Source of the DNA: Sphingobacterium wenxiniae
GTDB lineage: Bacteria > Bacteroidota > Bacteroidia > Sphingobacteriales > Sphingobacteriaceae
Assembly (NCBI RefSeq): GCF_900116225.1
Contig: NZ_FOZZ01000006.1
Location: 186,001 to 250,000 of the forward strand
Direction: 5' to 3'
DNA: 64,000 bases
The notes beneath the pieces are model-generated. The model was not told where the DNA came from. It made no database searches and was given only the letters and a program-made list of their open reading frames with translations. This document shows positions 1 to 64,000 of this stretch, piece by piece. The translations under genes and the position numbers were made by a program. The first letter of the stretch is position 1, and each line of letters begins with the position of its first letter.

Positions 1-338
1 ATTTTGAAAGAAGTTGGCAAAAGCAGGGTGACGAACAGCATACACAGGTGCCATCTTTTCAAGAAACTATAAATACACCAAGGGCACAGGTTTATACCTA
101 TTCTTCTGTACTTATTCATCGGGCAGATCATATACGTTTGCAGGATATACGAGTAGAGTATGAGTTGCCTTTGGAAAAGCTCCGTACGGATCGCAATATG
201 CGATTGCGGGTATACGGTTACGCCAATAATTTGGGACTGCTCTGGAAAAAATCTAAAACTGAATATGACCCTGATTACGCTAGTGTCAACTATTTGCCAG
301 TCAAAACCTTTAGTATCGGGTTAAATGCAACGCTCTAA
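1..338 (+). CDS. SusC/RagA-family TonB-dependent outer membrane protein, C-terminal end (partial)
   Basis: The reading frame is open from the left edge (frame starting at base 3) and ends with TAA at 336-338, so only about the last 110 residues are present. The stretch has the ending typical of SusC/RagA porins: a run of alternating strands with LRLQD-like and R-V-Y-NLGLLWKKSK-like segments, then D-P-D-Y and a final aromatic beta-strand ending in NATL, the usual barrel-closing signal. SusC proteins import oligomeric nutrients across the outer membrane using TonB energy. The SusD gene follows after 29 bases, as expected for a SusCD operon. An internal GTG at 48 is not a real start, because the frame is coding upstream of it. 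Confidence 0.85.
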   Translation, partial: FERSWQKQGDEQHTQVPSFQETINTPRAQVYTYSSVLIHRADHIRLQDIRVEYELPLEKLRTDRNMRLRVYGYANNLGLLWKKSKTEYDPDYASVNYLPVKTFSIGLNATL

Positions 339-367
339 TTAAATAGTTCTAATTTAAAAGCATTCAC

Positions 368-1720
368 ATGAAAATTCAATTTATCTATTTATTGCCTCTG
401 GTTATTTTGTCAGCCTGTTCTGCTGAATTCCTCGAGGTAAAGCCACAAAAGCAACAGGTTATAGTCGAAACGCTGAATGATGTCACAGCATTATTAGACA
501 ACTCAAGTTCGGTAATGAACCTTATAGATTACTGGCGGTTGATTTCCGATGGTGATTTATATTATACCGCTGATAAGTTATCCTCTATGTATGATTTTGA
601 TAGAAATCTATATCTATGGAAAAAGGATTATGACCCCAGTGGACTGTATACCTCGGCATGGGATTTACCTTATCAGCAAATCTTTTATGCCAACATAGTC
701 ATAGAAACCATTGATGATATAAAGAAAAGAAAGGGTAATGAGTTGAATTGGGAAAATCTGTATGGTAGAGCCTTATTCCATCGAGCATGGGCGCATTATC
801 ATGCACTACAGGACTTTGCAGAAGGTTTTGATATGGAGGTTTCTTTTCAATTGGGTATTCCCATTATTAAAGATAGCAGTTTTCCAAAGACTACTACACG
901 AAATTCATTAATGGAAGTCTACGAATTTATTCTAGATGATCTTGATAAGGCGGAGGAATTACTTCCTGAACAGGCGGAGATAAAAACCAGAGCTTCCAGA
1001 CAGGCGGTCTATAGTTTGAAGGCTAGGGTATACCAGAACTTAAACGATTACGGTTCATCATTGGTGAATGCAGAGAAAGCTCTAAACATAAGTAATCAAT
1101 TGTTAGATTATAACCAAGTTTCTTTGACAGGAGGTTTACCCTTCTCAGGGTTTACTTACAATACCCACCCTGAAATTATCTTTTTTGCCAGTTCCAATAT
1201 GCCATTTGTGGGCATCGTCGGAATAGAAGTAGCCGAGGATATTCGATCTTCCTATGAAGAAGGAGATATACGTAAGCTTGCTTATTTTGATGATAAAGGA
1301 CTTTATATAGGTACCTATTCTGGAAATGCACAATACCAGTTTACTGGTTTGTCCATTGACGAGCTTTATCTAGTAAAAGCTGAGTGCTTGGTGAGGTTGG
1401 ATAGGGTGGACGAAGGTATTGACGTGTTAAACACACTATTGAAGAACAGGTATAAAAGCAATCAATTTACACCTATTGGACATCTGCAAGCCGATAAGGC
1501 GTTGCAACTGGTGCTTAAAGAACGTCAGAAAGAACTGATTGGAAGAGGAACCCGTTGGACGGATTTGAAGCGTCTTAATCAGATGGAATCGACTAAAATC
1601 GATCTTTATCGAACCTATTTAGGAGAGACATATATGCTGCCAGCGAAAGATAGCCGGTATCAATTTGAGATACCAAAAGATGAACTGGAAATGTCAGGTC
1701 TTGAACCAAATGTCAGATAA
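368..1720 (+). CDS. SusD/RagB-family nutrient-binding outer membrane lipoprotein
   Basis: This 450-residue protein starts with a hydrophobic leader and a lipobox (ILSAC, Cys at residue 17), so it should be a surface lipoprotein. The middle has the helical TPR-like fold of SusD proteins (segment around residues 130-150 with RALFHRAWAHYHALQDFAE). The C-terminal quarter carries the family pattern LVLKERQKELIGRGTRWTDLKRLN, followed by an ending rich in aromatic and acidic residues. SusD lids the SusC barrel and captures ligand. It lies between the SusC end and a thioredoxin-like gene 5 bases downstream, so the three form one operon. The substrate cannot be told from sequence. No sigma/anti-sigma pair is visible, but it could lie left of the window. 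Confidence 0.9.
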   Translation: MKIQFIYLLPLVILSACSAEFLEVKPQKQQVIVETLNDVTALLDNSSSVMNLIDYWRLISDGDLYYTADKLSSMYDFDRNLYLWKKDYDPSGLYTSAWDLPYQQIFYANIVIETIDDIKKRKGNELNWENLYGRALFHRAWAHYHALQDFAEGFDMEVSFQLGIPIIKDSSFPKTTTRNSLMEVYEFILDDLDKAEELLPEQAEIKTRASRQAVYSLKARVYQNLNDYGSSLVNAEKALNISNQLLDYNQVSLTGGLPFSGFTYNTHPEIIFFASSNMPFVGIVGIEVAEDIRSSYEEGDIRKLAYFDDKGLYIGTYSGNAQYQFTGLSIDELYLVKAECLVRLDRVDEGIDVLNTLLKNRYKSNQFTPIGHLQADKALQLVLKERQKELIGRGTRWTDLKRLNQMESTKIDLYRTYLGETYMLPAKDSRYQFEIPKDELEMSGLEPNVR

Positions 1721-1725
1721 CAAGT

Positions 1726-3051
1726 ATGGAAAAAATCAATTTAAAAAATACATCGTTCCTTTTTTTACTACTACTGAGTAGTTTAAGCGGAGTATCGCAA
1801 ACCGAAATGCGAAATATCAATATCGGGCATGACGTTTCGGAAATCATTATAAACGGTATTCACGATGCACCATTCGAAAGCGTTATACTAGCCGATTATA
1901 CCAAGGATAAATTATTAGTATTGGATTTTTGGGCTACTTGGTGTGTATCGTGTGTACACGAATTACCGAAGTTAGACACGTTGCAGAAGGAGTTTGCTGG
2001 TCAGTTGCAGATTATAACGGTCACATCACAAAGTCAAGAGGTCGTTAGAGGTTTTTTTGATAAAAGAGCAGTTAGGGGGCAATTCGTGTCGAAGTTGCCG
2101 AAAATATTTGCTGATACTACTTTAAAACAATTATTTCCGCATAATATAATACCCCATTATGTCTGGATTAAAGACGGTAAAGTTGTGGGAATTACAGAGA
2201 AAGTTGAAAAAAACAACATCCTAGAAGCACTAAGGGGCAGGACAATCAGCCTGCAAGAAAAAGTGGATATCCGGAAGGCAGACTATGACAGATATAAAAC
2301 GTCGCTACTGGAGTTTTTTAACGGTCGAGGGACATCTTCACATCTTATGACAAACTATTCTTTTTTAACGCGGTTTGTACCTGAATTAGGCTATAACGGA
2401 GGTTATTCATCTATTCGTGATTCTACTGGGAACAGACGGATTACTGTGACCAATTTGAATCTGTTGAGCTTGTATAGAATAGCTTATGGACGAATGAAAA
2501 CTTTTATCAATTTTGGCGCAATAGATGTATTGTCTACGGATAGTTTGGTGAAAATTTTTGATGTTTCTGGCCTAGTAGCGATGCCGATAATAGAAAACAC
2601 ATCGCTGTGCTATGAAGTTGTTTGGAAAGATGATCCAGAAGGCACTATTTTCGAAAAAATACAACAAGATATTAAAGTCGCATTTCCGCAATTTGAAGCA
2701 AGTTTAATTCCTGCAAATGACACCTGTTTAGTGATTGAAAGACTTAACGAAAATTTACTACATTTTACTTCTGTCAACACTTCAGATAAGACAAAGTATA
2801 CTTTCGAAGAAGATTGTATTGTTATAGAAAATTGTCCAATGGATGGATTTCGTACGGCATTAGAATCATTGGTGTTTCAAAATAGTATGTTGCCTGTCGT
2901 CGATCAAACAGGCTTTACTGGCAGATTTGACATCAAGTTATGTGGGGATCTGAAAAATCTAGCGGTGTTAAACAAATCGCTCTTACCTTATGGACTGCAA
3001 ATTGTGAGAAAAAAAGCAGAACATTTACGGCTCGTAATAACCCAAAAATAA
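1726..3051 (+). CDS. TlpA-like thioredoxin-fold protein with C-terminal DUF3738-like extension
   Basis: This 441-residue exported protein has a signal peptide (about residues 1-25), then a thioredoxin domain with the redox motif W-C-V-S-C (Cys73 and Cys76) in a DFWATWC context. A cis-proline region (IIPHYVWIKDG) lies near residue 142. The thioredoxin part ends near residue 180. The remaining 250 residues resemble the DUF3738 type of extension found on some Bacteroidota thioredoxins: close to the end is D-Q-T-G-F-T-G-R-F-D followed by LLPYGLQIVRKKAEHLRLVI. The likely role is a periplasmic disulfide reductase or oxidoreductase. The gene follows susD by 5 bases and is followed immediately by a terminator, so it closes the operon. 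TlpA genes beside SusCD pairs are common in this group. Confidence 0.85.
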   Translation: MEKINLKNTSFLFLLLLSSLSGVSQTEMRNINIGHDVSEIIINGIHDAPFESVILADYTKDKLLVLDFWATWCVSCVHELPKLDTLQKEFAGQLQIITVTSQSQEVVRGFFDKRAVRGQFVSKLPKIFADTTLKQLFPHNIIPHYVWIKDGKVVGITEKVEKNNILEALRGRTISLQEKVDIRKADYDRYKTSLLEFFNGRGTSSHLMTNYSFLTRFVPELGYNGGYSSIRDSTGNRRITVTNLNLLSLYRIAYGRMKTFINFGAIDVLSTDSLVKIFDVSGLVAMPIIENTSLCYEVVWKDDPEGTIFEKIQQDIKVAFPQFEASLIPANDTCLVIERLNENLLHFTSVNTSDKTKYTFEEDCIVIENCPMDGFRTALESLVFQNSMLPVVDQTGFTGRFDIKLCGDLKNLAVLNKSLLPYGLQIVRKKAEHLRLVITQK

Positions 3052-3085
3052 AAAAAAGGGAGCATTTACAATGCTCCCCTTTTTT
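3051..3085. terminator. Bidirectional rho-independent terminator
   Basis: An 8-bp perfect stem (GGGAGCAT / ATGCTCCC, 3058-3065 and 3071-3078) is flanked by seven A on the left and CTTTTTT on the right. It can stop the SusCD operon on the plus strand and the convergent minus-strand gene that ends at 3084. Confidence 0.9.
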
Positions 3086-3362
3086 ACAAACCAGGATAAT
3101 TACCTCGTTGAACTTCTTGAAATTCGTTATTTGAATCTAAGATGGCCTTACATGGTCTGTTGGGATTTGGGGTGCAAGTTGCACTTCCAGCCCCTCCGGG
3201 AACAATTGTTTCCCAATTTGGTGTTTGGTCCTCGGCATCTGTTGGGGTAGTATTATAATGCGTTGCAACTTGAGTACTTGTCGCTCCGACATAACCTACT
3301 CCGGCGGAGAGCATAACGGCTGCTGCAGCCATTACTCGCCATAAATTGAATTGTTTTTTCAT
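3084..3362 (-). CDS. Small secreted protein, DUF6520-like
   Basis: This 92-residue protein begins with MKKQFNLWRVMAAAAVMLSAG, a clear signal peptide with likely cleavage near residue 27. The mature part is polar and has two cysteines spaced C-x7-C (CTPNPNRPC) near residue 65. This layout, short exported protein with an N-terminal MKK...AAA leader and a C-terminal Cys pair, resembles the Bacteroidota DUF6520 group, whose function is unknown. The stop overlaps the shared terminator. It lies 28 bases downstream of a MauE/DoxX-like membrane gene on the same strand, so the two are likely cotranscribed. One possibility is that the protein is a substrate or partner of that redox-associated membrane protein; this is inference from adjacency only. 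Confidence 0.65.
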   Translation of the reverse strand: MKKQFNLWRVMAAAAVMLSAGVGYVGATSTQVATHYNTTPTDAEDQTPNWETIVPGGAGSATCTPNPNRPCKAILDSNNEFQEVQRGNYPGL

Positions 3363-3390
3363 GATTCTTTAATTTTTATGAAATAAGATT

Positions 3391-3852
3391 TTAATGCCTA
3401 CTCTTTTCTAGGTTTTCGGCTTTCCCCTTTATTCTATCATATATGATTAATCCTAATATGGCTATCAGTAACATGCTTATATTAAAAAAAAGATGGGTCT
3501 TGTGTCCCATACCCTGAAAGATGCCTCCACATGAACAGGGAATGTCTCCAAAGACGTGTAGTAAAATCAACCCGATATATAAACTAAAAGCACTTAAAAG
3601 GGTGATGGAGAGTAAGAAACCTGTTCTAATTCGAATCAATAGGAATACTACAGCCAAGAGTTCCGATATGGGTACAGTGTAGGCAAGTATGTTGGCAACG
3701 GGTTTGCTAAAAATCTGCTTCTGCATGGCATCAAAGTTTGCTTCCATATTCCCTAACTTCACAAAAGCAGCATAAACCCATAGCATAATTAATAATAGCC
3801 TGATGAGCTCAATGCTCGTATAATTCATTTTATTTTGAGTAGTAACTATCAT
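3391..3852 (-). CDS. MauE/DoxX-like redox-associated membrane protein
   Basis: This protein of about 150 residues has four membrane segments (near residues 10-30, 55-75, 80-105 and 125-145). Between segments 3 and 4 it carries G-D-I-P-C-S-C-G-G, the CxC-G-G signature of the MauE/DoxX group. MauE-like proteins are thought to handle electrons or disulfides at the inner membrane; the true substrate here is unknown. The start at 3852 adds eight residues before a second ATG at 3828 (MNYTSIELIR), which is an equally reasonable start. It is followed on the same strand by the small Cys-containing secreted protein. Confidence 0.8.
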   Translation of the reverse strand: MIVTTQNKMNYTSIELIRLLLIMLWVYAAFVKLGNMEANFDAMQKQIFSKPVANILAYTVPISELLAVVFLLIRIRTGFLLSITLLSAFSLYIGLILLHVFGDIPCSCGGIFQGMGHKTHLFFNISMLLIAILGLIIYDRIKGKAENLEKSRH

Positions 3853-3940
3853 CTTGATCTTAAACTTTACACCTCAAAGTTCGTGGCTAATAATTTCCAA
3901 AACGTACGCTATAGCGTACATTTTAAAAAAGTTTTGAAAA

Positions 3941-4519
3941 CTATGAATGACGAAGATAATAGGCCAAAGCATGGTAATACTGACGGGTCGTGCTGTACCC
4001 TAGAAGGCTGCTGATCTGTCTGACGGTGAGTCGGGTCGCTAGGTTTGGAAAGTGTGTATGGAAATAAGCCAATCGCTCTTCCCGCGAAATCTTGGCCAGC
4101 CGTAAGAAATGCCGAAGCCTATTGAGTTGCTGTTGTTTCAGGATATGGTAGAGGTGTTGTAGCTCTGTGAATTCCTCGATAGCCTTTCTAAAATGTATGT
4201 GTGGAAGTTCGTAGATCGCGCTTTGCTTGTAGAACCTGATGTGGGTCTGTTCCGCACTTGCGCTGAAAGGATGCTTGCTGCCGTTGAAATAATCGTTTTC
4301 GGCAAGCACCTGCTCAATCTGGATATTGCTCGATGCGTCATGATGTTCCATTCCGACTACGCCCTCGAGGATAAAGCACCAATTATTTTTGACTTCATCT
4401 GCATGCAGATAGGTGTCTTGGCGATTATAGACCATGACCCTGCCTCGGTTCCTCAGGAAGTCCTGCGCATCTTCGCTTAAGATACCATAGCGTCCAAAAT
4501 ATTGAAACATCCTTACCAT
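3941..4519 (-). CDS. Crp/Fnr-family transcription regulator
   Basis: This 192-residue protein has a cyclic-nucleotide-binding-type beta-roll (about residues 25-115, with the segment NNWCFILEGVVGMEHH) joined by a long helix to a winged-helix domain (about 140-190, LTVRQISSLLGYSTTRQYYHALA). The family length is usual. The N-terminal Cys cluster of FNR-type oxygen sensors is absent, so it is closer to the large Bacteroidota set of Crp-like proteins with unknown ligands. It stands alone on the minus strand, 88 bases upstream of the MauE-like gene, and may control it. Targets are not evident. Confidence 0.85.
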   Translation of the reverse strand: MVRMFQYFGRYGILSEDAQDFLRNRGRVMVYNRQDTYLHADEVKNNWCFILEGVVGMEHHDASSNIQIEQVLAENDYFNGSKHPFSASAEQTHIRFYKQSAIYELPHIHFRKAIEEFTELQHLYHILKQQQLNRLRHFLRLAKISREERLAYFHTHFPNLATRLTVRQISSLLGYSTTRQYYHALAYYLRHS

Positions 4520-4797
4520 TTCCGAAGGGCTTATTGGCTTTTATGGTCAATATCTGCATCACTTAATAAACAGCAAAATAAAAGCGCAAACAGGGAGAAA
4601 CGAGCGTGAACAGGGCAGTTGATGGCGTGAACCTGCCCTCTTTAGGCCAAAGTAGCCCTAGTTGCACCTTTTGTTGTTTTCTGTCTTTTTACTTTTCCAT
4701 CTTCGGGCTATTGATTCAATAACCTCTGTCGACGGAGTCTGGGAAATCCAACCCTGCGATGTTTGGATACAGATTAAACAGTATAAACTAAACAATA
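4520..4797. other. Gap upstream of the peptide-acyltransferase-kinase set
   Basis: This 278-bp stretch separates the divergent Crp-family gene from the putative small peptide gene. It is AT-rich with several pyrimidine runs. I see no perfect TTTG-N19/20-TAnnTTTG promoter; TACTTTTC at 4690-4697 is a partial -7 match. An open frame from 4662 overlaps the peptide gene in another frame and looks non-coding. Any LytTR-type operator for the downstream response regulator would be expected here, but I could not pick one out reliably. Confidence 0.4.
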
Positions 4798-4947
4798 ATG
4801 GCCAATACAGTATCATTGGAAGAACTTGTTCAGGATGTAAGCATTTCGTTGGAGGCTATCTCCTTGTGTGAATTTGTAGCGCTGTTTTATGGCGGCGATG
4901 ATGACAAGCAGGAGCCTGTTGACAAATGTGATATCTGGACATTTTAG
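4798..4947 (+). CDS. Putative 49-residue acidic peptide with Gly-Gly motif (candidate precursor)
   Basis: ATG at 4798 opens a 49-codon frame ending with TAG at 4945-4947. The product starts MANTVSLEELVQDVSISLEA, continues through an amphipathic stretch to F-Y-G-G (Gly32-Gly33) and ends with DDDKQEPVDKCDIWTF. The form, an acidic helical leader, a double glycine, then a short polar tail with Cys44 and Trp47, is like precursors cleaved after Gly-Gly, but no matching peptidase or exporter is in the window. A strong hairpin lies 9 bases after the stop, then an LpxL-like acyltransferase and a LytS/LytTR two-component system on the same strand. The short length and lack of recognised homologues make the gene itself uncertain. 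Confidence 0.45.
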   Translation: MANTVSLEELVQDVSISLEAISLCEFVALFYGGDDDKQEPVDKCDIWTF

Positions 4948-4956
4948 CTACATGAC

Positions 4957-4981
4957 GATCCCCGGCTCCGTGCCGGGGATC
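4957..4981 (+). terminator. Strong hairpin between peptide gene and acyltransferase gene
   Basis: A perfect 10-bp GC-rich stem (GATCCCCGGC / GCCGGGGATC) with a 5-base loop (TCCGT) follows the peptide stop codon by 9 bases. Only a weak T-rich stretch (TTAAAATTTTC) follows, so it may act as a partial terminator or an mRNA-stabilising hairpin, letting the short upstream gene be expressed above the genes that follow. This arrangement is common in peptide-precursor operons. Confidence 0.6.
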
Positions 4982-5004
4982 TTAAAATTTTCTGGAATAA
5001 GCAT

Positions 5005-5877
5005 ATGAAAAATGAACATTTAAATTTTACGTTTTTTAGCGCCAATATTCACCGATTCGCTCCCCATATCGGCTGGGATAAACATGAAGAACTGTACAAA
5101 CAGTTTAAGGCATTCCATACCGTGGCGGATAAATGGGAGACGAAGGTGAACATAAAGACTTCTGGTGACCTGAAAAAAGCGGGTATTTTGACTGTTTTTC
5201 ACTTGGGAAACCATGAAATATTACCTGTTGCGCTGGCCCGTTATGGCCTGGATTTCGACATTCTCCTGAGCCGGGATGTGTACAAACGCTTTGCTGCAGT
5301 ATTGCAACGCCATCAAGCATACTTTCAGAGGCAGGGGAAGTCCGTGAATTTTCTATTTGCGGAAGAAAATGGGGTTATTTTTCAGCTCAAGAAAAGTATT
5401 CTGGAAAACCGACATATTCTCATCTTTGCGGATGGTAATCTAGGAAGTGGCGATCATAGGGCGAAGATGCTCCCTGTATCTTTTATGAATGGAAAGCTCT
5501 GGGTAAAATCAGGAATTGCATTTTTATCCTATCTCTTGCAGATTCCTGTATACGTCCTGTTGGACGATATGCGAAAAGAGGAATTGGTCATCGACATACA
5601 AAGCCCCATTGAAATCCATGCTGAGGAAAAGGGAGAAATCTTTATCCAACGCTGTATGCAAGAAATCTATGATAGATTGGCCACCCGTTTGGAACAGAGA
5701 CTGTTTCACTGGGCTTGTTGGGCTTCTCTGCATACCAACGGTATGTTTAAAGAAGAAAGCCAACCGGCAGAAGTAGAAGCTGGTGCACAATTGGTTTGTT
5801 TGGAAGTTGGGAACGAGACATACCTTTTTGATAAAAGCAGCTATCGGTCCTTTAGGATAGAAAGGCAGATACCTTGA
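5005..5877 (+). CDS. LpxL/HtrB-like acyltransferase-fold protein
   Basis: This 290-residue protein shows the core of the lysophospholipid/LpxL acyltransferase superfamily: F-H-L-G-N-H-E near residue 70, matching the catalytic H-x4-D/E motif (usually HxGNWE in LpxL), followed by I-L-I-F-A-D-G-N around residue 145 and a segment with KSGIAFLSYLLQIPVYVLL near 175-190. Those elements bind the acyl chain and acceptor in the family. It lacks the long N-terminal membrane helix of LpxL, so it may be soluble or peripheral. Its place between a possible peptide precursor and a two-component system suggests an acceptor other than lipid A, but this is inference. Start ATG at 5005; 57 bases separate it from the kinase gene. 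Confidence 0.65.
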   Translation: MKNEHLNFTFFSANIHRFAPHIGWDKHEELYKQFKAFHTVADKWETKVNIKTSGDLKKAGILTVFHLGNHEILPVALARYGLDFDILLSRDVYKRFAAVLQRHQAYFQRQGKSVNFLFAEENGVIFQLKKSILENRHILIFADGNLGSGDHRAKMLPVSFMNGKLWVKSGIAFLSYLLQIPVYVLLDDMRKEELVIDIQSPIEIHAEEKGEIFIQRCMQEIYDRLATRLEQRLFHWACWASLHTNGMFKEESQPAEVEAGAQLVCLEVGNETYLFDKSSYRSFRIERQIP

Positions 5878-5934
5878 CAACATACCTTGAAATTATGTAA
5901 ATTTAGGCCTAAATAATCATTCCATAATTGGCCA

Positions 5935-7014
5935 ATGTGGAAGACTAGCGTACGATATAGACCTCTTTTTGTGGTTTTTCTTGTAGTAGGTGTATTGTTG
6001 GTAGGCAATTACCTTACCTACGGCATTTTGCTGACTTTGCCGAAGGTGGGGGCGGTTCTATGTCCGTTCATATTGTACTACGGTTTGTTGTATAAGGTAT
6101 TGTGGATGTTTTTGGATGATGGTACTTGGGAGAAGAACAAAGTTGTTCTGTTGTTCATAACAATCATCGTCAGTGTATATCCCGTATGTTACCTATTGAT
6201 CTATAAGCTATACCCCATGTTGGGCGTTGTATTGTACAAGGAACACATTGTGTTTAGGTGGCCGGCTTTTTTAGGAAAGATAACATCAAGCCTTGTCACG
6301 TTGGTGCTTTTTAGCTTTGGGGCGGTTATCCTTTCTTATACACGGAGCAAGAGGCAGACGTGGAAAAATGAATTGGAAGAGGCTAAGGTACAACTGGAGG
6401 ATATGAGTTATAGGCTAGGCCTGCGCGACATTAATCCACATTTTGTACAGGCGGTGATGATTACTGGTATTGGACGGACATTGATGGGGGCGGGTAAGCA
6501 GAACCACACCGCCATTATAAAGCTGACGGAGGTGATGCGGTATGTTTGGAATCTGGATGATGTGGGTATGCCCGACGTGATGCTTCTAAGGGAATGGGAA
6601 CAGGTGAAAAACTTATGGGATATTCTGCTGTGGAAATATGGTCAGAAAAAAGTGAAACTGATACAGGAGGGGGATCCCGACAGACAGATAATGGTTGTCT
6701 CTATGTCCTTGCTGACTTTGATGGAAAATGCGATTAAGTATACGGATTTCCAGAAAGAGAATGCTTTGGTGATTTCTTTGTCATGCTGTGGACAAGGGTT
6801 CCGGTTTGTCTGTCAGAATTATTATGACCCACAACAGCGGATGCAACAAAAGTCTTCGAGATATGGCCTACAAAATCTTAAGCAGCGGTTGAAGCGATCT
6901 TCCTTGCCACTCGATCTGATTATACAAGAAGGGCAAGGATATTTTAAAGCCGAACTAAACAACATCAACACACATGGAAAACAAAAAGACATATACTGTA
7001 GCGATAATAGATGA
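5935..7014 (+). CDS. LytS-type membrane sensor histidine kinase
   Basis: This 359-residue protein has four hydrophobic segments in the first 135 residues (about 10-32, 35-60, 70-90 and 110-135), then a linker helix and a His_kinase domain with the phosphoacceptor in D-I-N-P-H-F (His near residue 169). The N box is M-E-N-A-I-K-Y near residue 264 and the late G box is Y-G-L-Q-N-L-K-Q-R-L. The residues after NPHF read VQAV rather than the usual LFN, a departure from the family consensus. No separate periplasmic sensor domain is visible, so sensing is likely through the membrane segments, as in peptide-sensing AgrC/ComD-like kinases. The 3' end overlaps the LytTR regulator by 41 bases, which shows translational coupling. 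Confidence 0.9.
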   Translation: MWKTSVRYRPLFVVFLVVGVLLVGNYLTYGILLTLPKVGAVLCPFILYYGLLYKVLWMFLDDGTWEKNKVVLLFITIIVSVYPVCYLLIYKLYPMLGVVLYKEHIVFRWPAFLGKITSSLVTLVLFSFGAVILSYTRSKRQTWKNELEEAKVQLEDMSYRLGLRDINPHFVQAVMITGIGRTLMGAGKQNHTAIIKLTEVMRYVWNLDDVGMPDVMLLREWEQVKNLWDILLWKYGQKKVKLIQEGDPDRQIMVVSMSLLTLMENAIKYTDFQKENALVISLSCCGQGFRFVCQNYYDPQQRMQQKSSRYGLQNLKQRLKRSSLPLDLIIQEGQGYFKAELNNINTHGKQKDIYCSDNR

Positions 7015-7711
7015 CTTCTTGGAGGAAATGTTCCTGATACAGAAATATGTGGAAGATCTGCCTTTTCTGAAACTACAGATCGTTGAGTCGGATCCTGTAT
7101 TGGGGTTGGAGGAAGTGGAAAGAAGGACCGTTGATATACTGATATTGGATATGCAGATGCCCCGTCTTAACGGTGTGGCGTTTCTTCAAGCTTTGGAGCA
7201 TGTGCCGGTATTGATCGTATGCTCCAATTATACGGAATACGTGTATGATACGGCTTTATACCAGGTGGCTTATATTCGTAAGACGATCGGAAGGCTTGAC
7301 TTTGAAAAGGTTATTCAAAAGGCCATTCAGGAATGTGACGAACGCCGGGCGGCTTTAAAGAAAGAAGAAAACGTCATTTCGGTAAAGGCAGTCAAAGCTG
7401 CAGAGGGCAATATCTTAGTAGATTGTGATAAGCTCGGATATGCCGAGATTAGGGACAAGGTGATGCATTTCTATGGCGATGGTTACTTCTTGTCTGGGCG
7501 GATAACCATGCAAGAATTGAGTGAAGTGCTGAAGGCGCCACCTTTTATGCGCATACATAAGAGCTTTTTGGTCAATCTCGATTATATCGACTCATTCAAC
7601 AGCAGGGTGGTCGTCATGAAGAAATCCAAAGAGATAATCAACATAGGGGACGAATATTACCCCAGTTTTAAAGAAGCTATGAAAACGTGGCAAACTAAGC
7701 CACAGACATAA
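6974..7711 (+). CDS. LytTR-family response regulator
   Basis: This 245-residue protein has a receiver domain (about 5-125) with the phosphoacceptor Asp59 in I-L-I-L-D-M-Q-M-P, acidic residues Asp13-Asp14 and the conserved Lys103. A LytTR DNA-binding domain follows (about 145-240, with the family stretch F-Y-G-D-G-Y-F and F-M-R-I-H-K-S-F-L-V-N). It is the cognate partner of the overlapping LytS-type kinase. LytTR regulators usually bind pairs of imperfect 9-bp repeats upstream of their targets and, in several bacteria, control peptide or competence systems. The most natural target here would be the upstream peptide-acyltransferase genes, which is inference. Confidence 0.92.
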   Translation: MENKKTYTVAIIDDFLEEMFLIQKYVEDLPFLKLQIVESDPVLGLEEVERRTVDILILDMQMPRLNGVAFLQALEHVPVLIVCSNYTEYVYDTALYQVAYIRKTIGRLDFEKVIQKAIQECDERRAALKKEENVISVKAVKAAEGNILVDCDKLGYAEIRDKVMHFYGDGYFLSGRITMQELSEVLKAPPFMRIHKSFLVNLDYIDSFNSRVVVMKKSKEIINIGDEYYPSFKEAMKTWQTKPQT

Positions 7712-7792
7712 ACCTATTTTAATTTTGTTTTTAATTGTATGTAGCTATCAATTTTCCAGAATAGATACTGGAATGGTCATGCCCTGTTAAAA

Positions 7793-8095
7793 ATGATGAA
7801 ACGTAAGATTAATCAGTTAATTGAAACAGTAGCGACCATGAAAGATTTATTAGAACAGATTTCGGCAGTTCTTGTGCCGACTGACACCCCTGTGCAACAG
7901 CATGCGCTGATGACTGCAAAGGAAGTGCAGCACTTATTCGGCATTGTGCACAGTACGTATTACAGGTGGATTGAACGAGGTTATCTAAAACCCATTATTC
8001 TCGGCGGGAAGCATTATTATCAAGCGAAAGATATCTATCTGCTCTTAGAAAAGAGGAAATATCGGGAAAGGGGAGGCATGGAACAGGCTCCTTGA
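7793..8095 (+). CDS. Small helix-turn-helix (MerR/excisionase-like) DNA-binding protein
   Basis: This 100-residue protein has an N-terminal helix (residues 5-30) and a helix-turn-helix segment (about 42-92) with A-L-M-T-A-K-E-V-Q-H-L-F-G-I, then S-T-Y-Y-R-W-I-E-R-G-Y-L-K-P and a wing ending KDIYLLLEKRK. This is the pattern of HTH_17/MerR-like proteins common on Bacteroidota mobile elements. The stop codon is immediately followed by the array of 11-bp TTCG units, so this protein is a natural candidate for binding the array; no direct evidence shows that. Two ATG codons are in tandem at 7793 and 7796. Confidence 0.8.
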   Translation: MMKRKINQLIETVATMKDLLEQISAVLVPTDTPVQQHALMTAKEVQHLFGIVHSTYYRWIERGYLKPIILGGKHYYQAKDIYLLLEKRKYRERGGMEQAP

Positions 8096-8099
8096 TTTC

Positions 8100-8348
8100 T
8101 TCGACTTCTGTTCGAGAGTTGTTCGAGAGTTGTTCGACTATTGTTCGGCTGTGCTTCGGGACATGTTCGAGACAGCTTCGGGACAGCTTCGGGTTTTCTT
8201 CGACTGCGCTTCGACAATCCTTCGACTACGACTCGAAGGATTGTCGAAGCGTTCCCGAAGAGTTGTCGAACCCGAGTCGAACATGATAGGGAGAAGGTCG
8301 GGAGCATATCCGAAGAAATGCAGACCCATTCCCCGAAAATTATTCGAA
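8100..8348. repeat. Strand-switching array of 11-bp TTCG units
   Basis: Twelve units of form TTCGRNNNNNN start at 8100 and then every 11 bases (8111, 8122, 8133, 8144, 8155, 8166, 8177, 8188, 8199, 8210, 8221). After a 7-base centre the pattern continues as the reverse complement (YCGAA) at 8233, 8244, 8255, 8266, 8277, 8310, 8333 and 8344, still 11 bases apart except for one 1-base slip and three decayed units. Only the TTCG core and its phase are kept; the six other bases vary. Because 11 is not a multiple of 3 and the units lack stops, several frames stay open on both strands, but none looks like a gene. It lies between the HTH gene and the DUF6266-like gene. Confidence 0.9.
8209..8249. 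repeat. Perfect 17-bp inverted repeat at the array centre
   Basis: CTTCGACAATCCTTCGA (8209-8225) and its exact reverse complement (8233-8249) flank a 7-base loop (CTACGAC). Unlike the rest of the array, the spacer bases also match here, so a hairpin or cruciform can form. The axis marks the point where the 11-bp units change strand. Confidence 0.9.
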
Positions 8349-8350
8349 CA

Positions 8351-8390
8351 ATATCCCATCTTATCCCACTTTATCCCGTATTGTCCCTTT
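8351..8390. repeat. Four 10-bp TATCCC units
   Basis: Directly after the TTCG array come four aligned 10-mers with the core TATCCC or TGTCCC (8353, 8363, 8373 and 8383), spaced exactly 10 bases. They differ in core and period from the 11-bp array. The last unit lies about 110 bases before the DUF6266-like start. Confidence 0.75.
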
Positions 8391-8497
8391 AATTGTTGAA
8401 CCGCCTCAATAGCGATAGTTTAGCTCTCGATATCAAAAAAAAGAGAGTTCGTAGCGCGCACGACGACAATGGTTTAACAAGTAAAGTAAAAAAGAAA

Positions 8498-9139
8498 ATG
8501 GCAAGATTTTTAAAAGGAATCAATGGTGCCTACTCCGGGAAGGTAGGCAGTGTAATCGGAAGTAGATGGCGCAGTGTGGACTATGTACGTTCACTTTCTC
8601 GTCCAAGTAACAAATCGGCCTCTGATCTTCAAGTGGCACAGCGTGCAAGATTTAGATTGGCTATCGCTTTTTTATCCCCGATCAAGGATCTGCTGAATCT
8701 TGGTTATTCCGACAAACTGGAGGGACGGGCAACAGGCTACAATAAGGCTGTTCAGCATGCGATTAATCATGCGATTGTAGGCGACTATCCGGATTATGAA
8801 CTGAACTATGCGGCTGTCCAGATAGCAAAAGGAGGGTTGTCCAACCTGTTGGCTGTACAATGGGAACAAAGCGCTCCGCAGGAAATATCCCTAACCTGGG
8901 ATACCAGTACCAATAGATTCAATGCTTTCTCGGACGATACCGTGATTCTGCTCACGTACAATACAAACAAATCGTTTTTCAGCATCTTGGAGTCGGGAGA
9001 AAGAAAAGATGGAAGCTTGATAATTAACCTGCCGGCAGCCTATGCGGGTGACCATCTAGTCGGATGGGTGTTCGCAGGGCATCGGAATGGAGTGAAAACC
9101 TCCATGAGCTATTACCTGGGTGAAATTCTTCTCAATTAA
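8498..9139 (+). CDS. DUF6266-like protein of unknown function
   Basis: The protein from ATG 8498 is 213 residues and begins MARFLKGINGAYSGKVGSVI, then G-S-R-W-R-S-V-D-Y-V-R. This N-terminus resembles the DUF6266 group seen in Sphingobacteriaceae, whose function is unknown. The middle has QVAQRARFRLAIAFLSPIKDLLNLG, and the C-terminal half looks like a beta-rich domain (residues 115-213). There is no signal peptide or membrane segment. An in-frame extension back to 8393 exists but is basic, has no family-like sequence and starts in repeat DNA, so the internal ATG is preferred. A terminator follows. It sits between the TTCG array and a phage-lysis-like gene trio. Confidence 0.7.
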   Translation: MARFLKGINGAYSGKVGSVIGSRWRSVDYVRSLSRPSNKSASDLQVAQRARFRLAIAFLSPIKDLLNLGYSDKLEGRATGYNKAVQHAINHAIVGDYPDYELNYAAVQIAKGGLSNLLAVQWEQSAPQEISLTWDTSTNRFNAFSDDTVILLTYNTNKSFFSILESGERKDGSLIINLPAAYAGDHLVGWVFAGHRNGVKTSMSYYLGEILLN

Positions 9140-9166
9140 TCCTGTACACAGAATAGCCTAAGCGTA

Positions 9167-9190
9167 GAGGCACGATTAAATCGTGCCTCT
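9167..9190 (+). terminator. Hairpin terminator after the DUF6266-like gene
   Basis: GAGGCACGA (9167-9175) pairs exactly with TCGTGCCTC (9181-9189) around a TTAAA loop, followed by TTATT. It begins 27 bases after the stop codon. Confidence 0.7.
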
Positions 9191-9282
9191 TATTCAAAGA
9201 GCGCCTGTAACACAAAGACGAATCTGTTACATGATGCATCGCTTAACAAGAAGGATAGATAGAAAGAAATCTAATATCTCAC

Positions 9283-9327
9283 ATCTAATATCACAATACG
9301 CAAATCTCAATACCCAATACTAACAAA
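9283..9327 (+). repeat. CTCAATAC-type leader element before the holin-like gene
   Basis: The stretch holds CAATACGCAAAT, CTCAATAC and CCAATACTAAC ending five bases before the ATG at 9328. The same CTCAATAC(C/G)CAATACTA signature ends just before the starts of four other genes here (10622, 20877, 22336 and, on the minus strand, 53816). Confidence 0.7.
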
Positions 9328-9714
9328 ATGAACACACAACAATTACAACTCCCTCGGTCTATCCAGGATATCACCAAGGAAATAACCACAGCGCATAAAA
9401 TAGGTCTTACGCTTACCTTCCTGTTGGGGCTGTTCCTCTTCTCGGGTACGCTCTTGCAGATCCTTGACCCCGCAGCAGGCGTGCTGGACATCGGTATGCT
9501 GTCGGTGCTGCTGTTCGGACTATTGGCCGGACTGGTCGCCGTTTTCGTTAGCCTATGGCTGCAGGAGATACTCTGGCGTCCGTTCAAATACTTTCGCAAA
9601 CAGTTCTTTCACCATTTTAATCAATTGACATCATGGCAACAATGTATAATCTATTTTTCGGTATTCTTTTTATTGCTGTATGCAGCGCTGTATATGTTAA
9701 AAATTATGCTGTAG
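9328..9714 (+). CDS. Small membrane protein with three hydrophobic segments, holin-like
   Basis: This 128-residue protein has a polar N-terminus and three membrane segments (about residues 26-47, 52-78 and 106-128), with a basic loop RPFKYFRKQFFHHF between the second and third. I do not recognise a named family. Its size, three segments and its 82-base overlap with a downstream peptidoglycan hydrolase gene resemble the holin of a phage lysis cassette. Other membrane functions are possible. The translated region 9328-9632 has no overlap and codes normally. Confidence 0.5.
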   Translation: MNTQQLQLPRSIQDITKEITTAHKIGLTLTFLLGLFLFSGTLLQILDPAAGVLDIGMLSVLLFGLLAGLVAVFVSLWLQEILWRPFKYFRKQFFHHFNQLTSWQQCIIYFSVFFLLLYAALYMLKIML

Positions 9715-10367
9715 GGGCAGATGTGTCTATCCTTCGACAGGCTCAGGATGACAACTTTCGACAGGCTCAGGATGTCAACTCGGGCATTGTTAGGCTGAGC
9801 ATTTTTAGACCTGTCACGTTGAGCCTGTCGAAACGCAACAGGTCTACCCCTGCGGATCCCAATATCTACCGTGAAAAAGATGTTCCCCCTTTGGCCTGTC
9901 TCGCCCAAGGCGATGGGCGTAGGTGGACTATCCTCCAGATCGCTACTGCCGAAATCGGCGTACACGAGGCCACGGGAAACAACGACGGCAAAAGGGTAGA
10001 GGAATACCTTGCCTACACAGGTTTGGGCAAAGGTCACCAATGGTGTGCCGCCTTCGTATCGTGGTGCTACGGACAGGCAGGGCTGTCCCGGCCCCGCAAC
10101 CCCTGGAGTCCTGCATTATTTCCAAAGGAAAAGACATATCGCAAGGGCACCCACGAGGGGCGCCCCTACGAAAATCCTATCCAATCTGCAGATGTCTTTG
10201 GCATATACGGCATATCCGCAAAACGCATCAACCATGTCGGCTTGGTGAAATCCGTGCAGGGCAAATACCTCATCACGATCGAAGGCAACAGCAATGATCG
10301 CGTCGAATCCCGCCGCAGGCATCTCTCCACCATTTACGCCCTGGCAGATTGGTTGAAGAAAACGTAG
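9633..10367 (+). CDS. CHAP-domain peptidoglycan hydrolase with in-frame palindromic repeat insertions
   Basis: This 244-residue protein has an N-terminal hydrophobic anchor (about residues 4-27) and a C-terminal CHAP/NlpC-like domain (about 98-244). The likely catalytic Cys is in W-C-A-A-F-V-S-W-C near residue 135, the His in I-N-H-V-G-L-V near 202, and the E-G-N-S-N motif near 219. The family cuts amide or cross-bridge bonds in peptidoglycan. Two stretches look foreign: residues 32-70, translated from repeat DNA (peptides LRQAQDD, FRQAQDV and TLSLSKR), and residues 171-181 (RKGTHEGRPYE). Both keep the frame. Its position after a holin-like gene and before a spanin-like lipoprotein fits an endolysin. 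Confidence 0.75.
   Translation: MATMYNLFFGILFIAVCSAVYVKNYAVGADVSILRQAQDDNFRQAQDVNSGIVRLSIFRPVTLSLSKRNRSTPADPNIYREKDVPPLACLAQGDGRRWTILQIATAEIGVHEATGNNDGKRVEEYLAYTGLGKGHQWCAAFVSWCYGQAGLSRPRNPWSPALFPKEKTYRKGTHEGRPYENPIQSADVFGIYGISAKRINHVGLVKSVQGKYLITIEGNSNDRVESRRRHLSTIYALADWLKKT
9712..9857. repeat. Palindromic repeat cluster inside the CHAP gene
   Basis: TTCGACAGGCTCAGGATG occurs at 9733-9750 and again at 9757-9774, 24 bases apart, so the frame is kept. An inverted copy of the core (GAGCCTGTCGAA) is at 9821-9832. The outer bases GTAGGGGCAG (9712) and a CTACCCCTGC-like end (9844) are roughly inverted. This resembles dispersed REP-type intergenic elements, here placed in the linker between membrane anchor and catalytic domain. 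Confidence 0.8.
10143..10168. repeat. Second palindromic repeat inside the CHAP gene
   Basis: GGGCACCC (10145-10152) and GGGCGCCC (10158-10165) form a near-palindrome with ACGAG between, followed by CTAC. It reads in frame as KGTHEGRPYE. The same style of repeat follows the stop codon of this gene. Confidence 0.6.
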
Positions 10368-10578
10368 GGGCAACCCTTGTGGTTGCCCTACTATCCGTAG
10401 AGTTGTCAGGGATTTGGAAGGGGCTCTCTACGGATTGCCCATAAAGGGGAGTCTTTGACTCCTGATGTCACATTGATTGGGGATATCCAAAAAGGTTGTT
10501 AATCATTAAAAAAACGCGTTCCCGAAAAAGCATTCGGGACGAGGAAAAATGACGAAGCCTGCCTACCGTAGGCAGGCT
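10365..10578. repeat. Cluster of five hairpins after the CHAP gene
   Basis: Five inverted repeats follow one another: TAGGGGCAACC/GGTTGCCCTA (10365-10390, its first bases being the stop codon), ATCCGTAGAG/CTCTACGGAT (10393-10402 and 10425-10434), GGAGTC/GACTCC (10448-10462), CCCGAA/TTCGGG (10520-10538) and AGCCTGCCTA/TAGGCAGGCT (10556-10578). No gene is visible. The first may terminate transcription; the rest look like accumulated REP-type elements. Confidence 0.8.
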
Positions 10579-10621
10579 CATATCTCAATACTCATATCTC
10601 AATACCCAATACTATTAGACA
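10579..10621 (+). repeat. CTCAATAC-type leader element before the spanin-like gene
   Basis: Two CATATCTCAATAC units are followed by CCAATACTATTAGACA and then the ATG at 10622. It is closely similar to the leader before 9328. Confidence 0.7.
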
Positions 10622-11047
10622 ATGAAAAGAATAATCTATATTATCCCGCTATTCACCATCACGGCCTGCCTCTCCACCAAGGAGAAAGCACAATGGTCAA
10701 ATAAAACACAGAGTACACAGGAAGTAAGCAATGACAAACGTTACGGTTATACTTGGCAACAGGTGGACAGCTTCGGTCGTTGGTGGCATTTCCAGACCGA
10801 TAGCAGTTTTCGTTACCATGCCGATAGCGGTATTACCGCAGGCTCCGGTTCACTATGGCTATGGGAAAAGGGGAGCAGTCTTACACAGCAGCAGGAACAG
10901 CTTGACCAACGGACAATCGAGAAGAAAGAACAAGCCCGTAAGGAGCAGTACAGCCAAAGGCAGTCCTTTAGGATGGAAGTCTATTGGCTGTTCGCGCTGC
11001 TGGCTATTGGGATTGTCGTTTGGTTAAAAATCAGGAGGCGAGTTTAA
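10622..11047 (+). CDS. Lipoprotein with C-terminal membrane helix, spanin-like
   Basis: This 141-residue protein has an N-terminal lipobox (FTITAC, Cys16), a polar central region with a coiled-coil-like Q/E/K-rich stretch (about residues 85-115), and a C-terminal membrane segment (about 118-136) followed by KIRRRV. A lipid anchor at one end and an inner-membrane helix at the other is the topology of unimolecular phage spanins, which link and fuse outer and inner membranes at lysis. It is third after a holin-like protein and a CHAP hydrolase, as a spanin would be. I know no named family match, so the call rests on topology and context. Confidence 0.5.
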   Translation: MKRIIYIIPLFTITACLSTKEKAQWSNKTQSTQEVSNDKRYGYTWQQVDSFGRWWHFQTDSSFRYHADSGITAGSGSLWLWEKGSSLTQQQEQLDQRTIEKKEQARKEQYSQRQSFRMEVYWLFALLAIGIVVWLKIRRRV

Positions 11048-11104
11048 GAATTTCCCATATCTGTAGAAGAGTCAGCGAAAATACATTCCCATCGCGATCA
11101 CTGA

Positions 11105-11365
11105 TTATTCACCAGAATCGTTATGAGATGAACTTGATCTTTTATCCGGTCTCCGTCCGCGTTTGTAGATAATCAGTCCGTTGAGGAAATTGCGGAGAAA
11201 CTGGTCACCACAAGGCTTGAAGTTCGGGTGGTCGTCTTTGCGGAATATTGCGCTCAGTTCAGTTTTCGTCACCTTGAAATCCACTAATTCCATGACCTTG
11301 ATAATGTCGTCGTCCGTAAATTTTAAAGCCACACGGAGCTTTTTCATGATATCGTTGTTACTCAT
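11105..11365 (-). CDS. DUF1456 (YehS-like) protein, single-repeat form
   Basis: The 86-residue product opens M-S-N-N-D-I-M-K-K-L-R-V-A-L and includes the motif F-L-N-G-L-I-I-Y-K-R-G-R-R near residue 62-75. This matches one repeat of DUF1456 proteins such as E. coli YehS, which normally carry two such repeats in about 150 residues. Here the second repeat is missing and the protein ends with a Ser-rich tail. It may be a natural one-repeat form or a truncated gene. The function of the family is unknown. It is isolated on the minus strand between the lysis-like island and a small lipoprotein. Confidence 0.75.
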   Translation of the reverse strand: MSNNDIMKKLRVALKFTDDDIIKVMELVDFKVTKTELSAIFRKDDHPNFKPCGDQFLRNFLNGLIIYKRGRRPDKRSSSSHNDSGE

Positions 11366-11484
11366 ACTGTAAAAGTAGTGAAAACTCTGAAAAAATAAGA
11401 TGCGTTTGGCCTGATTAGTTGATGTGCAATTTATTTTATTGCGTCTCTACGTCGTGGGGGATAGAAAAACGTATAAAACAAAAA

Positions 11485-11509
11485 AAGTCCCGCTCATAGA
11501 GCAGGACTT
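11485..11509 (-). terminator. Hairpin terminator of the small lipoprotein gene
   Basis: AAGTCC...GGACTT plus GCTC/GAGC with one mismatch form a stem around ATA. On the minus strand it is followed by T6, 31 bases after the stop of the gene ending at 11540. Confidence 0.75.
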
Positions 11510-11539
11510 CTTACGTATTTTTAAATACTGTTGTTCGGA

Positions 11540-11758
11540 TTACTGAACGTTTTTCAAAGAATCAGCGATAGAATCACCTTCAGCTTTGATTGAATCAGCT
11601 ACATTGTTCAATGAATCAGCGATTGAATCAGTAGTGTTTTCGATTTCGTTAGCCAATGAATCAGCAGTCTCTTCTGTTTTAGTTTCTGCACCACCACAAG
11701 CAGCGAAAGCAACTGTCAAAGCTAAACCTAAGAATCCGAATTTGAATAAATTTTTCAT
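11540..11758 (-). CDS. Small repetitive lipoprotein
   Basis: This 72-residue protein has a signal peptide with lipobox A-F-A-A-C (Cys21), followed by an acidic region of imperfect repeats (T/A-D-S-I/L-A-D/N-S/E-L/I). The repeats DSIADSLNNVADSIKAEG and DSIADSLKNV predict a helix or coiled coil. Similar tiny repeat lipoproteins are frequent in Bacteroidota; no function is assigned. It is a single-gene unit with its own terminator. Confidence 0.8.
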   Translation of the reverse strand: MKNLFKFGFLGLALTVAFAACGGAETKTEETADSLANEIENTTDSIADSLNNVADSIKAEGDSIADSLKNVQ

Positions 11759-12167
11759 TTTTTTAATTTTCTATTTAATTGAAACAAATTTGTTTTACAT
11801 CCCTTTATACCTGTTACACGAACAAGGTAACCCAACTTTGTAAAAATATTTTAAAAACGTTTTGTCATATCTTTTTTACAAAGCCGGCGCAAATATAGGA
11901 TTGTTTTGTCAAACTGCAAGAAAAAAAATGTTTTTTTTATGACTTTTTTAATTTCTCTCTGCTGTCGCAAGCTTAATGTCGTTAAAAAGCTTCCCCAACT
12001 CTCTCGCAAGATTGAGCGTAGCGGTATCTTGTGAGTATAATATAGCCTAAGTTTTCAACTTAGAAACGATGAGGTGGCAAGTTGAAAACTTGCTTTATTG
12101 CCCTTCCAAGTTACACTTCGTTAACCGAACGAAGTGAGTTCTGCGAAGTAAAACTTGAAAGAGGTGG

Positions 12168-12297
12168 GAGGCAACGAAGTCCCGCCTGAGGCGGGAATGA
12201 TGTCAAAAACGCAGATTGGTTTCCTTCGGAGCTGCTTCGCGGTCGTCGCTGCGCTTCTCGCAATGACGCGTTTTGCGAACCTTTTTAGGCATCCTCC
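12168..12297. repeat. Dispersed palindromic repeat, copy A
   Basis: It contains GGCAACGAAGT, CCCGCCTGAGGCGGG, CGCAGATTG, CTTCTCGCAATGACGCG and ends CTTTTTAGGCATCC. The pieces match in order the copies at 57711, 60748 and 63063, so this is one family of mobile-looking intergenic repeat. Confidence 0.75.
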
Positions 12298-12578
12298 TAC
12301 CGCTGGTGTAGGCGTGTCGCGTGTACCTCTATTTATAAAGCCACATCTGTTACCTTACCTCAGATTCCAATCACTCCCTCCACTTTCTCCCACGCATAGC
12401 TGTAAATACGCATTGTTGGCGTGAATTTATCCCTGCTTGATTGTCCTTTTATATATAAGGTACATATTACTGCCACGAAGGGTAATCGGATGAAAAGCCG
12501 TTTTAAGTGATTGTAGGCTATGTTTTTCTAGTAATTTGTAGCTTTTCTTCTATGTGGAAAACTTTTTTGTGTGATATT

Positions 12579-12601
12579 GTGGGGGAAAGTGGGAGAAAGT
12601 G
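12579..12601 (+). promoter_or_regulatory. MraZ operator (TGGGN repeats at 10-bp spacing)
   Basis: TGGGG at 12580 and TGGGA at 12590 are each followed by GAAAG-type spacers, with a partial TG at 12600, giving three boxes at 10-bp spacing. MraZ is known to bind TGGGN-N5 repeats upstream of its own gene. The site lies 40-60 bases before the mraZ start, next to TACTTTTA (12604), a likely -7 element, so autorepression is expected. Confidence 0.7.
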
Positions 12602-12639
12602 TATACTTTTACTTTAAATTTAGTTAGGTATATAGACTA

Positions 12640-13113
12640 ATGAACTATTTGATCGGAGAATACGAATGCAAGCTGGACGCCAAAGGAAGAATGGTGGTTC
12701 CTGCAGCGCTCAAAAGGCAACTGCCTGATGTTGAGCGTGAAGGGCTTGTTGTGAACCGTGGCTTCGAGCAAAATTTAGTGATTTATACCCGTGCGGAGTG
12801 GAACAGGATTCTGGGGCAGTTGTCTAAGTTGAACCAGTTCCAAGCTAAGAACAGAGAGTTTGTGCGCAAATTTACAAGTGGTGCAACGGAGCTGTTGTTG
12901 GACTCGGCGGGAAGAGTGTTGTTGCCTAAAAGTCTATTGGCGTATGCTTCTATTGATGCGGAAGTGGTGTTGATGTGTAATCTGGAGAAAGTGGAAGTGT
13001 GGTCAAAAGCGAAATATGAAGAGCAGATGGGTTCGTTGTCAGAGGAGGATTTCTCGGATTTGGCAGAACAGGTGATGGGTGGTCTTAATTTAGATGGAGG
13101 TGAAAATGGCTAA
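12640..13113 (+). CDS. mraZ: MraZ, transcription regulator of the dcw cluster
   Basis: The 157-residue length and two AbrB-like repeats fit MraZ: the first has L-D-A-K-G-R-M-V-V-P-A-A-L (about residues 13-26), the second L-D-S-A-G-R-V-L-L-P-K-S-L (about 87-100). The D-x-K/A-G-R pattern in both is the family signature. MraZ forms a ring and binds TGGGN repeats at its promoter, which are present just upstream. It is first in the division and cell-wall cluster, and its stop codon overlaps the start of rsmH. Confidence 0.96.
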   Translation: MNYLIGEYECKLDAKGRMVVPAALKRQLPDVEREGLVVNRGFEQNLVIYTRAEWNRILGQLSKLNQFQAKNREFVRKFTSGATELLLDSAGRVLLPKSLLAYASIDAEVVLMCNLEKVEVWSKAKYEEQMGSLSEEDFSDLAEQVMGGLNLDGGENG

Positions 13114-14020
13114 CGAAATCGTATATCACGTGCCGGTGATGTTGCAGGAATGCATGGATGCTTTGGCTATTAAGCCGGATGGTGTTTATGTGGATGTGAC
13201 ATTTGGTGGTGGTGGGCACTCGCGGGAGCTGTTAAAGCGCCTAGGGCCAAAAGGACGTTTGATTGCCTTTGATCAGGATCCGGATGCGGTGCGCAATGCG
13301 ATAGATGATGAGCGGTTTACCTTAGTGCATCAGAATTTTAAGTTCTTGAAAAACAACCTTCGCTTGTTGGGTATCAAAGAGGTGGATGGTATTTTGGCAG
13401 ATTTGGGAGTTTCTTCCCATCAGTTTGATTCGCCGGGTCGTGGTTTTTCCATTCGTTTTGATGCGGATCTGGATATGCGGATGGATCAGATTTCGGATTT
13501 GGATGCCAAACGTGTGCTGAATACGTATGCGGAGGAAGATCTACATCGGATTTTTGGTATGTACGGTGAGATCCAGAATGCCAAGACGCTGGCCAAGACG
13601 ATTGTAACGGCACGTCTGAATGGATCTATCGAGACAGTAGAGCAATTGAAAGAAGTGGTGAAAAGGCATGTGCCGAGAGGGAAAGAGCATAAATATCATG
13701 CGCAGCTTTTTCAGGCGTTGCGTATCGAGGTGAATCAGGAGCTGGAGGCTTTGCAGGATTTTCTGGAGCAAACGGTAGCGGTTCTGAAACCGGAAGCGCG
13801 TTTGGTGGTGATGTCTTATCACTCGTTGGAGGATCGCCTGGTTAAGAATTTTATGCAGAAGGGTAAGTTTAAAGGTGAGGTGGAGAAAGATTTTTTTGGA
13901 AATGAAATCAAGCCCTTCAAGGTGATCAGCCGCAAGGCGATTACTGCGGGTAAAGAAGAGCTTGAGGTGAATAATAGGTCGCGCAGTGCGAAACTGCGTA
14001 TAGCTGAGAAAATGGCTTAA
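13106..14020 (+). CDS. rsmH: 16S rRNA m4C1402 methyltransferase RsmH (MraW)
   Basis: The protein starts YHVPVMLQECMDAL after MANEIV and has the SAM-binding segment V-D-V-T-F-G-G-G-G-H-S (about residues 29-39). It also has the family stretches G-I-L-A-D-L-G-V-S-S-H-Q-F-D and, near the end, S-Y-H-S-L-E-D-R-L-V-K. It methylates N4 of C1402 in 16S rRNA. ATG 13106 is preferred over 13094 because GGAGGT (13097-13102) lies at Shine-Dalgarno distance and it begins at the conserved N-terminus. It overlaps mraZ by 8 bases. Confidence 0.95.
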   Translation: MANEIVYHVPVMLQECMDALAIKPDGVYVDVTFGGGGHSRELLKRLGPKGRLIAFDQDPDAVRNAIDDERFTLVHQNFKFLKNNLRLLGIKEVDGILADLGVSSHQFDSPGRGFSIRFDADLDMRMDQISDLDAKRVLNTYAEEDLHRIFGMYGEIQNAKTLAKTIVTARLNGSIETVEQLKEVVKRHVPRGKEHKYHAQLFQALRIEVNQELEALQDFLEQTVAVLKPEARLVVMSYHSLEDRLVKNFMQKGKFKGEVEKDFFGNEIKPFKVISRKAITAGKEELEVNNRSRSAKLRIAEKMA

Positions 14021-14032
14021 TTTTTTTTGAAG

Positions 14033-14440
14033 ATGTCGGGCAATACGATTAAAAATAAAGAATTGAGCGAAGAGGTCCAGAAGAAAATGGACGATAGCGT
14101 AGAGCAAAAGGTTGAAGAAACGCAACATTTCCTGCGCAGTATCTTCTCTGCAAAAAAAGTATCGAGTTATCTGGTTGCCAGAAACCTGCCTTTTGCGGCT
14201 TTTGTGGCTTTGCTGGGATTGTTGTATATCTCCAACAGGCACTTGGCAGAACGTACGGTACGGTCTATTGATAAGTTGGGAAGAGATGTGAAAGAGTTGA
14301 GTTGGGATTATAAATCGCTTTCGTCGGAATTGATGAAGCTAACCACGCAAACGGAGATTGCAAAGCGGGCGGATACCTTGGGTTTGAAGGAGCGCATGGA
14401 GCCGCCTATTAAGATAGAAGTAGTAAACGAGAAAAAATAA
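14033..14440 (+). CDS. ftsL: FtsL-like divisome protein
   Basis: From ATG 14033 the product is 135 residues. It has a charged cytoplasmic N-terminus (about 1-55), one membrane helix (about 58-75, FAAFVALLGLLYISN) and a periplasmic coiled coil (about 80-120) ending in E-I-A-K-R-A-D-T-L-G-L-K, the usual FtsL/DivIC-like ending. The position between rsmH and ftsI is the standard place of ftsL. FtsL pairs with FtsB/DivIC and FtsQ to activate septal wall synthesis. A TTG at 14027 is a weaker alternative start. Confidence 0.85.
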   Translation: MSGNTIKNKELSEEVQKKMDDSVEQKVEETQHFLRSIFSAKKVSSYLVARNLPFAAFVALLGLLYISNRHLAERTVRSIDKLGRDVKELSWDYKSLSSELMKLTTQTEIAKRADTLGLKERMEPPIKIEVVNEKK

Positions 14441-14452
14441 CGCTTTTTGTCA

Positions 14453-16573
14453 ATGAATATTAGGAAATCTATACTTATACGAGTGTACCTGGCGTTCGGG
14501 CTGATGGTGTTTGGGGCTTTATTGGTCTTCGGGAAGTTGCTGCATCTGCAATACGTGGATGGTGGTGAATGGCGTGCGATGGTGGATAGCTTGACTATAC
14601 GCGAGCGTGTTATCGAAGCGGCGCGTGGTAATATTTATTCCAACGACGGAAGCCTTTTGGCTACTTCGGTGCCGGAATATGAGCTGCGTTTCGATGCAAT
14701 GGCTATTCCGGAAGAGGAAAGTGATGTATTCAATATGAAGGTGGATTCTCTTGCGGAGCGATTGTCTGCGCATTTCAAGGATAAATCTTCGCGGCAATAT
14801 CTGAATGCGCTGAAAGAAGCAAGGGCTAAGAAGCAGCGTTATATGCTGATTAAGCGGAATGTTTCGCACCAGGATTTGAAGGTTATCAAGACCTTTCCGC
14901 TGTTTCACACATTTAAAGAAGGAAAAAAACGGTATTCGACCAGTTTGGTGACGGTAAGGGAAAACAAGCGTATCCTGCCTTTTACCAACTTGGCGGCGCG
15001 TACCATTGGGTATAAAAATACCAAAGGCGATACGGTATTGGTGGGTCTGGAAGGAGCTTACGGTTCGTATATCGATGGAAAGAGCGGTTCGCAGTTGATG
15101 CAGCGCATTGCCGGTGGTGTATGGGTTCCGGTGAACCGGGAAGTGGAAGTTGCTCCAGTGGATGGTTCGGATATCATTTCCACTCTGGATGTTAACATGC
15201 AGGATATGGCGCAGCGTGCGCTGGAAAAGCAGCTGATTGCCAGTGATGCGGATAATGGCTGTGTGATTTTGATGGAGGTGGCGACGGGGGAAGTACGTGC
15301 GATTGCCAATTTCACGCGCGATAGCGAAGGTGTATTCCGGGAAAAATTTAATTATGCTATTGCGCAGGGTGCCGATCCGGGCTCTACGTTCAAGCTGGCG
15401 AGTTATTTGGCCTTGCTGGATGATGGTAAGGTCGATACTTCTTCTACGGTAGATATTGGAAATGGTACATACAAAGTGCCATCGCATACGATTAAAGATT
15501 CACATGCACCTAAAAAATCGGTTTTGACGGTTAAAGAAGGTTTTGAGGAGTCTTCTAACGTGGCGATTGCCAAGCTTATCAATACGCATTACGGTAGCAA
15601 TCCCGCAAAATATACGGCTAAGTTGCATCAGTTTGGTTTGGGTAAGCCTCTTGGTCTGCAGATTCCGGGCGAAGCGACGCCTTGGGTGAAGACACCGGAC
15701 AGCAAAACCTGGAGCAAATTGTCGTTGGTGCAGATGGCATATGGTTATGAATTGCGCTTGACGCCATTGCAAACCTTGACTTTGTACAATGCAGTAGCGA
15801 ACGATGGTAAAATGGTGGCTCCTTTATTTGTAAAGGAAATCCGTCATTTGGGCAATACGGTACAACGATTTGAAGCGAAGGTGATCAACGGGCAGATTGC
15901 TTCTAAGGAAGCGATTAGCAAAGCGCAGAAGATGCTGGAAGGGGTGATGCTGGAAGGAACGGGCAAGCGTTTGCGCTCGCCGTTGTACAGTTCGGCAGGT
16001 AAAACCGGTACGGCACAGATGAATGATGGCGCACGTGGTTACGGTGCAAGACGTTATCAATCTTCTTTTGCGGGTTATTTCCCGGCTGAAAACCCGAAAT
16101 ATTCCATGATCGTGGTGATCCGTAATCCACGCAAAGGTTATTACGGTGGAGCGATTGCGGGTCCGGTATTTAAGGAACTGGCAGATATGGTTTACGCGAA
16201 TGATCTGTCTTTGCACGGTACGTTGGCTAACCGGAAAGTAAATGTGGCGGGAGCGAAGGCGCCTTCTACATTGCAGGGCTCTAAAGAAGCTTCTTTAAAA
16301 GTGTATCAGGCGCTGGATCTTAATCCGACGAACCTGAATGCATTGATACAGCATAAAGATACGGCTGCAAAAGGTGTTCCTTTTGTGGAAGTGCAGATCA
16401 AGGAAGGTGTTGTTCCGAATGTAGCGGGTATGGGCTTGACCGATGCTATCTACGCGATGGAAAATGCTGGATTTAAAACGAAGGTAGCGGGCAAAGGTCG
16501 TGTAGTGAGTCAGTCATTGGCTGCCGGAGCGAAAATGAAAATGGGGTCATCTGTTGAATTGTTATTGAATTAA
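14453..16573 (+). CDS. ftsI: FtsI/PBP3-type transpeptidase with PASTA domain
   Basis: This is a 706-residue class B penicillin-binding protein. It has one N-terminal membrane helix (about 12-32), a dimerisation domain with RG-N-I-Y-S-N-D-G, and a transpeptidase domain with the three active-site motifs: S-T-F-K near residue 310, S-S-N near 366 and K-T-G-T near 517. A PASTA domain ends the protein (about 650-706, VVPNVAGMGLTDAIYAMENAGF). It crosslinks septal peptidoglycan with FtsW. The start is set at ATG 14453, giving MNIRKSILIR; a TTG lies two codons upstream. murE follows after 2 bases. Confidence 0.94.
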   Translation: MNIRKSILIRVYLAFGLMVFGALLVFGKLLHLQYVDGGEWRAMVDSLTIRERVIEAARGNIYSNDGSLLATSVPEYELRFDAMAIPEEESDVFNMKVDSLAERLSAHFKDKSSRQYLNALKEARAKKQRYMLIKRNVSHQDLKVIKTFPLFHTFKEGKKRYSTSLVTVRENKRILPFTNLAARTIGYKNTKGDTVLVGLEGAYGSYIDGKSGSQLMQRIAGGVWVPVNREVEVAPVDGSDIISTLDVNMQDMAQRALEKQLIASDADNGCVILMEVATGEVRAIANFTRDSEGVFREKFNYAIAQGADPGSTFKLASYLALLDDGKVDTSSTVDIGNGTYKVPSHTIKDSHAPKKSVLTVKEGFEESSNVAIAKLINTHYGSNPAKYTAKLHQFGLGKPLGLQIPGEATPWVKTPDSKTWSKLSLVQMAYGYELRLTPLQTLTLYNAVANDGKMVAPLFVKEIRHLGNTVQRFEAKVINGQIASKEAISKAQKMLEGVMLEGTGKRLRSPLYSSAGKTGTAQMNDGARGYGARRYQSSFAGYFPAENPKYSMIVVIRNPRKGYYGGAIAGPVFKELADMVYANDLSLHGTLANRKVNVAGAKAPSTLQGSKEASLKVYQALDLNPTNLNALIQHKDTAAKGVPFVEVQIKEGVVPNVAGMGLTDAIYAMENAGFKTKVAGKGRVVSQSLAAGAKMKMGSSVELLLN

Positions 16574-16575
16574 GT

Positions 16576-18030
16576 ATGAAACTCAAAGAACTATTGCATG
16601 CGGTTCCTGTAAAACAGTTGGAAGGTCAGCTTGAAGTTGACGTTCTTTCCGTTTGTTTCGATTCACGTAAGGTGGTCGAGGGCAGTATGTTTGTTGCGGT
16701 GCGTGGAGTGCATACGGATGGGCATCTGTATGTGGACAAGGCGATCGGGCTGGGCGCAAAGGTTCTTTTGGTGGATACACTGCCGGAAAATGTAAGCAAA
16801 GAGGTGACTTATGTGCTGGTAGATGATACGGCTTATGTGCTGGGATTGGTCGCAACAAATTTCTATGGCGATCCTTCCAAAGAGTTGAAGCTGGTCGGGG
16901 TGACAGGCACAAATGGTAAGACCACGGTGGCAACCCTATTGTTCAACTTATTTGCAAAATTGGGCTATCACGTAGGTCTGCTTTCTACGGTTGAAAATAA
17001 AATTGGTGACCGGGTGATTCCGGCTACCCATACAACGCCAGATCCTATTGCGCTTAACGCATTGTTGTGCGAGATGGTGGATGAAGGCTGTGATTATTGT
17101 TTTATGGAGGTCAGCTCGCATGCGGTCGTGCAGCAGCGTATTGCCGGACTGCGTTTCGCAGGTGGGATCTTCACGAACATTACCCATGACCACTTGGACT
17201 TCCACGGCAGCTTTGACCATTATATCAAGGCGAAGAAGAAGTTCTTTGATGATTTGGACCGCTTTGCTTTTGCCTTGACCAATGTGGATGACCGCAATGG
17301 TTCGGTGATGTTGCAGAATACCTTTGGCTATAAAAAGACCTATGGCCTTAAAAATATGGCCGACTTCAAGGCGCGCATTGTGGAAAGCCACTTTGACGGA
17401 ATGTTGTTGCAGATTGATGGGCATGAGTTGTGGGTGAAATTGGTAGGTGGTTTTAATGCCTACAATTTGCTTGCGGTGTATGGCACGGCAATTTTATTGG
17501 AACAGGAAACCATGAAAGTGCTTACGGCAATGAGTGAGATCAGCGGTGCAGAAGGGCGTTTTGAAACGATCCGTTCCAAGAATGGGGTTGTCGGTATCGT
17601 TGATTATGCACATACACCGGATGCAGTGGCGAATGTATTGGATACTATCCGAAACTTGCGCCAACCGACACAGCAGATCATTACCGTATTGGGCTGTGGA
17701 GGCGACAGGGACAAAACCAAACGGCCAGAGATGGCTGCTACAGCGGTGAAATTGAGCGATAAGGTTATCATCACTTCGGACAATCCGCGTACGGAGGATC
17801 CTATGCAGATTATCAAAGATATGGAGGCCGGGGTTGATGCAAAGGACAGAAAACATGTATTTACCATAGCTGACCGCAAGGAGGCTATTCGGGCAGCTTG
17901 TCATCTGGCGCAGGAAGGGGATATTATCCTGATTGCGGGCAAGGGACACGAAAAATATCAGGAAGTAAACGGTGTGCGTCAGCATTTTGACGATAAAGAG
18001 ATTTTAGAACAAACATTTAACGAACAATAA
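16576..18030 (+). CDS. murE: UDP-MurNAc-tripeptide synthetase MurE (meso-DAP adding)
   Basis: This 484-residue Mur ligase has the ATP-binding motif [10 protein letters not shown] (about residues 108-117), the carbamylated-lysine region, E-V-S-S-H-A and a ligase C-terminal domain. The motif D-N-P-R-T-E-D-P near residue 401 is the diagnostic signature of enzymes that add meso-diaminopimelate, so the wall is of DAP type. The reaction joins DAP to UDP-MurNAc-L-Ala-D-Glu in the cytoplasm. It follows ftsI by 2 bases and precedes mraY by 8. Confidence 0.96.
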
Positions 18031-18038
18031 AAGAAACG

Positions 18039-19283
18039 ATGCTGTATTATTTATTCACTTGGTTGCAAGAGCAGTTTCACATTCCAGGAGCAGGATTATT
18101 CCAATATATATCCTTCCGTACGGCTATGGCTGTTATTGTTTCGTTGATTATTACCACGGTCTATGGTAGCCGATTGATTCGCGCCCTGCACAATAAACAG
18201 GTTGGGGAGACAATTCGTGACTTGGGCTTGGAAGGCGAGAAGCAAAAAGCGGGTACGCCAACCATGGGTGGTTTGATTATCATTGCCGGTATTTTGATTC
18301 CGACCTTGCTCTTTGCCAAGCTGGACAATATCTATGTCATCATCATGATTGTGACGACGGTATGGATGGGGGCTATCGGTTTCGTGGATGACTATATTAA
18401 AGTGTTCCGTAAGAACAAAGAGGGTTTGGCTGGCCGTTTCAAGATTATCGGTCAGGTTGGCTTGGGAACCTTGATTGCCATTACCATGTATTTCCATCCG
18501 GAAATTGTCGTGCGTCAGCAGGTCAGTAACCCGACTTCCATGAAGGCGGTGGAAATCATGACGGACACCCAAACAGGACAGCACTATTATGCAGAGAATG
18601 TGAAATCGACCAAGACGAACATTCCTTTTTATAAAAACAATGAATTTGACTACGCGAAAGTACTAAGCTCTTTCGGACTGAATGGAAACTTGGTTACGTT
18701 CTTGGTGTTTTTGGTGGTGGTGGTGTTCATTGTCACGGCCGTATCCAATGGTGCTAATATTACCGATGGTATCGATGGGCTCGCCACGGGAACCTCGGCT
18801 ATTATCGGGATTACCTTGGCGATACTGGCGTATGTATCGGGTAACGTTATCTTCTCCGATTATCTGAACATCATGTACATCCCGAACTCGGGTGAGCTGG
18901 TGATTTTTGCGGGGGCATTTGTAGGGGCCTGTACAGGATTCTTGTGGTATAATGCCTTCCCTGCACAGGTGTTTATGGGCGATACGGGTAGTTTGGCGAT
19001 CGGTGGTATTATTGCTGCTTTTGCGATTCTTATCCGCAAAGAATTATTGATTCCTGTATTGTGTGGTATTTTCTTGTTGGAGAACGTATCGGTCATCTTG
19101 CAGGTGTCGTATTTTAAATACACGAAAAAGAAATACGGTGAGGGGCGAAGGATATTTTTGATGTCGCCGTTGCATCACCATTATCAGAAGAAGGGGTACC
19201 ATGAATCAAAGATCGTTATGCGTTTTTTCATTGTATCCATCATCTTGGCAATTTTAACAATAGTAACCTTAAAAGTAAGATAG
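18039..19283 (+). CDS. mraY: Phospho-MurNAc-pentapeptide transferase MraY
   Basis: This 414-residue integral membrane protein has about ten membrane helices. It carries the MraY signatures K-A-G-T-P-T-M-G-G near residue 70, F-V-D-D-Y-I-K near 115, N-I-T-D-G-I-D-G-L near 243 and the C-terminal [12 protein letters not shown]. It forms lipid I from UDP-MurNAc-pentapeptide and undecaprenyl phosphate. An extra periplasmic or cytoplasmic loop (about residues 160-210) makes it longer than the roughly 360-residue enterobacterial form, which is usual in Bacteroidota. Confidence 0.97.
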
Positions 19284-19287
19284 TATT

Positions 19288-20661
19288 ATGCCCAACATCG
19301 CTCATACATATTATCCGCAGCAAGGCTCTTTGGTTGTCTTAGGGGCAGGAGAGAGTGGTGTTGGCGCTGCTATCTTGGGTAAGGACAAGGGGTTTGATGT
19401 ATTTGTTTCTGATAAAGGAGCAATTGCGGAGAACTATAAAAACACTTTATTAAGTGAGGGGATTGCTTTTGAAGAGTTGAACCACTCGGAAGAGCGTATC
19501 CTAAAGGCGGACTTGGTGGTGAAAAGCCCGGGGATTCCGGAGAAAGCGCCCTTAGTGAAAGCCTTGCGTGCAGCAGGGGTGCCGATGATTTCGGAGATTG
19601 AGTTTGCGGCGCAATATACCGATGCCAGATTGTTGTGCATCACGGGATCAAACGGGAAGTCCACCACGACGATGCTGACATATTACATGTTGCAAAAGGG
19701 TGGTGTGGATGTAGGATTGGCTGGCAATATCGGAAAGAGCTTTGCCTGGCAGGTGGCTCGCGAAAAGCATGCCGTCTATGTCTTGGAGATCTCCAGCTTC
19801 ATGTTGGACGATATGTACCACTTCCGTGCGGATGTGGCGGTATTGTTGAACATCACGCCGGATCACCTGGATCGTTACGATTACAAAATGGAGAACTATG
19901 TGGCCTCCAAATTTAGAATGATAAGAAACCAGACAGCAGCGGATTATTTCATCTACTGCCTGGATGACAGTGAGATTGTCAAGGGACTGGAAAAATATAG
20001 CACCAAGGCTGTGCATCTGCCTTTTACACAGGAGCAGATTGTTAACGTTGGAGCTTATTTAGACGAACAGAAAGATATACAGATAAACGTACCAAATAAA
20101 GAAACATTCGCCATGAATATTGAAGAGTTATCATTACAGGGAAAGCACAATGTCTATAACAATATGGCATCGGGTTTAGTTGCCAAAGCGCAGGAATTGC
20201 GCAATCAGACGATGAAGGAGAGTATGGGCTCTTATGTGAATATTGAACATCGTTTGGAACATGTGGCCTGTATTGGTGGCGTGAACTATATCAATGATTC
20301 TAAAGCGACGAATGTCAATTCGGTATGGTACGCATTGGAAAGTTTTTCGCCGGACATCATCCTGATTATGGGCGGGGTGGATAAAGGCAATGATTACGAA
20401 ATGCTGCGCGACCTGGTGAAAAGCAAGGTAAAGGCTATCGTGTGTATCGGTGAAGATACAGTACGCATCCATGAATCTTTTGAAGAAGATACGGATGTGA
20501 TCGTTAACAGTTCGTCTATGCAGGATGCTGTAGAAATGGCTTCCCACTTAGCGCAGAAAGGGGATACGGTGTTGTTGTCTCCGGCATGTGCTAGTTTCGA
20601 TTGGTTTAAGAATTACGAAGAGCGTGGCGATAAATTTAAAGAAGCGGTAATGGAATTGTAG
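19288..20661 (+). CDS. murD: UDP-MurNAc-L-Ala D-Glu ligase MurD
   Basis: This 457-residue Mur ligase has an N-terminal Rossmann-like region (V-V-L-G-A-G-E-S-G-V-G), the ATP loop I-T-G-S-N-G-K-S-T-T near residue 115, N-I-T-P-D-H-L-D-R-Y near 190 and the C-terminal A-S-F-D-W-F-K-N-Y-E-E-R-G-D-K-F signature of MurD. It adds D-glutamate to UDP-MurNAc-L-Ala. It follows mraY by 4 bases. Its stop is directly followed by a TAGTGCGATA-type repeat and a 215-bp gap, unusual in this otherwise tight cluster. Confidence 0.96.
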   Translation: MPNIAHTYYPQQGSLVVLGAGESGVGAAILGKDKGFDVFVSDKGAIAENYKNTLLSEGIAFEELNHSEERILKADLVVKSPGIPEKAPLVKALRAAGVPMISEIEFAAQYTDARLLCITGSNGKSTTTMLTYYMLQKGGVDVGLAGNIGKSFAWQVAREKHAVYVLEISSFMLDDMYHFRADVAVLLNITPDHLDRYDYKMENYVASKFRMIRNQTAADYFIYCLDDSEIVKGLEKYSTKAVHLPFTQEQIVNVGAYLDEQKDIQINVPNKETFAMNIEELSLQGKHNVYNNMASGLVAKAQELRNQTMKESMGSYVNIEHRLEHVACIGGVNYINDSKATNVNSVWYALESFSPDIILIMGGVDKGNDYEMLRDLVKSKVKAIVCIGEDTVRIHESFEEDTDVIVNSSSMQDAVEMASHLAQKGDTVLLSPACASFDWFKNYEERGDKFKEAVMEL

Positions 20662-20876
20662 TAGTGCGATAAGCGTATTGCGATGTGCGATATGCGAGTT
20701 GCGATAAAAGAGATGTTTAAATGGATAAGTAAAAAGGATTTTAGATAAAATTAGATGTTAGGCAGGTTATCTCAATACGCAATACTAAAATCTCAATACT
20801 AAAAAAATAAGAACAAATGAGTAAGGTATAGCGAGGTTATCTCAATAAGCAATACTCAAATCTCAATACTAAAAAA
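20662..20876 (+). repeat. Repeat-filled murD-ftsW gap with two 70-bp leader units
   Basis: The gap opens with TAGTGCGATAAGCGTATTGC and further TGCGAT variants directly after the murD stop. It ends with two units at exactly 70-bp spacing (AGGTTATCTCAATA starts at 20764 and 20834), each ending CTCAATACTAAAAAAAT. The second unit runs into the ATG of ftsW. The same 70-bp unit occurs three times before murG. Confidence 0.9.
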
Positions 20877-22073
20877 ATGGTTGAACAAATTTTTAACAAA
20901 CTAAAAGGCGATAAGTGGATCTGGATTATAGTTATCATCCTTTCTGGTTGGTCGTTGTTGGCTGTTTACAGTTCGGTGGGTACGTTGGCCTATAAAGAGG
21001 GTAAGGGTACAGAATTGTATTTGTTCAAACACTTCTCCATTGTTGCCGTGGGATTGGTGCTGATGTATCTATCGCATAAGCTGGACTACCGCTATTATGC
21101 CGGTATCTCCAAATTGCTGATGATTATCACAATTCCGTTGTTGCTGTACACCTTGATTTTTGGTAGTTCGGTCAATGATGCCTCCCGTTGGGTGACTATT
21201 CCGGTTATCAACCAAACGTTTCAGACTTCGGATTTGGCAAAATTAGCTTTGATTACCTTCTTGGCAAGAATGCTGTCGCGTAAGCAAGAAGAAATTAAAG
21301 ACGTGAAGAAGTCCTTTGCGCCGATTATGGGAGCGGTCTGTATCGTGTTTGTGCTTATTGCTTGGGCGAACCTTTCGACAGCGGTAATGCTATTCGGAAC
21401 AAGTGTATTGTTGTTACTTATTGGGCGTATTTCTTTTAAGCAGATAGCACTGGTGTCTTTCGGAGTTGGTCTATTGGGCTTGATTGTAATCTCCGTTGGC
21501 CCTCGTCGTGCGACTTACTTTAGCCGTGTGAAAGGATTTTTCGCTACGGAAGAGGTGCATAAATCGAATGTGCCTTTTCAGGAGGATAAAAACTATCAGG
21601 CCAATCTGGCAAAGATGACCATTGCATCCGGCGAACTATTTGGTAAAGGAGCAGGAAATAGTGTTGGCAGGAATCTGTTGCCTCACCCGTATTCCGATTT
21701 CATCTTTGCAATCATTATTGAGGAGTACGGAACGATTGGCGGTGCAATCTTATTGTTCCTGTACATCGCGTTGATGTACCGCTGTATACGTATCGTAACA
21801 TTGAGTCCACGTGCATTTGGGGCCTTCCTGGCTGCGGGATTGGGCTTCAGTCTGACGATACAAGCATTGGCCAATATGGCAGTAGCGGTAGGTTTAGGGC
21901 CGGTAACCGGGGTGCCATTGCCATTGGTGAGTATGGGAGGAACATCGATTTTGTTTACAAGCGTTGCATTGGGCATTATTCTCAGTGTGAGTAGAAATAT
22001 TGAAGAACTTAAAGGCAAAGAAGAACTAAATGAGGTTCAATTGCCGAAGAAAGTAGTTGTGGGGACGATATAG
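20877..22073 (+). CDS. ftsW: Septal glycosyltransferase FtsW (SEDS family)
   Basis: This 398-residue protein has about ten membrane helices and SEDS-family signatures: D-Y-R-Y-Y-A after helix 2, S-V-N-D-A-S-R-W-V near residue 95, a large loop with N-Y-Q-A-N-L-A-K-M-T-I-A-S-G-E-L-F-G-K-G, and H-P-Y-S-D-F-I-F-A-I-I-I-E-E near 275. The late motif P-L-V-S-M-G-G-T-S is also present. FtsW polymerises lipid II at the septum together with FtsI. Its ATG at 20877 is the last codon-sized part of a repeated leader unit, so the repeat supplies its translation start region. Confidence 0.95.
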   Translation: MVEQIFNKLKGDKWIWIIVIILSGWSLLAVYSSVGTLAYKEGKGTELYLFKHFSIVAVGLVLMYLSHKLDYRYYAGISKLLMIITIPLLLYTLIFGSSVNDASRWVTIPVINQTFQTSDLAKLALITFLARMLSRKQEEIKDVKKSFAPIMGAVCIVFVLIAWANLSTAVMLFGTSVLLLLIGRISFKQIALVSFGVGLLGLIVISVGPRRATYFSRVKGFFATEEVHKSNVPFQEDKNYQANLAKMTIASGELFGKGAGNSVGRNLLPHPYSDFIFAIIIEEYGTIGGAILLFLYIALMYRCIRIVTLSPRAFGAFLAAGLGFSLTIQALANMAVAVGLGPVTGVPLPLVSMGGTSILFTSVALGIILSVSRNIEELKGKEELNEVQLPKKVVVGTI

Positions 22074-22074
22074 G

Positions 22075-22146
22075 AGAGCAAAGAGCAAAGAAGAAAGAGC
22101 AAAGAGTAAAGAAGAAAGAGTAAAGAGTAAAGAAGAAAGAGTAAAG
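22075..22146 (+). repeat. 21-bp purine-rich tandem repeat
   Basis: Three 21-bp units of form AGAGYAAAGAGYAAAGAAGAA start at 22075, 22096 and 22117, with a partial fourth at 22138. The strand is almost all purine. It directly follows the ftsW stop and leads into the 70-bp units. Confidence 0.85.
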
Positions 22147-22335
22147 TTTAAGGAGGTTATCTCAATACGCAATACTCAAATCTCAATACTAAAAAAATAG
22201 GAACAAAAGAGTAAAGTTTAAAGAGGTTATCTCAATACGCAATACTCAAATCTCAATACTAAAAAAATAAGAACAAAAGAGTAAAGTTTAAAGAGGTTAT
22301 CTCAATACGCAATACTCAAATCTCAATACTAAGAA
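22138..22335 (+). repeat. Three 70-bp leader units before murG
   Basis: AGAGTAAAGTTTAARGAGGTTATCTCAATAC begins near 22138, 22208 and 22278, exactly 70 bases apart. Each unit ends CAAATCTCAATACTAA. The last unit ends 4 bases before the murG ATG. Units are nearly identical, so duplication is recent or under conversion. Confidence 0.92.
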
Positions 22336-23442
22336 ATGGCGCATAAAATAATCATAAGCGGAGGGGGTACAGGAGGACATATCTTTCCTGCCATTGCGAT
22401 TGCTAATGCATTGCGTCGCTTGGATCCTCAGATTGAAATTCTATTCGTTGGGGCAAACGGGCGGATGGAGATGGAGCGTGTGCCCGCCGCAGGGTATGAT
22501 ATTGTTGGGTTGGATATTCAGGGGATTTCCCGCGGTTCTATATTGAAAAATCTGCAATTGCCATTTAAGTTGCTGAAAAGCCTTAGAGAGTCAAAGCGTA
22601 TTATTAAAGAGTTCAAAGCAGATGTGGCTGTTGGTGTGGGTGGTTATGCCTCGGGGCCGCTTTTGTGGGCTGCCGGACGAATGGGCGTGCCTACACTGAT
22701 ACAGGAGCAAAACTCATACGCTGGTGTGACGAATAAAATATTAGGAAAGAAAGCACGGAAAATCTGTGTGGCATACGAAGGTATGGAGAATTTCTTTTCT
22801 GCTGAACAGATTTTGCTGACCGGCAATCCGGTACGCAGAGCATCTGTAGAGATTGAAGGAAAACGCAAAGAAGCGTTGGATTTCTTCGGATTGGAAGAAG
22901 GTAAGAAAACCATTTTCGTTACCAGCGGAAGTCTGGGCGCAAAAACGGTGAACGCATTTATGTTGGAAGCCATGGACGAAATCCGGGAACGCAACGATTT
23001 ACAGGTTATCTGGCAGACCGGGCCAACTTACTACAACAACATGAAGGAGGTGCTGGTCATGGATAAATTGATTCCTGCGCATGTCAAGGTTATGCCTTTT
23101 GTGGATCGTATGGATTATGCGTATGCAGCGGCTGATCTGATTATTTCCCGCGCAGGTGCAGGGACGATCTCCGAGTTGTGCATTGTCGGTAAACCGGTGA
23201 TATTGGTGCCTTCGCCAAATGTGGCTGAGGATCACCAGACCAAAAATGCAGAGGCATTGGTATCCAAAGGGGCAGCTGTGTTGGTAAAAGACGATGTGGC
23301 GAGGGATACATTGTATGAAGAAGCGATGAAATTGTTTGCCGATGAAGCAAAATTAGCTTCCTTAAGTGCAGCGATAAAGAAAATGGCCTTGCTGGATGCA
23401 GATGAGGTCATAGCAAAAGAGGTGTTAAAATTAATTAAGTAG
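22336..23442 (+). CDS. murG: UDP-GlcNAc transferase MurG
   Basis: This 368-residue GT28 glycosyltransferase starts KIIISGGGTGGHIFPAIAIA, the MurG glycine-rich loop 1. It has G-V-G-G-Y-A-S-G-P near residue 99, L-I-Q-E-Q-N-S-Y-A-G near 123, T-S-G-S-L-G-A near 196 and S-R-A-G-A-G-T-I-S-E-L near 273. It adds GlcNAc to lipid I, producing lipid II at the inner face of the membrane. murC follows after 5 bases. Confidence 0.97.
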   Translation: MAHKIIISGGGTGGHIFPAIAIANALRRLDPQIEILFVGANGRMEMERVPAAGYDIVGLDIQGISRGSILKNLQLPFKLLKSLRESKRIIKEFKADVAVGVGGYASGPLLWAAGRMGVPTLIQEQNSYAGVTNKILGKKARKICVAYEGMENFFSAEQILLTGNPVRRASVEIEGKRKEALDFFGLEEGKKTIFVTSGSLGAKTVNAFMLEAMDEIRERNDLQVIWQTGPTYYNNMKEVLVMDKLIPAHVKVMPFVDRMDYAYAAADLIISRAGAGTISELCIVGKPVILVPSPNVAEDHQTKNAEALVSKGAAVLVKDDVARDTLYEEAMKLFADEAKLASLSAAIKKMALLDADEVIAKEVLKLIK

Positions 23443-23447
23443 ATAGG

Positions 23448-24803
23448 ATGAATCTTGAACGTATAAAGCGGGTTTACCTTTTGGGTATCGGTGGTATAGG
23501 GATGAGTGGCCTGGCGCGTTACTTCCATCATTTGGGATGTGAAGTGCAGGGATATGACCGTACCGAAACTGAGCTGACGCAAGCTTTGGTTGCTGAAGGT
23601 ATTGCGGTGTCGTATCAAGATGAACCTGAAAATCTTCCGATAGATTACCGAACGCCATCGGAAGAAACGCTATTGATTTTCACGCCTGCGGTTCCTAAAG
23701 ATTTGAAATTGAAAAATTTCTTTCAGGGGCAGGGATGCAGATTGTATAAGCGTTCGGAGGTGTTGGGTATTATCAGTGGTAGTCGGTATACGATTGCTGT
23801 AGCGGGCACGCATGGCAAGACGACAACCTCGAGCATGATAGCCCATCTGTTGAAAGCGACAGGATATGATTGCTCAGCCTTCCTGGGTGGTATAAGCGCC
23901 AACTACAACAGCAATGTGCTGTATGGTGATAATAATGTGGTGGTGGTTGAGGCCGATGAATATGATCGTTCGTTCTTGACCTTACATCCCAATATTGCGA
24001 TAGTGACTTCGACAGATGCAGACCATTTGGATATCTACGGTGATGAAAGTCATCTGATTGAATCTTTTGAGCTGTTTTTAGATCGCGTGATAGAAGGTGG
24101 AAAAGCCATTGTGAAGAAAGGTTTGCCTTTTTCGGGTGAGATAACTTATGCGAAAGAAGAGGAATGTGATGCCTATGCGCAGCATATTCGTGTAGAAGAT
24201 GGTGAATTCTATTTTGACTATGTGTCGGGTGAATTGCTGATTTCGGATATACACCTGGGGATTCCGGGTACGCACAATGTGGAGAATGCAGTAGCAGCGA
24301 TCACTGTAGCGCTGCTATTGGGAATTGAAGTAGAGAAAATCAAAGAAGCGTTGTCTTCTTTCTGTGGGGTAAAACGGCGGTTTGAGTATATCGTGCGTCA
24401 GGCTAATCACGTTTATATCGACGATTATGCCCATCACCCAGAGGAATTGCGCGCTTTCTTGTCATCGATGCGGAAGCTATATCCGGAAAAGAAATTGACG
24501 GTAGTATTTCAACCGCACTTGTTCAGCCGTACACGTGATTTTGTGGATGGTTTTGCTGAGGTGCTGGCTATGGCAGATGAGCTGCTTTTGATGGAAATCT
24601 ATCCGGCTAGGGAATTGCCGATTGAGGGCGTAAATTCTACATGGCTATTGGAGAAAATAGCGTTGGAAAATAAACGGGTTGTGGCTCCAAACGAGGTGTT
24701 GGAGCTGGTGGAAGCCGAGAGACCGGAGTTGATCGTGACTGTTGGTGCAGGTGATATTGACAGATTGGTGAAACCGTTAAAAGAAATATTGTCAAATGCT
24801 TAA
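23448..24803 (+). CDS. murC: UDP-MurNAc L-Ala ligase MurC
   Basis: This 451-residue Mur ligase begins with the N-terminal pattern V-Y-L-L-G-I-G-G-I-G-M-S-G-L-A. It has the ATP loop V-A-G-T-H-G-K-T-T-T near residue 122, E-A-D-E-Y-D-R-S-F near 168 and D-D-Y-A-H-H-P near 326, the MurC/Mpl group signature. It adds L-alanine to UDP-MurNAc. Mpl is a related possibility, but the dcw position between murG and ftsQ argues for MurC. It overlaps ftsQ by 8 bases. Confidence 0.94.
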   Translation: MNLERIKRVYLLGIGGIGMSGLARYFHHLGCEVQGYDRTETELTQALVAEGIAVSYQDEPENLPIDYRTPSEETLLIFTPAVPKDLKLKNFFQGQGCRLYKRSEVLGIISGSRYTIAVAGTHGKTTTSSMIAHLLKATGYDCSAFLGGISANYNSNVLYGDNNVVVVEADEYDRSFLTLHPNIAIVTSTDADHLDIYGDESHLIESFELFLDRVIEGGKAIVKKGLPFSGEITYAKEEECDAYAQHIRVEDGEFYFDYVSGELLISDIHLGIPGTHNVENAVAAITVALLLGIEVEKIKEALSSFCGVKRRFEYIVRQANHVYIDDYAHHPEELRAFLSSMRKLYPEKKLTVVFQPHLFSRTRDFVDGFAEVLAMADELLLMEIYPARELPIEGVNSTWLLEKIALENKRVVAPNEVLELVEAERPELIVTVGAGDIDRLVKPLKEILSNA

Positions 24804-25623
24804 AAAGGTGCAAAACATACCGTGGAGAATAGTGGGTTATGTATGCTTGGCTTTCATAGCCTTGGTGGGGATAGGTATGTTGATGGGATTGGTGAAGAAA
24901 AAGGATGTCAACCAGCCTTGCACGGCGATGAAAGTAGTGGTGGAAGGCAAAGAGACATTCATCGACCAAAAGGATATTTCAGAATTGGTGAAAAACAAGT
25001 TTGGTGCGGTAGTGGGCAAGCCGATGATCGATATTCCGGTACAGCAGATGGAAGAATCCTTGACAGAATTGCCTTATGTATCTTCGGCAGAAGTGCATAC
25101 AGACATGGATGGTGTGCTGCATATTGCGGTACAGCAACGCGAGGTGATTTTGCGGGTGATTAATAGAGATGGACAGGAATATTATATCGATACAAAAGGG
25201 GCAAAAGTGCCTGTCACGCTAAAATACGTGCCACATGTATTGGTGGCGAATGGAAATATCGCAGAAGGTTATAAGCAGGCTCTGGATACAATACATACGC
25301 AGGTGGTAAAAGACCTGGTGAAGATTGTGGACCATGTCCGAGGTGATGCGTTATGGGAGAATCAAATTGTGCAGCTTTATGTGAATGATAACCGTGATAT
25401 CGAAATCATCCCACGCTTAGGTACGCAGCAATTGATCTTAGGGGATGCGAACAACCTCGATGGTAAGTTGAAACGTTTGACGATATTTTATAAAAATATC
25501 CTACCAAAAGTAGGGGAAGGGGCTTACGAGAAGGTCAATGTGAAATATGACGACCAGATTATCTGCGAACGCAAAAAAGGATGGTTTTTGGACAGCTTGC
25601 AGATGACAATGAAAATGAATTAA
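24796..25623 (+). CDS. ftsQ: Division protein FtsQ
   Basis: This 275-residue protein has one N-terminal membrane helix (about residues 12-32) and a periplasmic part with a POTRA-like region (about 45-115, containing F-I-D-Q-K-D-I and L-P-Y-V-S-S-A-E-V), then the FtsQ beta domain. Sequence similarity to proteobacterial FtsQ is low, as usual, so the call depends on topology and its place between murC and ftsA. It links the early and late divisome. The start overlaps murC by 8 bases. Confidence 0.88.
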   Translation: MLKKVQNIPWRIVGYVCLAFIALVGIGMLMGLVKKKDVNQPCTAMKVVVEGKETFIDQKDISELVKNKFGAVVGKPMIDIPVQQMEESLTELPYVSSAEVHTDMDGVLHIAVQQREVILRVINRDGQEYYIDTKGAKVPVTLKYVPHVLVANGNIAEGYKQALDTIHTQVVKDLVKIVDHVRGDALWENQIVQLYVNDNRDIEIIPRLGTQQLILGDANNLDGKLKRLTIFYKNILPKVGEGAYEKVNVKYDDQIICERKKGWFLDSLQMTMKMN

Positions 25624-25661
25624 AGTAATACAGGAAATATACAGCAACAAATACACAGCAT

Positions 25662-27035
25662 ATGAAACCAAGATTAGCAGAAAACGAAAAAGAGAATCCA
25701 ATCATCGTAGGATTGGATATCGGTACGACCAAGATTTGCGTAACGGTAGGACGCCGTAGTGGTACTAACAAGATTGAGCTTTTGGGTGTAGGTAAAGCCG
25801 AATCGTCTGGGGTGAACCGTGGGGTGGTAGCTAATATCCAGAAGACGGTAAGCAGCATCCGGGAGGCGGTCTCTATTGCGGAATCGCAGTCCAATGTAGA
25901 TATCAAAGTTGTAAACGTAGGTATTGCTGGCCAGCATATCAAAAGTATACAACACCGTGGTATCTTGACTAAGCGGGATTACGATGAGGTAGGCCGATTG
26001 GATGTCGAGCAATTGATTTCCGACATGTATAAGCTGGTGCTCCCTCCGGGAGAAGAGATTATCCATGTCTTGCCGCAAGAGTTCACCATCGATAACGAGC
26101 CGGGAATCAAAGAGCCTATTGGTATGGCTGGTCGTCGTGTTGAAGCTAACTTCCATATTATTTCTGGTCGTGTGACCGATATCCGTAATATTAAGCGTTG
26201 TGTAGATAATGCGGATTTGGAAGTGTCTTCTTTGGTTTTGGAACCTCTTGCTTCATCCGAGGCTGTGTTGGATGAAGAGGAGAAAACTGCTGGTGTTGTT
26301 TTGGTTGATATCGGTGGCGGTACAACGGATGTGGCTATCTTCCATGAGGGAATTATCCGCCATACTGCTGTTATTCCATTGGGTGGGAATATCGTGACGG
26401 AAGATATCAAGCAAGGTTGCTCTGTATTGCGTAATCAGGCTGAACAGTTGAAAGTGCGCTATGGCTCTGCTTTGGCAGATGAGAATAAAGATAATGAGGT
26501 TATCTGTGTGCCAGGGATCCGTGGCCGTGAGGCGAAAGAGATTTCGGTGAAAAATCTGGCTTATATTATTCAGGCACGGATGGAGGAAATCATCGAGCAC
26601 GTATACTACGAGATTAAATCTTCAGGTTATGAGGATAAGCTGATCGCTGGTATTGTGATTACAGGTGGTGGTGCTCAATTGAAACATCTGGTACAATTGG
26701 TGGAGTATATCACGGGCATTGGTTGCCGCATTGGTTATCCGAACGAATATTTGGCTAAAACCGAAATGTTGAACCGCCAGGCATTGGAAGAACTGAAAAG
26801 CCCGATGTATGCGACTTCGATCGGTTTGTTGATTAAAGGTGTGCAGACCCTTGAAGAGGAAGAAGCAACGCAGCAGGAGGTGGTTTTGAAGAAAACGCCT
26901 GCAAAAGATAAAGATAAGGTTGCGGAGATCGCAAAAGGAAAAGATAAAAAGGAAAGCTGGTTTACAAAAATCCTGTCGGATTTCATCAAGGATGATGCGG
27001 GAATTGATGACGATACGTTTATCGGTAAGAAGTAA
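25662..27035 (+). CDS. ftsA: Actin-like division protein FtsA
   Basis: This 457-residue protein has the actin-fold nucleotide motifs: phosphate loop I-V-G-L-D-I-G-T-T-K-I near residue 16, V-V-L-V-D-I-G-G-G-T-T-D near 213, and I-V-I-T-G-G-G-A-Q-L near 333. The SHS2 (1C) insertion typical of FtsA occupies about residues 85-165. A Lys-rich linker leads to a C-terminal amphipathic helix (W-F-T-K-I-L-S-D-F-I), which tethers FtsZ to the membrane. It lies 38 bases after ftsQ. Confidence 0.96.
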   Translation: MKPRLAENEKENPIIVGLDIGTTKICVTVGRRSGTNKIELLGVGKAESSGVNRGVVANIQKTVSSIREAVSIAESQSNVDIKVVNVGIAGQHIKSIQHRGILTKRDYDEVGRLDVEQLISDMYKLVLPPGEEIIHVLPQEFTIDNEPGIKEPIGMAGRRVEANFHIISGRVTDIRNIKRCVDNADLEVSSLVLEPLASSEAVLDEEEKTAGVVLVDIGGGTTDVAIFHEGIIRHTAVIPLGGNIVTEDIKQGCSVLRNQAEQLKVRYGSALADENKDNEVICVPGIRGREAKEISVKNLAYIIQARMEEIIEHVYYEIKSSGYEDKLIAGIVITGGGAQLKHLVQLVEYITGIGCRIGYPNEYLAKTEMLNRQALEELKSPMYATSIGLLIKGVQTLEEEEATQQEVVLKKTPAKDKDKVAEIAKGKDKKESWFTKILSDFIKDDAGIDDDTFIGKK

Positions 27036-27085
27036 GTTTTCCACAAGGGGTAATTTTTCCACATTCTAACAATTGTGGAAAACTC

Positions 27086-27114
27086 TTGTTAAGATTTTGG
27101 TATAATTACATTTG
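27086..27114 (+). promoter_or_regulatory. Candidate ftsZ promoter
   Basis: TACATTTG (27107-27114) fits the Bacteroidota -7 element TAnnTTTG. A TTG at 27086 lies 18 bases upstream as a possible -33. It is 60 bases before the ftsZ start, in the only sizeable gap between ftsA and ftsZ. Confidence 0.55.
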
Positions 27115-27174
27115 TATTGCTGAGCCTAAGTTGGTTTTGTAAGTGGTTTAGCAAGAGTTAAATAGGGTATTTTT

Positions 27175-28869
27175 ATGTCGATACAATTTGAAATGTTAAA
27201 GGAAAACTCATCAATAATTAAGGTTATTGGTGTGGGAGGTGGTGGCGGCAATGCCGTAAACCACATGTACAAGCAAGGAATCAGCGGGGTCGATTTTATC
27301 GTTTGCAATACAGATGCGCAAGCTTTGGAGCTGAGTCCAATCCCGAACAAGGTACAGTTGGGCGCGAGCTTAACCGAGGGTATGGGAGCTGGAGCAGATC
27401 CTGATGTTGGTGAGAACTCGGCTATCGAGAGCATCGAGGACATCAAGCGTATGCTGGGGACGAATACCAAAATGCTTTTTATCACTGCTGGTATGGGTGG
27501 TGGTACAGGTACGGGGGCAAGCCCTGTATTGGCCAAAGCAGCAAAAGAATTGGGTATCCTGACTGTGGCTATTGTGACTACTCCTTTTACGTTTGAAGGT
27601 AAACGACGTCGTTCACAGGCGGAAGAAGGTATGGCCGAACTACGTAAATATGTAGACTCATACTTGGTCATTTCCAACGATCGCCTACGGGAGATTTTTG
27701 GTAACTTGACGATGCAGGCCGCTTTTGCGAAAGCAGATGATATTTTGACAACTGCAGCCAAAGGTATTGCCGAGATTATCACCATTCCGGGTTATGTGAA
27801 CGTGGATTTTAAAGATGTGCGTACGGTGATGAACGATAGTGGTGTGGCTATCATGGGTAATGGTGTTTCTACAGGTGAGAACCGCGCGATAGAAGCCGTT
27901 ACTGGTGCATTGGCTTCACCGTTGTTGAAAGATAACGAAATTGAGGGTGCACGCTATATCCTATTAAACATCACTTCGGGTAAAAACGAAGTAACAATGG
28001 ATGAAGTAGCTATTGTTACGGATTATATTCAGGAAAAAGCAGGCTTATCTGCGGATCTTATCTGGGGTAACTGTATTGATGAAAATCTGGATGACGAGTT
28101 GTCTGTAACGATCATCGCTACAGGATTCCAAACGGCTGAAGAGCGTGTTAAAGAGAAAGAAAAAGAGAAAATTGCTTTGCCTTTGACACCTGAGCCTACA
28201 GCAACACAATTTGTTAAACCGGTTGCGCAAAATCAGTTTGTGGCTAAACAAGAGCCTGCTGCACAGCCTTTCATCAAACCGGTTGAAAACACAGTAAACA
28301 ATATTGTACCTCCGACGCAACCTGTGGATTTGTTCACGACACCAAAGCCCATTCATGCGGCAGTGGTGAAAAATGAGGAACCACAAATCATCCGCCACAC
28401 GCTGAATGTGGAAGAGCAGGAAGAAGAGCAACAGCCGGAGCCTGATAATTCTGGCTTTGAATTGAAGACTTCGCCTTCGATGTTTGAATTCAAACTGCCA
28501 TCGATGTTTGACGCTTACGGAGCTAAAGAAGAAACGAAAGAGGAGGAGTATCCATCTTTTGAAGATAAACAAGAAGAGGAAGTTGTTGCGTATGTTGCGC
28601 CAGAGCAACCGAAAGAGATTGATTTCGAAGATCAGCTGATGAAGACCAAGGAGCGTATCTTGCGTCTGAAAGAGTTGAGTATGAAATTGAAATCGTCTAA
28701 CGGATTGCAGGAATTGGAGAATGAGCCGGCATATAAAAGAAGACAGAAGTCGTTAGAAGATGTGCCGCACTCTTCGCAATCGCAGATTTCCAGATTCACT
28801 TTGTCCTTTGATGAAGGAGAAACTGAAATCCGCCCGAACAACTCGTTCTTGCACGATAACGTAGATTAA
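27175..28869 (+). CDS. ftsZ: Tubulin-like division protein FtsZ
   Basis: The N-terminal 320 residues are typical FtsZ: V-I-G-V-G-G-G-G-G-N-A-V-N near residue 17, the tubulin signature G-G-G-T-G-T-G-A-S-P near 107, and the T7-loop region with N-V-D-F-K-D-V. The total length of 564 is much longer than the roughly 380 of E. coli because of a 245-residue Pro/Glu-rich linker and a C-terminal tail. Long linkers are known in Bacteroidota. FtsZ polymerises with GTP into the division ring. A terminator follows 22 bases later, closing the dcw cluster. Confidence 0.97.
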   Translation: MSIQFEMLKENSSIIKVIGVGGGGGNAVNHMYKQGISGVDFIVCNTDAQALELSPIPNKVQLGASLTEGMGAGADPDVGENSAIESIEDIKRMLGTNTKMLFITAGMGGGTGTGASPVLAKAAKELGILTVAIVTTPFTFEGKRRRSQAEEGMAELRKYVDSYLVISNDRLREIFGNLTMQAAFAKADDILTTAAKGIAEIITIPGYVNVDFKDVRTVMNDSGVAIMGNGVSTGENRAIEAVTGALASPLLKDNEIEGARYILLNITSGKNEVTMDEVAIVTDYIQEKAGLSADLIWGNCIDENLDDELSVTIIATGFQTAEERVKEKEKEKIALPLTPEPTATQFVKPVAQNQFVAKQEPAAQPFIKPVENTVNNIVPPTQPVDLFTTPKPIHAAVVKNEEPQIIRHTLNVEEQEEEQQPEPDNSGFELKTSPSMFEFKLPSMFDAYGAKEETKEEEYPSFEDKQEEEVVAYVAPEQPKEIDFEDQLMKTKERILRLKELSMKLKSSNGLQELENEPAYKRRQKSLEDVPHSSQSQISRFTLSFDEGETEIRPNNSFLHDNVD

Positions 28870-28891
28870 TCTTATCCTATTTAAATAAAAG

Positions 28892-28922
28892 GAGCTGTTC
28901 ATTATTGGACAGCTCTTTTTTT
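28892..28922 (+). terminator. Terminator of the dcw cluster
   Basis: GAGCTGTTC pairs with GGACAGCTC (one G-T pair) around a 6-base loop, followed by T8 from 28916. Confidence 0.88.
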
Positions 28923-29083
28923 GTCCTATCCTTGGCTCTAATAAAACCCTCCATTTTACCTCAACACAGATTCCATTGAAAATAATTTATGATGTGTTTA
29001 CCTTGGGAAGTCCGGGGATATCCACTATTTTTATAGTTGTTTTTTTATATATTTACATGTGAAACTAATCCTAATAAAAAAAT

Positions 29084-30223
29084 ATGTCAGCTAAATTGAA
29101 TAACCCGATTTGGGTCATGAGTTCGGCCTACGATAAATTATCTTTGGACGAATTGATTGATACAGCGAAAGAAGTTGGTGCCCAAGGTATCGATTTGTGT
29201 GTGTTTAGAAAAGACGGAACACGCGAGGATCATACGGCAACTCATTTAGAATACGAAAACTTTACGGCAGAGGACGGTAAACGACTAATTGAGAAGTTTA
29301 ACCAAGCGGAGCTGCGCTTATCCTTAGGTGCTTTCGAGAATATGATCGGTGGTGATCCAGAGCAACGTGTTAAAAACCAAAACCACTTGTTGCGTTTGAT
29401 CCGTATTGCGTATTTGCTAGGGGGCGATGCTAACGATGTTAAAGTAGGTACTTTTGTGGGCTATAACCATGAACTAGGCAATGAGATTGATGGCTTCCAG
29501 AAAAACTTAGATGAATATAAGCGTGTTTTTGAGCCTATTGTTAAGTATGCGGAAAGCTTAGGGGTGACTATCGTATACGAGAACTGTCCGATGGAAGGCT
29601 GGCGTTCATCCCGCTATTCTTCTACTTATAATAATTTACCTGCGGTATTGGCTGCACGTAAACTGATGTATGCCATGATTCCGAGCAAGGCACATGGAGA
29701 GATATATGACCCGTCGCATGATATTTGGCAAAATACCAATCCAGTTGATGTTATGGAGCAGATGGATATTAGCCGGTTAAAGCGTATCCATGTGAAGACC
29801 ACACGCAACTTGAAAAATGAGGCACGTGTAGCATGGGGCGGTATGTACCCGATGCAGCATGTGGATGTTGCACTGGCAGAAAAAGCAGGAGTAGACATTC
29901 CGAAACATGACTGGGATCGTCATCACTATGAAGCGATGTTGCCTGGCTTTGGCGGAACGGATAATATGGATTGGAACGATTTTGTCTCGGTGTTGCACAG
30001 ACGCGGTTTCGATGGCGCTTTTGAAATAGAAAACGAAGCGAAGAACTCGAAAGATACGGGTATTTTGGCAGCGACCAATCAAGGCTTTAAAAACTGCATC
30101 AACTTCTTAGCACCTTTGCTGTGGGATTTGGATGCAAGCGAAGGATATGTGTATAAGTCCTATAAGGCCTTAACTATTCCTGATGTGCAGGATATTCCGG
30201 AAGTAACGGTAGGGGAGTTATAA
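29084..30223 (+). CDS. Sugar isomerase/epimerase-like TIM-barrel protein
   Basis: This 379-residue protein resembles the xylose isomerase-like TIM-barrel superfamily (AP-endonuclease-2 fold). Visible signs are G-A-Q-G-I-D-L-C-V near residue 32, V-Y-E-N-C-P near 165 (metal-binding Glu), Y-D-P-S-H near 207, H-V-K-T-T near 238 and F-E-I-E-N-E near 310. These carry the Glu/Asp/His set that binds a divalent metal. The substrate cannot be told. There is no signal peptide. It is a single-gene unit ended by a very long palindromic terminator. Confidence 0.8.
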   Translation: MSAKLNNPIWVMSSAYDKLSLDELIDTAKEVGAQGIDLCVFRKDGTREDHTATHLEYENFTAEDGKRLIEKFNQAELRLSLGAFENMIGGDPEQRVKNQNHLLRLIRIAYLLGGDANDVKVGTFVGYNHELGNEIDGFQKNLDEYKRVFEPIVKYAESLGVTIVYENCPMEGWRSSRYSSTYNNLPAVLAARKLMYAMIPSKAHGEIYDPSHDIWQNTNPVDVMEQMDISRLKRIHVKTTRNLKNEARVAWGGMYPMQHVDVALAEKAGVDIPKHDWDRHHYEAMLPGFGGTDNMDWNDFVSVLHRRGFDGAFEIENEAKNSKDTGILAATNQGFKNCINFLAPLLWDLDASEGYVYKSYKALTIPDVQDIPEVTVGEL

Positions 30224-30282
30224 GCCTTAAGTTAAGCCATGGCTCAAAATAAAATTATCATTTTGAATGAGCGGTAAAGAAG

Positions 30283-30325
30283 AGAGCCTGAATCTAATCT
30301 GCAGATTAGATTCAGGCTCTTTTTC
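30283..30325 (+). terminator. Perfect 19-bp palindromic terminator
   Basis: AGAGCCTGAATCTAATCTG (30283-30301) is followed directly by its exact reverse complement (30302-30320) and T5. It ends the TIM-barrel gene. The minus-strand regulator gene ends at 30376, so it may also serve that gene. Confidence 0.9.
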
Positions 30326-30375
30326 TTTCCTATAGTATTCGAGAAAATATCTCGAAAATGTTGTGTCGATTTGAC

Positions 30376-31020
30376 TTATTGTTCTTCTGCGTGTAATTTG
30401 AATAGCTCAATCAGTTCAGGAACGTTGTGTACATTGAGCTTTTCGAAGATACGGCTCTTATAGGTGCTGACAGTTGAAGAACTTAAGTTTAGTAGACTGG
30501 ACATCTCCATGATACCAAGTCCCTTGATAAGGTGCTTAGCGACATCCATTTCCCGATTGGATAATTTGTTAAGCTGGTTGCTGCCATCTACCGATGATTT
30601 TGTTGTGGTGAGCTTCTGTATATAAAGGTCTTTTACCGCTTCTGACATATATTTACCACGTAGCATTATGCTGCTAATGGCATTGTTCAGCTCAGACATG
30701 GCAGTGTTTTTATTTAGGTAGCCGCTGGCTCCGGCAGTAATATAACGAAGAGCGTATATATTTTCTTCATACGAGGAGAATACCAATATTTTGGCGTCTT
30801 CTTGGATTTGAAGAATTTCCTTGATGACCTGTATATTATTACCGCCTGGCATGTTGATATCCAGCAATAAGAGGTCAAACCTTTCTTGTTTTAAATGCTG
30901 ATAAACTTCGTCATAGCTCTGAGCTTGTAGAATCTGCACATCAGGAAAATTCTCTTTAATGACTATGGACGCTCCCAATATCACGATGCTATGGTCGTCA
31001 GCTATTAATATCTTTTTCAT
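30376..31020 (-). CDS. NarL/LuxR-family response regulator
   Basis: This 214-residue protein has a receiver domain (about 1-120) with Asp8-Asp9, phosphoacceptor Asp54 (L-L-L-L-D-I-N-M-P) and a C-terminal LuxR helix-turn-helix (about 148-210, L-S-N-R-E-M-D-V-A-K-H-L-I-K-G and S-S-S-T-V-S-T-Y-K-S-R-I-F-E-K-L). No kinase gene is adjacent, so the partner is elsewhere. Targets are unknown. Confidence 0.9.
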   Translation of the reverse strand: MKKILIADDHSIVILGASIVIKENFPDVQILQAQSYDEVYQHLKQERFDLLLLDINMPGGNNIQVIKEILQIQEDAKILVFSSYEENIYALRYITAGASGYLNKNTAMSELNNAISSIMLRGKYMSEAVKDLYIQKLTTTKSSVDGSNQLNKLSNREMDVAKHLIKGLGIMEMSSLLNLSSSTVSTYKSRIFEKLNVHNVPELIELFKLHAEEQ

Positions 31021-31241
31021 GTAATTGCGATTAACTCGTTCAGTTTCTGGTGTTTGAAAATTAATTTAATGGTGATGTAGCTTACCTATTAGAGGCAAAT
31101 ATACATAAATTGATAAGAAAATCTAAGCCTATGGCAGATATTACGGTTTTTTTATGGATAGATGTTAAAAAAAAGTTTTAATCTTTTTGAATATTGCGCT
31201 TTTAATTATCATTTTTGTTAGGAATTATATAATTTTAAGGT

Positions 31242-31655
31242 ATGGGGTTTTTAAAAGAATTTAAGGAATTTGCGATGCGCGGCAGCGTTATCGATTTGGC
31301 TGTCGGTGTGGTTATCGGCGGTGCATTTGGTAAGATAGTGACTTCCTTGGTGGATGATGTCATTATGCCACCTATTGGATTCATCACCGGAGGAGTAGAT
31401 TTCTCCAATTTGCAATATGTCTTGACCGAAGCTAATGAAGCAGAAGGTGTTGCAGAAGTAGCGATTAAATATGGTAACTTCATCAATGTGATCATCCAGT
31501 TTTTGATTATTGCTTTTTGTATCTTTTTGGTAATTAAAGGGATAAACTCGTTGAAGAGAAAAGAAGAGGTTGCGCCTGAGCCGGAAGCTCCTGCAGAACC
31601 ATCGAAAGAAGAAGTGCTTCTTGCTGAAATACGTGATATCTTAAGAAGTAAATAA
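31242..31655 (+). CDS. mscL: Large-conductance mechanosensitive channel MscL
   Basis: This 137-residue protein has the MscL order: amphipathic N-terminus ([13 protein letters not shown]), first helix [24 protein letters not shown], a short periplasmic loop, a second helix (about 88-105, [16 protein letters not shown]), and a cytoplasmic helix ending in A-E-I-R-D-I-L. It releases solutes on hypo-osmotic shock. Confidence 0.97.
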
Positions 31656-31682
31656 TCGAGTGGTTATCTTTTTTTAAGATTA

Positions 31683-31714
31683 TTTTGCTTCTTTTCTAAA
31701 ATAACTGTACTTTT
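31683..31714 (+). promoter_or_regulatory. rpmH-rnpA promoter
   Basis: TTTG (31683-31686), a 20-base spacer and TACTTTTG (31707-31714) match the Bacteroidota consensus TTTG-N19/20-TAnnTTTG exactly. The rpmH start is 60 bases downstream. Confidence 0.8.
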
Positions 31715-31773
31715 GCGTTCCCTTGTAGGGAAACATATAGATTAAGAAAAATTAAAATAAGCATATTAGCGTC

Positions 31774-31932
31774 ATGAAAAGAACATTTCAGCCTTCGCAA
31801 AGAAAAAGAAGAAATAAGCACGGATTCAGAGAGCGTATGAGTTCTGCAAATGGTAGAAGAGTATTGGCTTCTCGTAGAGCTAAAGGAAGAAAACGCCTTA
31901 CAGTATCTGACGAATACCGTCATAAAGGATAA
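31774..31932 (+). CDS. rpmH: 50S ribosomal protein L34
   Basis: A 52-codon frame encodes [20 protein letters not shown], then [20 protein letters not shown] and [12 protein letters not shown]. It is strongly basic and matches L34 throughout, with a slightly long C-terminus as in other Bacteroidota. It binds 23S rRNA in the large subunit. rnpA and yidD follow, the usual neighbourhood. Confidence 0.98.
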
Positions 31933-31986
31933 TAATCTTCGCCGGTGACTAACTATCCGAGCTCACGAGCCGGCACGCAGTCATCC

Positions 31987-32400
31987 ATGAACCATAGATT
32001 TTCAAAAGAAGAACGGTTATGTAGCAAAAGACTTATTGATAGTCTTTTCCATAATGGTTCTTCTTTTATTATGTACCCCTATAGGGTGGTGTTCTTGGTT
32101 ATTGATGAACGTCCTCATAAGGCGGAAGCACCTGCACAGGTAATTATATCTGTGCCTAAGCGCCGCTACAAGCATGCGGTAGATCGCAATCTGTTGAAGC
32201 GCAGGATGCGGGAGTGCTATAGACTTCAGAAATCAAAGTTATATCCTTTTCTACAGGAACATTCTTTACATTTGCTTATTGCCTTTCAGTACGTAGGGAA
32301 AGAAAAATTACTTTCTTCCTACCTGTATGAACGTATGGACGGTGTATTGACAAAGATAATTGATGAGCTTGCTAAAAAATATGTGGAACAAACTGATTAA
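31987..32400 (+). CDS. rnpA: Ribonuclease P protein component
   Basis: From ATG 31987 the protein has 137 residues, starting [20 protein letters not shown]. It carries the RNR motif in basic context ([17 protein letters not shown]), which contacts the RNase P RNA. It helps cleave tRNA 5' leaders. A GTG at 31945 would add 14 residues not typical of the family, so the ATG is preferred. Its end overlaps yidD by 20 bases. Confidence 0.94.
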
Positions 32401-32617
32401 GCAGCCGTTGCAATGGCTTTTTGTGCTTATCATTCGCATGTATCAGCTTTTCATATCTCCATTATTGGGAGCTAATTGTCGTTATACACCAACCTGCTCG
32501 CAATATGGGAAAGAGGCTATCTTGAAATATGGTCCGTTTAAAGGCGGAGCAATGGCTATTAAGCGAATATTGCGTTGCCATCCTTGGGGTGGTCATGGGC
32601 ATGATCCTGTCCCTTGA
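32381..32617 (+). CDS. yidD: Membrane protein insertion efficiency factor YidD
   Basis: The 78-residue product has the YidD pattern: an N-terminal amphipathic or membrane segment ([18 protein letters not shown]), [11 protein letters not shown] and a C-terminal [16 protein letters not shown]. It assists YidC-dependent membrane insertion. ATG 32381 fits the family length better than the starts at 32360 or 32363. Confidence 0.95.
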
Positions 32618-32623
32618 TTATTT

Positions 32624-33319
32624 ATGGAAAATAGTTATATACTACATATCGAAACGGCAACGCCTGTTTGTTCGGTTGCCTTGAGCTTGAATGGAGAAAT
32701 CATTGCGTTGAAAGAGGCCAATGAGCAAAACTTGCATGCAACCCATCTGACCCAATTTATAGCGAAGGTAATGGAGCTAGCTGGGGTAGAGTTATCGGCG
32801 CTTAATGCGGTGGCAGTGAGCCAGGGTCCGGGTTCCTATACAGGGCTTCGTATTGGAGTGTCTACGGCTAAGGGGTTATGCTATGCCTTGGATGTTCCGT
32901 TGATTGCAGTGCCTACATTGGATGCTATGGTACAAGGTTTCTTAGGTAAGAATCAAGGGGAAGCGTATAACGTATTATTTCCGATGATAGATGCACGCCG
33001 CATGGAAGTGTATACGGCTTCTTATGATATACAAGGAAAGCCTTTAAGCAGTACCGTGGCCAAGATTGTGGATGAAACCTCGTTTGAGCAGTGGAGTGGA
33101 CAGCAGGTAGTATTGTTCGGAAGTGGTGCGGATAAGTTCAGCGAACTATTTCAGCAGACACCTTATGTCACAGTACATCCGGCGTTTGTTGCTTCAGCAG
33201 CCTTTTTAAGCAGCATAGCTTTTCAGAAATTCCAGGCTAAGGATTTTGAGGACGTTATTTACTTTGAACCTTTCTACCTCAAGGACTTCATACCAACGAC
33301 GCCGAAGAAAAGAGTTTAA
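32624..33319 (+). CDS. tsaB: tRNA t6A synthesis protein TsaB
   Basis: This 231-residue protein begins I-L-H-I-E-T-A-T-P-V-C-S-V-A and has V-S-Q-G-P-G-S-Y-T-G-L-R-I-G near residue 66, the TsaB signature. TsaB is the TsaD partner in forming N6-threonylcarbamoyladenosine on tRNAs that read ANN codons. It lies 6 bases after yidD. Its last 4 bases overlap the end of the convergent corA gene. Confidence 0.94.
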   Translation: MENSYILHIETATPVCSVALSLNGEIIALKEANEQNLHATHLTQFIAKVMELAGVELSALNAVAVSQGPGSYTGLRIGVSTAKGLCYALDVPLIAVPTLDAMVQGFLGKNQGEAYNVLFPMIDARRMEVYTASYDIQGKPLSSTVAKIVDETSFEQWSGQQVVLFGSGADKFSELFQQTPYVTVHPAFVASAAFLSSIAFQKFQAKDFEDVIYFEPFYLKDFIPTTPKKRV

Positions 33320-34218
33320 AGCCACTTTTTCCGTTTGAACCAAAAGTAGATCAATAGCGCTAAGAGCATCATGAAAATCATGATCGCTGGATAGCCGTAA
33401 TACCATTCTAATTCGGGCATATTTTTGAAATTCATCCCATATACCCCGACAATAAACGTCAAAGGCATAAAGAACACGGATATGATGGTGAGTGTGCGCA
33501 TAATATCATTCGTGTGGTTGGACTCGATGTTGAAATATACACTGAGCAATTGTGCGGTGTTCTCCGCAATGTTACGGTATAAGGTGGCTGAGCGGGCATA
33601 GATGTCTTTCAGGTCCTGCGTATATATATTCTGGAATGCGGGTAGATGGAAATAGTCAACAATATCCCGGTATAGGGTCAATATGATGCGGATAACATCG
33701 ATTTGCCGTTTTATATAATACAATTGACGCAGGAAGCCTTTCTTGCGTTTGTTGAGAAATACCATTTCCTCGTAGTTGTCCAATTGCGGGTTTAGCTTAT
33801 GGATAACAAAATTTTCAAATGTCTTTAGTGCTTCTGATGTGATATGATTGATGAATGTTCGACTGGATTGTAGCTTTGTTGTGGGGTAACGGTCTATCAG
33901 GCGTTCTAAATAATCTACTTTTTCGCGATGAACGGTGATGACAAAACTTTCGCTGAAAAACACGGATACACGTTCTGTTATCTCCGTCAGCGAATCAGAG
34001 AAATTGTCAAAATCCGTCGGAATGGAACGCAGGATAAGAAAGTGGTAGTTGTCGAACTCTTCAATTTTTGGCAGTTGTCCGGTTTGAAGACAGTCTTTGA
34101 TAGAAGCTTCATTCAGATTGAAGAGCGGTTTTAATTGTACGAAGTCTTCTTCTGTTGGATTCGTGATGTCATACCACTCAAAAGTACTGTTCGTTTTGTC
34201 CAAGATGTGCCTTACCAT
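33316..34218 (-). CDS. corA: CorA-type Mg2+/Co2+ channel
   Basis: This 300-residue protein has the cytoplasmic funnel domain, a long stalk helix and two C-terminal membrane helices. The first helix ends in the selectivity motif Y-G-M-N-F near residue 266 (FIVGVYGMNFKNMPELEWYYGYP), and the second precedes a basic end RKKWL. The variant second motif fits the broader CorA family (usually MPEL in loop, present here). It forms a pentameric divalent-metal channel. The gene is convergent with tsaB. Confidence 0.92.
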   Translation of the reverse strand: MVRHILDKTNSTFEWYDITNPTEEDFVQLKPLFNLNEASIKDCLQTGQLPKIEEFDNYHFLILRSIPTDFDNFSDSLTEITERVSVFFSESFVITVHREKVDYLERLIDRYPTTKLQSSRTFINHITSEALKTFENFVIHKLNPQLDNYEEMVFLNKRKKGFLRQLYYIKRQIDVIRIILTLYRDIVDYFHLPAFQNIYTQDLKDIYARSATLYRNIAENTAQLLSVYFNIESNHTNDIMRTLTIISVFFMPLTFIVGVYGMNFKNMPELEWYYGYPAIMIFMMLLALLIYFWFKRKKWL

Positions 34219-34235
34219 AGCCTGTCGTATTTATG

Positions 34236-34287
34236 TTTTAAGTAAATGTAAAAGCCCGCATCTGCGGGCTTTTACATTTACTTAAAA
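34236..34287. terminator. Perfect 25-bp palindrome, terminator of the OmpH-like gene
   Basis: Left arm 34236-34260 (with AAAAGCCCGCA at its tip) and right arm 34263-34287 (TGCGGGCTTTT) are exact reverse complements around a 2-base centre. The GC-rich core followed by TTTT in both directions gives a bidirectional terminator. It sits between the OmpH-like stop and the corA start, both on the minus strand. Confidence 0.85.
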
Positions 34288-34293
34288 AAAGTC

Positions 34294-34917
34294 TTATTTT
34301 TTCTCTTTCGCTTTTTTGTCTTTATATTCTTTGTTCAACGATTCGATCACTTCGTTTGTAATTTCCAGTTTGGAGTCAGCGTATAATACTGTTGGGTTAG
34401 ATTTTGAATAGGTTAACACTAAGGTGTATCCCTTTTCTTCCGCATGTTTCTTTAAGTATTCTGTGATGCTATTGTACACATTGTTGAACTCGGTAGCTTC
34501 GTCCTGTGCTAGTGAAGCGGAAGCATTTTGATCTAAACGTCCCAATTCATCTTGCTTGCGAGCCAATTTTTCTTCCGTTGCCTGACGCTCAGATGCACTC
34601 ATAGACGGGGCTTTTTGCTGATATTCTGCTACCTCGCGTTGGAAAGCCTGACCTTTAGACTGCAAATCGTTCTGTGCTTTCTTTACTTTAGCTTCTAAGT
34701 TAGCTCTGATGTCTTTGAAATATTCATATTTTTCAGAAAGGGAATCTGAATTGATGTACACAATCTTTTCCTCCTTAGCAGACGGAGATGTCGAAGTGTT
34801 AGATGAATCATTGGTTTTGTTTGCTGCTGTATTGGCATTTTGATTACATGATGCAATGCTTGCCACTACGATCAACCCGAAGGCTGCTTGTGATAAAGTT
34901 TTAAATAATTTATTCAT
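34294..34917 (-). CDS. OmpH/Skp-like periplasmic chaperone lipoprotein
   Basis: This 207-residue protein has a signal peptide with lipobox S-I-A-S-C (Cys24), a Ser/Thr/Asn-rich spacer (about 25-50) and then the OmpH/Skp core: K-I-V-Y-I-N-S-D-S-L near residue 51, followed by a long Lys/Glu/Gln coiled coil (about 65-135) and a second beta segment Y-T-L-V-L-T-Y-S. Skp-like proteins hold outer membrane proteins in the periplasm. Here the lipobox would fix it to a membrane, unlike soluble Skp. Confidence 0.87.
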   Translation of the reverse strand: MNKLFKTLSQAAFGLIVVASIASCNQNANTAANKTNDSSNTSTSPSAKEEKIVYINSDSLSEKYEYFKDIRANLEAKVKKAQNDLQSKGQAFQREVAEYQQKAPSMSASERQATEEKLARKQDELGRLDQNASASLAQDEATEFNNVYNSITEYLKKHAEEKGYTLVLTYSKSNPTVLYADSKLEITNEVIESLNKEYKDKKAKEKK

Positions 34918-35058
34918 TCTTTCTATTAATTTTCCAATTTTTGAATTTCAAGCAACAAACCTACTATAAAAAAATTAAATTTCCTTAGCTTCCTCCGTAA
35001 TCTTGATAAAAATCTATTTTATCTTGCTTTGGTTCAAGGCAAAATATAGCATTCTTGG

Positions 35059-35090
35059 TTTGATTTTTATGGATAAAATTCGTATTTTTG
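35059..35090 (+). promoter_or_regulatory. gyrB promoter
   Basis: TTTG (35059-35062), a 20-base spacer and TATTTTTG (35083-35090) match the Bacteroidota promoter consensus. The gyrB ATG is 33 bases downstream. Confidence 0.78.
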
Positions 35091-35122
35091 ACTGTTAAAC
35101 ATTCTCATTTTAATTTAGTTTC

Positions 35123-37081
35123 ATGAGCGAAGAAAAGAAGAACAATTCCACGTATTCAGCCGATAATATTCAGGTTTTAGAAGGGTTAGAGGCGGTACGT
35201 AAGAGACCTTCCATGTATATTGGGGATACGGGTGTCAAAGGTTTGCACCACTTGGTATATGAGGTGGTTGACAACTCGATAGATGAGGCGGTCGCAGGCT
35301 ATTGTACGGATATCCAAGTGACTATTCATGAAGATAATTCTATATCTGTAAAGGATAATGGGCGTGGTATCCCAACAGGAATAAACAAGAAAGAAAATAA
35401 ATCGGCTCTGGAGTTGGTTATGACCGTTCTACATGCCGGAGGTAAATTTGATAAAGATACGTACAAGGTTTCCGGCGGTCTGCACGGGGTAGGGGTATCC
35501 TGTGTGAATGCACTCTCTACGCTCCTTTCGGCAGTTGTGCATCGTGAAGGCAAGATATTCCAACAGGAATATGAGAAAGGTAAACCATTGTATGAGGTAA
35601 AAGAAATCGGTGTCAGTGATGTTACCGGGACGATTGTAACTTTCCATCCGGATCCCGAAATCTTTACCATGACAACGGTTTATAACTACGACACCTTGGC
35701 AAACCGCTTGCGTGAGCTTGCGTTTTTGAACAAAGGTGTACGTCTGGTATTGACCGATGAACGTGAGAAAGACGATAATGGTAACCTTAAAACTGACGAA
35801 TTCTACTCAGAAGACGGTCTGCAAGGATTTGTAAAGTTCTTGGATGGCACGCGTCAATCGCTTATTCCTACACCGATCTATGTAGAAGGGGTAAAGCAGG
35901 GCGTTCCTGTAGAATTGGCTTTGCAGTATAACGATACGTATGCGGAGAATGTGCACTCCTACGTCAATAATATCAATACCATTGAAGGTGGTACCCACGT
36001 GGCGGGATTTCGTCGCGGATTGACTCGGACGTTGAAAGCGTATGCGGACAAGTCTGGTTTATTGAAAAATCTGAAAGTAGATATTACGGGTGACGACTTC
36101 CGTGAGGGCTTGACTGCGGTAATTTCTGTGAAAGTTGCTGAACCACAGTTTGAGGGTCAGACCAAGACCAAATTGGGTAACAATGAGGTAATGGGAGCTG
36201 TCGATGTTGCGGTAGGAGAGATCTTAGGCGTCTATCTGGAAGAGAATCCGCGCGAGGCCAAAGCTATCGTGCAGAAAGTGATTATCGCTGCGCAAGCGCG
36301 TGCAGCAGCGCGAAAAGCACGTGAGCTGGTACAGCGTAAAACCGTGATGGGCGGCTCTGGACTTCCGGGTAAATTAGCAGATTGTTCGGATAATGATCCA
36401 AAAACATGTGAGATTTTCTTTGTCGAGGGAGATTCTGCGGGTGGTACAGCCAAGCAAGGTCGTGACCGTCGCTTCCAAGCAATTATGCCGTTAAGAGGTA
36501 AGATCCTTAACGTGGAGAAAGCCATGGAGCACAAGATATACGAAAACGAAGAGATCAAGAATATGTTCACGGCTCTTGGTGTGAGCGTGGGTACGGCAGA
36601 GGATTCTAAAGCACTTAACTTAGACAAACTGCGTTACCACAAAATCATCATCATGACGGATGCCGATGTGGATGGTTCGCACATTGCTACCTTAATTTTG
36701 ACCTTCTATTTCCGCTATATGAAAGAGTTGATCGAAAGAGGGTATGTGTATATCGCCACTCCACCTCTTTATATGGTGAAAAAGGGTAAAGAATTTGAAT
36801 ATGCTTGGAATGAAGACCAGCGTATAGCTGCCATTCAGCGTCTGAAAGGGGCTGGTAGAGAGGATTCAGTACACGTACAGCGCTATAAAGGTTTGGGTGA
36901 GATGAACGCGGAACAATTGTGGCATACGACAATGGATCCTGATCAACGTACCTTACGCCAGGTAACCATCGAAAATGCTGCGGAATGTGACCGTATTTTC
37001 TCGATGTTGATGGGTGATGAGGTTGCTCCTCGTCGTGAATTCATCGAGCGTAATGCAAAATATGCGAAGATTGACGTGTAA
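35123..37081 (+). CDS. gyrB: DNA gyrase subunit B
   Basis: This 652-residue GHKL ATPase and TOPRIM protein has L-E-A-V-R-K-R-P-S-M-Y-I-G-D near residue 26, V-D-N-S-I-D-E-A near 50, G-R-G-I-P-T-G near 80, G-G-L-H-G-V-G-V-S near 118, F-V-E-G-D-S-A-G-G (TOPRIM Glu) near 434, D-A-D-V-D-G-S-H near 514 and the C-terminal RYKGLGEMNAEQLWHTTMDP. The length is that of GyrB without the proteobacterial insertion. It powers negative supercoiling with GyrA. It is a single-gene unit with its own promoter and terminator. Confidence 0.97.
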   Translation: MSEEKKNNSTYSADNIQVLEGLEAVRKRPSMYIGDTGVKGLHHLVYEVVDNSIDEAVAGYCTDIQVTIHEDNSISVKDNGRGIPTGINKKENKSALELVMTVLHAGGKFDKDTYKVSGGLHGVGVSCVNALSTLLSAVVHREGKIFQQEYEKGKPLYEVKEIGVSDVTGTIVTFHPDPEIFTMTTVYNYDTLANRLRELAFLNKGVRLVLTDEREKDDNGNLKTDEFYSEDGLQGFVKFLDGTRQSLIPTPIYVEGVKQGVPVELALQYNDTYAENVHSYVNNINTIEGGTHVAGFRRGLTRTLKAYADKSGLLKNLKVDITGDDFREGLTAVISVKVAEPQFEGQTKTKLGNNEVMGAVDVAVGEILGVYLEENPREAKAIVQKVIIAAQARAAARKARELVQRKTVMGGSGLPGKLADCSDNDPKTCEIFFVEGDSAGGTAKQGRDRRFQAIMPLRGKILNVEKAMEHKIYENEEIKNMFTALGVSVGTAEDSKALNLDKLRYHKIIIMTDADVDGSHIATLILTFYFRYMKELIERGYVYIATPPLYMVKKGKEFEYAWNEDQRIAAIQRLKGAGREDSVHVQRYKGLGEMNAEQLWHTTMDPDQRTLRQVTIENAAECDRIFSMLMGDEVAPRREFIERNAKYAKIDV

Positions 37082-37103
37082 ATGTTATTCTCAATATTAT
37101 ATA

Positions 37104-37138
37104 AAAAGCTCCCAATCAATTTGATTGGGAGCTTTTTT
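37104..37138. terminator. Bidirectional terminator between gyrB and the macroglobulin gene
   Basis: AAAAAGCTCCCAATCAA pairs with TTTGATTGGGAGCTTTTT, giving a long perfect stem with A and T tracts on both sides. It serves gyrB and the convergent gene ending at 37153. Confidence 0.92.
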
Positions 37139-37152
37139 ATTATAGTAAGATA

Positions 37153-40100
37153 TTATTCCTCAATTTTTATACTGATGTTTCCAGAACGGGCATTGACTGT
37201 AGGGTTGTACATACCTATTATCTGGGCGATTCCGCTACTGAATGAACCACTATTATTCGTTTTTACTTCATACTCATACAGATGACGACCTGGGGGTAGG
37301 AAATCGAAGAAATAATTAGTGGATGCATCATTTATAGTAAAATAATACCCTTTCCAAAACTGATAACCTGATGACTGATAAACTGGTTCGAAACCTGCGG
37401 CTCTGTCGTCTCGTAGATGAACATAGTGCAGAGGTTCATTGTTAACCACCATTAATTGTACCTTTATCTTATCGCCTGTCTTGAACGATGTGCTTTCAAT
37501 CCATTCCGCTCCTTTCTGAACGAATACCTTTTTAGAGATAGAAAGCTCTTTTTGCGTTGATCGGACATCTTTCAGTGACACAAAGTATTGATGATAAATA
37601 CCACCATATATTTTTCGGTTATTATTGTTTATGATATTGATCGCTTTATCTGTCCTCAGTTCTGCTGAGGTTAATACTTTACTGACTTGTCCCAAGACCT
37701 TATCATCGGTTATTACAGGTTTATTATCTATGGCTATGCTGACGTTATTATCCAATGTGAAGTCCAGAGGATTATTCGTTAGCAACAGCGCATAAATGGC
37801 ATCGACTGTGTTCCAGGTGGTTTTCCAGTGTTCGTTTTGTTTGCTATAGTAGACCCATTGGGCAATGTAATCCAGTTTGGTTGAATCAAGTTGTTTGTAG
37901 GCTTCGATCATATAGCTCTGCATGCTCATACTATTATAATATCGTGCATTGCTTTCCCAATACATTCCCCGCTCTTGATCGTATATGGCTTCTTGCAAAA
38001 TTCTGTTTTTAACTTCTACGCTCGCAATGCAATAGTCATATTGCATGTTGACCAACCAAGCTTTGGCAGCGAATCCTGCCGGTTGATCTGCTGTATAGGA
38101 CGAAGTTAGATCGATATGCTTGCGTAGGTGCTCGATTTTTTCAGTAGATAAAGGCTGTTCGTTCCACAAGGAGCGTGCATAAAGATAGTCCAATGCTATC
38201 TGCGTAGAGGCATGTGTTCCATATACTGTGGTATCTTGATCTAAGAAATGGATTAATTGTCTCCCTATATTGCGGATGTCGTCTGTTATTAACGCTTCAT
38301 CGAGTTTACCTACTTTCCCAAATATTTCCAGAAGACGTATGGATATATTTGTGTCTGATTTCCCGCCTGAGAACCAACTGAAAGCACCATTCTCCAATTG
38401 TGCTTTTTGAAGTTTCTGTTCTAATGTGTATATCTCCGAACGGAAATTGGTTTTAAATAACCGAGCTAAAGATTTTACCTTGTCTTTATCGTTTTGAATT
38501 TGCTTCACCCATGGCATTTCTGCTATAACCAATTCACTAAGCGTGCTGTTTTCCTCCAGTTTGGTCGTTGCTTTGTCCGGATTGATTCGGTCAAAATAAT
38601 TGTGTATTGAAGGATAATGTGATTGTATGTATTGGAGCATTTTTAACGCATACCATTTGCTTGCAATCTGTTCGTTGCACTCATAAGGATAATTTTTCAG
38701 GTAATCCAATGCGGAGATAATTTCCAGTATTGGATTGCTCTGTATCTGAATTTTGGCTTGCAGATTGTCTTTTGCGGCAGCAGGAATAGTAAATGTATCT
38801 GATTGATCAGATTCTAATACGATTTTCCTACTGTCGGTAATCAGAATACGGTTAGGCAATATAGCCAGTTCATGTACTTCGCCGTCGGAGAACTCTTCGG
38901 TCGCCCCAACCACTTTAATCTGTACAATAGGGTAGTCTTTGGGTATTTGCAATTTCCATGATACCATGGTGTTCCCCTTGGCCTCGACGGAGAAATCACG
39001 TAATTCCGTGTCGTTAAAAAATGCAGCAGAAATTACTTCGTTATTTTCTGGATTTATAATTTCAAGCTTGGCTGTTCCTGTTTGGATAACCGTGCTAAGG
39101 TTTTGGATTTGTGACTTAATGACAATTTCATCCCCTTCCCGTAAAAACCGAGGTAGGTTTGGTCGAACCATCAGCTGTTTTTGTGTTTGAGTAAAGAAAG
39201 AAGAGGTCCCTGCTTTCAGATCTTCTGTATGGGCGAACAGCATCAATTTCCATCGCGTTAAGGCTTCTGGACTTTCGAATGTAAAGCGGATATTTCCTTC
39301 CGCATCTGTGTGGAGATCGGGCAAAAAGAAAGCTGTTTCCTGCAAATTGCTACGTGTTTGAGCCTGTGCAAGTTGGTTCACTTTGTGTCCCTCTTTCGTA
39401 ATAATGAGGATAGCACCATTCGCGGCATCTGCTCCATATATCGCCACAGCTTCTTCGCTTTGTAGAACAGAGATGGTATGAATGTCATCTGAGCTTAATG
39501 TGTTTTGCTTAAAATCAACGATGATGTTTCCATCAATGATGTAAAGAGGCTGTTGCTCACTATTTGTTGAAACAGCTCCTCGGACTGCGACACCCGATGT
39601 ATTGCTTTCTAACCGATCTGTAAAATCGCCATCGTATCCCACAACGACAACTTCATCTAAAGTCCCTTCTCCACCAATAAACATGAGGTTAGTTTCTCCT
39701 AATCCATAATTTCTGAAGGTGGGAGGACTTGGAGGACGCATGGAAATCTGTCTGTCCCAATTGTTGGAGAATAGGTTATGAGCTGGTATATAATGATTGT
39801 AGTTGTACATTGACCATCCGCTTCGTATTTGATGCCAATATGAGTTGCGTGACAAAGGAAAAACACTTGGAAAAGTATGTTCTCTGAATTGATCCAGCGC
39901 TGTATCGTACATAGAGGCTAATACCTCGATATTATCGGTTTTGTTCTCTTTGTTTTTGATGGTAAAGCTCCATGTTTCTTTTTGACCGGGGGTGATTTTA
40001 TCCCGAAATGTATTTGTTTGGATAGCAAGGGATTTATCGGTTCGTATTATCGGGATATTTTTGCGTCTGGTTACCATCTTATTCTCTTGCATCATCATGA

Positions 40101-43026
40101 TTTCGAACCAGGTGTTGTGCTGGAAATCTTCTTCTGATATGGATTGGGTATATGAGGTGTGTCCACCTTTAAAAGGAAGAAATACAACTGGACTTTTGGT
40201 GTCCCCTTTTACTTTCCAAAGATATATGCCTCCCGCTTGCTCAAAGTCGGTTTTGAAGTCCATTGTAACTTTATCTCCGATCGCATAGGTGGATCTGTCC
40301 AACTGGACCGTCAGAAACTCTTTGTCCGTTGTTTTCTGGCTGTTTTCTATAAATAGCTGTATTGTCCGACTTGCTTTGATGGTGTCGCTTCCTTGGATAC
40401 TATGGGCTTCTATGAGATATGAACCATAAGTATAGTGTTTGCTGTCAATACGAACGGTGTCTATACCTGTACTTTCAAAAGCGAAGGTGCCGACCAAGGT
40501 TTTCGGTCTTTCCGTCATGATGTCCTGCTTGTCAAAGTCGTGGGGGAAATAAGTCTGATAATCGGCAGTATCCAAGATATGGTATTCGCTTTTGAAGTCG
40601 AAAGCTTTGCGGTCGCTTTGAATGATGGTGGGACTATCGTATTTGTAAACGTGGAGGATGCCTTTGGCTGATAAAGGAAATCCATTTGGATTGGTAGTTT
40701 TGACGATTATATTTTCCCATTTTTCTGCGGCGATTGGACTTGGTGTAATAATCGCTATGTCCAAAGGTTGGTCTGCGTAGTTATAGCTCCCGTATCCTTG
40801 TTGAATTTCTCCAGTTTCATTGATTGCTTCTGCGTAAAATTGTAGGGAGATCTCCTTTTGGCTATGAAAGATTGGATCCGTCAGTGGAATGTTGAACGTG
40901 AATTTGCCGTTAAGATCGGTGGTTGTTATGCTGTCTACATAGTCGATTTGTTTATAGTGTTCCTCATCATAAAATGAAACTTTGTACTTCACAGAGGTAT
41001 GGGATAGACTGGCTCCTGATAAGGTCTCTACAGTTCCAGTAAATCTGGCCGTGTCTTGCTTGGTGTAGGTATTCTTATTCTCGTTAAAGCTCACCTTAAA
41101 GGTTGGGCGTTTGTATTCTTCGACAGAATAATATTTTTCAGCCAATAGACGATTGTTTTGGTGGATCTCTAGATGAAATGAACCGTTTAGTGTCTTTTGA
41201 GGGATTTGAAAACGCCCATCAACTGATCCAAAAGCATTGGTTACGAGGTTCAGTGTGTCTATGGGTTGATCGTTAGCATCTTTATGTACTATTTTTACAG
41301 ATTGGTTTGGTATTACCTTGCCTTTTAATGCATCATCAATATAAAGGATAGCTTTAAAGAAGACTTCTTGTCCGGGACGATAAATAGCTCTATCGATAAG
41401 AAGCAATGCATCATTCTGCGGTGTTTTAGTCTCTTGTTCGCGTATGTGATTGGGTATATTGTTTAGATAATCCAATGGAATAAATTGGTCTTCGGAAGGG
41501 ATAAACAGCAGCTGGTCTTCCAGCTCATATCGGTTTTTATGATAATCTGCTAGGTAATTGAATACACCATTTTTGTCTGTTTTTAGCGTACTTATCTGTG
41601 TAGGTTTGTCTTTTTCAAAATAGTAAAGACTTATGTTTTCGTTGGCATAGGGCAGACCTGTTTTACGATTGACAAGTAGCGTAGTATAGAGATAATCGGT
41701 TGTGTGGTTCCCTTCTGCTTCAATGACTGGAGAAACAAAGATATTGCTTACTATAAAATCTATCTGCGATACATCGTATTCTTGTCCGTTATCAAGAAAA
41801 TCAGGATTGTTGGCAATGAGCACTTTATAATTTCCGTAAGGCAAAGGGTTGATTTTATAATTGGTAATATGCGAATTATAGTCGTCAAAGGACTTTAGAT
41901 ATACTGTTTCTTCATAGGATAAAGGCGCATTTATGTTTACTCGATGGCTTAGACTGTCGTATTGGGTTTTATACTCTTTGTAGCTTTGGGGTGTATTCGT
42001 AATGTTGTAAACCCGAATAAATACTTTGTCTGTGTTTCGCGCGTGCAGTTTGACGGGCGTGTATTTGTTGGGCAAAGCAAAGTTCGATATTTCCATCGTA
42101 GCGGAGGCTTGGGTCAATTCATCGTACAACTTCTTCACATCGTCCGCCCACGGGGAGGTAGGGTAGTCTTGAAGTGCTTTGTTTAGGTATTGTATTGCTT
42201 TCCGGTTGTCGTCGTGTATTTTCCAGGCATTGGCCAAGAGCAAGAGTATGTGGGCATTGTAATCACTCTGATGGTCATTCAACAGCTTTTCGATCTGCGT
42301 TTCCTGTCTGTGGATTTCCCAAAGATTAGTATGGGTATAGGGATAGAATAGGAGATAGGCGTAGGCATTTGTATATCCCTGTGTCTTGTTTATTTGCTGC
42401 AGGGAATTGAATAGTAATGTCCCATTTTTGTTTATTTCTTTCGCAGACCCATAACTATTCAAAAAATCATTGTACGCATACACCAGTAGATGATATACAG
42501 TGGGAGCCAAACTTTGGTTTTGTTGGTGGCTTAATAAGGTATGCCATTTTTCGATCGGTTGCTTTAGCAATAAGTCTGGATCATTTAATGAACTGTTGAA
42601 AATTGAATCGACAAATGATTTTCGGCGGTTTTCTTCCCATGATAAGAAGTGACCTGTGTTCTCTACTCTGGTCTGGAATATGTTTCTGGACAGAAATTGA
42701 GCGTATAGGTTGTTTAAAATATTTTTTTCTATCTTATTTGCAATGGACAGTTGTTCTTCAAAATGTCTTTGAACCCGATAAAATGCCGAATCTGTAGTCA
42801 TATTTACGGTTAAGGCATGGTGTTCTGCTAAGATGGCTCTAATCCATTCGGGGCTATTTCCAGTAGCTTTTGCATCCCTTTTTATTGCGGAGAGTATCGG
42901 TTGTGTCTGTGCATAGTTTTTTATCTGGATCAAACGCTCTACTTCTTTCCATTGTGCCTCAAAGGATTGAGCAAGACCCAATAGGGGGAGTATGCTGATA
43001 ATTACCGATATAAAAAGAGATTTCAT
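37153..43026 (-). CDS. Giant alpha-2-macroglobulin-like protein with TonB-plug-like insertion
   Basis: This 1957-residue exported protein has a signal peptide (about 1-19, ending LGLAQS), a helical N-terminal region (about 20-310), macroglobulin domains including an MG2-type segment with D-R-A-I-Y-R-P-G-Q-E-V-F near residue 540, and an A2M core near 1215-1330. The thioester motif E-C-N-E-Q lies near residue 1450, followed by a helical toroid (about 1450-1760). Between about 1115 and 1209 is a plug-like insertion with LDEVVVVGYDG, R-G-A-V-S and Y-I-I-D-G and A-I-Y-G-A-D-A-A-N-G-A-I-L-I, as in TonB-receptor plugs. Such proteins may trap proteases or work at the outer membrane. The exact role is unknown. 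Confidence 0.88.
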   Translation of the reverse strand: MKSLFISVIISILPLLGLAQSFEAQWKEVERLIQIKNYAQTQPILSAIKRDAKATGNSPEWIRAILAEHHALTVNMTTDSAFYRVQRHFEEQLSIANKIEKNILNNLYAQFLSRNIFQTRVENTGHFLSWEENRRKSFVDSIFNSSLNDPDLLLKQPIEKWHTLLSHQQNQSLAPTVYHLLVYAYNDFLNSYGSAKEINKNGTLLFNSLQQINKTQGYTNAYAYLLFYPYTHTNLWEIHRQETQIEKLLNDHQSDYNAHILLLLANAWKIHDDNRKAIQYLNKALQDYPTSPWADDVKKLYDELTQASATMEISNFALPNKYTPVKLHARNTDKVFIRVYNITNTPQSYKEYKTQYDSLSHRVNINAPLSYEETVYLKSFDDYNSHITNYKINPLPYGNYKVLIANNPDFLDNGQEYDVSQIDFIVSNIFVSPVIEAEGNHTTDYLYTTLLVNRKTGLPYANENISLYYFEKDKPTQISTLKTDKNGVFNYLADYHKNRYELEDQLLFIPSEDQFIPLDYLNNIPNHIREQETKTPQNDALLLIDRAIYRPGQEVFFKAILYIDDALKGKVIPNQSVKIVHKDANDQPIDTLNLVTNAFGSVDGRFQIPQKTLNGSFHLEIHQNNRLLAEKYYSVEEYKRPTFKVSFNENKNTYTKQDTARFTGTVETLSGASLSHTSVKYKVSFYDEEHYKQIDYVDSITTTDLNGKFTFNIPLTDPIFHSQKEISLQFYAEAINETGEIQQGYGSYNYADQPLDIAIITPSPIAAEKWENIIVKTTNPNGFPLSAKGILHVYKYDSPTIIQSDRKAFDFKSEYHILDTADYQTYFPHDFDKQDIMTERPKTLVGTFAFESTGIDTVRIDSKHYTYGSYLIEAHSIQGSDTIKASRTIQLFIENSQKTTDKEFLTVQLDRSTYAIGDKVTMDFKTDFEQAGGIYLWKVKGDTKSPVVFLPFKGGHTSYTQSISEEDFQHNTWFEIMMMQENKMVTRRKNIPIIRTDKSLAIQTNTFRDKITPGQKETWSFTIKNKENKTDNIEVLASMYDTALDQFREHTFPSVFPLSRNSYWHQIRSGWSMYNYNHYIPAHNLFSNNWDRQISMRPPSPPTFRNYGLGETNLMFIGGEGTLDEVVVVGYDGDFTDRLESNTSGVAVRGAVSTNSEQQPLYIIDGNIIVDFKQNTLSSDDIHTISVLQSEEAVAIYGADAANGAILIITKEGHKVNQLAQAQTRSNLQETAFFLPDLHTDAEGNIRFTFESPEALTRWKLMLFAHTEDLKAGTSSFFTQTQKQLMVRPNLPRFLREGDEIVIKSQIQNLSTVIQTGTAKLEIINPENNEVISAAFFNDTELRDFSVEAKGNTMVSWKLQIPKDYPIVQIKVVGATEEFSDGEVHELAILPNRILITDSRKIVLESDQSDTFTIPAAAKDNLQAKIQIQSNPILEIISALDYLKNYPYECNEQIASKWYALKMLQYIQSHYPSIHNYFDRINPDKATTKLEENSTLSELVIAEMPWVKQIQNDKDKVKSLARLFKTNFRSEIYTLEQKLQKAQLENGAFSWFSGGKSDTNISIRLLEIFGKVGKLDEALITDDIRNIGRQLIHFLDQDTTVYGTHASTQIALDYLYARSLWNEQPLSTEKIEHLRKHIDLTSSYTADQPAGFAAKAWLVNMQYDYCIASVEVKNRILQEAIYDQERGMYWESNARYYNSMSMQSYMIEAYKQLDSTKLDYIAQWVYYSKQNEHWKTTWNTVDAIYALLLTNNPLDFTLDNNVSIAIDNKPVITDDKVLGQVSKVLTSAELRTDKAINIINNNNRKIYGGIYHQYFVSLKDVRSTQKELSISKKVFVQKGAEWIESTSFKTGDKIKVQLMVVNNEPLHYVHLRDDRAAGFEPVYQSSGYQFWKGYYFTINDASTNYFFDFLPPGRHLYEYEVKTNNSGSFSSGIAQIIGMYNPTVNARSGNISIKIEE

Positions 43027-43335
43027 GCTGCCTGTAGGTTTAAAACTATCCTAATTTAAGCAATTTTTAAATACATTAATTCGTTTTTGTTATTGTAAGC
43101 GTTGTGCTTTTTTGGAATATCATCATATTATGTGAAAAGTAGTGTTTGCGCATACTGTTATACTTTTATTATTTGCGATCTTTTTAGATTAGGAACTAAA
43201 TCTATATCAGTTTAGAGCCGTCCTGAATGTTTCGGGACGGCTCCTGCAAAAAAAAGTAATACGATTTAACATGCCATGAAATATGGCATTAAGAAAGGCA
43301 AAAGGATAAAATTCTTATACCTGAAAGGTAAGAAC
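43027..43335. other. Gap with two hairpins, upstream of the macroglobulin gene
   Basis: This 309-bp AT-rich stretch has no gene. Two inverted repeats are visible: GAGCCGTCC/GGACGGCTC (43215-43223 and 43235-43243) and ATGCCAT/ATGGCAT (43271-43289). They lie downstream of the minus-strand barrel gene and could help end its transcript, though T-tracts are weak. The promoter of the macroglobulin gene must lie in the left part. Confidence 0.6.
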
Positions 43336-43875
43336 CTAAAACTTAAACGTAATGCCGACATTCAGTACAGATACACCATAGCCTAACTCTGCATATCCTC
43401 CTATATTTTGACTGAAGAACCAGCGGCCACCTAAGAACCCAGAGAATCCAACTCCGCTACCGTAGGTGTTCGACATGTTCACATCACTGCCATCAGAGCT
43501 GTATTTTACTATATTGTAACCTAACATTGCGCCTCCGTATACATCTAAATTAGGTACAGATGTAAAACCATTATAGTGATAAGCTCCGCGGACACCGGCA
43601 ATGATATAGTTCCACTTTGCTGTATATCCCGCATCGGTATATTTATATCCTGTATTTCCAATGTAGCCTCCCATGCTGATGACGCCAGGACCACCGACTT
43701 CCCATAAGCCATGATCCAATGAGGCACTGATGGCCGGGCGTGCTTTCCCGAGTCCCCCTAAAGCTGTTCCTAGACCTATACCAACGTTTGCTGTGGTCGT
43801 TCCTTTCTGAAAGGGTTGCGCGTGAGCAGCTACAGCGATAAAAATCGCGACGAGAATAAAGATTGATTTTTTCAT
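43336..43875 (-). CDS. Outer membrane beta-barrel protein
   Basis: This 179-residue protein has a signal peptide (about 1-19, ending AHAQ), then Gly-rich amphipathic strands and a C-terminal aromatic residue (GITFKF ending in Phe), the usual signature of small outer membrane beta-barrels. Strands include GVRGAYHYNG and GGYAELGYGVSV. It is probably an eight-stranded barrel of the outer membrane beta-barrel group. The function is unknown. It lies 36 bases after a lipoprotein gene on the same strand. Confidence 0.8.
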   Translation of the reverse strand: MKKSIFILVAIFIAVAAHAQPFQKGTTTANVGIGLGTALGGLGKARPAISASLDHGLWEVGGPGVISMGGYIGNTGYKYTDAGYTAKWNYIIAGVRGAYHYNGFTSVPNLDVYGGAMLGYNIVKYSSDGSDVNMSNTYGSGVGFSGFLGGRWFFSQNIGGYAELGYGVSVLNVGITFKF

Positions 43876-43911
43876 TTTCTTGTGTATTTAAATATGTTTA
43901 TGATGTATTCT

Positions 43912-44715
43912 TTAGTTTGCTTGTTCGTAGGTGTATGTACGGGTTTCTATTAGGGTATTGGAAGTTTTATCATACACCTCTGCCTTAATAGGATAGCCTG
44001 CACTATTATAGGTGAACTCCCAATGTTGGGTTATTGCCGTGCTGCCGCCTATTCCCGATGTAGTCTGGGAATACGAACGGGCATTGTTCACTGAGCTTAA
44101 CTTCCAGTTCCAAGGGTAGCCTGTATAGCGGTAAGGTTTGTCGTCATAGTCACCCAGGGTCTGGGTGCTGGTCATTGAATTGTTTGCTGCGGTTATCTGC
44201 CAGATGAGCGGATTGCCTTTGTCATCAAATGTATAGGTAGAGGTTATCACATGTTCACCATCCTTGTTAAACGATTTTTCTGTAATCGATTTGCTCGAAT
44301 AGCTGTAGGTAATATGCGTCATGAGCTCTCCTTTTTCATCTTTAAGAGCTCCTGTTGCGGGCTTATTCCCGTTGCCGTAAGTATATTCTTCAGACATCAC
44401 AAGCTGACCATTGGATTTTCGTTCGATTTTCGTCAGCTTCTCTCCATTGTAGGTGAAATTTTCGACAGTTATGTTTCCCTCTCTGTCATGTACATGGCGT
44501 ACAACAACCTGATTGCGGTTATTATACTCAAATTTTAATTCTGTTTTACCATTATTCTTTTCTTCGATAAGCAGTAGTTTTTCACCCGGCTTTACTCCTG
44601 CATAACAAGGGCTTTCTTCATCGTCGGGATTGCAGTTGTCTTCATCCTTAGAACAGGACGTAATTGCAATGGCTATAAATAGTAGCCAGATTGTTTTTTG
44701 GATTATTGTTTTCAT
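43912..44715 (-). CDS. Lipoprotein with YD-like repeats, paralogue A
   Basis: From ATG at 44715 the product has 267 residues and begins MKTIIQKTIWLLFIAIAITS, then lipobox I-T-S-C. The mature part starts with S-K-D-E-D-N-C-N-P-D-D-E-E-S-P-C-Y-A-G. It then holds many short strands such as FEYNNRNQVV, FTYNGEKLTKI, YTYGNGNKP and TYTFDDKGNP, like RHS/YD-type beta repeats of Bacteroidota lipoproteins. It resembles the gene at 45498-46289 from start to end, so the two are paralogues. An in-frame ATG at 44727 adds four residues. Function unknown; probably surface or periplasmic. Confidence 0.82.
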   Translation of the reverse strand: MKTIIQKTIWLLFIAIAITSCSKDEDNCNPDDEESPCYAGVKPGEKLLLIEEKNNGKTELKFEYNNRNQVVVRHVHDREGNITVENFTYNGEKLTKIERKSNGQLVMSEEYTYGNGNKPATGALKDEKGELMTHITYSYSSKSITEKSFNKDGEHVITSTYTFDDKGNPLIWQITAANNSMTSTQTLGDYDDKPYRYTGYPWNWKLSSVNNARSYSQTTSGIGGSTAITQHWEFTYNSAGYPIKAEVYDKTSNTLIETRTYTYEQAN

Positions 44716-44781
44716 CTTGTTTATCATTTAGTTTTATAACTCGTGTTCTTCATGAGAGATGTTATTCATCCACTGTAAGAG

Positions 44782-44828
44782 CAAAGTTACACGGGATACC
44801 GTGCGTGGCTTACCCCCCAAAAGGGGGG
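44782..44828 (-). promoter_or_regulatory. Promoter with CCCCCC-AAAA-GGGGGG palindrome upstream of lipoprotein A
   Basis: On the minus strand, TAACTTTG (44782-44789) is a good -7 element. A palindrome CCCCCC-AAAA-GGGGGG (44813-44828) lies 23 bases upstream, replacing the -33 area and placed about -40 to -50. The same spacing and flanking bases (CTTACCCCC) occur at 47458-47502. Confidence 0.6.
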
Positions 44829-44928
44829 ATTTGTTCTCACCCTGCCCCTCTCCAAAGGAAAGGGAGTTCGTTTACTACCTATATAACTATAAAGCAATCC
44901 TTATACGAGGTGATTATACACCACAGAT

Positions 44929-45486
44929 TCACTCCTTCTTCAAGGTTATTATATGCGCCTGGTCGTCTTTTAGGATGAGTTCACGATCGGTAAGGCTTAA
45001 TACCGAATAGCCTGTCTTTTTTCCGTTTTCAACAAGTATTAACCGGTTTTCAAGGATGTTAAATGTTCCGGAACTTCCCGACACCGGCGTGCAGTCTTTG
45101 CTATACAGTAAATGAGTATAGTTACTTCCCGAAAAGGTGAAATACGATTTTGCCTGACAGTTGTCTTCCGGCTTTCCTGTTTCAGAAACATAGTACCATT
45201 TCCCGGTATATTTTGTTACATCTCCGATCTGCGGACTGTTGTTTTCACGCTGAGCTTGTTGTTCTTTTTTGCGTTTTTGCTTTTCCCGTTTCTTTGCTGG
45301 ATCGCCATCTACCGCCCGGTCAATGGTCTTACCTACTTTTTCCGATGTTTTCTGTTCGGTTTTCCGCAATACGGTACGCTCGGCTGCCTTTTCTGCACTT
45401 TTCCCCACTTTCTCGAAGAACTGGGCTTCTGCCACAAAGGCACACAGCAGCATAGCCAGCGCGAACAAATGTTTTAAGGTTTTCAT
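44929..45486 (-). CDS. Secreted lipocalin-like protein
   Basis: This 185-residue protein has a signal peptide (about 1-21, ending VAEAQ), a charged coiled-coil-like stretch (about 22-85, rich in Lys, Glu, Arg) and a beta-rich C-terminal part (about 88-185) with G-K-W-Y-Y-V-S and two Cys (near 109 and 132) that may bond. The G-x-W motif and size resemble lipocalin-like domains of Bacteroidota. No ligand can be inferred. It is 11 bases downstream of the lipoprotein B gene, in one operon. Confidence 0.7.
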   Translation of the reverse strand: MKTLKHLFALAMLLCAFVAEAQFFEKVGKSAEKAAERTVLRKTEQKTSEKVGKTIDRAVDGDPAKKREKQKRKKEQQAQRENNSPQIGDVTKYTGKWYYVSETGKPEDNCQAKSYFTFSGSNYTHLLYSKDCTPVSGSSGTFNILENRLILVENGKKTGYSVLSLTDRELILKDDQAHIITLKKE

Positions 45487-45497
45487 AGCTTTGTTTT

Positions 45498-46289
45498 TTA
45501 GTTGGCTTTTTTATAGAAATATTCGTGTGTTTGTACCGCGACATCAGAACCTCTGTTATAGACTTCGGCTTTCATCGGGTAGCCGGCTTGGTTGTATGTG
45601 TATTTATATATCTGGTCTGTTACCCATCCGGGCGAAGTTGTTTTTATCGCTTGTGGGTTATTGACTGCACTGAATTTCCATGGCCAAGGTTGGCTGGCTA
45701 AATTTCCGTTCTTGTCATCATAATTGCCATTTTCGATAATGCTACCGGTCGTGACTAAATTCGCATTTATCAGGTTTCCTTTATTATCAAAGGTGTAGGT
45801 ATTCGTGACTGTACCTCCATCATCCTCATCAATAAAGGTTTGCGTAACAGTGTTTTGGGAATAGGTGTAGCGAATGGTCAGTGGATCGTTGTTATCGTTC
45901 GGACTGTACAGAATGCCCGATACAGGCTTATCGCCAGTTCCTCCGTAACTGTATTCTTCTCTCAAATGGACGTTACCCCCAGCCGCTAAATGGTCGAGCC
46001 TAATCAGTTTGCCTGTATTGTCTCGGGTTAAATCAAAACCTCCGCCTGTCTCCGGATTACGGACGTCAGTCAGCAGGTTTTGGGTATTATATTGATACGT
46101 CTCGATTATTTTTCCATTCACCTTCCACTCGACGAGCAAAAGTTTATCCCCCGGAGATACTGCCGATGGTCCGGCATAGCACGGGCTTTCTTCATCGTTG
46201 GGGTCACAATATTCTTTGTCCTTAGAACAGGATGTCACCACAATGGTTATAAAAAACAGCCAGATGGTTTTTTTGATTATTGTTTTCAT
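45498..46289 (-). CDS. Lipoprotein with YD-like repeats, paralogue B
   Basis: From ATG at 46289 the 263-residue product begins MKTIIKKTIWLFFITIVVTS with lipobox V-T-S-C and a mature start S-K-D-K-E-Y-C-D-P-N-D-E-E-S-P-C-Y-A-G. It is strikingly like the gene at 43912-44715 in its leader, Cys-containing start, G-D-K-L-L-L, Y-S-Y-G-G-T-G-D-K-P and final G-Y-P-M-K-A-E-V-Y. A longer frame to 46400 exists, but it lacks a leader and overlaps the vWA gene. Tandem duplication followed by divergence explains the pair. Confidence 0.82.
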   Translation of the reverse strand: MKTIIKKTIWLFFITIVVTSCSKDKEYCDPNDEESPCYAGPSAVSPGDKLLLVEWKVNGKIIETYQYNTQNLLTDVRNPETGGGFDLTRDNTGKLIRLDHLAAGGNVHLREEYSYGGTGDKPVSGILYSPNDNNDPLTIRYTYSQNTVTQTFIDEDDGGTVTNTYTFDNKGNLINANLVTTGSIIENGNYDDKNGNLASQPWPWKFSAVNNPQAIKTTSPGWVTDQIYKYTYNQAGYPMKAEVYNRGSDVAVQTHEYFYKKAN

Positions 46290-46317
46290 TCTCTTTTTCT
46301 TTAAATCATTCATTATT

Positions 46318-47316
46318 TTATTCATAACTGATTCGGAAAGGCACCTGTATTTCACCTCCAAAAGGGAAACGGATCGTAATCTCGTGTGTAATATCGCCAC
46401 TTCCCTGAAAGAGGTTAGGTGAATCGGTGTGGCTTATCGTCCATTCCGTTTGATAATAGATTGCTGTATTGGATAGCAACTTGCCCAGATTACCGAAAAT
46501 ACTGATTAGCTGCCGAGCATCTTTGGCATACATGAATGCTCCTCCGGTCGCTACTGCCTGCTGTTGTAAATGTACCGTATTTACATCGCCCAAACCGACA
46601 TTATACAAGGACACGTCTTGACTTAGAGCATGCGACGCTACATTATCGGAAGAACCGCTTCCTTGCCCATCTGTAAATGTTAAAACAGCTTTATTGGGTT
46701 TGGCGGAATTACTTTTTGTATAGGAGATTGCTTCGTATTGGGATTGGTACAGGGGCGTCCCGCCTCCTTCCTTGCCACGAAGCTTTTCAATTTCCTGTAT
46801 CACCATGGCGGTGTCGGTCGTAAAAGCCACTAATTCGTTATGTGTCGAACCAGAAAACGACCACAAAGCCACATCATTTCCTGTACCTAAGTTATTGCAG
46901 AAAATTTTGGCAGCATCTAGCCGGTAATTCTCTCTATCGGTTGAGCTGATGCTACCACTTTGATCCATTAGCATTAGAGCTGAATAGTTTTTTTTAGCAG
47001 TTCCGTTGATCAGTTTGGAGAGGTTATGCGAAAAACCAAAATCATTACCCCGAAACGTCAGACTGTCTATACTAAAGTTTTCAGATTTTAGGTTGTCTTC
47101 GATATTTTCTGAATCGCGAAATACCGCCAGATCCAGCCGGAATTTGAGCCTATCATTTGTTTTTTCCAACACCACGACACGTAGAATAGCCGCAGAAGGC
47201 AAGGAATTATCATCAATAGGATCGATAATTGGTGCTGGACCGTTATCTTTTTTACAGCCGAAAAGACAGCCCAAGAGTAAAACTCCTGTCAAAATAAATT
47301 TAATGTTCGTTTTCAT
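46318..47316 (-). CDS. von Willebrand factor A lipoprotein
   Basis: From ATG at 47316 the product has 332 residues. It has a leader with lipobox C-L-F-G-C (Cys near 21), and a von Willebrand A domain (about 110-300) with the metal-ion site D-Q-S-G-S near residue 118, a Thr in the G-G-G-T-P-L region and T-F-T-D-G-Q-G-S near 215. A short C-terminal beta domain ends the protein. The metal-ion site looks complete, so it can probably bind a protein ligand. A longer start at 47376 is unlikely. It heads the minus-strand operon, divergent from the kinase gene. Confidence 0.85.
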   Translation of the reverse strand: MKTNIKFILTGVLLLGCLFGCKKDNGPAPIIDPIDDNSLPSAAILRVVVLEKTNDRLKFRLDLAVFRDSENIEDNLKSENFSIDSLTFRGNDFGFSHNLSKLINGTAKKNYSALMLMDQSGSISSTDRENYRLDAAKIFCNNLGTGNDVALWSFSGSTHNELVAFTTDTAMVIQEIEKLRGKEGGGTPLYQSQYEAISYTKSNSAKPNKAVLTFTDGQGSGSSDNVASHALSQDVSLYNVGLGDVNTVHLQQQAVATGGAFMYAKDARQLISIFGNLGKLLSNTAIYYQTEWTISHTDSPNLFQGSGDITHEITIRFPFGGEIQVPFRISYE

Positions 47317-47457
47317 CTTGTTTACCGTTTTGTTTATAAAAATGGGTTCAATGCCTGAACTTTTGATTGCTTTCATGATTGATGTGACTTATATAATTTC
47401 ACCTGTCTCCCTTACCTCATACTTGCAAAAAGCATCCTCTATCTCCTTTTGTAAAAG

Positions 47458-47532
47458 CAAAGTTACAGGAGCATGTCCGCCCGACTTACCCCCAAAAGGG
47501 GGTTTTTATTGGGGATAAATAACTTACCTTTG
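47458..47532. promoter_or_regulatory. Divergent promoter region with central CCCCC-AAAA-GGGGG palindrome
   Basis: CCCCC-AAAA-GGGGG (47489-47502) lies midway between two -7 elements: TAACTTTG on the minus strand (47458-47465, for the vWA operon) and TACCTTTG on the plus strand (47525-47532, for the kinase). The gaps are 23 and 22 bases. Neither promoter has a good -33, so activator dependence is plausible. The nearby NarL-type regulator is a natural candidate to bind it. Confidence 0.6.
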
Positions 47533-47575
47533 TTATAGCATTGCTAACAGAAGTTGTAAACACTTAATAAAGACC

Positions 47576-49546
47576 ATGATGGGAAGGTATCGGAAAATAA
47601 GGATAAGGATGGGTGGGTTATTTTGCTGTATTTTATTGGGACTAACTTTTCCTTTGAATCTTTTGGCTCAATCTTTAGATTCTTTGATTTTGAAACATAC
47701 GGATAGTGCAGGAAAAGTGCATATAAAATTGTTGTTAGAAGATAGTAAAAAGCATATGTATAGCCATCCCACCGAAACTTTTCATTTAGCTGAGCGAGTA
47801 CTTAATATTGCTGAAATGCAAAAAGATAAATTAGGAAGAGCTCGAAGCTATCAATTTTTGGGAATCTGCCATTTTCAGGTTACGGCCGATTATGATTCGG
47901 CTGTTTTTTATTTGCAGAAAGCTGAAAGGTTATTTCTATCCTTACCAAGTAAGGAAGCTATTGAAGGGAATGCCATGGTGCAACATAACTTCGGAACTAT
48001 AAAGCAGGTGAAAGGTGAATATGCATTAGCGATTGATTATTATATTCAAGCGTTGAAGCTATTTGATGAGGTAGAGAATACAAAATTTTATGCTTATACG
48101 CTGAACAATATTTCTACGTTGTACGCCTTGGTGAAAGATAACCAAAAGGCTGAAAAATATGCAAGAGCGTGTATTAAACTCTCTCAACAGCAAGGCGATG
48201 CTTTTATGAAAGCAACGGGTAGCATAGCTTTGGCTGACGCATTATTGCAACAAGGGGAGTATAATGAGATAATGCCTCTGTTGGAAGTCATTCTGGAATA
48301 TGGACAAACTCATAATGACCCATATAAGGTCTTATTATACCACTTAAATTATGGGACTTATCTTATGAAATATAAGAAGGATTATGCATCTGCGGTGAAA
48401 GAATATGAGAAAGCACTCGCGTTAACAGAATCCATTGGAGACGAATGGGAATTGATGCGGCAAAACTCTGCCTTATCAGAAGCCTATTTGCAAAATAATC
48501 AATTTGACGAAGCTTATTCATCAGCTCAACGCAGTATGCTGCTGAGTGAAAAGTTGGGTGCTAAGGATAAGAAGGAAATTGCCTTGTTTGTTTTGGCACA
48601 AGTTAATGTCCATAAAAGAAAATTTGAACAAGCATATCAACAGCTATATTCAGCTTATTTGCTTAAAGACACTCTTTTCAATGATGACAGTCAGCAACAT
48701 ACTGCATTTATAGAAACAGTATACCAAACGGAAAAGAAAGAACTCAAAATCGAAGCTTTGGAAAAACAACGGCAACTCTATATTTGGCTTGGTATTGCCG
48801 GGGGGACTATTCTGCTTACGGTACTCGCATTTGCTTTGATACGTTATCGATTAGCGGTTAATAAACGTAAACTGGCCGAAGAAGAAGCCCAACGTTTGCA
48901 ACAGGAAAAACAGCTGGTGGCCGTGCAGGCCACCTTGGATGGTGAAGCAGCTGAACGCTCGCGCTTAGCGAAAGACTTGCATGATGGCTTGGGGAGTATG
49001 CTTTCTTTGGTGAAATTTAATTTGCCACAGATGAAAGGAGAGGCTGCTGTATTGGATACAATTGACGTTACCCGTTTTCAGAAAGCTTTAGGAATGCTGG
49101 ATGATTCCATACAGGAGTTACGACGTGTAGCACATCATATGATGCCAGAATCATTGCTTCGTTATGGCTTGAGAGTATCCCTGACAGATTTCTGCGAAGC
49201 AATTCCGATTGCTGATTTTCATTACTTCGGCGATGAAAGTCGTCTGTCCGAAAAAATGGAAATCATGATTTACCGCTGTATCCATGAATTGGTTAACAAT
49301 GCCTTGAAACATGCCCAAGCAAATCACATCAATGTGCAACTGGTACAGGAGGAAGACCGTATCTCATTTACTGTGCAGGACGACGGTATCGGTTTCGATC
49401 AGGAAAAGGTGACGGAAGGCATGGGCTTGCAGAATGTGCGACAGCGTGTTGCCGCTTTTGCAGGGGAGATGCATATCTATTCTACGGAACAGGGTACTGA
49501 GATCCACGTTGAAATAGAATTACCAAAAACCGAAAACAATGATTAA
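47576..49546 (+). CDS. TPR-containing NarX-type sensor histidine kinase
   Basis: This 656-residue protein has a signal or first membrane segment (about 14-33), TPR repeats in the periplasm (about 60-380), a membrane helix (about 400-425), a coiled-coil linker and a HisKA_3 domain with L-A-K-D-L-H-D-G-L-G (His near 467). A HATPase domain follows (about 555-655, with E-L-V-N-N-A-L-K-H-A and G-M-G-L-Q-N-V-R-Q-R-V). Its end overlaps a broken copy of a response regulator start; the intact regulator begins at 49711. Divergent from the vWA operon, it likely senses a cell-envelope state. Confidence 0.92.
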   Translation: MMGRYRKIRIRMGGLFCCILLGLTFPLNLLAQSLDSLILKHTDSAGKVHIKLLLEDSKKHMYSHPTETFHLAERVLNIAEMQKDKLGRARSYQFLGICHFQVTADYDSAVFYLQKAERLFLSLPSKEAIEGNAMVQHNFGTIKQVKGEYALAIDYYIQALKLFDEVENTKFYAYTLNNISTLYALVKDNQKAEKYARACIKLSQQQGDAFMKATGSIALADALLQQGEYNEIMPLLEVILEYGQTHNDPYKVLLYHLNYGTYLMKYKKDYASAVKEYEKALALTESIGDEWELMRQNSALSEAYLQNNQFDEAYSSAQRSMLLSEKLGAKDKKEIALFVLAQVNVHKRKFEQAYQQLYSAYLLKDTLFNDDSQQHTAFIETVYQTEKKELKIEALEKQRQLYIWLGIAGGTILLTVLAFALIRYRLAVNKRKLAEEEAQRLQQEKQLVAVQATLDGEAAERSRLAKDLHDGLGSMLSLVKFNLPQMKGEAAVLDTIDVTRFQKALGMLDDSIQELRRVAHHMMPESLLRYGLRVSLTDFCEAIPIADFHYFGDESRLSEKMEIMIYRCIHELVNNALKHAQANHINVQLVQEEDRISFTVQDDGIGFDQEKVTEGMGLQNVRQRVAAFAGEMHIYSTEQGTEIHVEIELPKTENND

Positions 49547-49580
49547 GGTAGCCATAGTTGACGACTTGGACTATCCTTAG
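49539..49580 (+). pseudogene. Duplicated, truncated start of a response regulator gene
   Basis: ATG at 49539, overlapping the kinase stop, encodes MIKVAIVDDLDYP and stops at 49580. The first nine codons give the same peptide as the real regulator at 49711, with three synonymous differences in 27 bases. This looks like a leftover of an earlier regulator start, overlapping the kinase in the usual coupled way. Confidence 0.75.
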
Positions 49581-49688
49581 ACTGTCGCTAGGGAAAGTGT
49601 GTTGGAATCTAAGGATTTTTATAATAAAGGTAGTCTGAGACTACCCTGTATTTAAAGGTTCGTAGAGCGCTTTGCTAACTCTACGAAC
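49573..49688. repeat. Hairpin-rich insert between the two regulator starts
   Basis: Three inverted repeats are visible: ATCCTTAGA/TCTAAGGAT (49573-49581 and 49608-49616), GGTAGTCT/AGACTACC (49629-49645) and GTTCGTAGAG/CTCTACGAAC (49658-49667 and 49679-49688). No gene is present. It may be a small palindromic element that split the coupled start. Confidence 0.75.
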
Positions 49689-49710
49689 AGTATAGAATAT
49701 CCCAAACAAT

Positions 49711-50322
49711 ATGATTAAAGTAGCCATCGTAGACGACCATAAGATATTAACAGAGGGTTTACAGAATCTTATCGAGGAATCTGGTATAGCCCAAGTAGTC
49801 GGCGTTGCACACAGTGCTGTGGAATGCCGTTTGTCACTGGGGTTCTGGAGACCCGATGTACTGCTTCTGGATGTTGGTTTGCCAGATATGAGCGGCTTGG
49901 ACTTCTGCAAGGAAATCAAAGCACAATTTCCGGAAATCAAGGTTTTGGCACTAACAACGCATAATGAATATGCGGTGGTGCGTCAGATGTTGGATAATGG
50001 TGCTTCGGGTTATCTCATTAAGAATGCGATGGCGGATGAGGTGTTGGCCGGTATAGAGGCTGTAACCCAAGGGGAAGTGTTTCTATGTCATGAAGTGGAT
50101 GTGCTCTTAAAGCGTCCTTCGGAGAAAAATATATGGTTAAGTCCTCGTGAACGTGAATTGCTAAAATTGATTTCTGAAGGACTCACGAATGCAGAAATTG
50201 CAGATCGTATTTTTTTAAGTGCAGAAACTATTCGGGGGTATCGCAAAAATCTCTTACTCAAATTAGGTGCGAAGAATACGGCGGTGTTGGTCAAGATAGC
50301 GATAGAGCAAAAGTTAATATAA
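49711..50322 (+). CDS. NarL/LuxR-family response regulator, partner of the TPR kinase
   Basis: This 203-residue protein has a receiver domain with Asp8-Asp9, phosphoacceptor Asp54 (L-L-L-D-V-G-L-P) and Lys near 104, and a LuxR helix-turn-helix (about 140-200, L-S-P-R-E-R-E-L-L-K-L-I-S-E-G-L-T-N-A-E-I). It follows the TPR kinase by 164 bases that contain a truncated duplicate of its own start and hairpins. It likely controls the secreted-protein operons that share the CCCCC-AAAA-GGGGG site, as inference. Confidence 0.92.
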   Translation: MIKVAIVDDHKILTEGLQNLIEESGIAQVVGVAHSAVECRLSLGFWRPDVLLLDVGLPDMSGLDFCKEIKAQFPEIKVLALTTHNEYAVVRQMLDNGASGYLIKNAMADEVLAGIEAVTQGEVFLCHEVDVLLKRPSEKNIWLSPRERELLKLISEGLTNAEIADRIFLSAETIRGYRKNLLLKLGAKNTAVLVKIAIEQKLI

Positions 50323-50324
50323 AA

Positions 50325-50354
50325 AAAGCGGCTGTCCTTTTGGACAGCCGCTTT
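50325..50354. terminator. Terminator between the response regulator and rpsA
   Basis: AAAGCGGCTGTCC pairs with GGACAGCCGCTTT around TTTT, a perfect 13-bp stem. It can end the plus-strand regulator and perhaps the minus-strand rpsA. Confidence 0.9.
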
Positions 50355-50379
50355 AGAAAGTTATGGGGTTAAAACCTAA

Positions 50380-52314
50380 TTATTTAGATTTTTTTTCGTC
50401 ACCTTCCATTTGCTCTTTCAATTGAGCAAGAACATCTAAATCACCTAAAGTAGATTTCTCAACAGAGTCTTTTACTTTTTTCACGGCTGAAGTAGCAGCT
50501 TTTGCTTCTTTTTTACGAGCATTGAATTCTTCAATACGCGCTTCAGCTTTTTGGTCTTCCCAAATACGTGAGTGAGAGATTACAAGACGTTTGTTTTCTT
50601 TGTTGAACTCGATGATTTTGAATTCGTTAACCTCGTCAACTTTCAACGCAGTACCATCTTCTTTTACAGAGTGTTTAGAAGGACAGAAACCTTCAACACC
50701 GTATTGTAAAGCTACGATATCACCTTTGTCACCAACTTTGATTACTGTACCTTCGTGAACTGAACCTTCAGTGAAGATCGTTTCGAAAGTATCCCAAGGG
50801 TTTTCTTCTAATTGTTTGTGACCTAAAGAAAGTTTGCGGTTTTCTTCGTCAAGTTCCAACACAACAACCTCTAATGTTTCACCTACTTTAGTGAATTCGT
50901 TAGGGTGGTTGATTTTCTTAGACCAAGAAAGGTCAGAGATATGGATCAATCCATCGATACCGTCTTCCAATTCTACGAACACACCGAAGTTAGTCATGTT
51001 CTTAACAACAGCTGATTGTTTAGAACCTACTGGGTAACGCTCAGTGATGTTTTTCCATGGGTCAGGAGTCAATTGTTTGATACCTAAGCTCATTTTACGC
51101 TCTTCGCGATCCAATGTCAAGATTTGTGCTTCGATTTCGTCACCTACTTTCAAGAACTCTTGAGGTGAACGCAAGTTTTGCGACCATGACATTTCAGAAA
51201 CGTGAATCAAACCTTCAACACCTGGAGTGATTTCTAAGAACGCACCATAGTCAGCTACAGTAACGATTTTACCTTTCACTTTAGAACCTACTTCTAGTGC
51301 AGTGTCCAAAGATTCCCAAGGGTGCTCTGACAATTGTTTAAGACCTAATGCGATACGTTTTTTCTCGTCATCAAAGTCTAATACAACCACGTTGATAGTT
51401 TGGTCTAAAGACAATACTTCTTTTGGATGCTCGATACGGCCCCAAGAGATGTCAGTAATGTGAAGCAATCCGTCAACACCACCCAAGTCGATGAACACAC
51501 CGAAGTCAGTGATATTTTTAACAGTACCTTCCAATACTTGTCCTTTTTCCAATTTCGCAACGATTTCTGATTTTTGGTTTTCTAAATCGTCTTCGATCAA
51601 TACTTTGTGTGATACAACAACGTTTTTGAATTCATGGTTGATTTTAACCACTTTGAATTCCATAGTTTTACCTACGTAAACGTCATAGTCACGGATAGGT
51701 TTGATGTCGATCTGTGAACCAGGTAAGAAAGCTTCTACACCTTTGATGTCCACGATCAAACCACCTTTAGTACGTGATTTTACGAAACCATCGATAATTG
51801 CATCGTTCTCCAATGCTTCGTTGATAGCTTCCCAAGATTTTTGTGTTTTAGCACGTTTGCGTGACAATACCAACTGACCGTTTGCATCCTCTTGTGATTC
51901 AACAAATACGTCAACTTTGTCACCAACTTTCAAGTCAGGTAAGTCGCGGAACTCAGATAATGCTACAAGACCGTCTGATTTGAAGCCTACGTTCAAAACA
52001 ACATCTTTATTATTGATAGATACTACAGTACCTTCAATAATCTCACCTTGGTTGATTTGGTTGAACGTTCCAGCGTACTGCTCTTCTAATTTAGTACGCT
52101 CAGCTTCGCTGTAGTTACCGAAAGCTTTTTCATCGAAATCCCAGTCGAAGTCACCTTCTGGTGTGCTCCATGTGCTGGATTTGATGTCGTCGATTAATTT
52201 TGAATCTGCTTCAGACTCGATTTTCTCAGTGTCTTTCACTACTTTAGTGTCAGCACCTTGTAGCTCTGCGTTTTTCGCCGCTAACTCTTTTTCTGCTTCT
52301 TGTTTTTTTGCCAT
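50380..52314 (-). CDS. rpsA: 30S ribosomal protein S1
   Basis: This 644-residue protein has an acidic N-terminal extension (about 1-90) and six S1 RNA-binding domains beginning near residues 91, 172, 258, 343, 428 and 513. Domains 3-5 show the classic pattern (for example G-T-V-K-N-I-T-D-F-G-V-F-I-D-L-G-G-V-D-G-L-L-H-I-T-D-I-S-W). A Lys/Ala/Glu-rich tail follows. S1 recruits mRNA to the 30S subunit, which is important in Bacteroidota where Shine-Dalgarno sites are rare. The gene is monocistronic. Confidence 0.95.
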   Translation of the reverse strand: MAKKQEAEKELAAKNAELQGADTKVVKDTEKIESEADSKLIDDIKSSTWSTPEGDFDWDFDEKAFGNYSEAERTKLEEQYAGTFNQINQGEIIEGTVVSINNKDVVLNVGFKSDGLVALSEFRDLPDLKVGDKVDVFVESQEDANGQLVLSRKRAKTQKSWEAINEALENDAIIDGFVKSRTKGGLIVDIKGVEAFLPGSQIDIKPIRDYDVYVGKTMEFKVVKINHEFKNVVVSHKVLIEDDLENQKSEIVAKLEKGQVLEGTVKNITDFGVFIDLGGVDGLLHITDISWGRIEHPKEVLSLDQTINVVVLDFDDEKKRIALGLKQLSEHPWESLDTALEVGSKVKGKIVTVADYGAFLEITPGVEGLIHVSEMSWSQNLRSPQEFLKVGDEIEAQILTLDREERKMSLGIKQLTPDPWKNITERYPVGSKQSAVVKNMTNFGVFVELEDGIDGLIHISDLSWSKKINHPNEFTKVGETLEVVVLELDEENRKLSLGHKQLEENPWDTFETIFTEGSVHEGTVIKVGDKGDIVALQYGVEGFCPSKHSVKEDGTALKVDEVNEFKIIEFNKENKRLVISHSRIWEDQKAEARIEEFNARKKEAKAATSAVKKVKDSVEKSTLGDLDVLAQLKEQMEGDEKKSK

Positions 52315-52439
52315 TAATTATTAATTCTCCTTTTCCCTGCATTGCAAGGACTGCAAAGATACGAAAAACTTTTATTTACAAGAGATTATATAGAAAAAAA
52401 GTAAGTCGAGAGAGAAAAGTCGTTTGCGTATGATTTGTC

Positions 52440-53405
52440 TCACTGTTTAAAGGAGTTATACACCCGCGGTTTCACGATTTTAATGCTCTGTTTGGAAAGA
52501 GCAATAGCGGCGTTCAGTTCAAAGCCTATCAGGAGAATCAGCGAGTTGAGGTACATCCAGATCATGACGACAATCAATGTCCCGATGGAGCCATAAAGCT
52601 TGTTGTATGCCCCGAAATTGTTAATGTAGAATGTGAATCCCGAAAAGGTGAGTATCGCCAAAATTGTCGCAAGCGTAGCGCCGGCATTGATAAAGTGCCA
52701 TTTCTTAGCATCACTGGGTCCAAATTTATACAGCATGCTGACGGTTATAAAATAAATCCCGAATAGGACTATCCAACGCGAAAGTATGAGGGCAAATGTC
52801 CAGAACCAAGAAAGATCATATTCGATATGTTGCTTTAGGTAGTTGATTACCCAGCCAGTACCAGTGAATATACCGATGCCTAAGGTCAGTGCCAAAACGA
52901 TGGCAAAGGAAAGCGCAATAGCCAGCATCCTACGTCTGAACCAGCTTCTTTTTTCTTTGGAAAGGGAGGCTTTATTAAAGGCAACCATCAGGGTGGCCAT
53001 GCCGTTGGTGGCAAAGAAGGTAGCCAATAGAAAACCGAAAGATAGCAAGCCGGAATTTTGGTTTTTGATGATGTCTACCAAAGTGGATTGCAGAAACTCG
53101 TATGCGTTATCCGGTAGTGCTATCTGTAACAGTTCCAATAGCGTCTCCTGAAAGTTGTTGACAGGTATATAAGGGATTAAAGTAAAGAGAAAAAGTATCC
53201 CCGGAAAGATAGCCAACATAAAGTTATAGGCGAGGGAAGAAGCTTTGTTCCAGATGGACTCGCGGGCTATCTCCTGAAAGAAAAATGCGAACACGGTATA
53301 GAGGGGGAGCGAGCCAAATCCGGGAATAACAGCGACTTTCGTCCATTCGATGAACTGGTCATAGGGTTTGAACCGCAATAATGTGCTGTGTATCCTCCGC
53401 TTCAT
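52440..53405 (-). CDS. YihY/BrkB-family membrane protein
   Basis: This 321-residue protein has six membrane segments spread from about residue 45 to 290. It shows the family pattern R-E-S-I-W-N-K-A-S-S-L-A-Y-N-F-M-L-A-I-F-P near residue 50 and G-A-Y-N-K-L-Y-G-S-I-G-T-L-I-V-V-M-I-W-M-Y near 272. The family was once called ribonuclease BN or BrkB; its true role is unclear. It is 3 bases downstream of a thioesterase gene on the same strand. Confidence 0.9.
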   Translation of the reverse strand: MKRRIHSTLLRFKPYDQFIEWTKVAVIPGFGSLPLYTVFAFFFQEIARESIWNKASSLAYNFMLAIFPGILFLFTLIPYIPVNNFQETLLELLQIALPDNAYEFLQSTLVDIIKNQNSGLLSFGFLLATFFATNGMATLMVAFNKASLSKEKRSWFRRRMLAIALSFAIVLALTLGIGIFTGTGWVINYLKQHIEYDLSWFWTFALILSRWIVLFGIYFITVSMLYKFGPSDAKKWHFINAGATLATILAILTFSGFTFYINNFGAYNKLYGSIGTLIVVMIWMYLNSLILLIGFELNAAIALSKQSIKIVKPRVYNSFKQ

Positions 53406-53408
53406 GTT

Positions 53409-53816
53409 TTAGGGAAAGAAAGGTTCCATCTTCTCTTGAAAGACTTGCGGGGCACGGCAAGGTTTGTTCTTGGCCATATCCACAAACACCAGTTGAGTGG
53501 AGCCGGTGTTGAGTAGAGTTCCCTCTTCATTGAAGATTTCGTATTCAAACTTGATACGTACCAGTGGCTTTTCCTTGATGTAGGTCACGATGGTGATGAG
53601 ATCGTCATACCGTGCAGGCTGATAGTATTTACAGGTCAAATCCGTCACGGGCAGCATCACGCCCATTTCTTCCAGTTCCCTGTAAGAAATTCCTGTACTG
53701 CGAAGCATTTCCGTACGCGCTACCTCATAGAATGAAGCATAGTTGCCGTAGTAGACATAGCCCATTTGGTCAGTTTCTGCATATCGGATGCGTAAGGTGG
53801 TTTCGTGTTTGAACAT
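53409..53816 (-). CDS. YbgC-like acyl-CoA thioesterase (hotdog fold)
   Basis: This 135-residue protein has the 4-hydroxybenzoyl-CoA thioesterase pattern: R-Y-A-E-T-D-Q-M-G-Y-V-Y-Y-G-N-Y near residue 12 with the catalytic Asp, then E-V-A-R-T-E-M-L-R. It hydrolyses acyl-CoA or acyl-ACP thioesters in the cytoplasm. A CTCAATAC-type leader element precedes its start. It lies between mltG and the YihY-like gene in one minus-strand unit. Confidence 0.92.
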   Translation of the reverse strand: MFKHETTLRIRYAETDQMGYVYYGNYASFYEVARTEMLRSTGISYRELEEMGVMLPVTDLTCKYYQPARYDDLITIVTYIKEKPLVRIKFEYEIFNEEGTLLNTGSTQLVFVDMAKNKPCRAPQVFQEKMEPFFP

Positions 53817-53821
53817 TCTTC

Positions 53822-53904
53822 TTTAGTATTGAGTAGAGCGTATTGGGTATTGAGATGTTTTAAAATTCTTTTTGTCTCTATACGCAATACGCATATCGCA
53901 CTAC
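53822..53904 (-). repeat. TAGTGCGAT motif and CTCAATAC leader spanning mltG stop to thioesterase start
   Basis: On the minus strand, the mltG stop begins TAGTGCGATATGCGTATTGC, and the gap ends CTCAATACCCAATACGC then CTCAATACTAAAG just before the ATG at 53816. The same two motifs, in the same order, fill the murD-ftsW gap. Confidence 0.85.
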
Positions 53905-54947
53905 TTTTTAATATTCCTTTCGTCCAATGCGCGTTGGAATTTGCGGGCATTCACTAAGTGCTCTGCCTGTGTTTTGGCAAAGTTGTGGTATCCCGAGAAG
54001 TCATCCTTGGCGCACATGTAGATATAATCGTGTTTTTGATAATTAAGCACAGCATCGATAGCGGCAATGCTCGGAAGCATGATTGGTCCCGGAGGTAGCC
54101 CTTTGTACCGATAGGTGTTGTAAGGATTGTCAATTGTCAAATGGCGGTTCAGTACCCGACGGATAGTGAAATCCTGATTAGCAAAGATAACGGTCGGGTC
54201 TGCCTGTAGCAACATCCCTTTTTGCAGTCTGTTGATATACAATCCTGCAATGGCAGGCATTTCGTCTGTATGTAAGGCTTCCCCGCGTACGATAGAGGCT
54301 AAAATACTGACTTCTTGGGGAGTCATATTCAGCGCTTGAGCCTTTTGTTTGCGTTCATCGGTCCAGAATTTATTGTACTCGTCGTGCAGTCGGTCAATAA
54401 CTTTCTCTGGCGCTGTATTCCAATAGATTTCATAAGTATTCGGGATGAACATACTAAAGAAACTCTCCTTGGTAAAACCGTAAGATTGGGCCAGTGTGTC
54501 GCTATGTAGCAAATGTGAAAAGGTAGCAGAGTCTGCTTCAAAATTTTGGGCTAAAATCGCGGCAAAGTTATCTATCAATCTAATGTTCTGGAAACGGAAT
54601 TTGACGGCTTCTTGATATCCGCCGCGTAAGTTGCCGATAAGCTGTCGGTTGGACATACCTTCGGTTAGTTTGAAACGTCCCGGTTTTACGGCATCAGAGT
54701 AGCTCATTGCTTTTGCAGCATAGTCGAAGAGTTGCACATCTTTTACGATATCCTGCTCCCTCAGCGTATTCAGCACATCCTGATAGGTAGAGCCGGTCTT
54801 GATATACAGGTATTCCTGTTGTGCTGTTACACTTGGGCCAAGAAAAGCCTGATAAGCTTTAAAGCCTATAAAAGCACCCACGGCAAAAACGATAAAGAAT
54901 GCTATCGTAAGCCATTTTGGGAAGCGTCTTTTTTTTTCTGTCATCAT
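53901..54947 (-). CDS. mltG: Endolytic murein transglycosylase MltG
   Basis: This 348-residue protein has a cytoplasmic basic start, one membrane helix (about 12-32), a LysM-like region and a YceG catalytic domain. Near residue 215 is I-L-A-S-I-V-R-G-E-A, which keeps the conserved Glu of the family although the base before it varies. Then come A-G-L-Y-I-N-R-L-Q-K-G-M-L-L-Q-A-D-P-T-V and Y-K-G-L-P-P-G-P-I. It cuts glycan strands in nascent peptidoglycan. ATG codons at 54947 and 54944 are both possible starts. Confidence 0.93.
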   Translation of the reverse strand: MMTEKKRRFPKWLTIAFFIVFAVGAFIGFKAYQAFLGPSVTAQQEYLYIKTGSTYQDVLNTLREQDIVKDVQLFDYAAKAMSYSDAVKPGRFKLTEGMSNRQLIGNLRGGYQEAVKFRFQNIRLIDNFAAILAQNFEADSATFSHLLHSDTLAQSYGFTKESFFSMFIPNTYEIYWNTAPEKVIDRLHDEYNKFWTDERKQKAQALNMTPQEVSILASIVRGEALHTDEMPAIAGLYINRLQKGMLLQADPTVIFANQDFTIRRVLNRHLTIDNPYNTYRYKGLPPGPIMLPSIAAIDAVLNYQKHDYIYMCAKDDFSGYHNFAKTQAEHLVNARKFQRALDERNIKK

Positions 54948-55051
54948 ATTAAAGTTATGGAAGTGAACGAAGTTATGGGGTGAAGGAAGCTGTATCTTAC
55001 ATCACCATCTTTACTACCATTTCTGTCTTCACCTTATTTTAAAGCTTTATT

Positions 55052-55801
55052 TTAATTTGACAGTGTTATATTGACTGCCGTTCCTATACTCACAATACCA
55101 GCCGTTGTGTCCGGTTGTTGGCTTATCACTTTTGCGGAGAGACTGTCCAAGCCAGAGAAAGAAACTGCCCCAAGATTAAGCCCTACTCCTGTAAGTGCAA
55201 ATTTAGCTTCATTGAGCGAAAGGCCAATCAGATAAGGTATTTCCACTTCGTTGGCACCACGTCCATTCCCCAGCACCAATGTCACAGCAGAGCCTTTGGC
55301 AATCATACGCCCGGTTTTAAGTGGTTGGCCTGCGAATTTCACTTCGAGAACGACATCTCTTGCAATGTCAGCAATATATGTCGTATCCGCTACCTTAAGC
55401 GATTGATTGCGTAAAATAGCCGTTGCCTCAATCAAAGTTTTGTCAATGATTTCAGGGAAAGCTACTTCCGGTGCTACCTGCGTAATGATGGTCAAATAGA
55501 TCGTACGCCCGGTTTTAACTTGTGACTGTGGATCAGGATCTTGTTCGATAACCGTTCCGGGTTTCATCTCCATTTGGTATACCGAGTCGATATTATATTC
55601 CAGATCTGCACGTTCCAAAACTTTGATAGCCTCATTGATATGGAGTCCTTTTACTACAGGTACTTCAATGGAATCGCCATGTTTGGTGTATATCTTCAAT
55701 CCAAAATAAATCGATAGAAATAAGACAATGATAAAAATAACAGCACCAATCAGGTTTTTTCTGAACGAATCTGTTTTGAGGTATGAAAAGAATTTCGACA
55801 T
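55052..55801 (-). CDS. PASTA-domain membrane protein
   Basis: This 249-residue protein has one membrane helix (about 14-36) and then three PASTA domains outside (about 45-110, 112-180 and 182-249), with P-V-V-K-G-L-H-I-N-E-A, F-P-E-I-I-D-K-T-L-I-E-A and I-P-Y-L-I-G-L-S-L-N-E-A as starts. There is no kinase domain. Such proteins are near ddl in many Bacteroidota and are thought to bind peptidoglycan. Here ddl is about 0.9 kb away on the other strand. Confidence 0.9.
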   Translation of the reverse strand: MSKFFSYLKTDSFRKNLIGAVIFIIVLFLSIYFGLKIYTKHGDSIEVPVVKGLHINEAIKVLERADLEYNIDSVYQMEMKPGTVIEQDPDPQSQVKTGRTIYLTIITQVAPEVAFPEIIDKTLIEATAILRNQSLKVADTTYIADIARDVVLEVKFAGQPLKTGRMIAKGSAVTLVLGNGRGANEVEIPYLIGLSLNEAKFALTGVGLNLGAVSFSGLDSLSAKVISQQPDTTAGIVSIGTAVNITLSN

Positions 55802-56053
55802 ATATTATTCTATATAAACGTAATAGGGGAGCTGTATGGTATATCTCACCTTCTATATCAAAGTATATTATACTTCAAGGCAAACCTACATAAATTCACT
55901 TTTATATGCAATATAATTTAAAGCGATCGAGGTGAAGGCATTATGTAGGTGACGGTAGCAATAGCCCTAGTGAGGAAGGCAAAAAACGCATCTGAAACAG
56001 AGGATGTATCGTGGTATTTTTTGTATATTTGTGAGTAGCAATATCAATAAGGT

Positions 56054-56272
56054 ATGACAACGATAACTATAAACAAACGGACTAAGGCTGGAAAATTAAT
56101 TTTGGAAATGGCAAAGTTTCTCTCTGAGAATGCTAAGGGCGTTGTTATTACAGAAGACGAAACACCGCGTTATAATAAAGAAACTGAAAAAGCAATTAAA
56201 GAAGCTAAATTAGGTATTGACTTGATAGAAGCGGAGAGCGTAGATGAGTTATTTGAAAAGTTGCGTGATTAA
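56054..56272 (+). CDS. Antitoxin of a type II toxin-antitoxin pair
   Basis: This 72-residue protein begins with a short beta strand (TTITINKRTKAGKLILEMAK) followed by a helical acidic C-terminus (about 35-72, KETEKAIKEAKLGIDLIEAE). The layout, N-terminal ribbon for DNA and a helical end for toxin, fits RelB/DinJ-like or related Bacteroidota antitoxins, though no exact family is recognised. TATATTTG (56024-56031) upstream is a fair -7 element. Its stop codon overlaps the toxin start, a common coupling. Confidence 0.72.
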   Translation: MTTITINKRTKAGKLILEMAKFLSENAKGVVITEDETPRYNKETEKAIKEAKLGIDLIEAESVDELFEKLRD

Positions 56273-56533
56273 TGTATAAGATTGTTGCTACAAATAAGTT
56301 TAAAAAAGACTTTAAAAAATCTATAAAAAGCGGTTTGGAAGAACGTTTGTTGAGGGATGTCGTCAACCTTCTTGAGAAGAGCGGAAAACTGCCTGCGAAA
56401 TATAAGCCACATAAGCTTTCTGGTAATTATCAGGGGAATTGGGAATGCCATATTCAACCTGATTGGTTGTTGGTCTGGGAGCAGAATGAGGAAATAAAAA
56501 ATTAGAACAGGAACACATTCTGATTTATTTTAA
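56272..56533 (+). pseudogene. YafQ-family mRNA interferase toxin, frameshifted near the end
   Basis: The frame 56272-56505 encodes 77 residues matching YafQ/RelE toxins (F-K-K-D-F-K-K-S, L-P-A-K-Y-K-P-H-K-L-S-G-N-Y-Q-G and C-H-I-Q-P-D-W-L-L-V-W). It then stops early at TAG 56503 after a run of six A (56496-56501). One base fewer in the run gives a frame reading K-I-R-T-G-T-H-S-D-L-F and ending at 56533, the normal YafQ ending. The lost part has the His and Phe known to be catalytic in E. coli YafQ, so the toxin should be inactive unless the frame slips or the base is an error. Antitoxin overlaps upstream. Confidence 0.8.
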
Positions 56534-56700
56534 GCTTTCATAAATTAAATTATAAAATAGGAGAAAATAACGAAAGAAATTTTATGGGAAAGGCTCTTTT
56601 TTGCCTAACCGAAAGATTTAACATTAATTATGACCATTAGAGCCTATTTTTCCTGCTTTTGCGGATATAGAGGTTCCCCTAAAATAAGGATAAAAAAAGA

Positions 56701-57699
56701 ATGAAGACAAAAGTAGCATTAATCACCGGGGGCTATACCGGCGAAGCGGAAGTTTCTTTTAAAAGTGCAGCGTTCGTGCAATCCCAATTGGATACGGATA
56801 AATATGATGTGTATCCAATTACCATTGGTCTGGATGCTTGGTTTCATGTCAATGAAAACGGTATCCGATACAAGGTGAATAAAGAGGACTTTACCTTGGA
56901 TATGGATGGACATATCGTAAAATTTGATGTTGCTTTTATCATTCTGCATGGCTCGCCGGGTGAAGATGGACGTTTGCAAGGCTACTTGGATATGATTGGA
57001 CTTCCTTATACTTCCTGTGGAACATTGACCTCTGCCTTGACCATGAATAAGGGCTATACGAAAGCTATCTTAGCGGATATTCCAGAAATGTCTGTGGCCA
57101 ATTCGGTGTTACTTTTTGAGAATCACCGTGCAGAGGCGGTAAACTTAGTTAGAGAGAAGTTGCAACTGCCTTATTTTGTGAAGCCTAATGCTGGCGGAAG
57201 TAGTATCGGTATGAGCAAGGTGAAGGCCTTTGACGAACTGCAGGAAGCTTTGGATAAGGCTTATGATGCTGAAAATACCGGTAAGCAGGTGCTTGTCGAA
57301 GAATTTGTGAGCGGTAGGGAATTTTCGCAGGGTATATTTCGTAATGCTGCTGGGGAGCTTGTTGTATTGCCAGCTACAGAGGTGCGTACTACGCGCGAAT
57401 TTTTTGACTTCGAGGCGAAGTATATTCCCGGCCTTACAGAGGAAATCACACCAGCAGATCTGACAACCGAACAACAGGAGAGAGCTGCGCGTATTATTCA
57501 AGAGATTTATATACGCCTTAATTGTAAAGGTATGGTGCGCGTGGATTTCTTTTTGGAAAACGACACCGATAAGTTTTATTTTATCGAAATCAATACAATT
57601 CCCGGACAGACTGCCCAAAGTTTTATCCCACAGCAGGTAAGGGCTTTTGGGATGAAAGAAGGCGATTTCTACAGTGAGCTGATCGAGGCAGCTTTGTAA
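56701..57699 (+). CDS. ddl: D-alanine-D-alanine ligase
   Basis: This 332-residue ATP-grasp enzyme has the N-terminal V-A-L-I-T-G-G-Y-T-G-E-A-E-V-S, L-H-G-S-P-G-E-D-G near residue 82, P-Y-T-S-C-G (ligand loop), V-K-P-N-A-G-G-S-S-I-G-M near 160 and F-I-E-I-N-T-I-P-G-Q-T near 297 with metal ligands. It makes D-Ala-D-Ala for the pentapeptide used by the dcw enzymes encoded elsewhere in the window; ddl is not inside the dcw cluster. Confidence 0.95.
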   Translation: MKTKVALITGGYTGEAEVSFKSAAFVQSQLDTDKYDVYPITIGLDAWFHVNENGIRYKVNKEDFTLDMDGHIVKFDVAFIILHGSPGEDGRLQGYLDMIGLPYTSCGTLTSALTMNKGYTKAILADIPEMSVANSVLLFENHRAEAVNLVREKLQLPYFVKPNAGGSSIGMSKVKAFDELQEALDKAYDAENTGKQVLVEEFVSGREFSQGIFRNAAGELVVLPATEVRTTREFFDFEAKYIPGLTEEITPADLTTEQQERAARIIQEIYIRLNCKGMVRVDFFLENDTDKFYFIEINTIPGQTAQSFIPQQVRAFGMKEGDFYSELIEAAL

Positions 57700-57710
57700 A
57701 TAGTATAATA

Positions 57711-57878
57711 GGGATGTCTAAAAGTTCGCCGTCACCGTCATTGCGAGGCAACGAAGCAATCTTGTGACGGCAAAACGCCGATTGCCTGCCTGCGGTAGGA
57801 AGGCTTCCTCGCTGCGCTTCTCCATCGCCAGAGGCGAGGCACAATGACGCGTTTTTGCAGACTTTTTTAGACATCCCC
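57711..57878. repeat. Dispersed palindromic repeat, copy B, with terminal inverted repeats
   Basis: Its ends are inverted: GGGATGTCTAAAAG (57711) and CTTTTTTAGACATCCC (to 57877). Inside are CGTCATTGCGAGG, CGAAGCAATC, GATTGCCTGCCTGCGG and GAGGCACAATGACGCG. It lies between ddl and the convergent M14 peptidase and is the most complete copy. Confidence 0.82.
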
Positions 57879-57885
57879 CATCTAT

Positions 57886-60549
57886 TTACCTATATAAATT
57901 ATTAAGTAGGAGCTTAAATGTACCGTGGGTTTGACTACGGAAAGTAATGTTCGGCGTAAACACGGTTAATTTCCCTTTATCCATTTCTTTCTCAAAAGCA
58001 ACCACACCATCTTTCAGATATTTCTCTCCCCATGACCAACCACTTTTTAAGACTTTGTCGGAAGCGAACCATAACAATGGCTTAATAGAAGTGTCTTTGA
58101 TCCGATAAACTTGGTCATTACTGAAATATAAGTCCATCTGTTGTCCGTAACCGTAAGTGGAAGCATGGGGTGCTACATCGACCGTAAGGACAGAGCCAGG
58201 AGTATAATAGACTTCTCTACGCAGGGGATTGCCACTGTCATCGACTAAGGCATTTTCCACACCTAATTTAAAATGTTCTGCTAAACTCGCGCTATTGCCG
58301 ATAGTAACGATATGTCCACCTTCACGTACAAATTTTTCCAGTTGAGGAATGGATTTTTCTACGGTTGTACGTCCCCACATCGATTTGTAATTTTCCGGAA
58401 GGCTTTCGGGCATTTCATTCGGCACACCGCGAAAAGTAGGATTGCTACTTAGTGAAGGAATTGAACCGCCAACTAAAACAATCACATCAAAACGTTTGTT
58501 CAAATCGCCTTTATCAATGTCAGGAGCGTAAAAGACTTCGTAATCGTAGTGGAATTTCTCGAAAAGGAAGCGCATCCATCCCGAAGGCATGCTCCCGCCA
58601 TACGTATCCCATAAACCAATGCGTAAGGACTGTATAGCATCGGCTCCGTTAGGGATCTGAGCCGCCTCAAGGATGGTTAATCCTGCTGTTTCTAAGATGC
58701 TACGTGACTCTTTGTTGTTCAATACGAAGAAATCGCCTTGCGTTTGGTCACGGTAAACTTTCTGTTTGTTCTTTAACAAAAGATTGGCATAGGCAAAGCT
58801 GTCATTTTCTTTAGCTGACAGCTGTAAGAACTTTCCGTTGGGCAGTGGCTTGGCAATAGGTGGTATGGGTTCGCCATAAGGCAGAGCCTCAAGCGGTGCT
58901 GTAAAGTCATCCATGATGCGGTCGAAATCCACATGCATCAGATAAGCTAATGTCCATCCTGCGGCATCATAAGGTGCGATAGGAGGACCTCCCGGATATT
59001 CAAAATCATTAGGATGGTCTTGTGGCTCAAACATGTCCAATACGTGTGGACGAAAAGCCTGATCGGTCTTCACAACAAAACTCTTCGCAGGGTATGTTTT
59101 GCCGTTTACAGAGAAAGGCTGTGTCGCCTGGTGTATCTTTACTCCGTTTGCAGATAATGCATTCAGGAATTTGATTGCTGTATTGAGATCGGCTTGTTCT
59201 GCGGGGATGATGAATGCCCGAGGGTCACGATATGTCGGATTCTTGAACAGGGAGTCCATAAATTCCCTTGGCATATAACGTTGGTTCGCCAATTCTTTAT
59301 TTTCCCGTTTAGCCTTATTGAATGCGCTGTCGATGACGGCTATTTTGCTTGGAGACAGTGACCAAGTATCTTTTTGTCCCTTCTCAATGGAGTTTTTGCC
59401 CATCCGGTAAATATTGAAAAGCAACTCGTTTTTGTATTTTGCCCCATAGCCCATCACTGCGTAGTTCAATGAAGTGGAATAATCTATGGATTGTTTGAAA
59501 TGCCAGGTTTGTGGAATGACGGGATTGTGGGTATCGCTGCTTGGTAATAAGCGCGAGGTAACCAATGGAATCTCAAAAGGATTAGGACCACCGATGATTT
59601 CTGTCAAAAGACCTATGGTGTTATGGAAGTAGGTTGTGGTACGTAACCCTCCATTATACCAGGTAGAGAAAACAGATCCTCCACGCTGGGTATAACCAGG
59701 TTTATTCTCTGCATACAGACGGGAAGACATTGCCGCACCCAAAGATTCAATGCCGCTCATCAATAGCGGGTCAAATACATAATTGAACGGGTCGCGATAG
59801 GGGGCTCCTGCTACCACAGCTCCGGCAGGGGCAGTCTGGTGGTGGTTATACATAACCTGTGGATTCCACTCGATGAAAAGCTGGCGTGCCATGTTTTGCG
59901 ACTCTTTGAGGTTCAGCATGAAGAAGTCGCGGTTGTTGTCATGGCCTGCATATTTTTGGTAGAGAAAAGGGACGTAAGACAAAGAACGTTTTTCTGGCGT
60001 TGCCTCGCGCATATACCAATTGGTGATGAGGTCTTGCCCATCCGGATTAGCGTGGGTAAGCAGTACAATACAGTTGTCCAAAATGGCCTGGGTTTCGTCA
60101 TCGTTGCGGCTAGCTAAAAGATAGGCGATTTCTATCAACTGGTGCATACCTACTGTTTCTGTGGAATGTAGACCGCCGTCAATCCAAATAACGGACTTTC
60201 CTTCTTTTGCCAGTTGTTTTGCCTCAGTTTCTGATAATTCTGCACGAGCGAGCTGTTGTGCTATGGATTTGTAACGCTCCAAGTTTTTCTGGTTGGTTGC
60301 CGAAGTCACAATCAGCATAGGTTGATCCCGTCCTTCTTCTGTTTTGCCAATGACCGTATAACGGATGCGGTCGGATTCCTCAGCTAGTTTTTTGAAATAG
60401 GCTTCTGTTTGTCCGAATGTAGCTAAATGGTAATCATCGCCGATATTAAAGCCAAAGTGGGCTTTAGGCGGCGTAACCTGTGCGAAACTCTGTGTAGACA
60501 GTAGCACACAATAAATCACGAGTGAGGAAAATACTTTTAGATAGTTCAT
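57886..60549 (-). CDS. M14-family zinc carboxypeptidase-like secreted peptidase
   Basis: This 887-residue protein has a signal peptide (about 1-23, ending SFAQ). It has an M14 domain (about 40-330) with H-S-T-E-T near residue 128 as zinc-binding H-x-x-E, a further His in H-A-N-P-D-G-Q, N-N-R-D region and a later Glu in L-L-T-E-I-I-G as catalytic candidate. The C-terminal half (about 560-887) resembles a glutamine amidotransferase-like domain with I-V-L-V-G-G-S-I-P. It probably cleaves peptides in the periplasm or outside. A terminator follows the neighbouring gap. Confidence 0.88.
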   Translation of the reverse strand: MNYLKVFSSLVIYCVLLSTQSFAQVTPPKAHFGFNIGDDYHLATFGQTEAYFKKLAEESDRIRYTVIGKTEEGRDQPMLIVTSATNQKNLERYKSIAQQLARAELSETEAKQLAKEGKSVIWIDGGLHSTETVGMHQLIEIAYLLASRNDDETQAILDNCIVLLTHANPDGQDLITNWYMREATPEKRSLSYVPFLYQKYAGHDNNRDFFMLNLKESQNMARQLFIEWNPQVMYNHHQTAPAGAVVAGAPYRDPFNYVFDPLLMSGIESLGAAMSSRLYAENKPGYTQRGGSVFSTWYNGGLRTTTYFHNTIGLLTEIIGGPNPFEIPLVTSRLLPSSDTHNPVIPQTWHFKQSIDYSTSLNYAVMGYGAKYKNELLFNIYRMGKNSIEKGQKDTWSLSPSKIAVIDSAFNKAKRENKELANQRYMPREFMDSLFKNPTYRDPRAFIIPAEQADLNTAIKFLNALSANGVKIHQATQPFSVNGKTYPAKSFVVKTDQAFRPHVLDMFEPQDHPNDFEYPGGPPIAPYDAAGWTLAYLMHVDFDRIMDDFTAPLEALPYGEPIPPIAKPLPNGKFLQLSAKENDSFAYANLLLKNKQKVYRDQTQGDFFVLNNKESRSILETAGLTILEAAQIPNGADAIQSLRIGLWDTYGGSMPSGWMRFLFEKFHYDYEVFYAPDIDKGDLNKRFDVIVLVGGSIPSLSSNPTFRGVPNEMPESLPENYKSMWGRTTVEKSIPQLEKFVREGGHIVTIGNSASLAEHFKLGVENALVDDSGNPLRREVYYTPGSVLTVDVAPHASTYGYGQQMDLYFSNDQVYRIKDTSIKPLLWFASDKVLKSGWSWGEKYLKDGVVAFEKEMDKGKLTVFTPNITFRSQTHGTFKLLLNNLYR

Positions 60550-60670
60550 GTTTACGAGGTATGTTAGTATTACCTATAAAAATAAGAAATATGGTGGTAA
60601 TATAAAAAAGAGGAGAGAAGAGGTATTTGTATTGTTACAAGAGAAGGGGGCTAGCGGTGGGTATATAAAA

Positions 60671-60704
60671 AAACCTATAAGGTTTTCCGAAACCTTATAG
60701 GTTT
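60671..60704. repeat. Perfect 15-bp hairpin between the M14 and GldA-like genes
   Basis: AAACCTATAAGGTTT (60671-60685) and its reverse complement (60690-60704) flank TCCG. It lies upstream of the minus-strand M14 gene and downstream of the GldA-like gene. With A/T tracts around, it may end transcripts of the latter. Confidence 0.75.
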
Positions 60705-60747
60705 GATTTACTGTTTGCTATCGCGTGTGATTGTGTGAGAGGCAAAT

Positions 60748-60862
60748 CCTAAACATCATCGCGAGGTAATGAAGTCCCGCCTGAGGCGGGAATGATGTTA
60801 AAAACACAGATTGCTTCGTCGTACCTCCTCGCAATGACGCGTTTTGCGGTTTGCAAGGCTTC
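60748..60862. repeat. Dispersed palindromic repeat, copy C
   Basis: It contains CATCGCGAGGTAATGAAGT, CCCGCCTGAGGCGGGAATG, ACACAGATTGCTTCGTCGT and CTCGCAATGACGCG. It abuts the 3' end of the GldA-like gene and shares the CCCGCCTGAGGCGGG core with copy A. Confidence 0.8.
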
Positions 60863-61579
60863 TTAGACCGCCCCGTTTGTTAAGGAGACAAAAATATCCT
60901 CGAGTGATTTGCCTGGATATTTGACGGGCATGTCTTGTAGGGTGAAGTGGTCTTGTAGAACGCCTTTGTTCAATATAATAACCTCATCACAAATGGCTTC
61001 TACTTCCTGCATGATGTGGGTTGATACCAATACAGTTCTTTCTTTGCCCAATTCTTTAATCAAAGCGCGTATTTCCAGAATCTGATTAGGGTCCAAGCCG
61101 GAGGTAGGTTCGTCAAGGATGAGTACCTGCGGTTGATGGATAATGCACATGGCCAATCCTACCCGTTGTTTATATCCTTTGGAGAGCTGGCTTACTTTCT
61201 TGTGTTGCTCGGCCTGCAGTCCTGTTTGTCGGATCACCTCTTCCACCCGTCCTTTTTTTTCCTTTAGCTTATGGGTATTGGCTTCGAATAAGAGGATCTC
61301 GCGTACGTACATATCCCTGTATAGCGGATTGTTTTCCGGTAAAAAACCTAACAACTTCTTCACGGCCAAAGACTGCTGTTGTACATTAAGATTTTGTACG
61401 AAGGCCTGTCCTGAAGTAGGAGGTAAGAGCCCTGCCAAGATTTTCATGGTTGTGGACTTGCCAGCACCATTTGGACCTAAGAAACCAACGATACGGTTAT
61501 CGCCTATCTCAAAAGAAACCTCATGGAGTGCCTTTTGGGTTCCATATTGTTTGGTCAATTTATCGACTTTGATAGACAT
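60863..61579 (-). CDS. ABC transporter ATP-binding protein, GldA-like
   Basis: This 238-residue ATPase has Walker A G-P-N-G-A-G-K-S-T-T near residue 36, Q loop F-L-P-E-N-N-P, signature L-S-K-G-Y-K-Q-R-V-G near 133, Walker B V-L-I-L-D-E-P near 153 and the H loop S-T-H-I. The GldA-like stretch LPENNPLYRDMYVREIL supports a gliding-associated GldA subgroup, but it is shorter than the roughly 300-residue GldA. No gldF/gldG permease genes lie near, so its partner is elsewhere. The 3' end meets a repeat copy. Confidence 0.82.
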   Translation of the reverse strand: MSIKVDKLTKQYGTQKALHEVSFEIGDNRIVGFLGPNGAGKSTTMKILAGLLPPTSGQAFVQNLNVQQQSLAVKKLLGFLPENNPLYRDMYVREILLFEANTHKLKEKKGRVEEVIRQTGLQAEQHKKVSQLSKGYKQRVGLAMCIIHQPQVLILDEPTSGLDPNQILEIRALIKELGKERTVLVSTHIMQEVEAICDEVIILNKGVLQDHFTLQDMPVKYPGKSLEDIFVSLTNGAV

Positions 61580-61582
61580 GGC

Positions 61583-62530
61583 TTAGTTGATATACGGTGA
61601 TGATAAGTCTCTTTTCCGGATATAGAAATCCAATGCTTTAGCAGCCTGCAGTGGTCTGTCTGTACTTAATATATCCGCTCCGTTTTCAATATAGTCGGCA
61701 TAAACCTGATCTCCGTTCTGTTTAGCCTGGCGGTCAAGGTTGCCGATTGTTCCCAATATACACAATATGCCATGCTGATGAAGCAGATCGGTGACTTGTC
61801 TATCTACTTCACTGGTGCCAACAAAAGCAACAAGGCGTGTGTCCGGTACATCGCGGTCGTTGAGGCGTAATAAATCCTCTGTGCTTTTAATCGATGCGGA
61901 AATCATCAAATCGGGTGCTAAATTGTGTACTACGGCTGCTTGGTCAGCACTGTAGGTTATAATGACACTATAGGCCTCAGCTTTTGTGTTGCGGATGGCA
62001 TCGATGACCATGTGGTATGGGACTTCGCGCTTGACATCCAAGGTAAAGATGACTTTACCAATTCCCCAAGATAAAGTTTCTTCCAAGGTCGGTATCCTAA
62101 AATTGGTTACATCTCCCGCTTTGTCTTTCAGATAAAGTGACTTTAACTCTTGGTAGGTATGATTTCTAACCCGACCTTTCCCTGTTGTTGTACGATCTAC
62201 AGTCTCGTCATGCATCAATACCAGAACAGAGTCTTTTGTCAAAGCAATATCGCACTCGATAATTGCGGGTGTTTTATAAGCGATGCGCTGAAAAGTTTCT
62301 AACGCATTTTCAGGGTAGCCTATATCCGGCCCGCCGCGGTGGGCGCTGACTAGAGGAACACGTTTCTCCGAATAGGTAAGGAAACGGTACAAATCTTCTA
62401 CATCTTGGAAATTAAATACTTGGTTATGATTGCTAACCGTGGTTAAATCCGAAGCTGAATTGCTTCTGAAGCAACCTATCGACAGCATCGTCAGAGATAG
62501 GCAAAGGAAAAGGTTAAACTTCTTGGTCAT
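61583..62530 (-). CDS. Glycerophosphodiester phosphodiesterase-family lipoprotein
   Basis: This 315-residue protein has lipobox L-S-I-G-C (Cys20) and a GDPD TIM barrel with S-A-H-R-G-G near residue 61, P-E-N-A-L-E-T-F and I-E-C-D-I-A-L-T-K-D near 92-100, L-M-H-D-E-T-V-D-R-T-T. These include the His pair and Glu/Asp metal ligands. It probably cleaves glycerophosphodiesters at the periplasmic side. It overlaps aroK by 17 bases and lies 3 bases before the GldA-like gene, in one operon. Confidence 0.9.
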   Translation of the reverse strand: MTKKFNLFLCLSLTMLSIGCFRSNSASDLTTVSNHNQVFNFQDVEDLYRFLTYSEKRVPLVSAHRGGPDIGYPENALETFQRIAYKTPAIIECDIALTKDSVLVLMHDETVDRTTTGKGRVRNHTYQELKSLYLKDKAGDVTNFRIPTLEETLSWGIGKVIFTLDVKREVPYHMVIDAIRNTKAEAYSVIITYSADQAAVVHNLAPDLMISASIKSTEDLLRLNDRDVPDTRLVAFVGTSEVDRQVTDLLHQHGILCILGTIGNLDRQAKQNGDQVYADYIENGADILSTDRPLQAAKALDFYIRKRDLSSPYIN

Positions 62531-63035
62531 GTTGTGCTATAAGTTGACTAAGTCCCTCCAAGGAGATGTTTAGTTGATCTACTTTGATATGTGCTTGGTC
62601 GTAATAAGGACTGCGTTCGGTTAATTTTTCTTCGATAAAAGCCAAGAGATGTTCTCCGGTCAATCCCTTTAATGCGGGTCTTTTAGCGATATTGGATTTC
62701 TCTAAACGGGAAAATAAGGCTTTGGGTGTTAAATAAAGATAGATAGATAGCCCATTATCTTTTATCCAAGTCATGTTATCGAAGTAGCAGGGGCTGCCAC
62801 CTCCTGTGGAGATAATAGCTGATTTGCCTTCCATTTCTTTTAAAACCTCACTTTCCAATGCTCTAAAAGCAGCTTCGCCATGTTGTTGGAAATATTCAGG
62901 GATGGACATGCCGACACGTTCTACGATGTAATGGTCCAAATCAATAAACTCTTTGTTCAAGTGGTTAGCAAGCTTTTTCCCCCAGGTGGTCTTACCGCTT
63001 CCCATGAATCCCAGTAAAAAAATAGGTCTGTTCAT
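62514..63035 (-). CDS. aroK: Shikimate kinase
   Basis: This 173-residue kinase has Walker A G-F-M-G-S-G-K-T-T near residue 9, D-L-D-H-Y-I (shikimate Asp near 33), G-G-G-S-P-C near 79 and R-P-A-L near 120. It phosphorylates shikimate at C3 in aromatic amino acid synthesis. It heads a minus-strand operon with the GDPD lipoprotein and GldA-like ATPase. Confidence 0.94.
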   Translation of the reverse strand: MNRPIFLLGFMGSGKTTWGKKLANHLNKEFIDLDHYIVERVGMSIPEYFQQHGEAAFRALESEVLKEMEGKSAIISTGGGSPCYFDNMTWIKDNGLSIYLYLTPKALFSRLEKSNIAKRPALKGLTGEHLLAFIEEKLTERSPYYDQAHIKVDQLNISLEGLSQLIAQHDQEV

Positions 63036-63062
63036 GTTATTATTTGTTCATACATGACAAAG

Positions 63063-63158
63063 TGATGTCATCGTCATTGCGAGGTAACGAAGCAATCTGA
63101 TGACATAAAAAACACAGATTGCTTCGTCGTAGCTCCTCGCAATGACGTGTTTTTTGTA
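63063..63158. repeat. Dispersed palindromic repeat, copy D
   Basis: CGTCATTGCGAGG (63072) with ACGAAGCAATCTG, and CAGATTGCTTCGTCG with CCTCGCAATGACG (to 63147) form an imperfect inverted pair. It lies between aroK and the DoxX-like gene. Confidence 0.82.
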
Positions 63159-63186
63159 TGTTATTCTTTTTTATCATGTGGTGGAA

Positions 63187-64000
63187 TTATTTTTGCAGAT
63201 AAGCTTCTTCCAATTCTTCTTTGCTTGGGAAGGTTACTTTTGACCATTTTTTAATAACTACACCATTCTGCATCAACAGTACGCCCGGATTGGAACGCAC
63301 CATGCTTTTTAATGGCACGGCATCAGCATAGAAAGCCTCCAGTACCAGATCCATTTCTTCGTTAAGCCGGTTGGCTATATCGGATGAACTTGCTGTGAGC
63401 AATACAGCACGTAGGTTGTAATCAGAAGACAAATCACGGATGGTAGTGTTGATTCTGTCCAGTGCAATAATATCGGCAGTGGAAAGTTTGTCTACATAGG
63501 TGCTGACGACCACGAAATTGTAATAAGGATTCGTGATGATTTCATCCGTCATGTCATTGCCTTCGGCATCTGAAATAAAGAGGTCAGGGATAGGGATCTG
63601 ATACCCTTTTTTAACTAAGTGGGAACTGGGTTCGCCTATTACTTCCCAGTTTTCATCTTCCCAGATACCACCCATATATTCTTTATCGGTTACATCTTTT
63701 GTTTCCCCGGTGCTTGTGTGTTTGATCGTATAGATGAATTCATAAACATCACCTTCTTCACCCTCTGGCAATACACGTAAGGAAGGTATATGATGACCTT
63801 CTTTATAAGGTAAGAAGTCGATGAAAGGCAAGAAAAATACGGTATAAATACCAATGCCAAAAGATATGAGGAAAACCATAAAAGTGACAAAGCCTCTTCC
63901 GGTACCTTTAGCCATAATCGGCTGGATGTGGTCTTTATACTTGAAAATAATCAAGATAAAGGCGAGTAGTACCAAGTCCTTGATAAACGATTGCCATGGA
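63187..64000 (-). CDS. DoxX-like membrane protein with thioredoxin-like C-terminus (partial)
   Basis: The frame runs off the right edge with P-W-Q-S-F-I-K-D-L-V-L-L-A-F-I-L, typical of the last membrane segments of Bacteroidota DoxX-family proteins, so the start is missing. Two membrane segments remain (about 4-20 and 40-60 of the visible part). A long C-terminal domain (about 95-270) has no Cys pair and ends in P-G-V-L-L-M-Q-N-G-V-V-I-K-K-W, a thioredoxin-like edge. DoxX proteins couple redox reactions at the inner membrane. The complete N-terminus lies beyond the window. Confidence 0.78.
   Translation of the reverse strand, partial: PWQSFIKDLVLLAFILIIFKYKDHIQPIMAKGTGRGFVTFMVFLISFGIGIYTVFFLPFIDFLPYKEGHHIPSLRVLPEGEEGDVYEFIYTIKHTSTGETKDVTDKEYMGGIWEDENWEVIGEPSSHLVKKGYQIPIPDLFISDAEGNDMTDEIITNPYYNFVVVSTYVDKLSTADIIALDRINTTIRDLSSDYNLRAVLLTASSSDIANRLNEEMDLVLEAFYADAVPLKSMVRSNPGVLLMQNGVVIKKWSKVTFPSKEELEEAYLQK

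Follow-up and report, generated by a model that had tools for sequence, protein, structure and literature searches.

What is the function of about twenty short DNA sites, spaced 11 bp apart and pointing inwards to a central mirror point, that lie beside the gene of a small putative DNA-binding protein in Sphingobacterium wenxiniae? The array was found in a 64,000-nucleotide stretch (hereafter the window; contig NZ_FOZZ01000006.1 of assembly GCF_900116225.1, positions 186,001 to 250,000). An earlier note, made from the sequence alone, described it as twelve forward and about ten reverse TTCG units in strict 11-bp phase, and proposed a multi-site operator or a recombination or packaging site.

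The array itself is real. The left half (8100-8224, + strand) consists of TTCG at 8100, 8111 and so on up to 8221, with 12 of 12 registers exact; it is followed by a 9-bp centre (8225-8233, ACTACGACT) where the two half-arrays converge, the 17 bp TTCG-N9-CGAA being read as two inward-facing unit starts. The right half (8234-8314, - strand) is inverted and carries CGAA at 8234, 8245, 8256, 8267, 8278 and 8311, i.e. in 6 of the first 8 registers (8289 and 8300 read GGGA). Two further CGAA at 8334 and 8345 (8334-8348, - strand) are shifted by 1 bp and are taken as a decayed outer end; the claim of about ten reverse units in strict phase is therefore overstated (6 strict, 2 shifted), although the observation as such holds. 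The longest exact 11-phase run of any 4-mer in the window is 12 (TTCG), the next being 5 (TCGA, CTTC and CGAA), while in 20 shuffles of the whole window (2-bp blocks) the maximum over all 4-mers was 2 or 3. The 11/22/33-bp autocorrelation score passes 4.5 only in scanning windows starting at 8020-8262.

The array lies between an HTH_17 gene (7793-8095, + strand, 100 AAs; Pfam PF12728, E 1.2e-7), the proposed binder, and a DUF6266 gene (8498-9139, + strand, 213 AAs from the ATG at 8498; PF19781, E 2.9e-34), the presumed controlled gene. A LytTR-type response regulator (6974-7711, + strand; PF04397 and PF00072) is situated upstream of the HTH gene. Between the array and DUF6266, four TATCCC/TGTCCC motifs occur at 10-bp steps (8352-8387), and similar short repeats (TATCATG, CCGACA and TGTC types) lie at a like place in some other loci; these are possible sites of the LytTR regulator. 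A TTTAGCTCTCGATATC-like motif (8415-8440) precedes DUF6266 in the window and in many TTCG-class loci. Downstream of DUF6266 (9328-11047) a small protein, a CHAP endolysin-like protein (PHROG lysis, E 6.7e-15) and a lipoprotein-like gene, or in relatives DUF5675, look like a lysis cassette, no other phage gene being recognised. Several copies of short repeats like TTCGACAGGCTCAGGATGACA occur on both strands at 9726-9850, and one stretch of these matches L013 (loci are numbered with the prefix L, genomes with the prefix G).

A search with four TTCG in phase returned, besides one short match, nine arrays in the 3.84-Mb assembly, all with the same plan of left row, 9-bp centre and right row. Since the centre was not imposed in this search, its constant 9-bp length is a finding for this genome, while for other genomes it was part of the search pattern. 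The genome holds one DUF6266 gene and one close copy of the HTH, hence none of the eight other arrays has an intact pair beside it: six stand between other genes, L014 lies before a TlpA-SusC pair, and L013 sits in a decayed copy of the module, 79% identical to the window from the end of the HTH gene to the DUF6266 start. In L014 a second 11-bp phased array with a GTAC-type core (L014:8113-8210) lies about 90 bp after the TTCG array. The window array and that of L011 are 91% identical over 224 bp while their flanks are unrelated, thus arrays have been copied about. Four of the nine (L009, L012, L015 and L016) lie at contig ends, where the assembly breaks, and two contigs (C7 and C19) share their ends over 265 bp, so that the true copy number is uncertain.

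The strict TTCG centre was found in 21 of 93 genomes of the genus and in 22 of 399 genomes of the family, one of these being in another genus; this pattern misses arrays with other cores. Of 46 array places outside this genome 40 were retrieved, and of the resulting 49-locus set L048 was omitted because its centre has a mismatch, leaving 48 arrays. The 683 exact units among the 868 registers of these arrays define the unit TTCG-[AG]-[CG]-[AT]-N-N-[GT]-[CG], i.e. the other positions vary, but within classes. Clustering of the neighbouring genes revealed two recurrent settings. In one, HTH, array and DUF6266 follow each other in that order on one strand (10 complete loci, and contig-end pieces in G039). 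In the other, 21 arrays lie upstream of TlpA-like and SusC-like genes (Pfam thioredoxin and TonB receptor in the two examples scanned). The rest are orphans. That such arrays would always neighbour an HTH plus a DUF6266 gene had been put forward as the test of the note's reading, and on this point it was not supported. In many of the leader loci (L046, L050-L052, L058-L061, L063, L065, L070, L071, L073, L074, L076, L078 and L080) the arrays lie inside long stop-free leader ORFs that run on into the TlpA-like or SusC-like genes; similar leaders, down to a shared signal peptide, are joined to different downstream genes within and between genomes, as in a cassette system, and the leader shows little codon-position bias yet stays open.

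Is the module conserved beyond the strict pattern? From listings of HTH relatives (62 of 93 genomes) and of DUF6266 (63 of 93 genomes, the listing used being partial), 25 further same-strand HTH-DUF6266 pairs were taken, which were not drawn at random. In all 25 the intergenic stretch shows 11-bp periodicity (lag-11 score 2.9-8.3), with lag 11, 22 or 33 strongest in 23 and lag 10 in two. Eight of the 25 have a different core, TTTG. Two more HTHs, in L171 and L172, have the array directly downstream without DUF6266 there.

The array unit and the HTH change together. In 38 loci all 30 HTHs with YYR in the recognition helix lie beside TTCG arrays and all 8 with TYNR beside TTTG arrays. One more YYR HTH of the genus and two of another genus (EATYYR) lie beside TTCG, and in that other genus a TYKR HTH (DSTYKR) lies beside nine TTACC units followed by a DUF6266 start. 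In the window the recognition-helix residues 53-60 (HSTYYRWI) are encoded at 7949-7972 (+ strand). Residue 57 is Y in the 29 distinct TTCG-array HTHs and N in the 8 distinct TTTG-array HTHs of the tree; however, 11 other columns separate the two groups as well and the TTTG group is one clade (support 97/91), so that this switch is one event and residue 57 is a candidate, not proven. Two displaced cases keep the match: G057 has a TTCG array at DUF6266 with its YYR HTH 4 kb away, and G080 a TTTG array with its TYNR HTH 12 kb away.

The relation was also examined in reverse, starting from 20 DUF6266 genes picked from the same partial listing for having no listed HTH of this kind within about 1 kb. 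With a two-sided fit (a one-direction consensus mixes both halves), 16 of these have an 11-bp array upstream (LLR 57-92, one shuffle each at most 30), many of them two-sided, 15 with cores other than TTCG and TTTG or not clearly read and one, L252, being the TTTG array of G080; four (L250, L266, L267 and L268) have none. A divergent HTH_17-like ORF lies just upstream in 12 of the 20, nine by profile (E 5e-8 to 0.002 on a small set) and three by eye. The helix KTLYRCE (L251 and L264, which are near-duplicates, and the less related L255) goes with CCTAC-like units (L255 and L264: array similarity 0.77 at 40% identity elsewhere), and KRTFERKV (two near-identical loci) with an ACC-GTCC type. A TANNTTTG box, the -7 consensus of Bacteroidota, lies within 300 bp upstream of 17 of these 20 genes (16 of these at 31-81 bp from a start guessed from a motif), against 22 of 56 overall and 13 of 200 shuffled draws; the window and most TTCG-class loci have none.

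How much of this joint change is specific to the helix? After removal of rows 75% or more identical outside the helix (53 to 26) and omission of L265, whose array fit was weak in the slice used (LLR 22), array similarity over 26 loci follows helix identity (r 0.59, 0 of 5000 permutations) and still does given the rest of the domain (partial r 0.34, 4 of 5000). Pairs under 30% identical outside the helix have a mean array similarity of 0.79 with like helices (27 pairs) and 0.47 with unlike helices (186 pairs). L251 had passed the filter because its ORF ends at the helix; without it r is 0.58 and the partial value 0.33 (7 of 5000). With only two YYR rows (13 loci), however, the partial correlation falls to 0.01, and without YYR rows (11 loci) to 0.00, while array similarity still follows overall HTH identity (0.32, 15 of 5000, and 0.41, 10 of 5000, respectively). 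This implies that HTH and array evolve together, but that the helix itself sets the unit is supported only by the wide YYR-TTCG class; for the rest, linked inheritance of neighbours is enough.

Some loci do not fit. Of 34 further HTH_17 loci scanned downstream, 26 have no array (best score at most 3.6, the maximum of the null being 4.1 in 300 draws of 600-bp stretches), ten of these with YYR helices, thus YYR alone does not bring an array; of the eight that have one, L233, in another genus, carries a two-sided array with a CTCCGC-type core (last 110 bases in gene orientation) about 1.5 kb from a YYR HTH. No HTH at E 1e-3 lies in the stretches retrieved around leader or orphan arrays. In G037, G022, G085 and G067, TTCG arrays persist with 115 of 152 exact units (L059 was left out of the group table), although no YYR-type HTH was found there at the thresholds used, one of three G067 HTHs being unexamined. 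Either a second protein reads these arrays, the HTH was lost or missed, or these copies have another use.

The window HTH is predicted (AlphaFold2, mean pLDDT 77.8) to consist of an N-terminal helix (residues 3-27) plus a winged HTH, a small protein with no effector-binding domain. Foldseek comparison of the model placed BldC-DNA complexes in the first six positions (6ama and 6amk first; E 0.005-0.013, weak by E-value), and a profile search of PDB sequences up to E 0.1 returned only BldC (0.016 and 0.025). It is not an annotated BldC member, since NCBIfam HTH_BldC scores only 23 bits against a cut-off of 77. The structural model of DUF6266 was of low confidence (mean pLDDT 51.3) and was not used for a fold search.

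We propose, with moderate confidence, that the array is a long, two-sided cooperative operator for the HTH_17 protein encoded just upstream of it. In this view each 11-bp unit would be the site of one winged-HTH monomer, rows would assemble cooperatively from both sides and meet at the dyad, and assembly on about 20 sites would give a sharp on/off control of the DUF6266 transcription unit downstream; silencing, rather than activation, is our guess. What the analysis itself establishes is the array with its phase and two-sidedness, its conserved place between HTH_17 and DUF6266 genes, the joint change of unit and HTH, and the BldC-like fold of the model, whereas binding and oligomerisation (neither of which was assayed), head-to-tail assembly, the sign of regulation and the DUF6266 unit as the target are inferred. 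The loss of the helix-specific signal upon thinning of the YYR class lowers our confidence in this model and slightly raises that in its rivals. The interpretation of the earlier note is thus partly supported: the array is neither a CRISPR (4 fixed bases per 11-bp unit, not repeats of about 20 bases or more with spacers) nor coding, its place between an HTH_17 and a DUF6266 gene is conserved in the genus, and an operator for that HTH is the reading favoured by the joint change, though linked inheritance explains part of it. For recombination or packaging no support was found, the neighbours being only partly scanned, and neither is excluded.

Among the alternatives, a recombination or excision control site, with the HTH as an excisionase-type directionality factor beside an att site and DUF6266 loci as cassettes that move or invert, is unlikely but not excluded. 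It is suggested by a PHROG match of the window HTH to 'excisionase and transcriptional regulator' (E 2.7e-7), by the head-to-tail filaments of the HTH_17 excisionase RdfS (PMC11963761) and by the copying of arrays, in part with flanks, to other places in this genome. No integrase was recognised among the neighbouring ORFs read by eye, of which only some were scanned with Pfam (L079 has a transposase-like ORF by eye), which leaves the presence of an integrase undecided; the order HTH, array, DUF6266 is, however, kept across species. A dispersed MITE- or foldback-like element that happens to lie here is likewise unlikely: the nine copies, four at contig ends, and the 91% identity of the window and L011 arrays within unrelated flanks speak for it, and it may well describe the orphan copies, but it explains neither the conserved place between HTH_17 and DUF6266 in many species nor the joint change with the HTH. 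Insertion could not be shown for L011, since among 39 other genomes none of the listed matches puts its two flanking genes side by side.

A centromere-like or packaging site is very unlikely, though also not excluded. Phased direct repeats are typical of such sites, the DNA-binding domains of pSK1 Par and lambda gpNu1 are in the Foldseek list (ranks 31 and 48), and an endolysin-like gene lies downstream; however, DUF6266 found no match in 50,697 phage or 72,556 plasmid records and the array none in the phages, no motor or terminase is among the 19 neighbouring proteins scanned with Pfam, and we infer that several modules with different cores per genome do not suit a single segregation site. 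An RNA or DNA foldback (terminator, attenuator or hairpin) is similarly improbable. The centre is palindromic and the window array folds better than shuffles as RNA (z -5.05, 0 of 200; another array z -3.28), but over 48 arrays left unit i is not generally more complementary to right unit i than to other right units (from the centre 0.62, 0.37, 0.42, 0.30, 0.53 with n = 7, then 0.34-0.37; off-diagonal mean 0.386), and there is no selected hairpin stem beyond the centre. Furthermore, TTTG and TTACC arrays are essentially one-sided, and no Rfam match was found in 7500-9400. A coding repeat is rejected as well: although the array is open in several frames, differences per codon position are 0.127/0.161/0.127 in the arrays of 8 leader loci, against 0.468/0.345/0.635 in the TlpA part of the same alignment.

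A wider possibility, which we put forward only tentatively, is that Sphingobacterium and related genera carry a diversified family of protein-DNA pairs, in which DUF6266 loci encode their own BldC-like wHTH and their own 11-bp phased, often two-sided array, the two having co-evolved into at least six or seven specificities (TTCG, TTTG, TTACC, CCTAC, ACC-GTCC type, CACCAG type and TATCAC, the later ones read from single fits and by eye). Two head-to-tail filaments would run inwards and meet at a dyad, an architecture not described for this fold in the literature we saw, and the array sequence could in the end be read off from the recognition helix. If right, this turns an unexplained repeat into a readable recognition code, a natural panel of small wHTH proteins with matched arrays from which residue-to-base rules for the HTH_17/BldC fold could be learnt and tested, and gives a regulatory handle to DUF6266, a domain of unknown function named in no paper of the library searched. 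Literature searches on 11-bp repeats in Sphingobacterium, BldC in Bacteroidetes, HTH filaments and coevolved operators, limited to titles and abstract starts of open PMC papers and in part to the top of the listings, returned none describing such arrays.

Of known systems, parC of plasmid R1 shares two blocks of phased 11-bp direct repeats with the array, but its partner ParR is a ribbon-helix-helix protein that comes with the ParM motor, while here an HTH_17 protein is present and no motor was found among the proteins scanned. RdfS and other HTH_17 excisionases (PMC11963761) share the HTH_17 fold and the head-to-tail oligomer, and RdfS also an extra N-terminal helix; RdfS acts with an integrase at att, however, and its authors found no consensus motif. 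The closest system is BldC of Streptomyces on the whiI and smeA-sffA promoters (PMC5859096), a small MerR-like/HTH_17 protein without effector domain that assembles head to tail on direct repeats in varying number, with one DNA turn between molecules on smeA-sffA (PMC11963761), and that is the best fold match to the window HTH. The site in the window is likewise made of direct repeats in register with the helix, with 12 units in exact 11-bp phase. BldC repeats are 9 bp, AATTXXXX(C), with an AT-rich part, loosely conserved and two (whiI) to four (smeA-sffA) in number, whereas the window array has about 20 units of 11 bp with a strict core in two inward-facing rows, and its HTH has an extra N-terminal helix.
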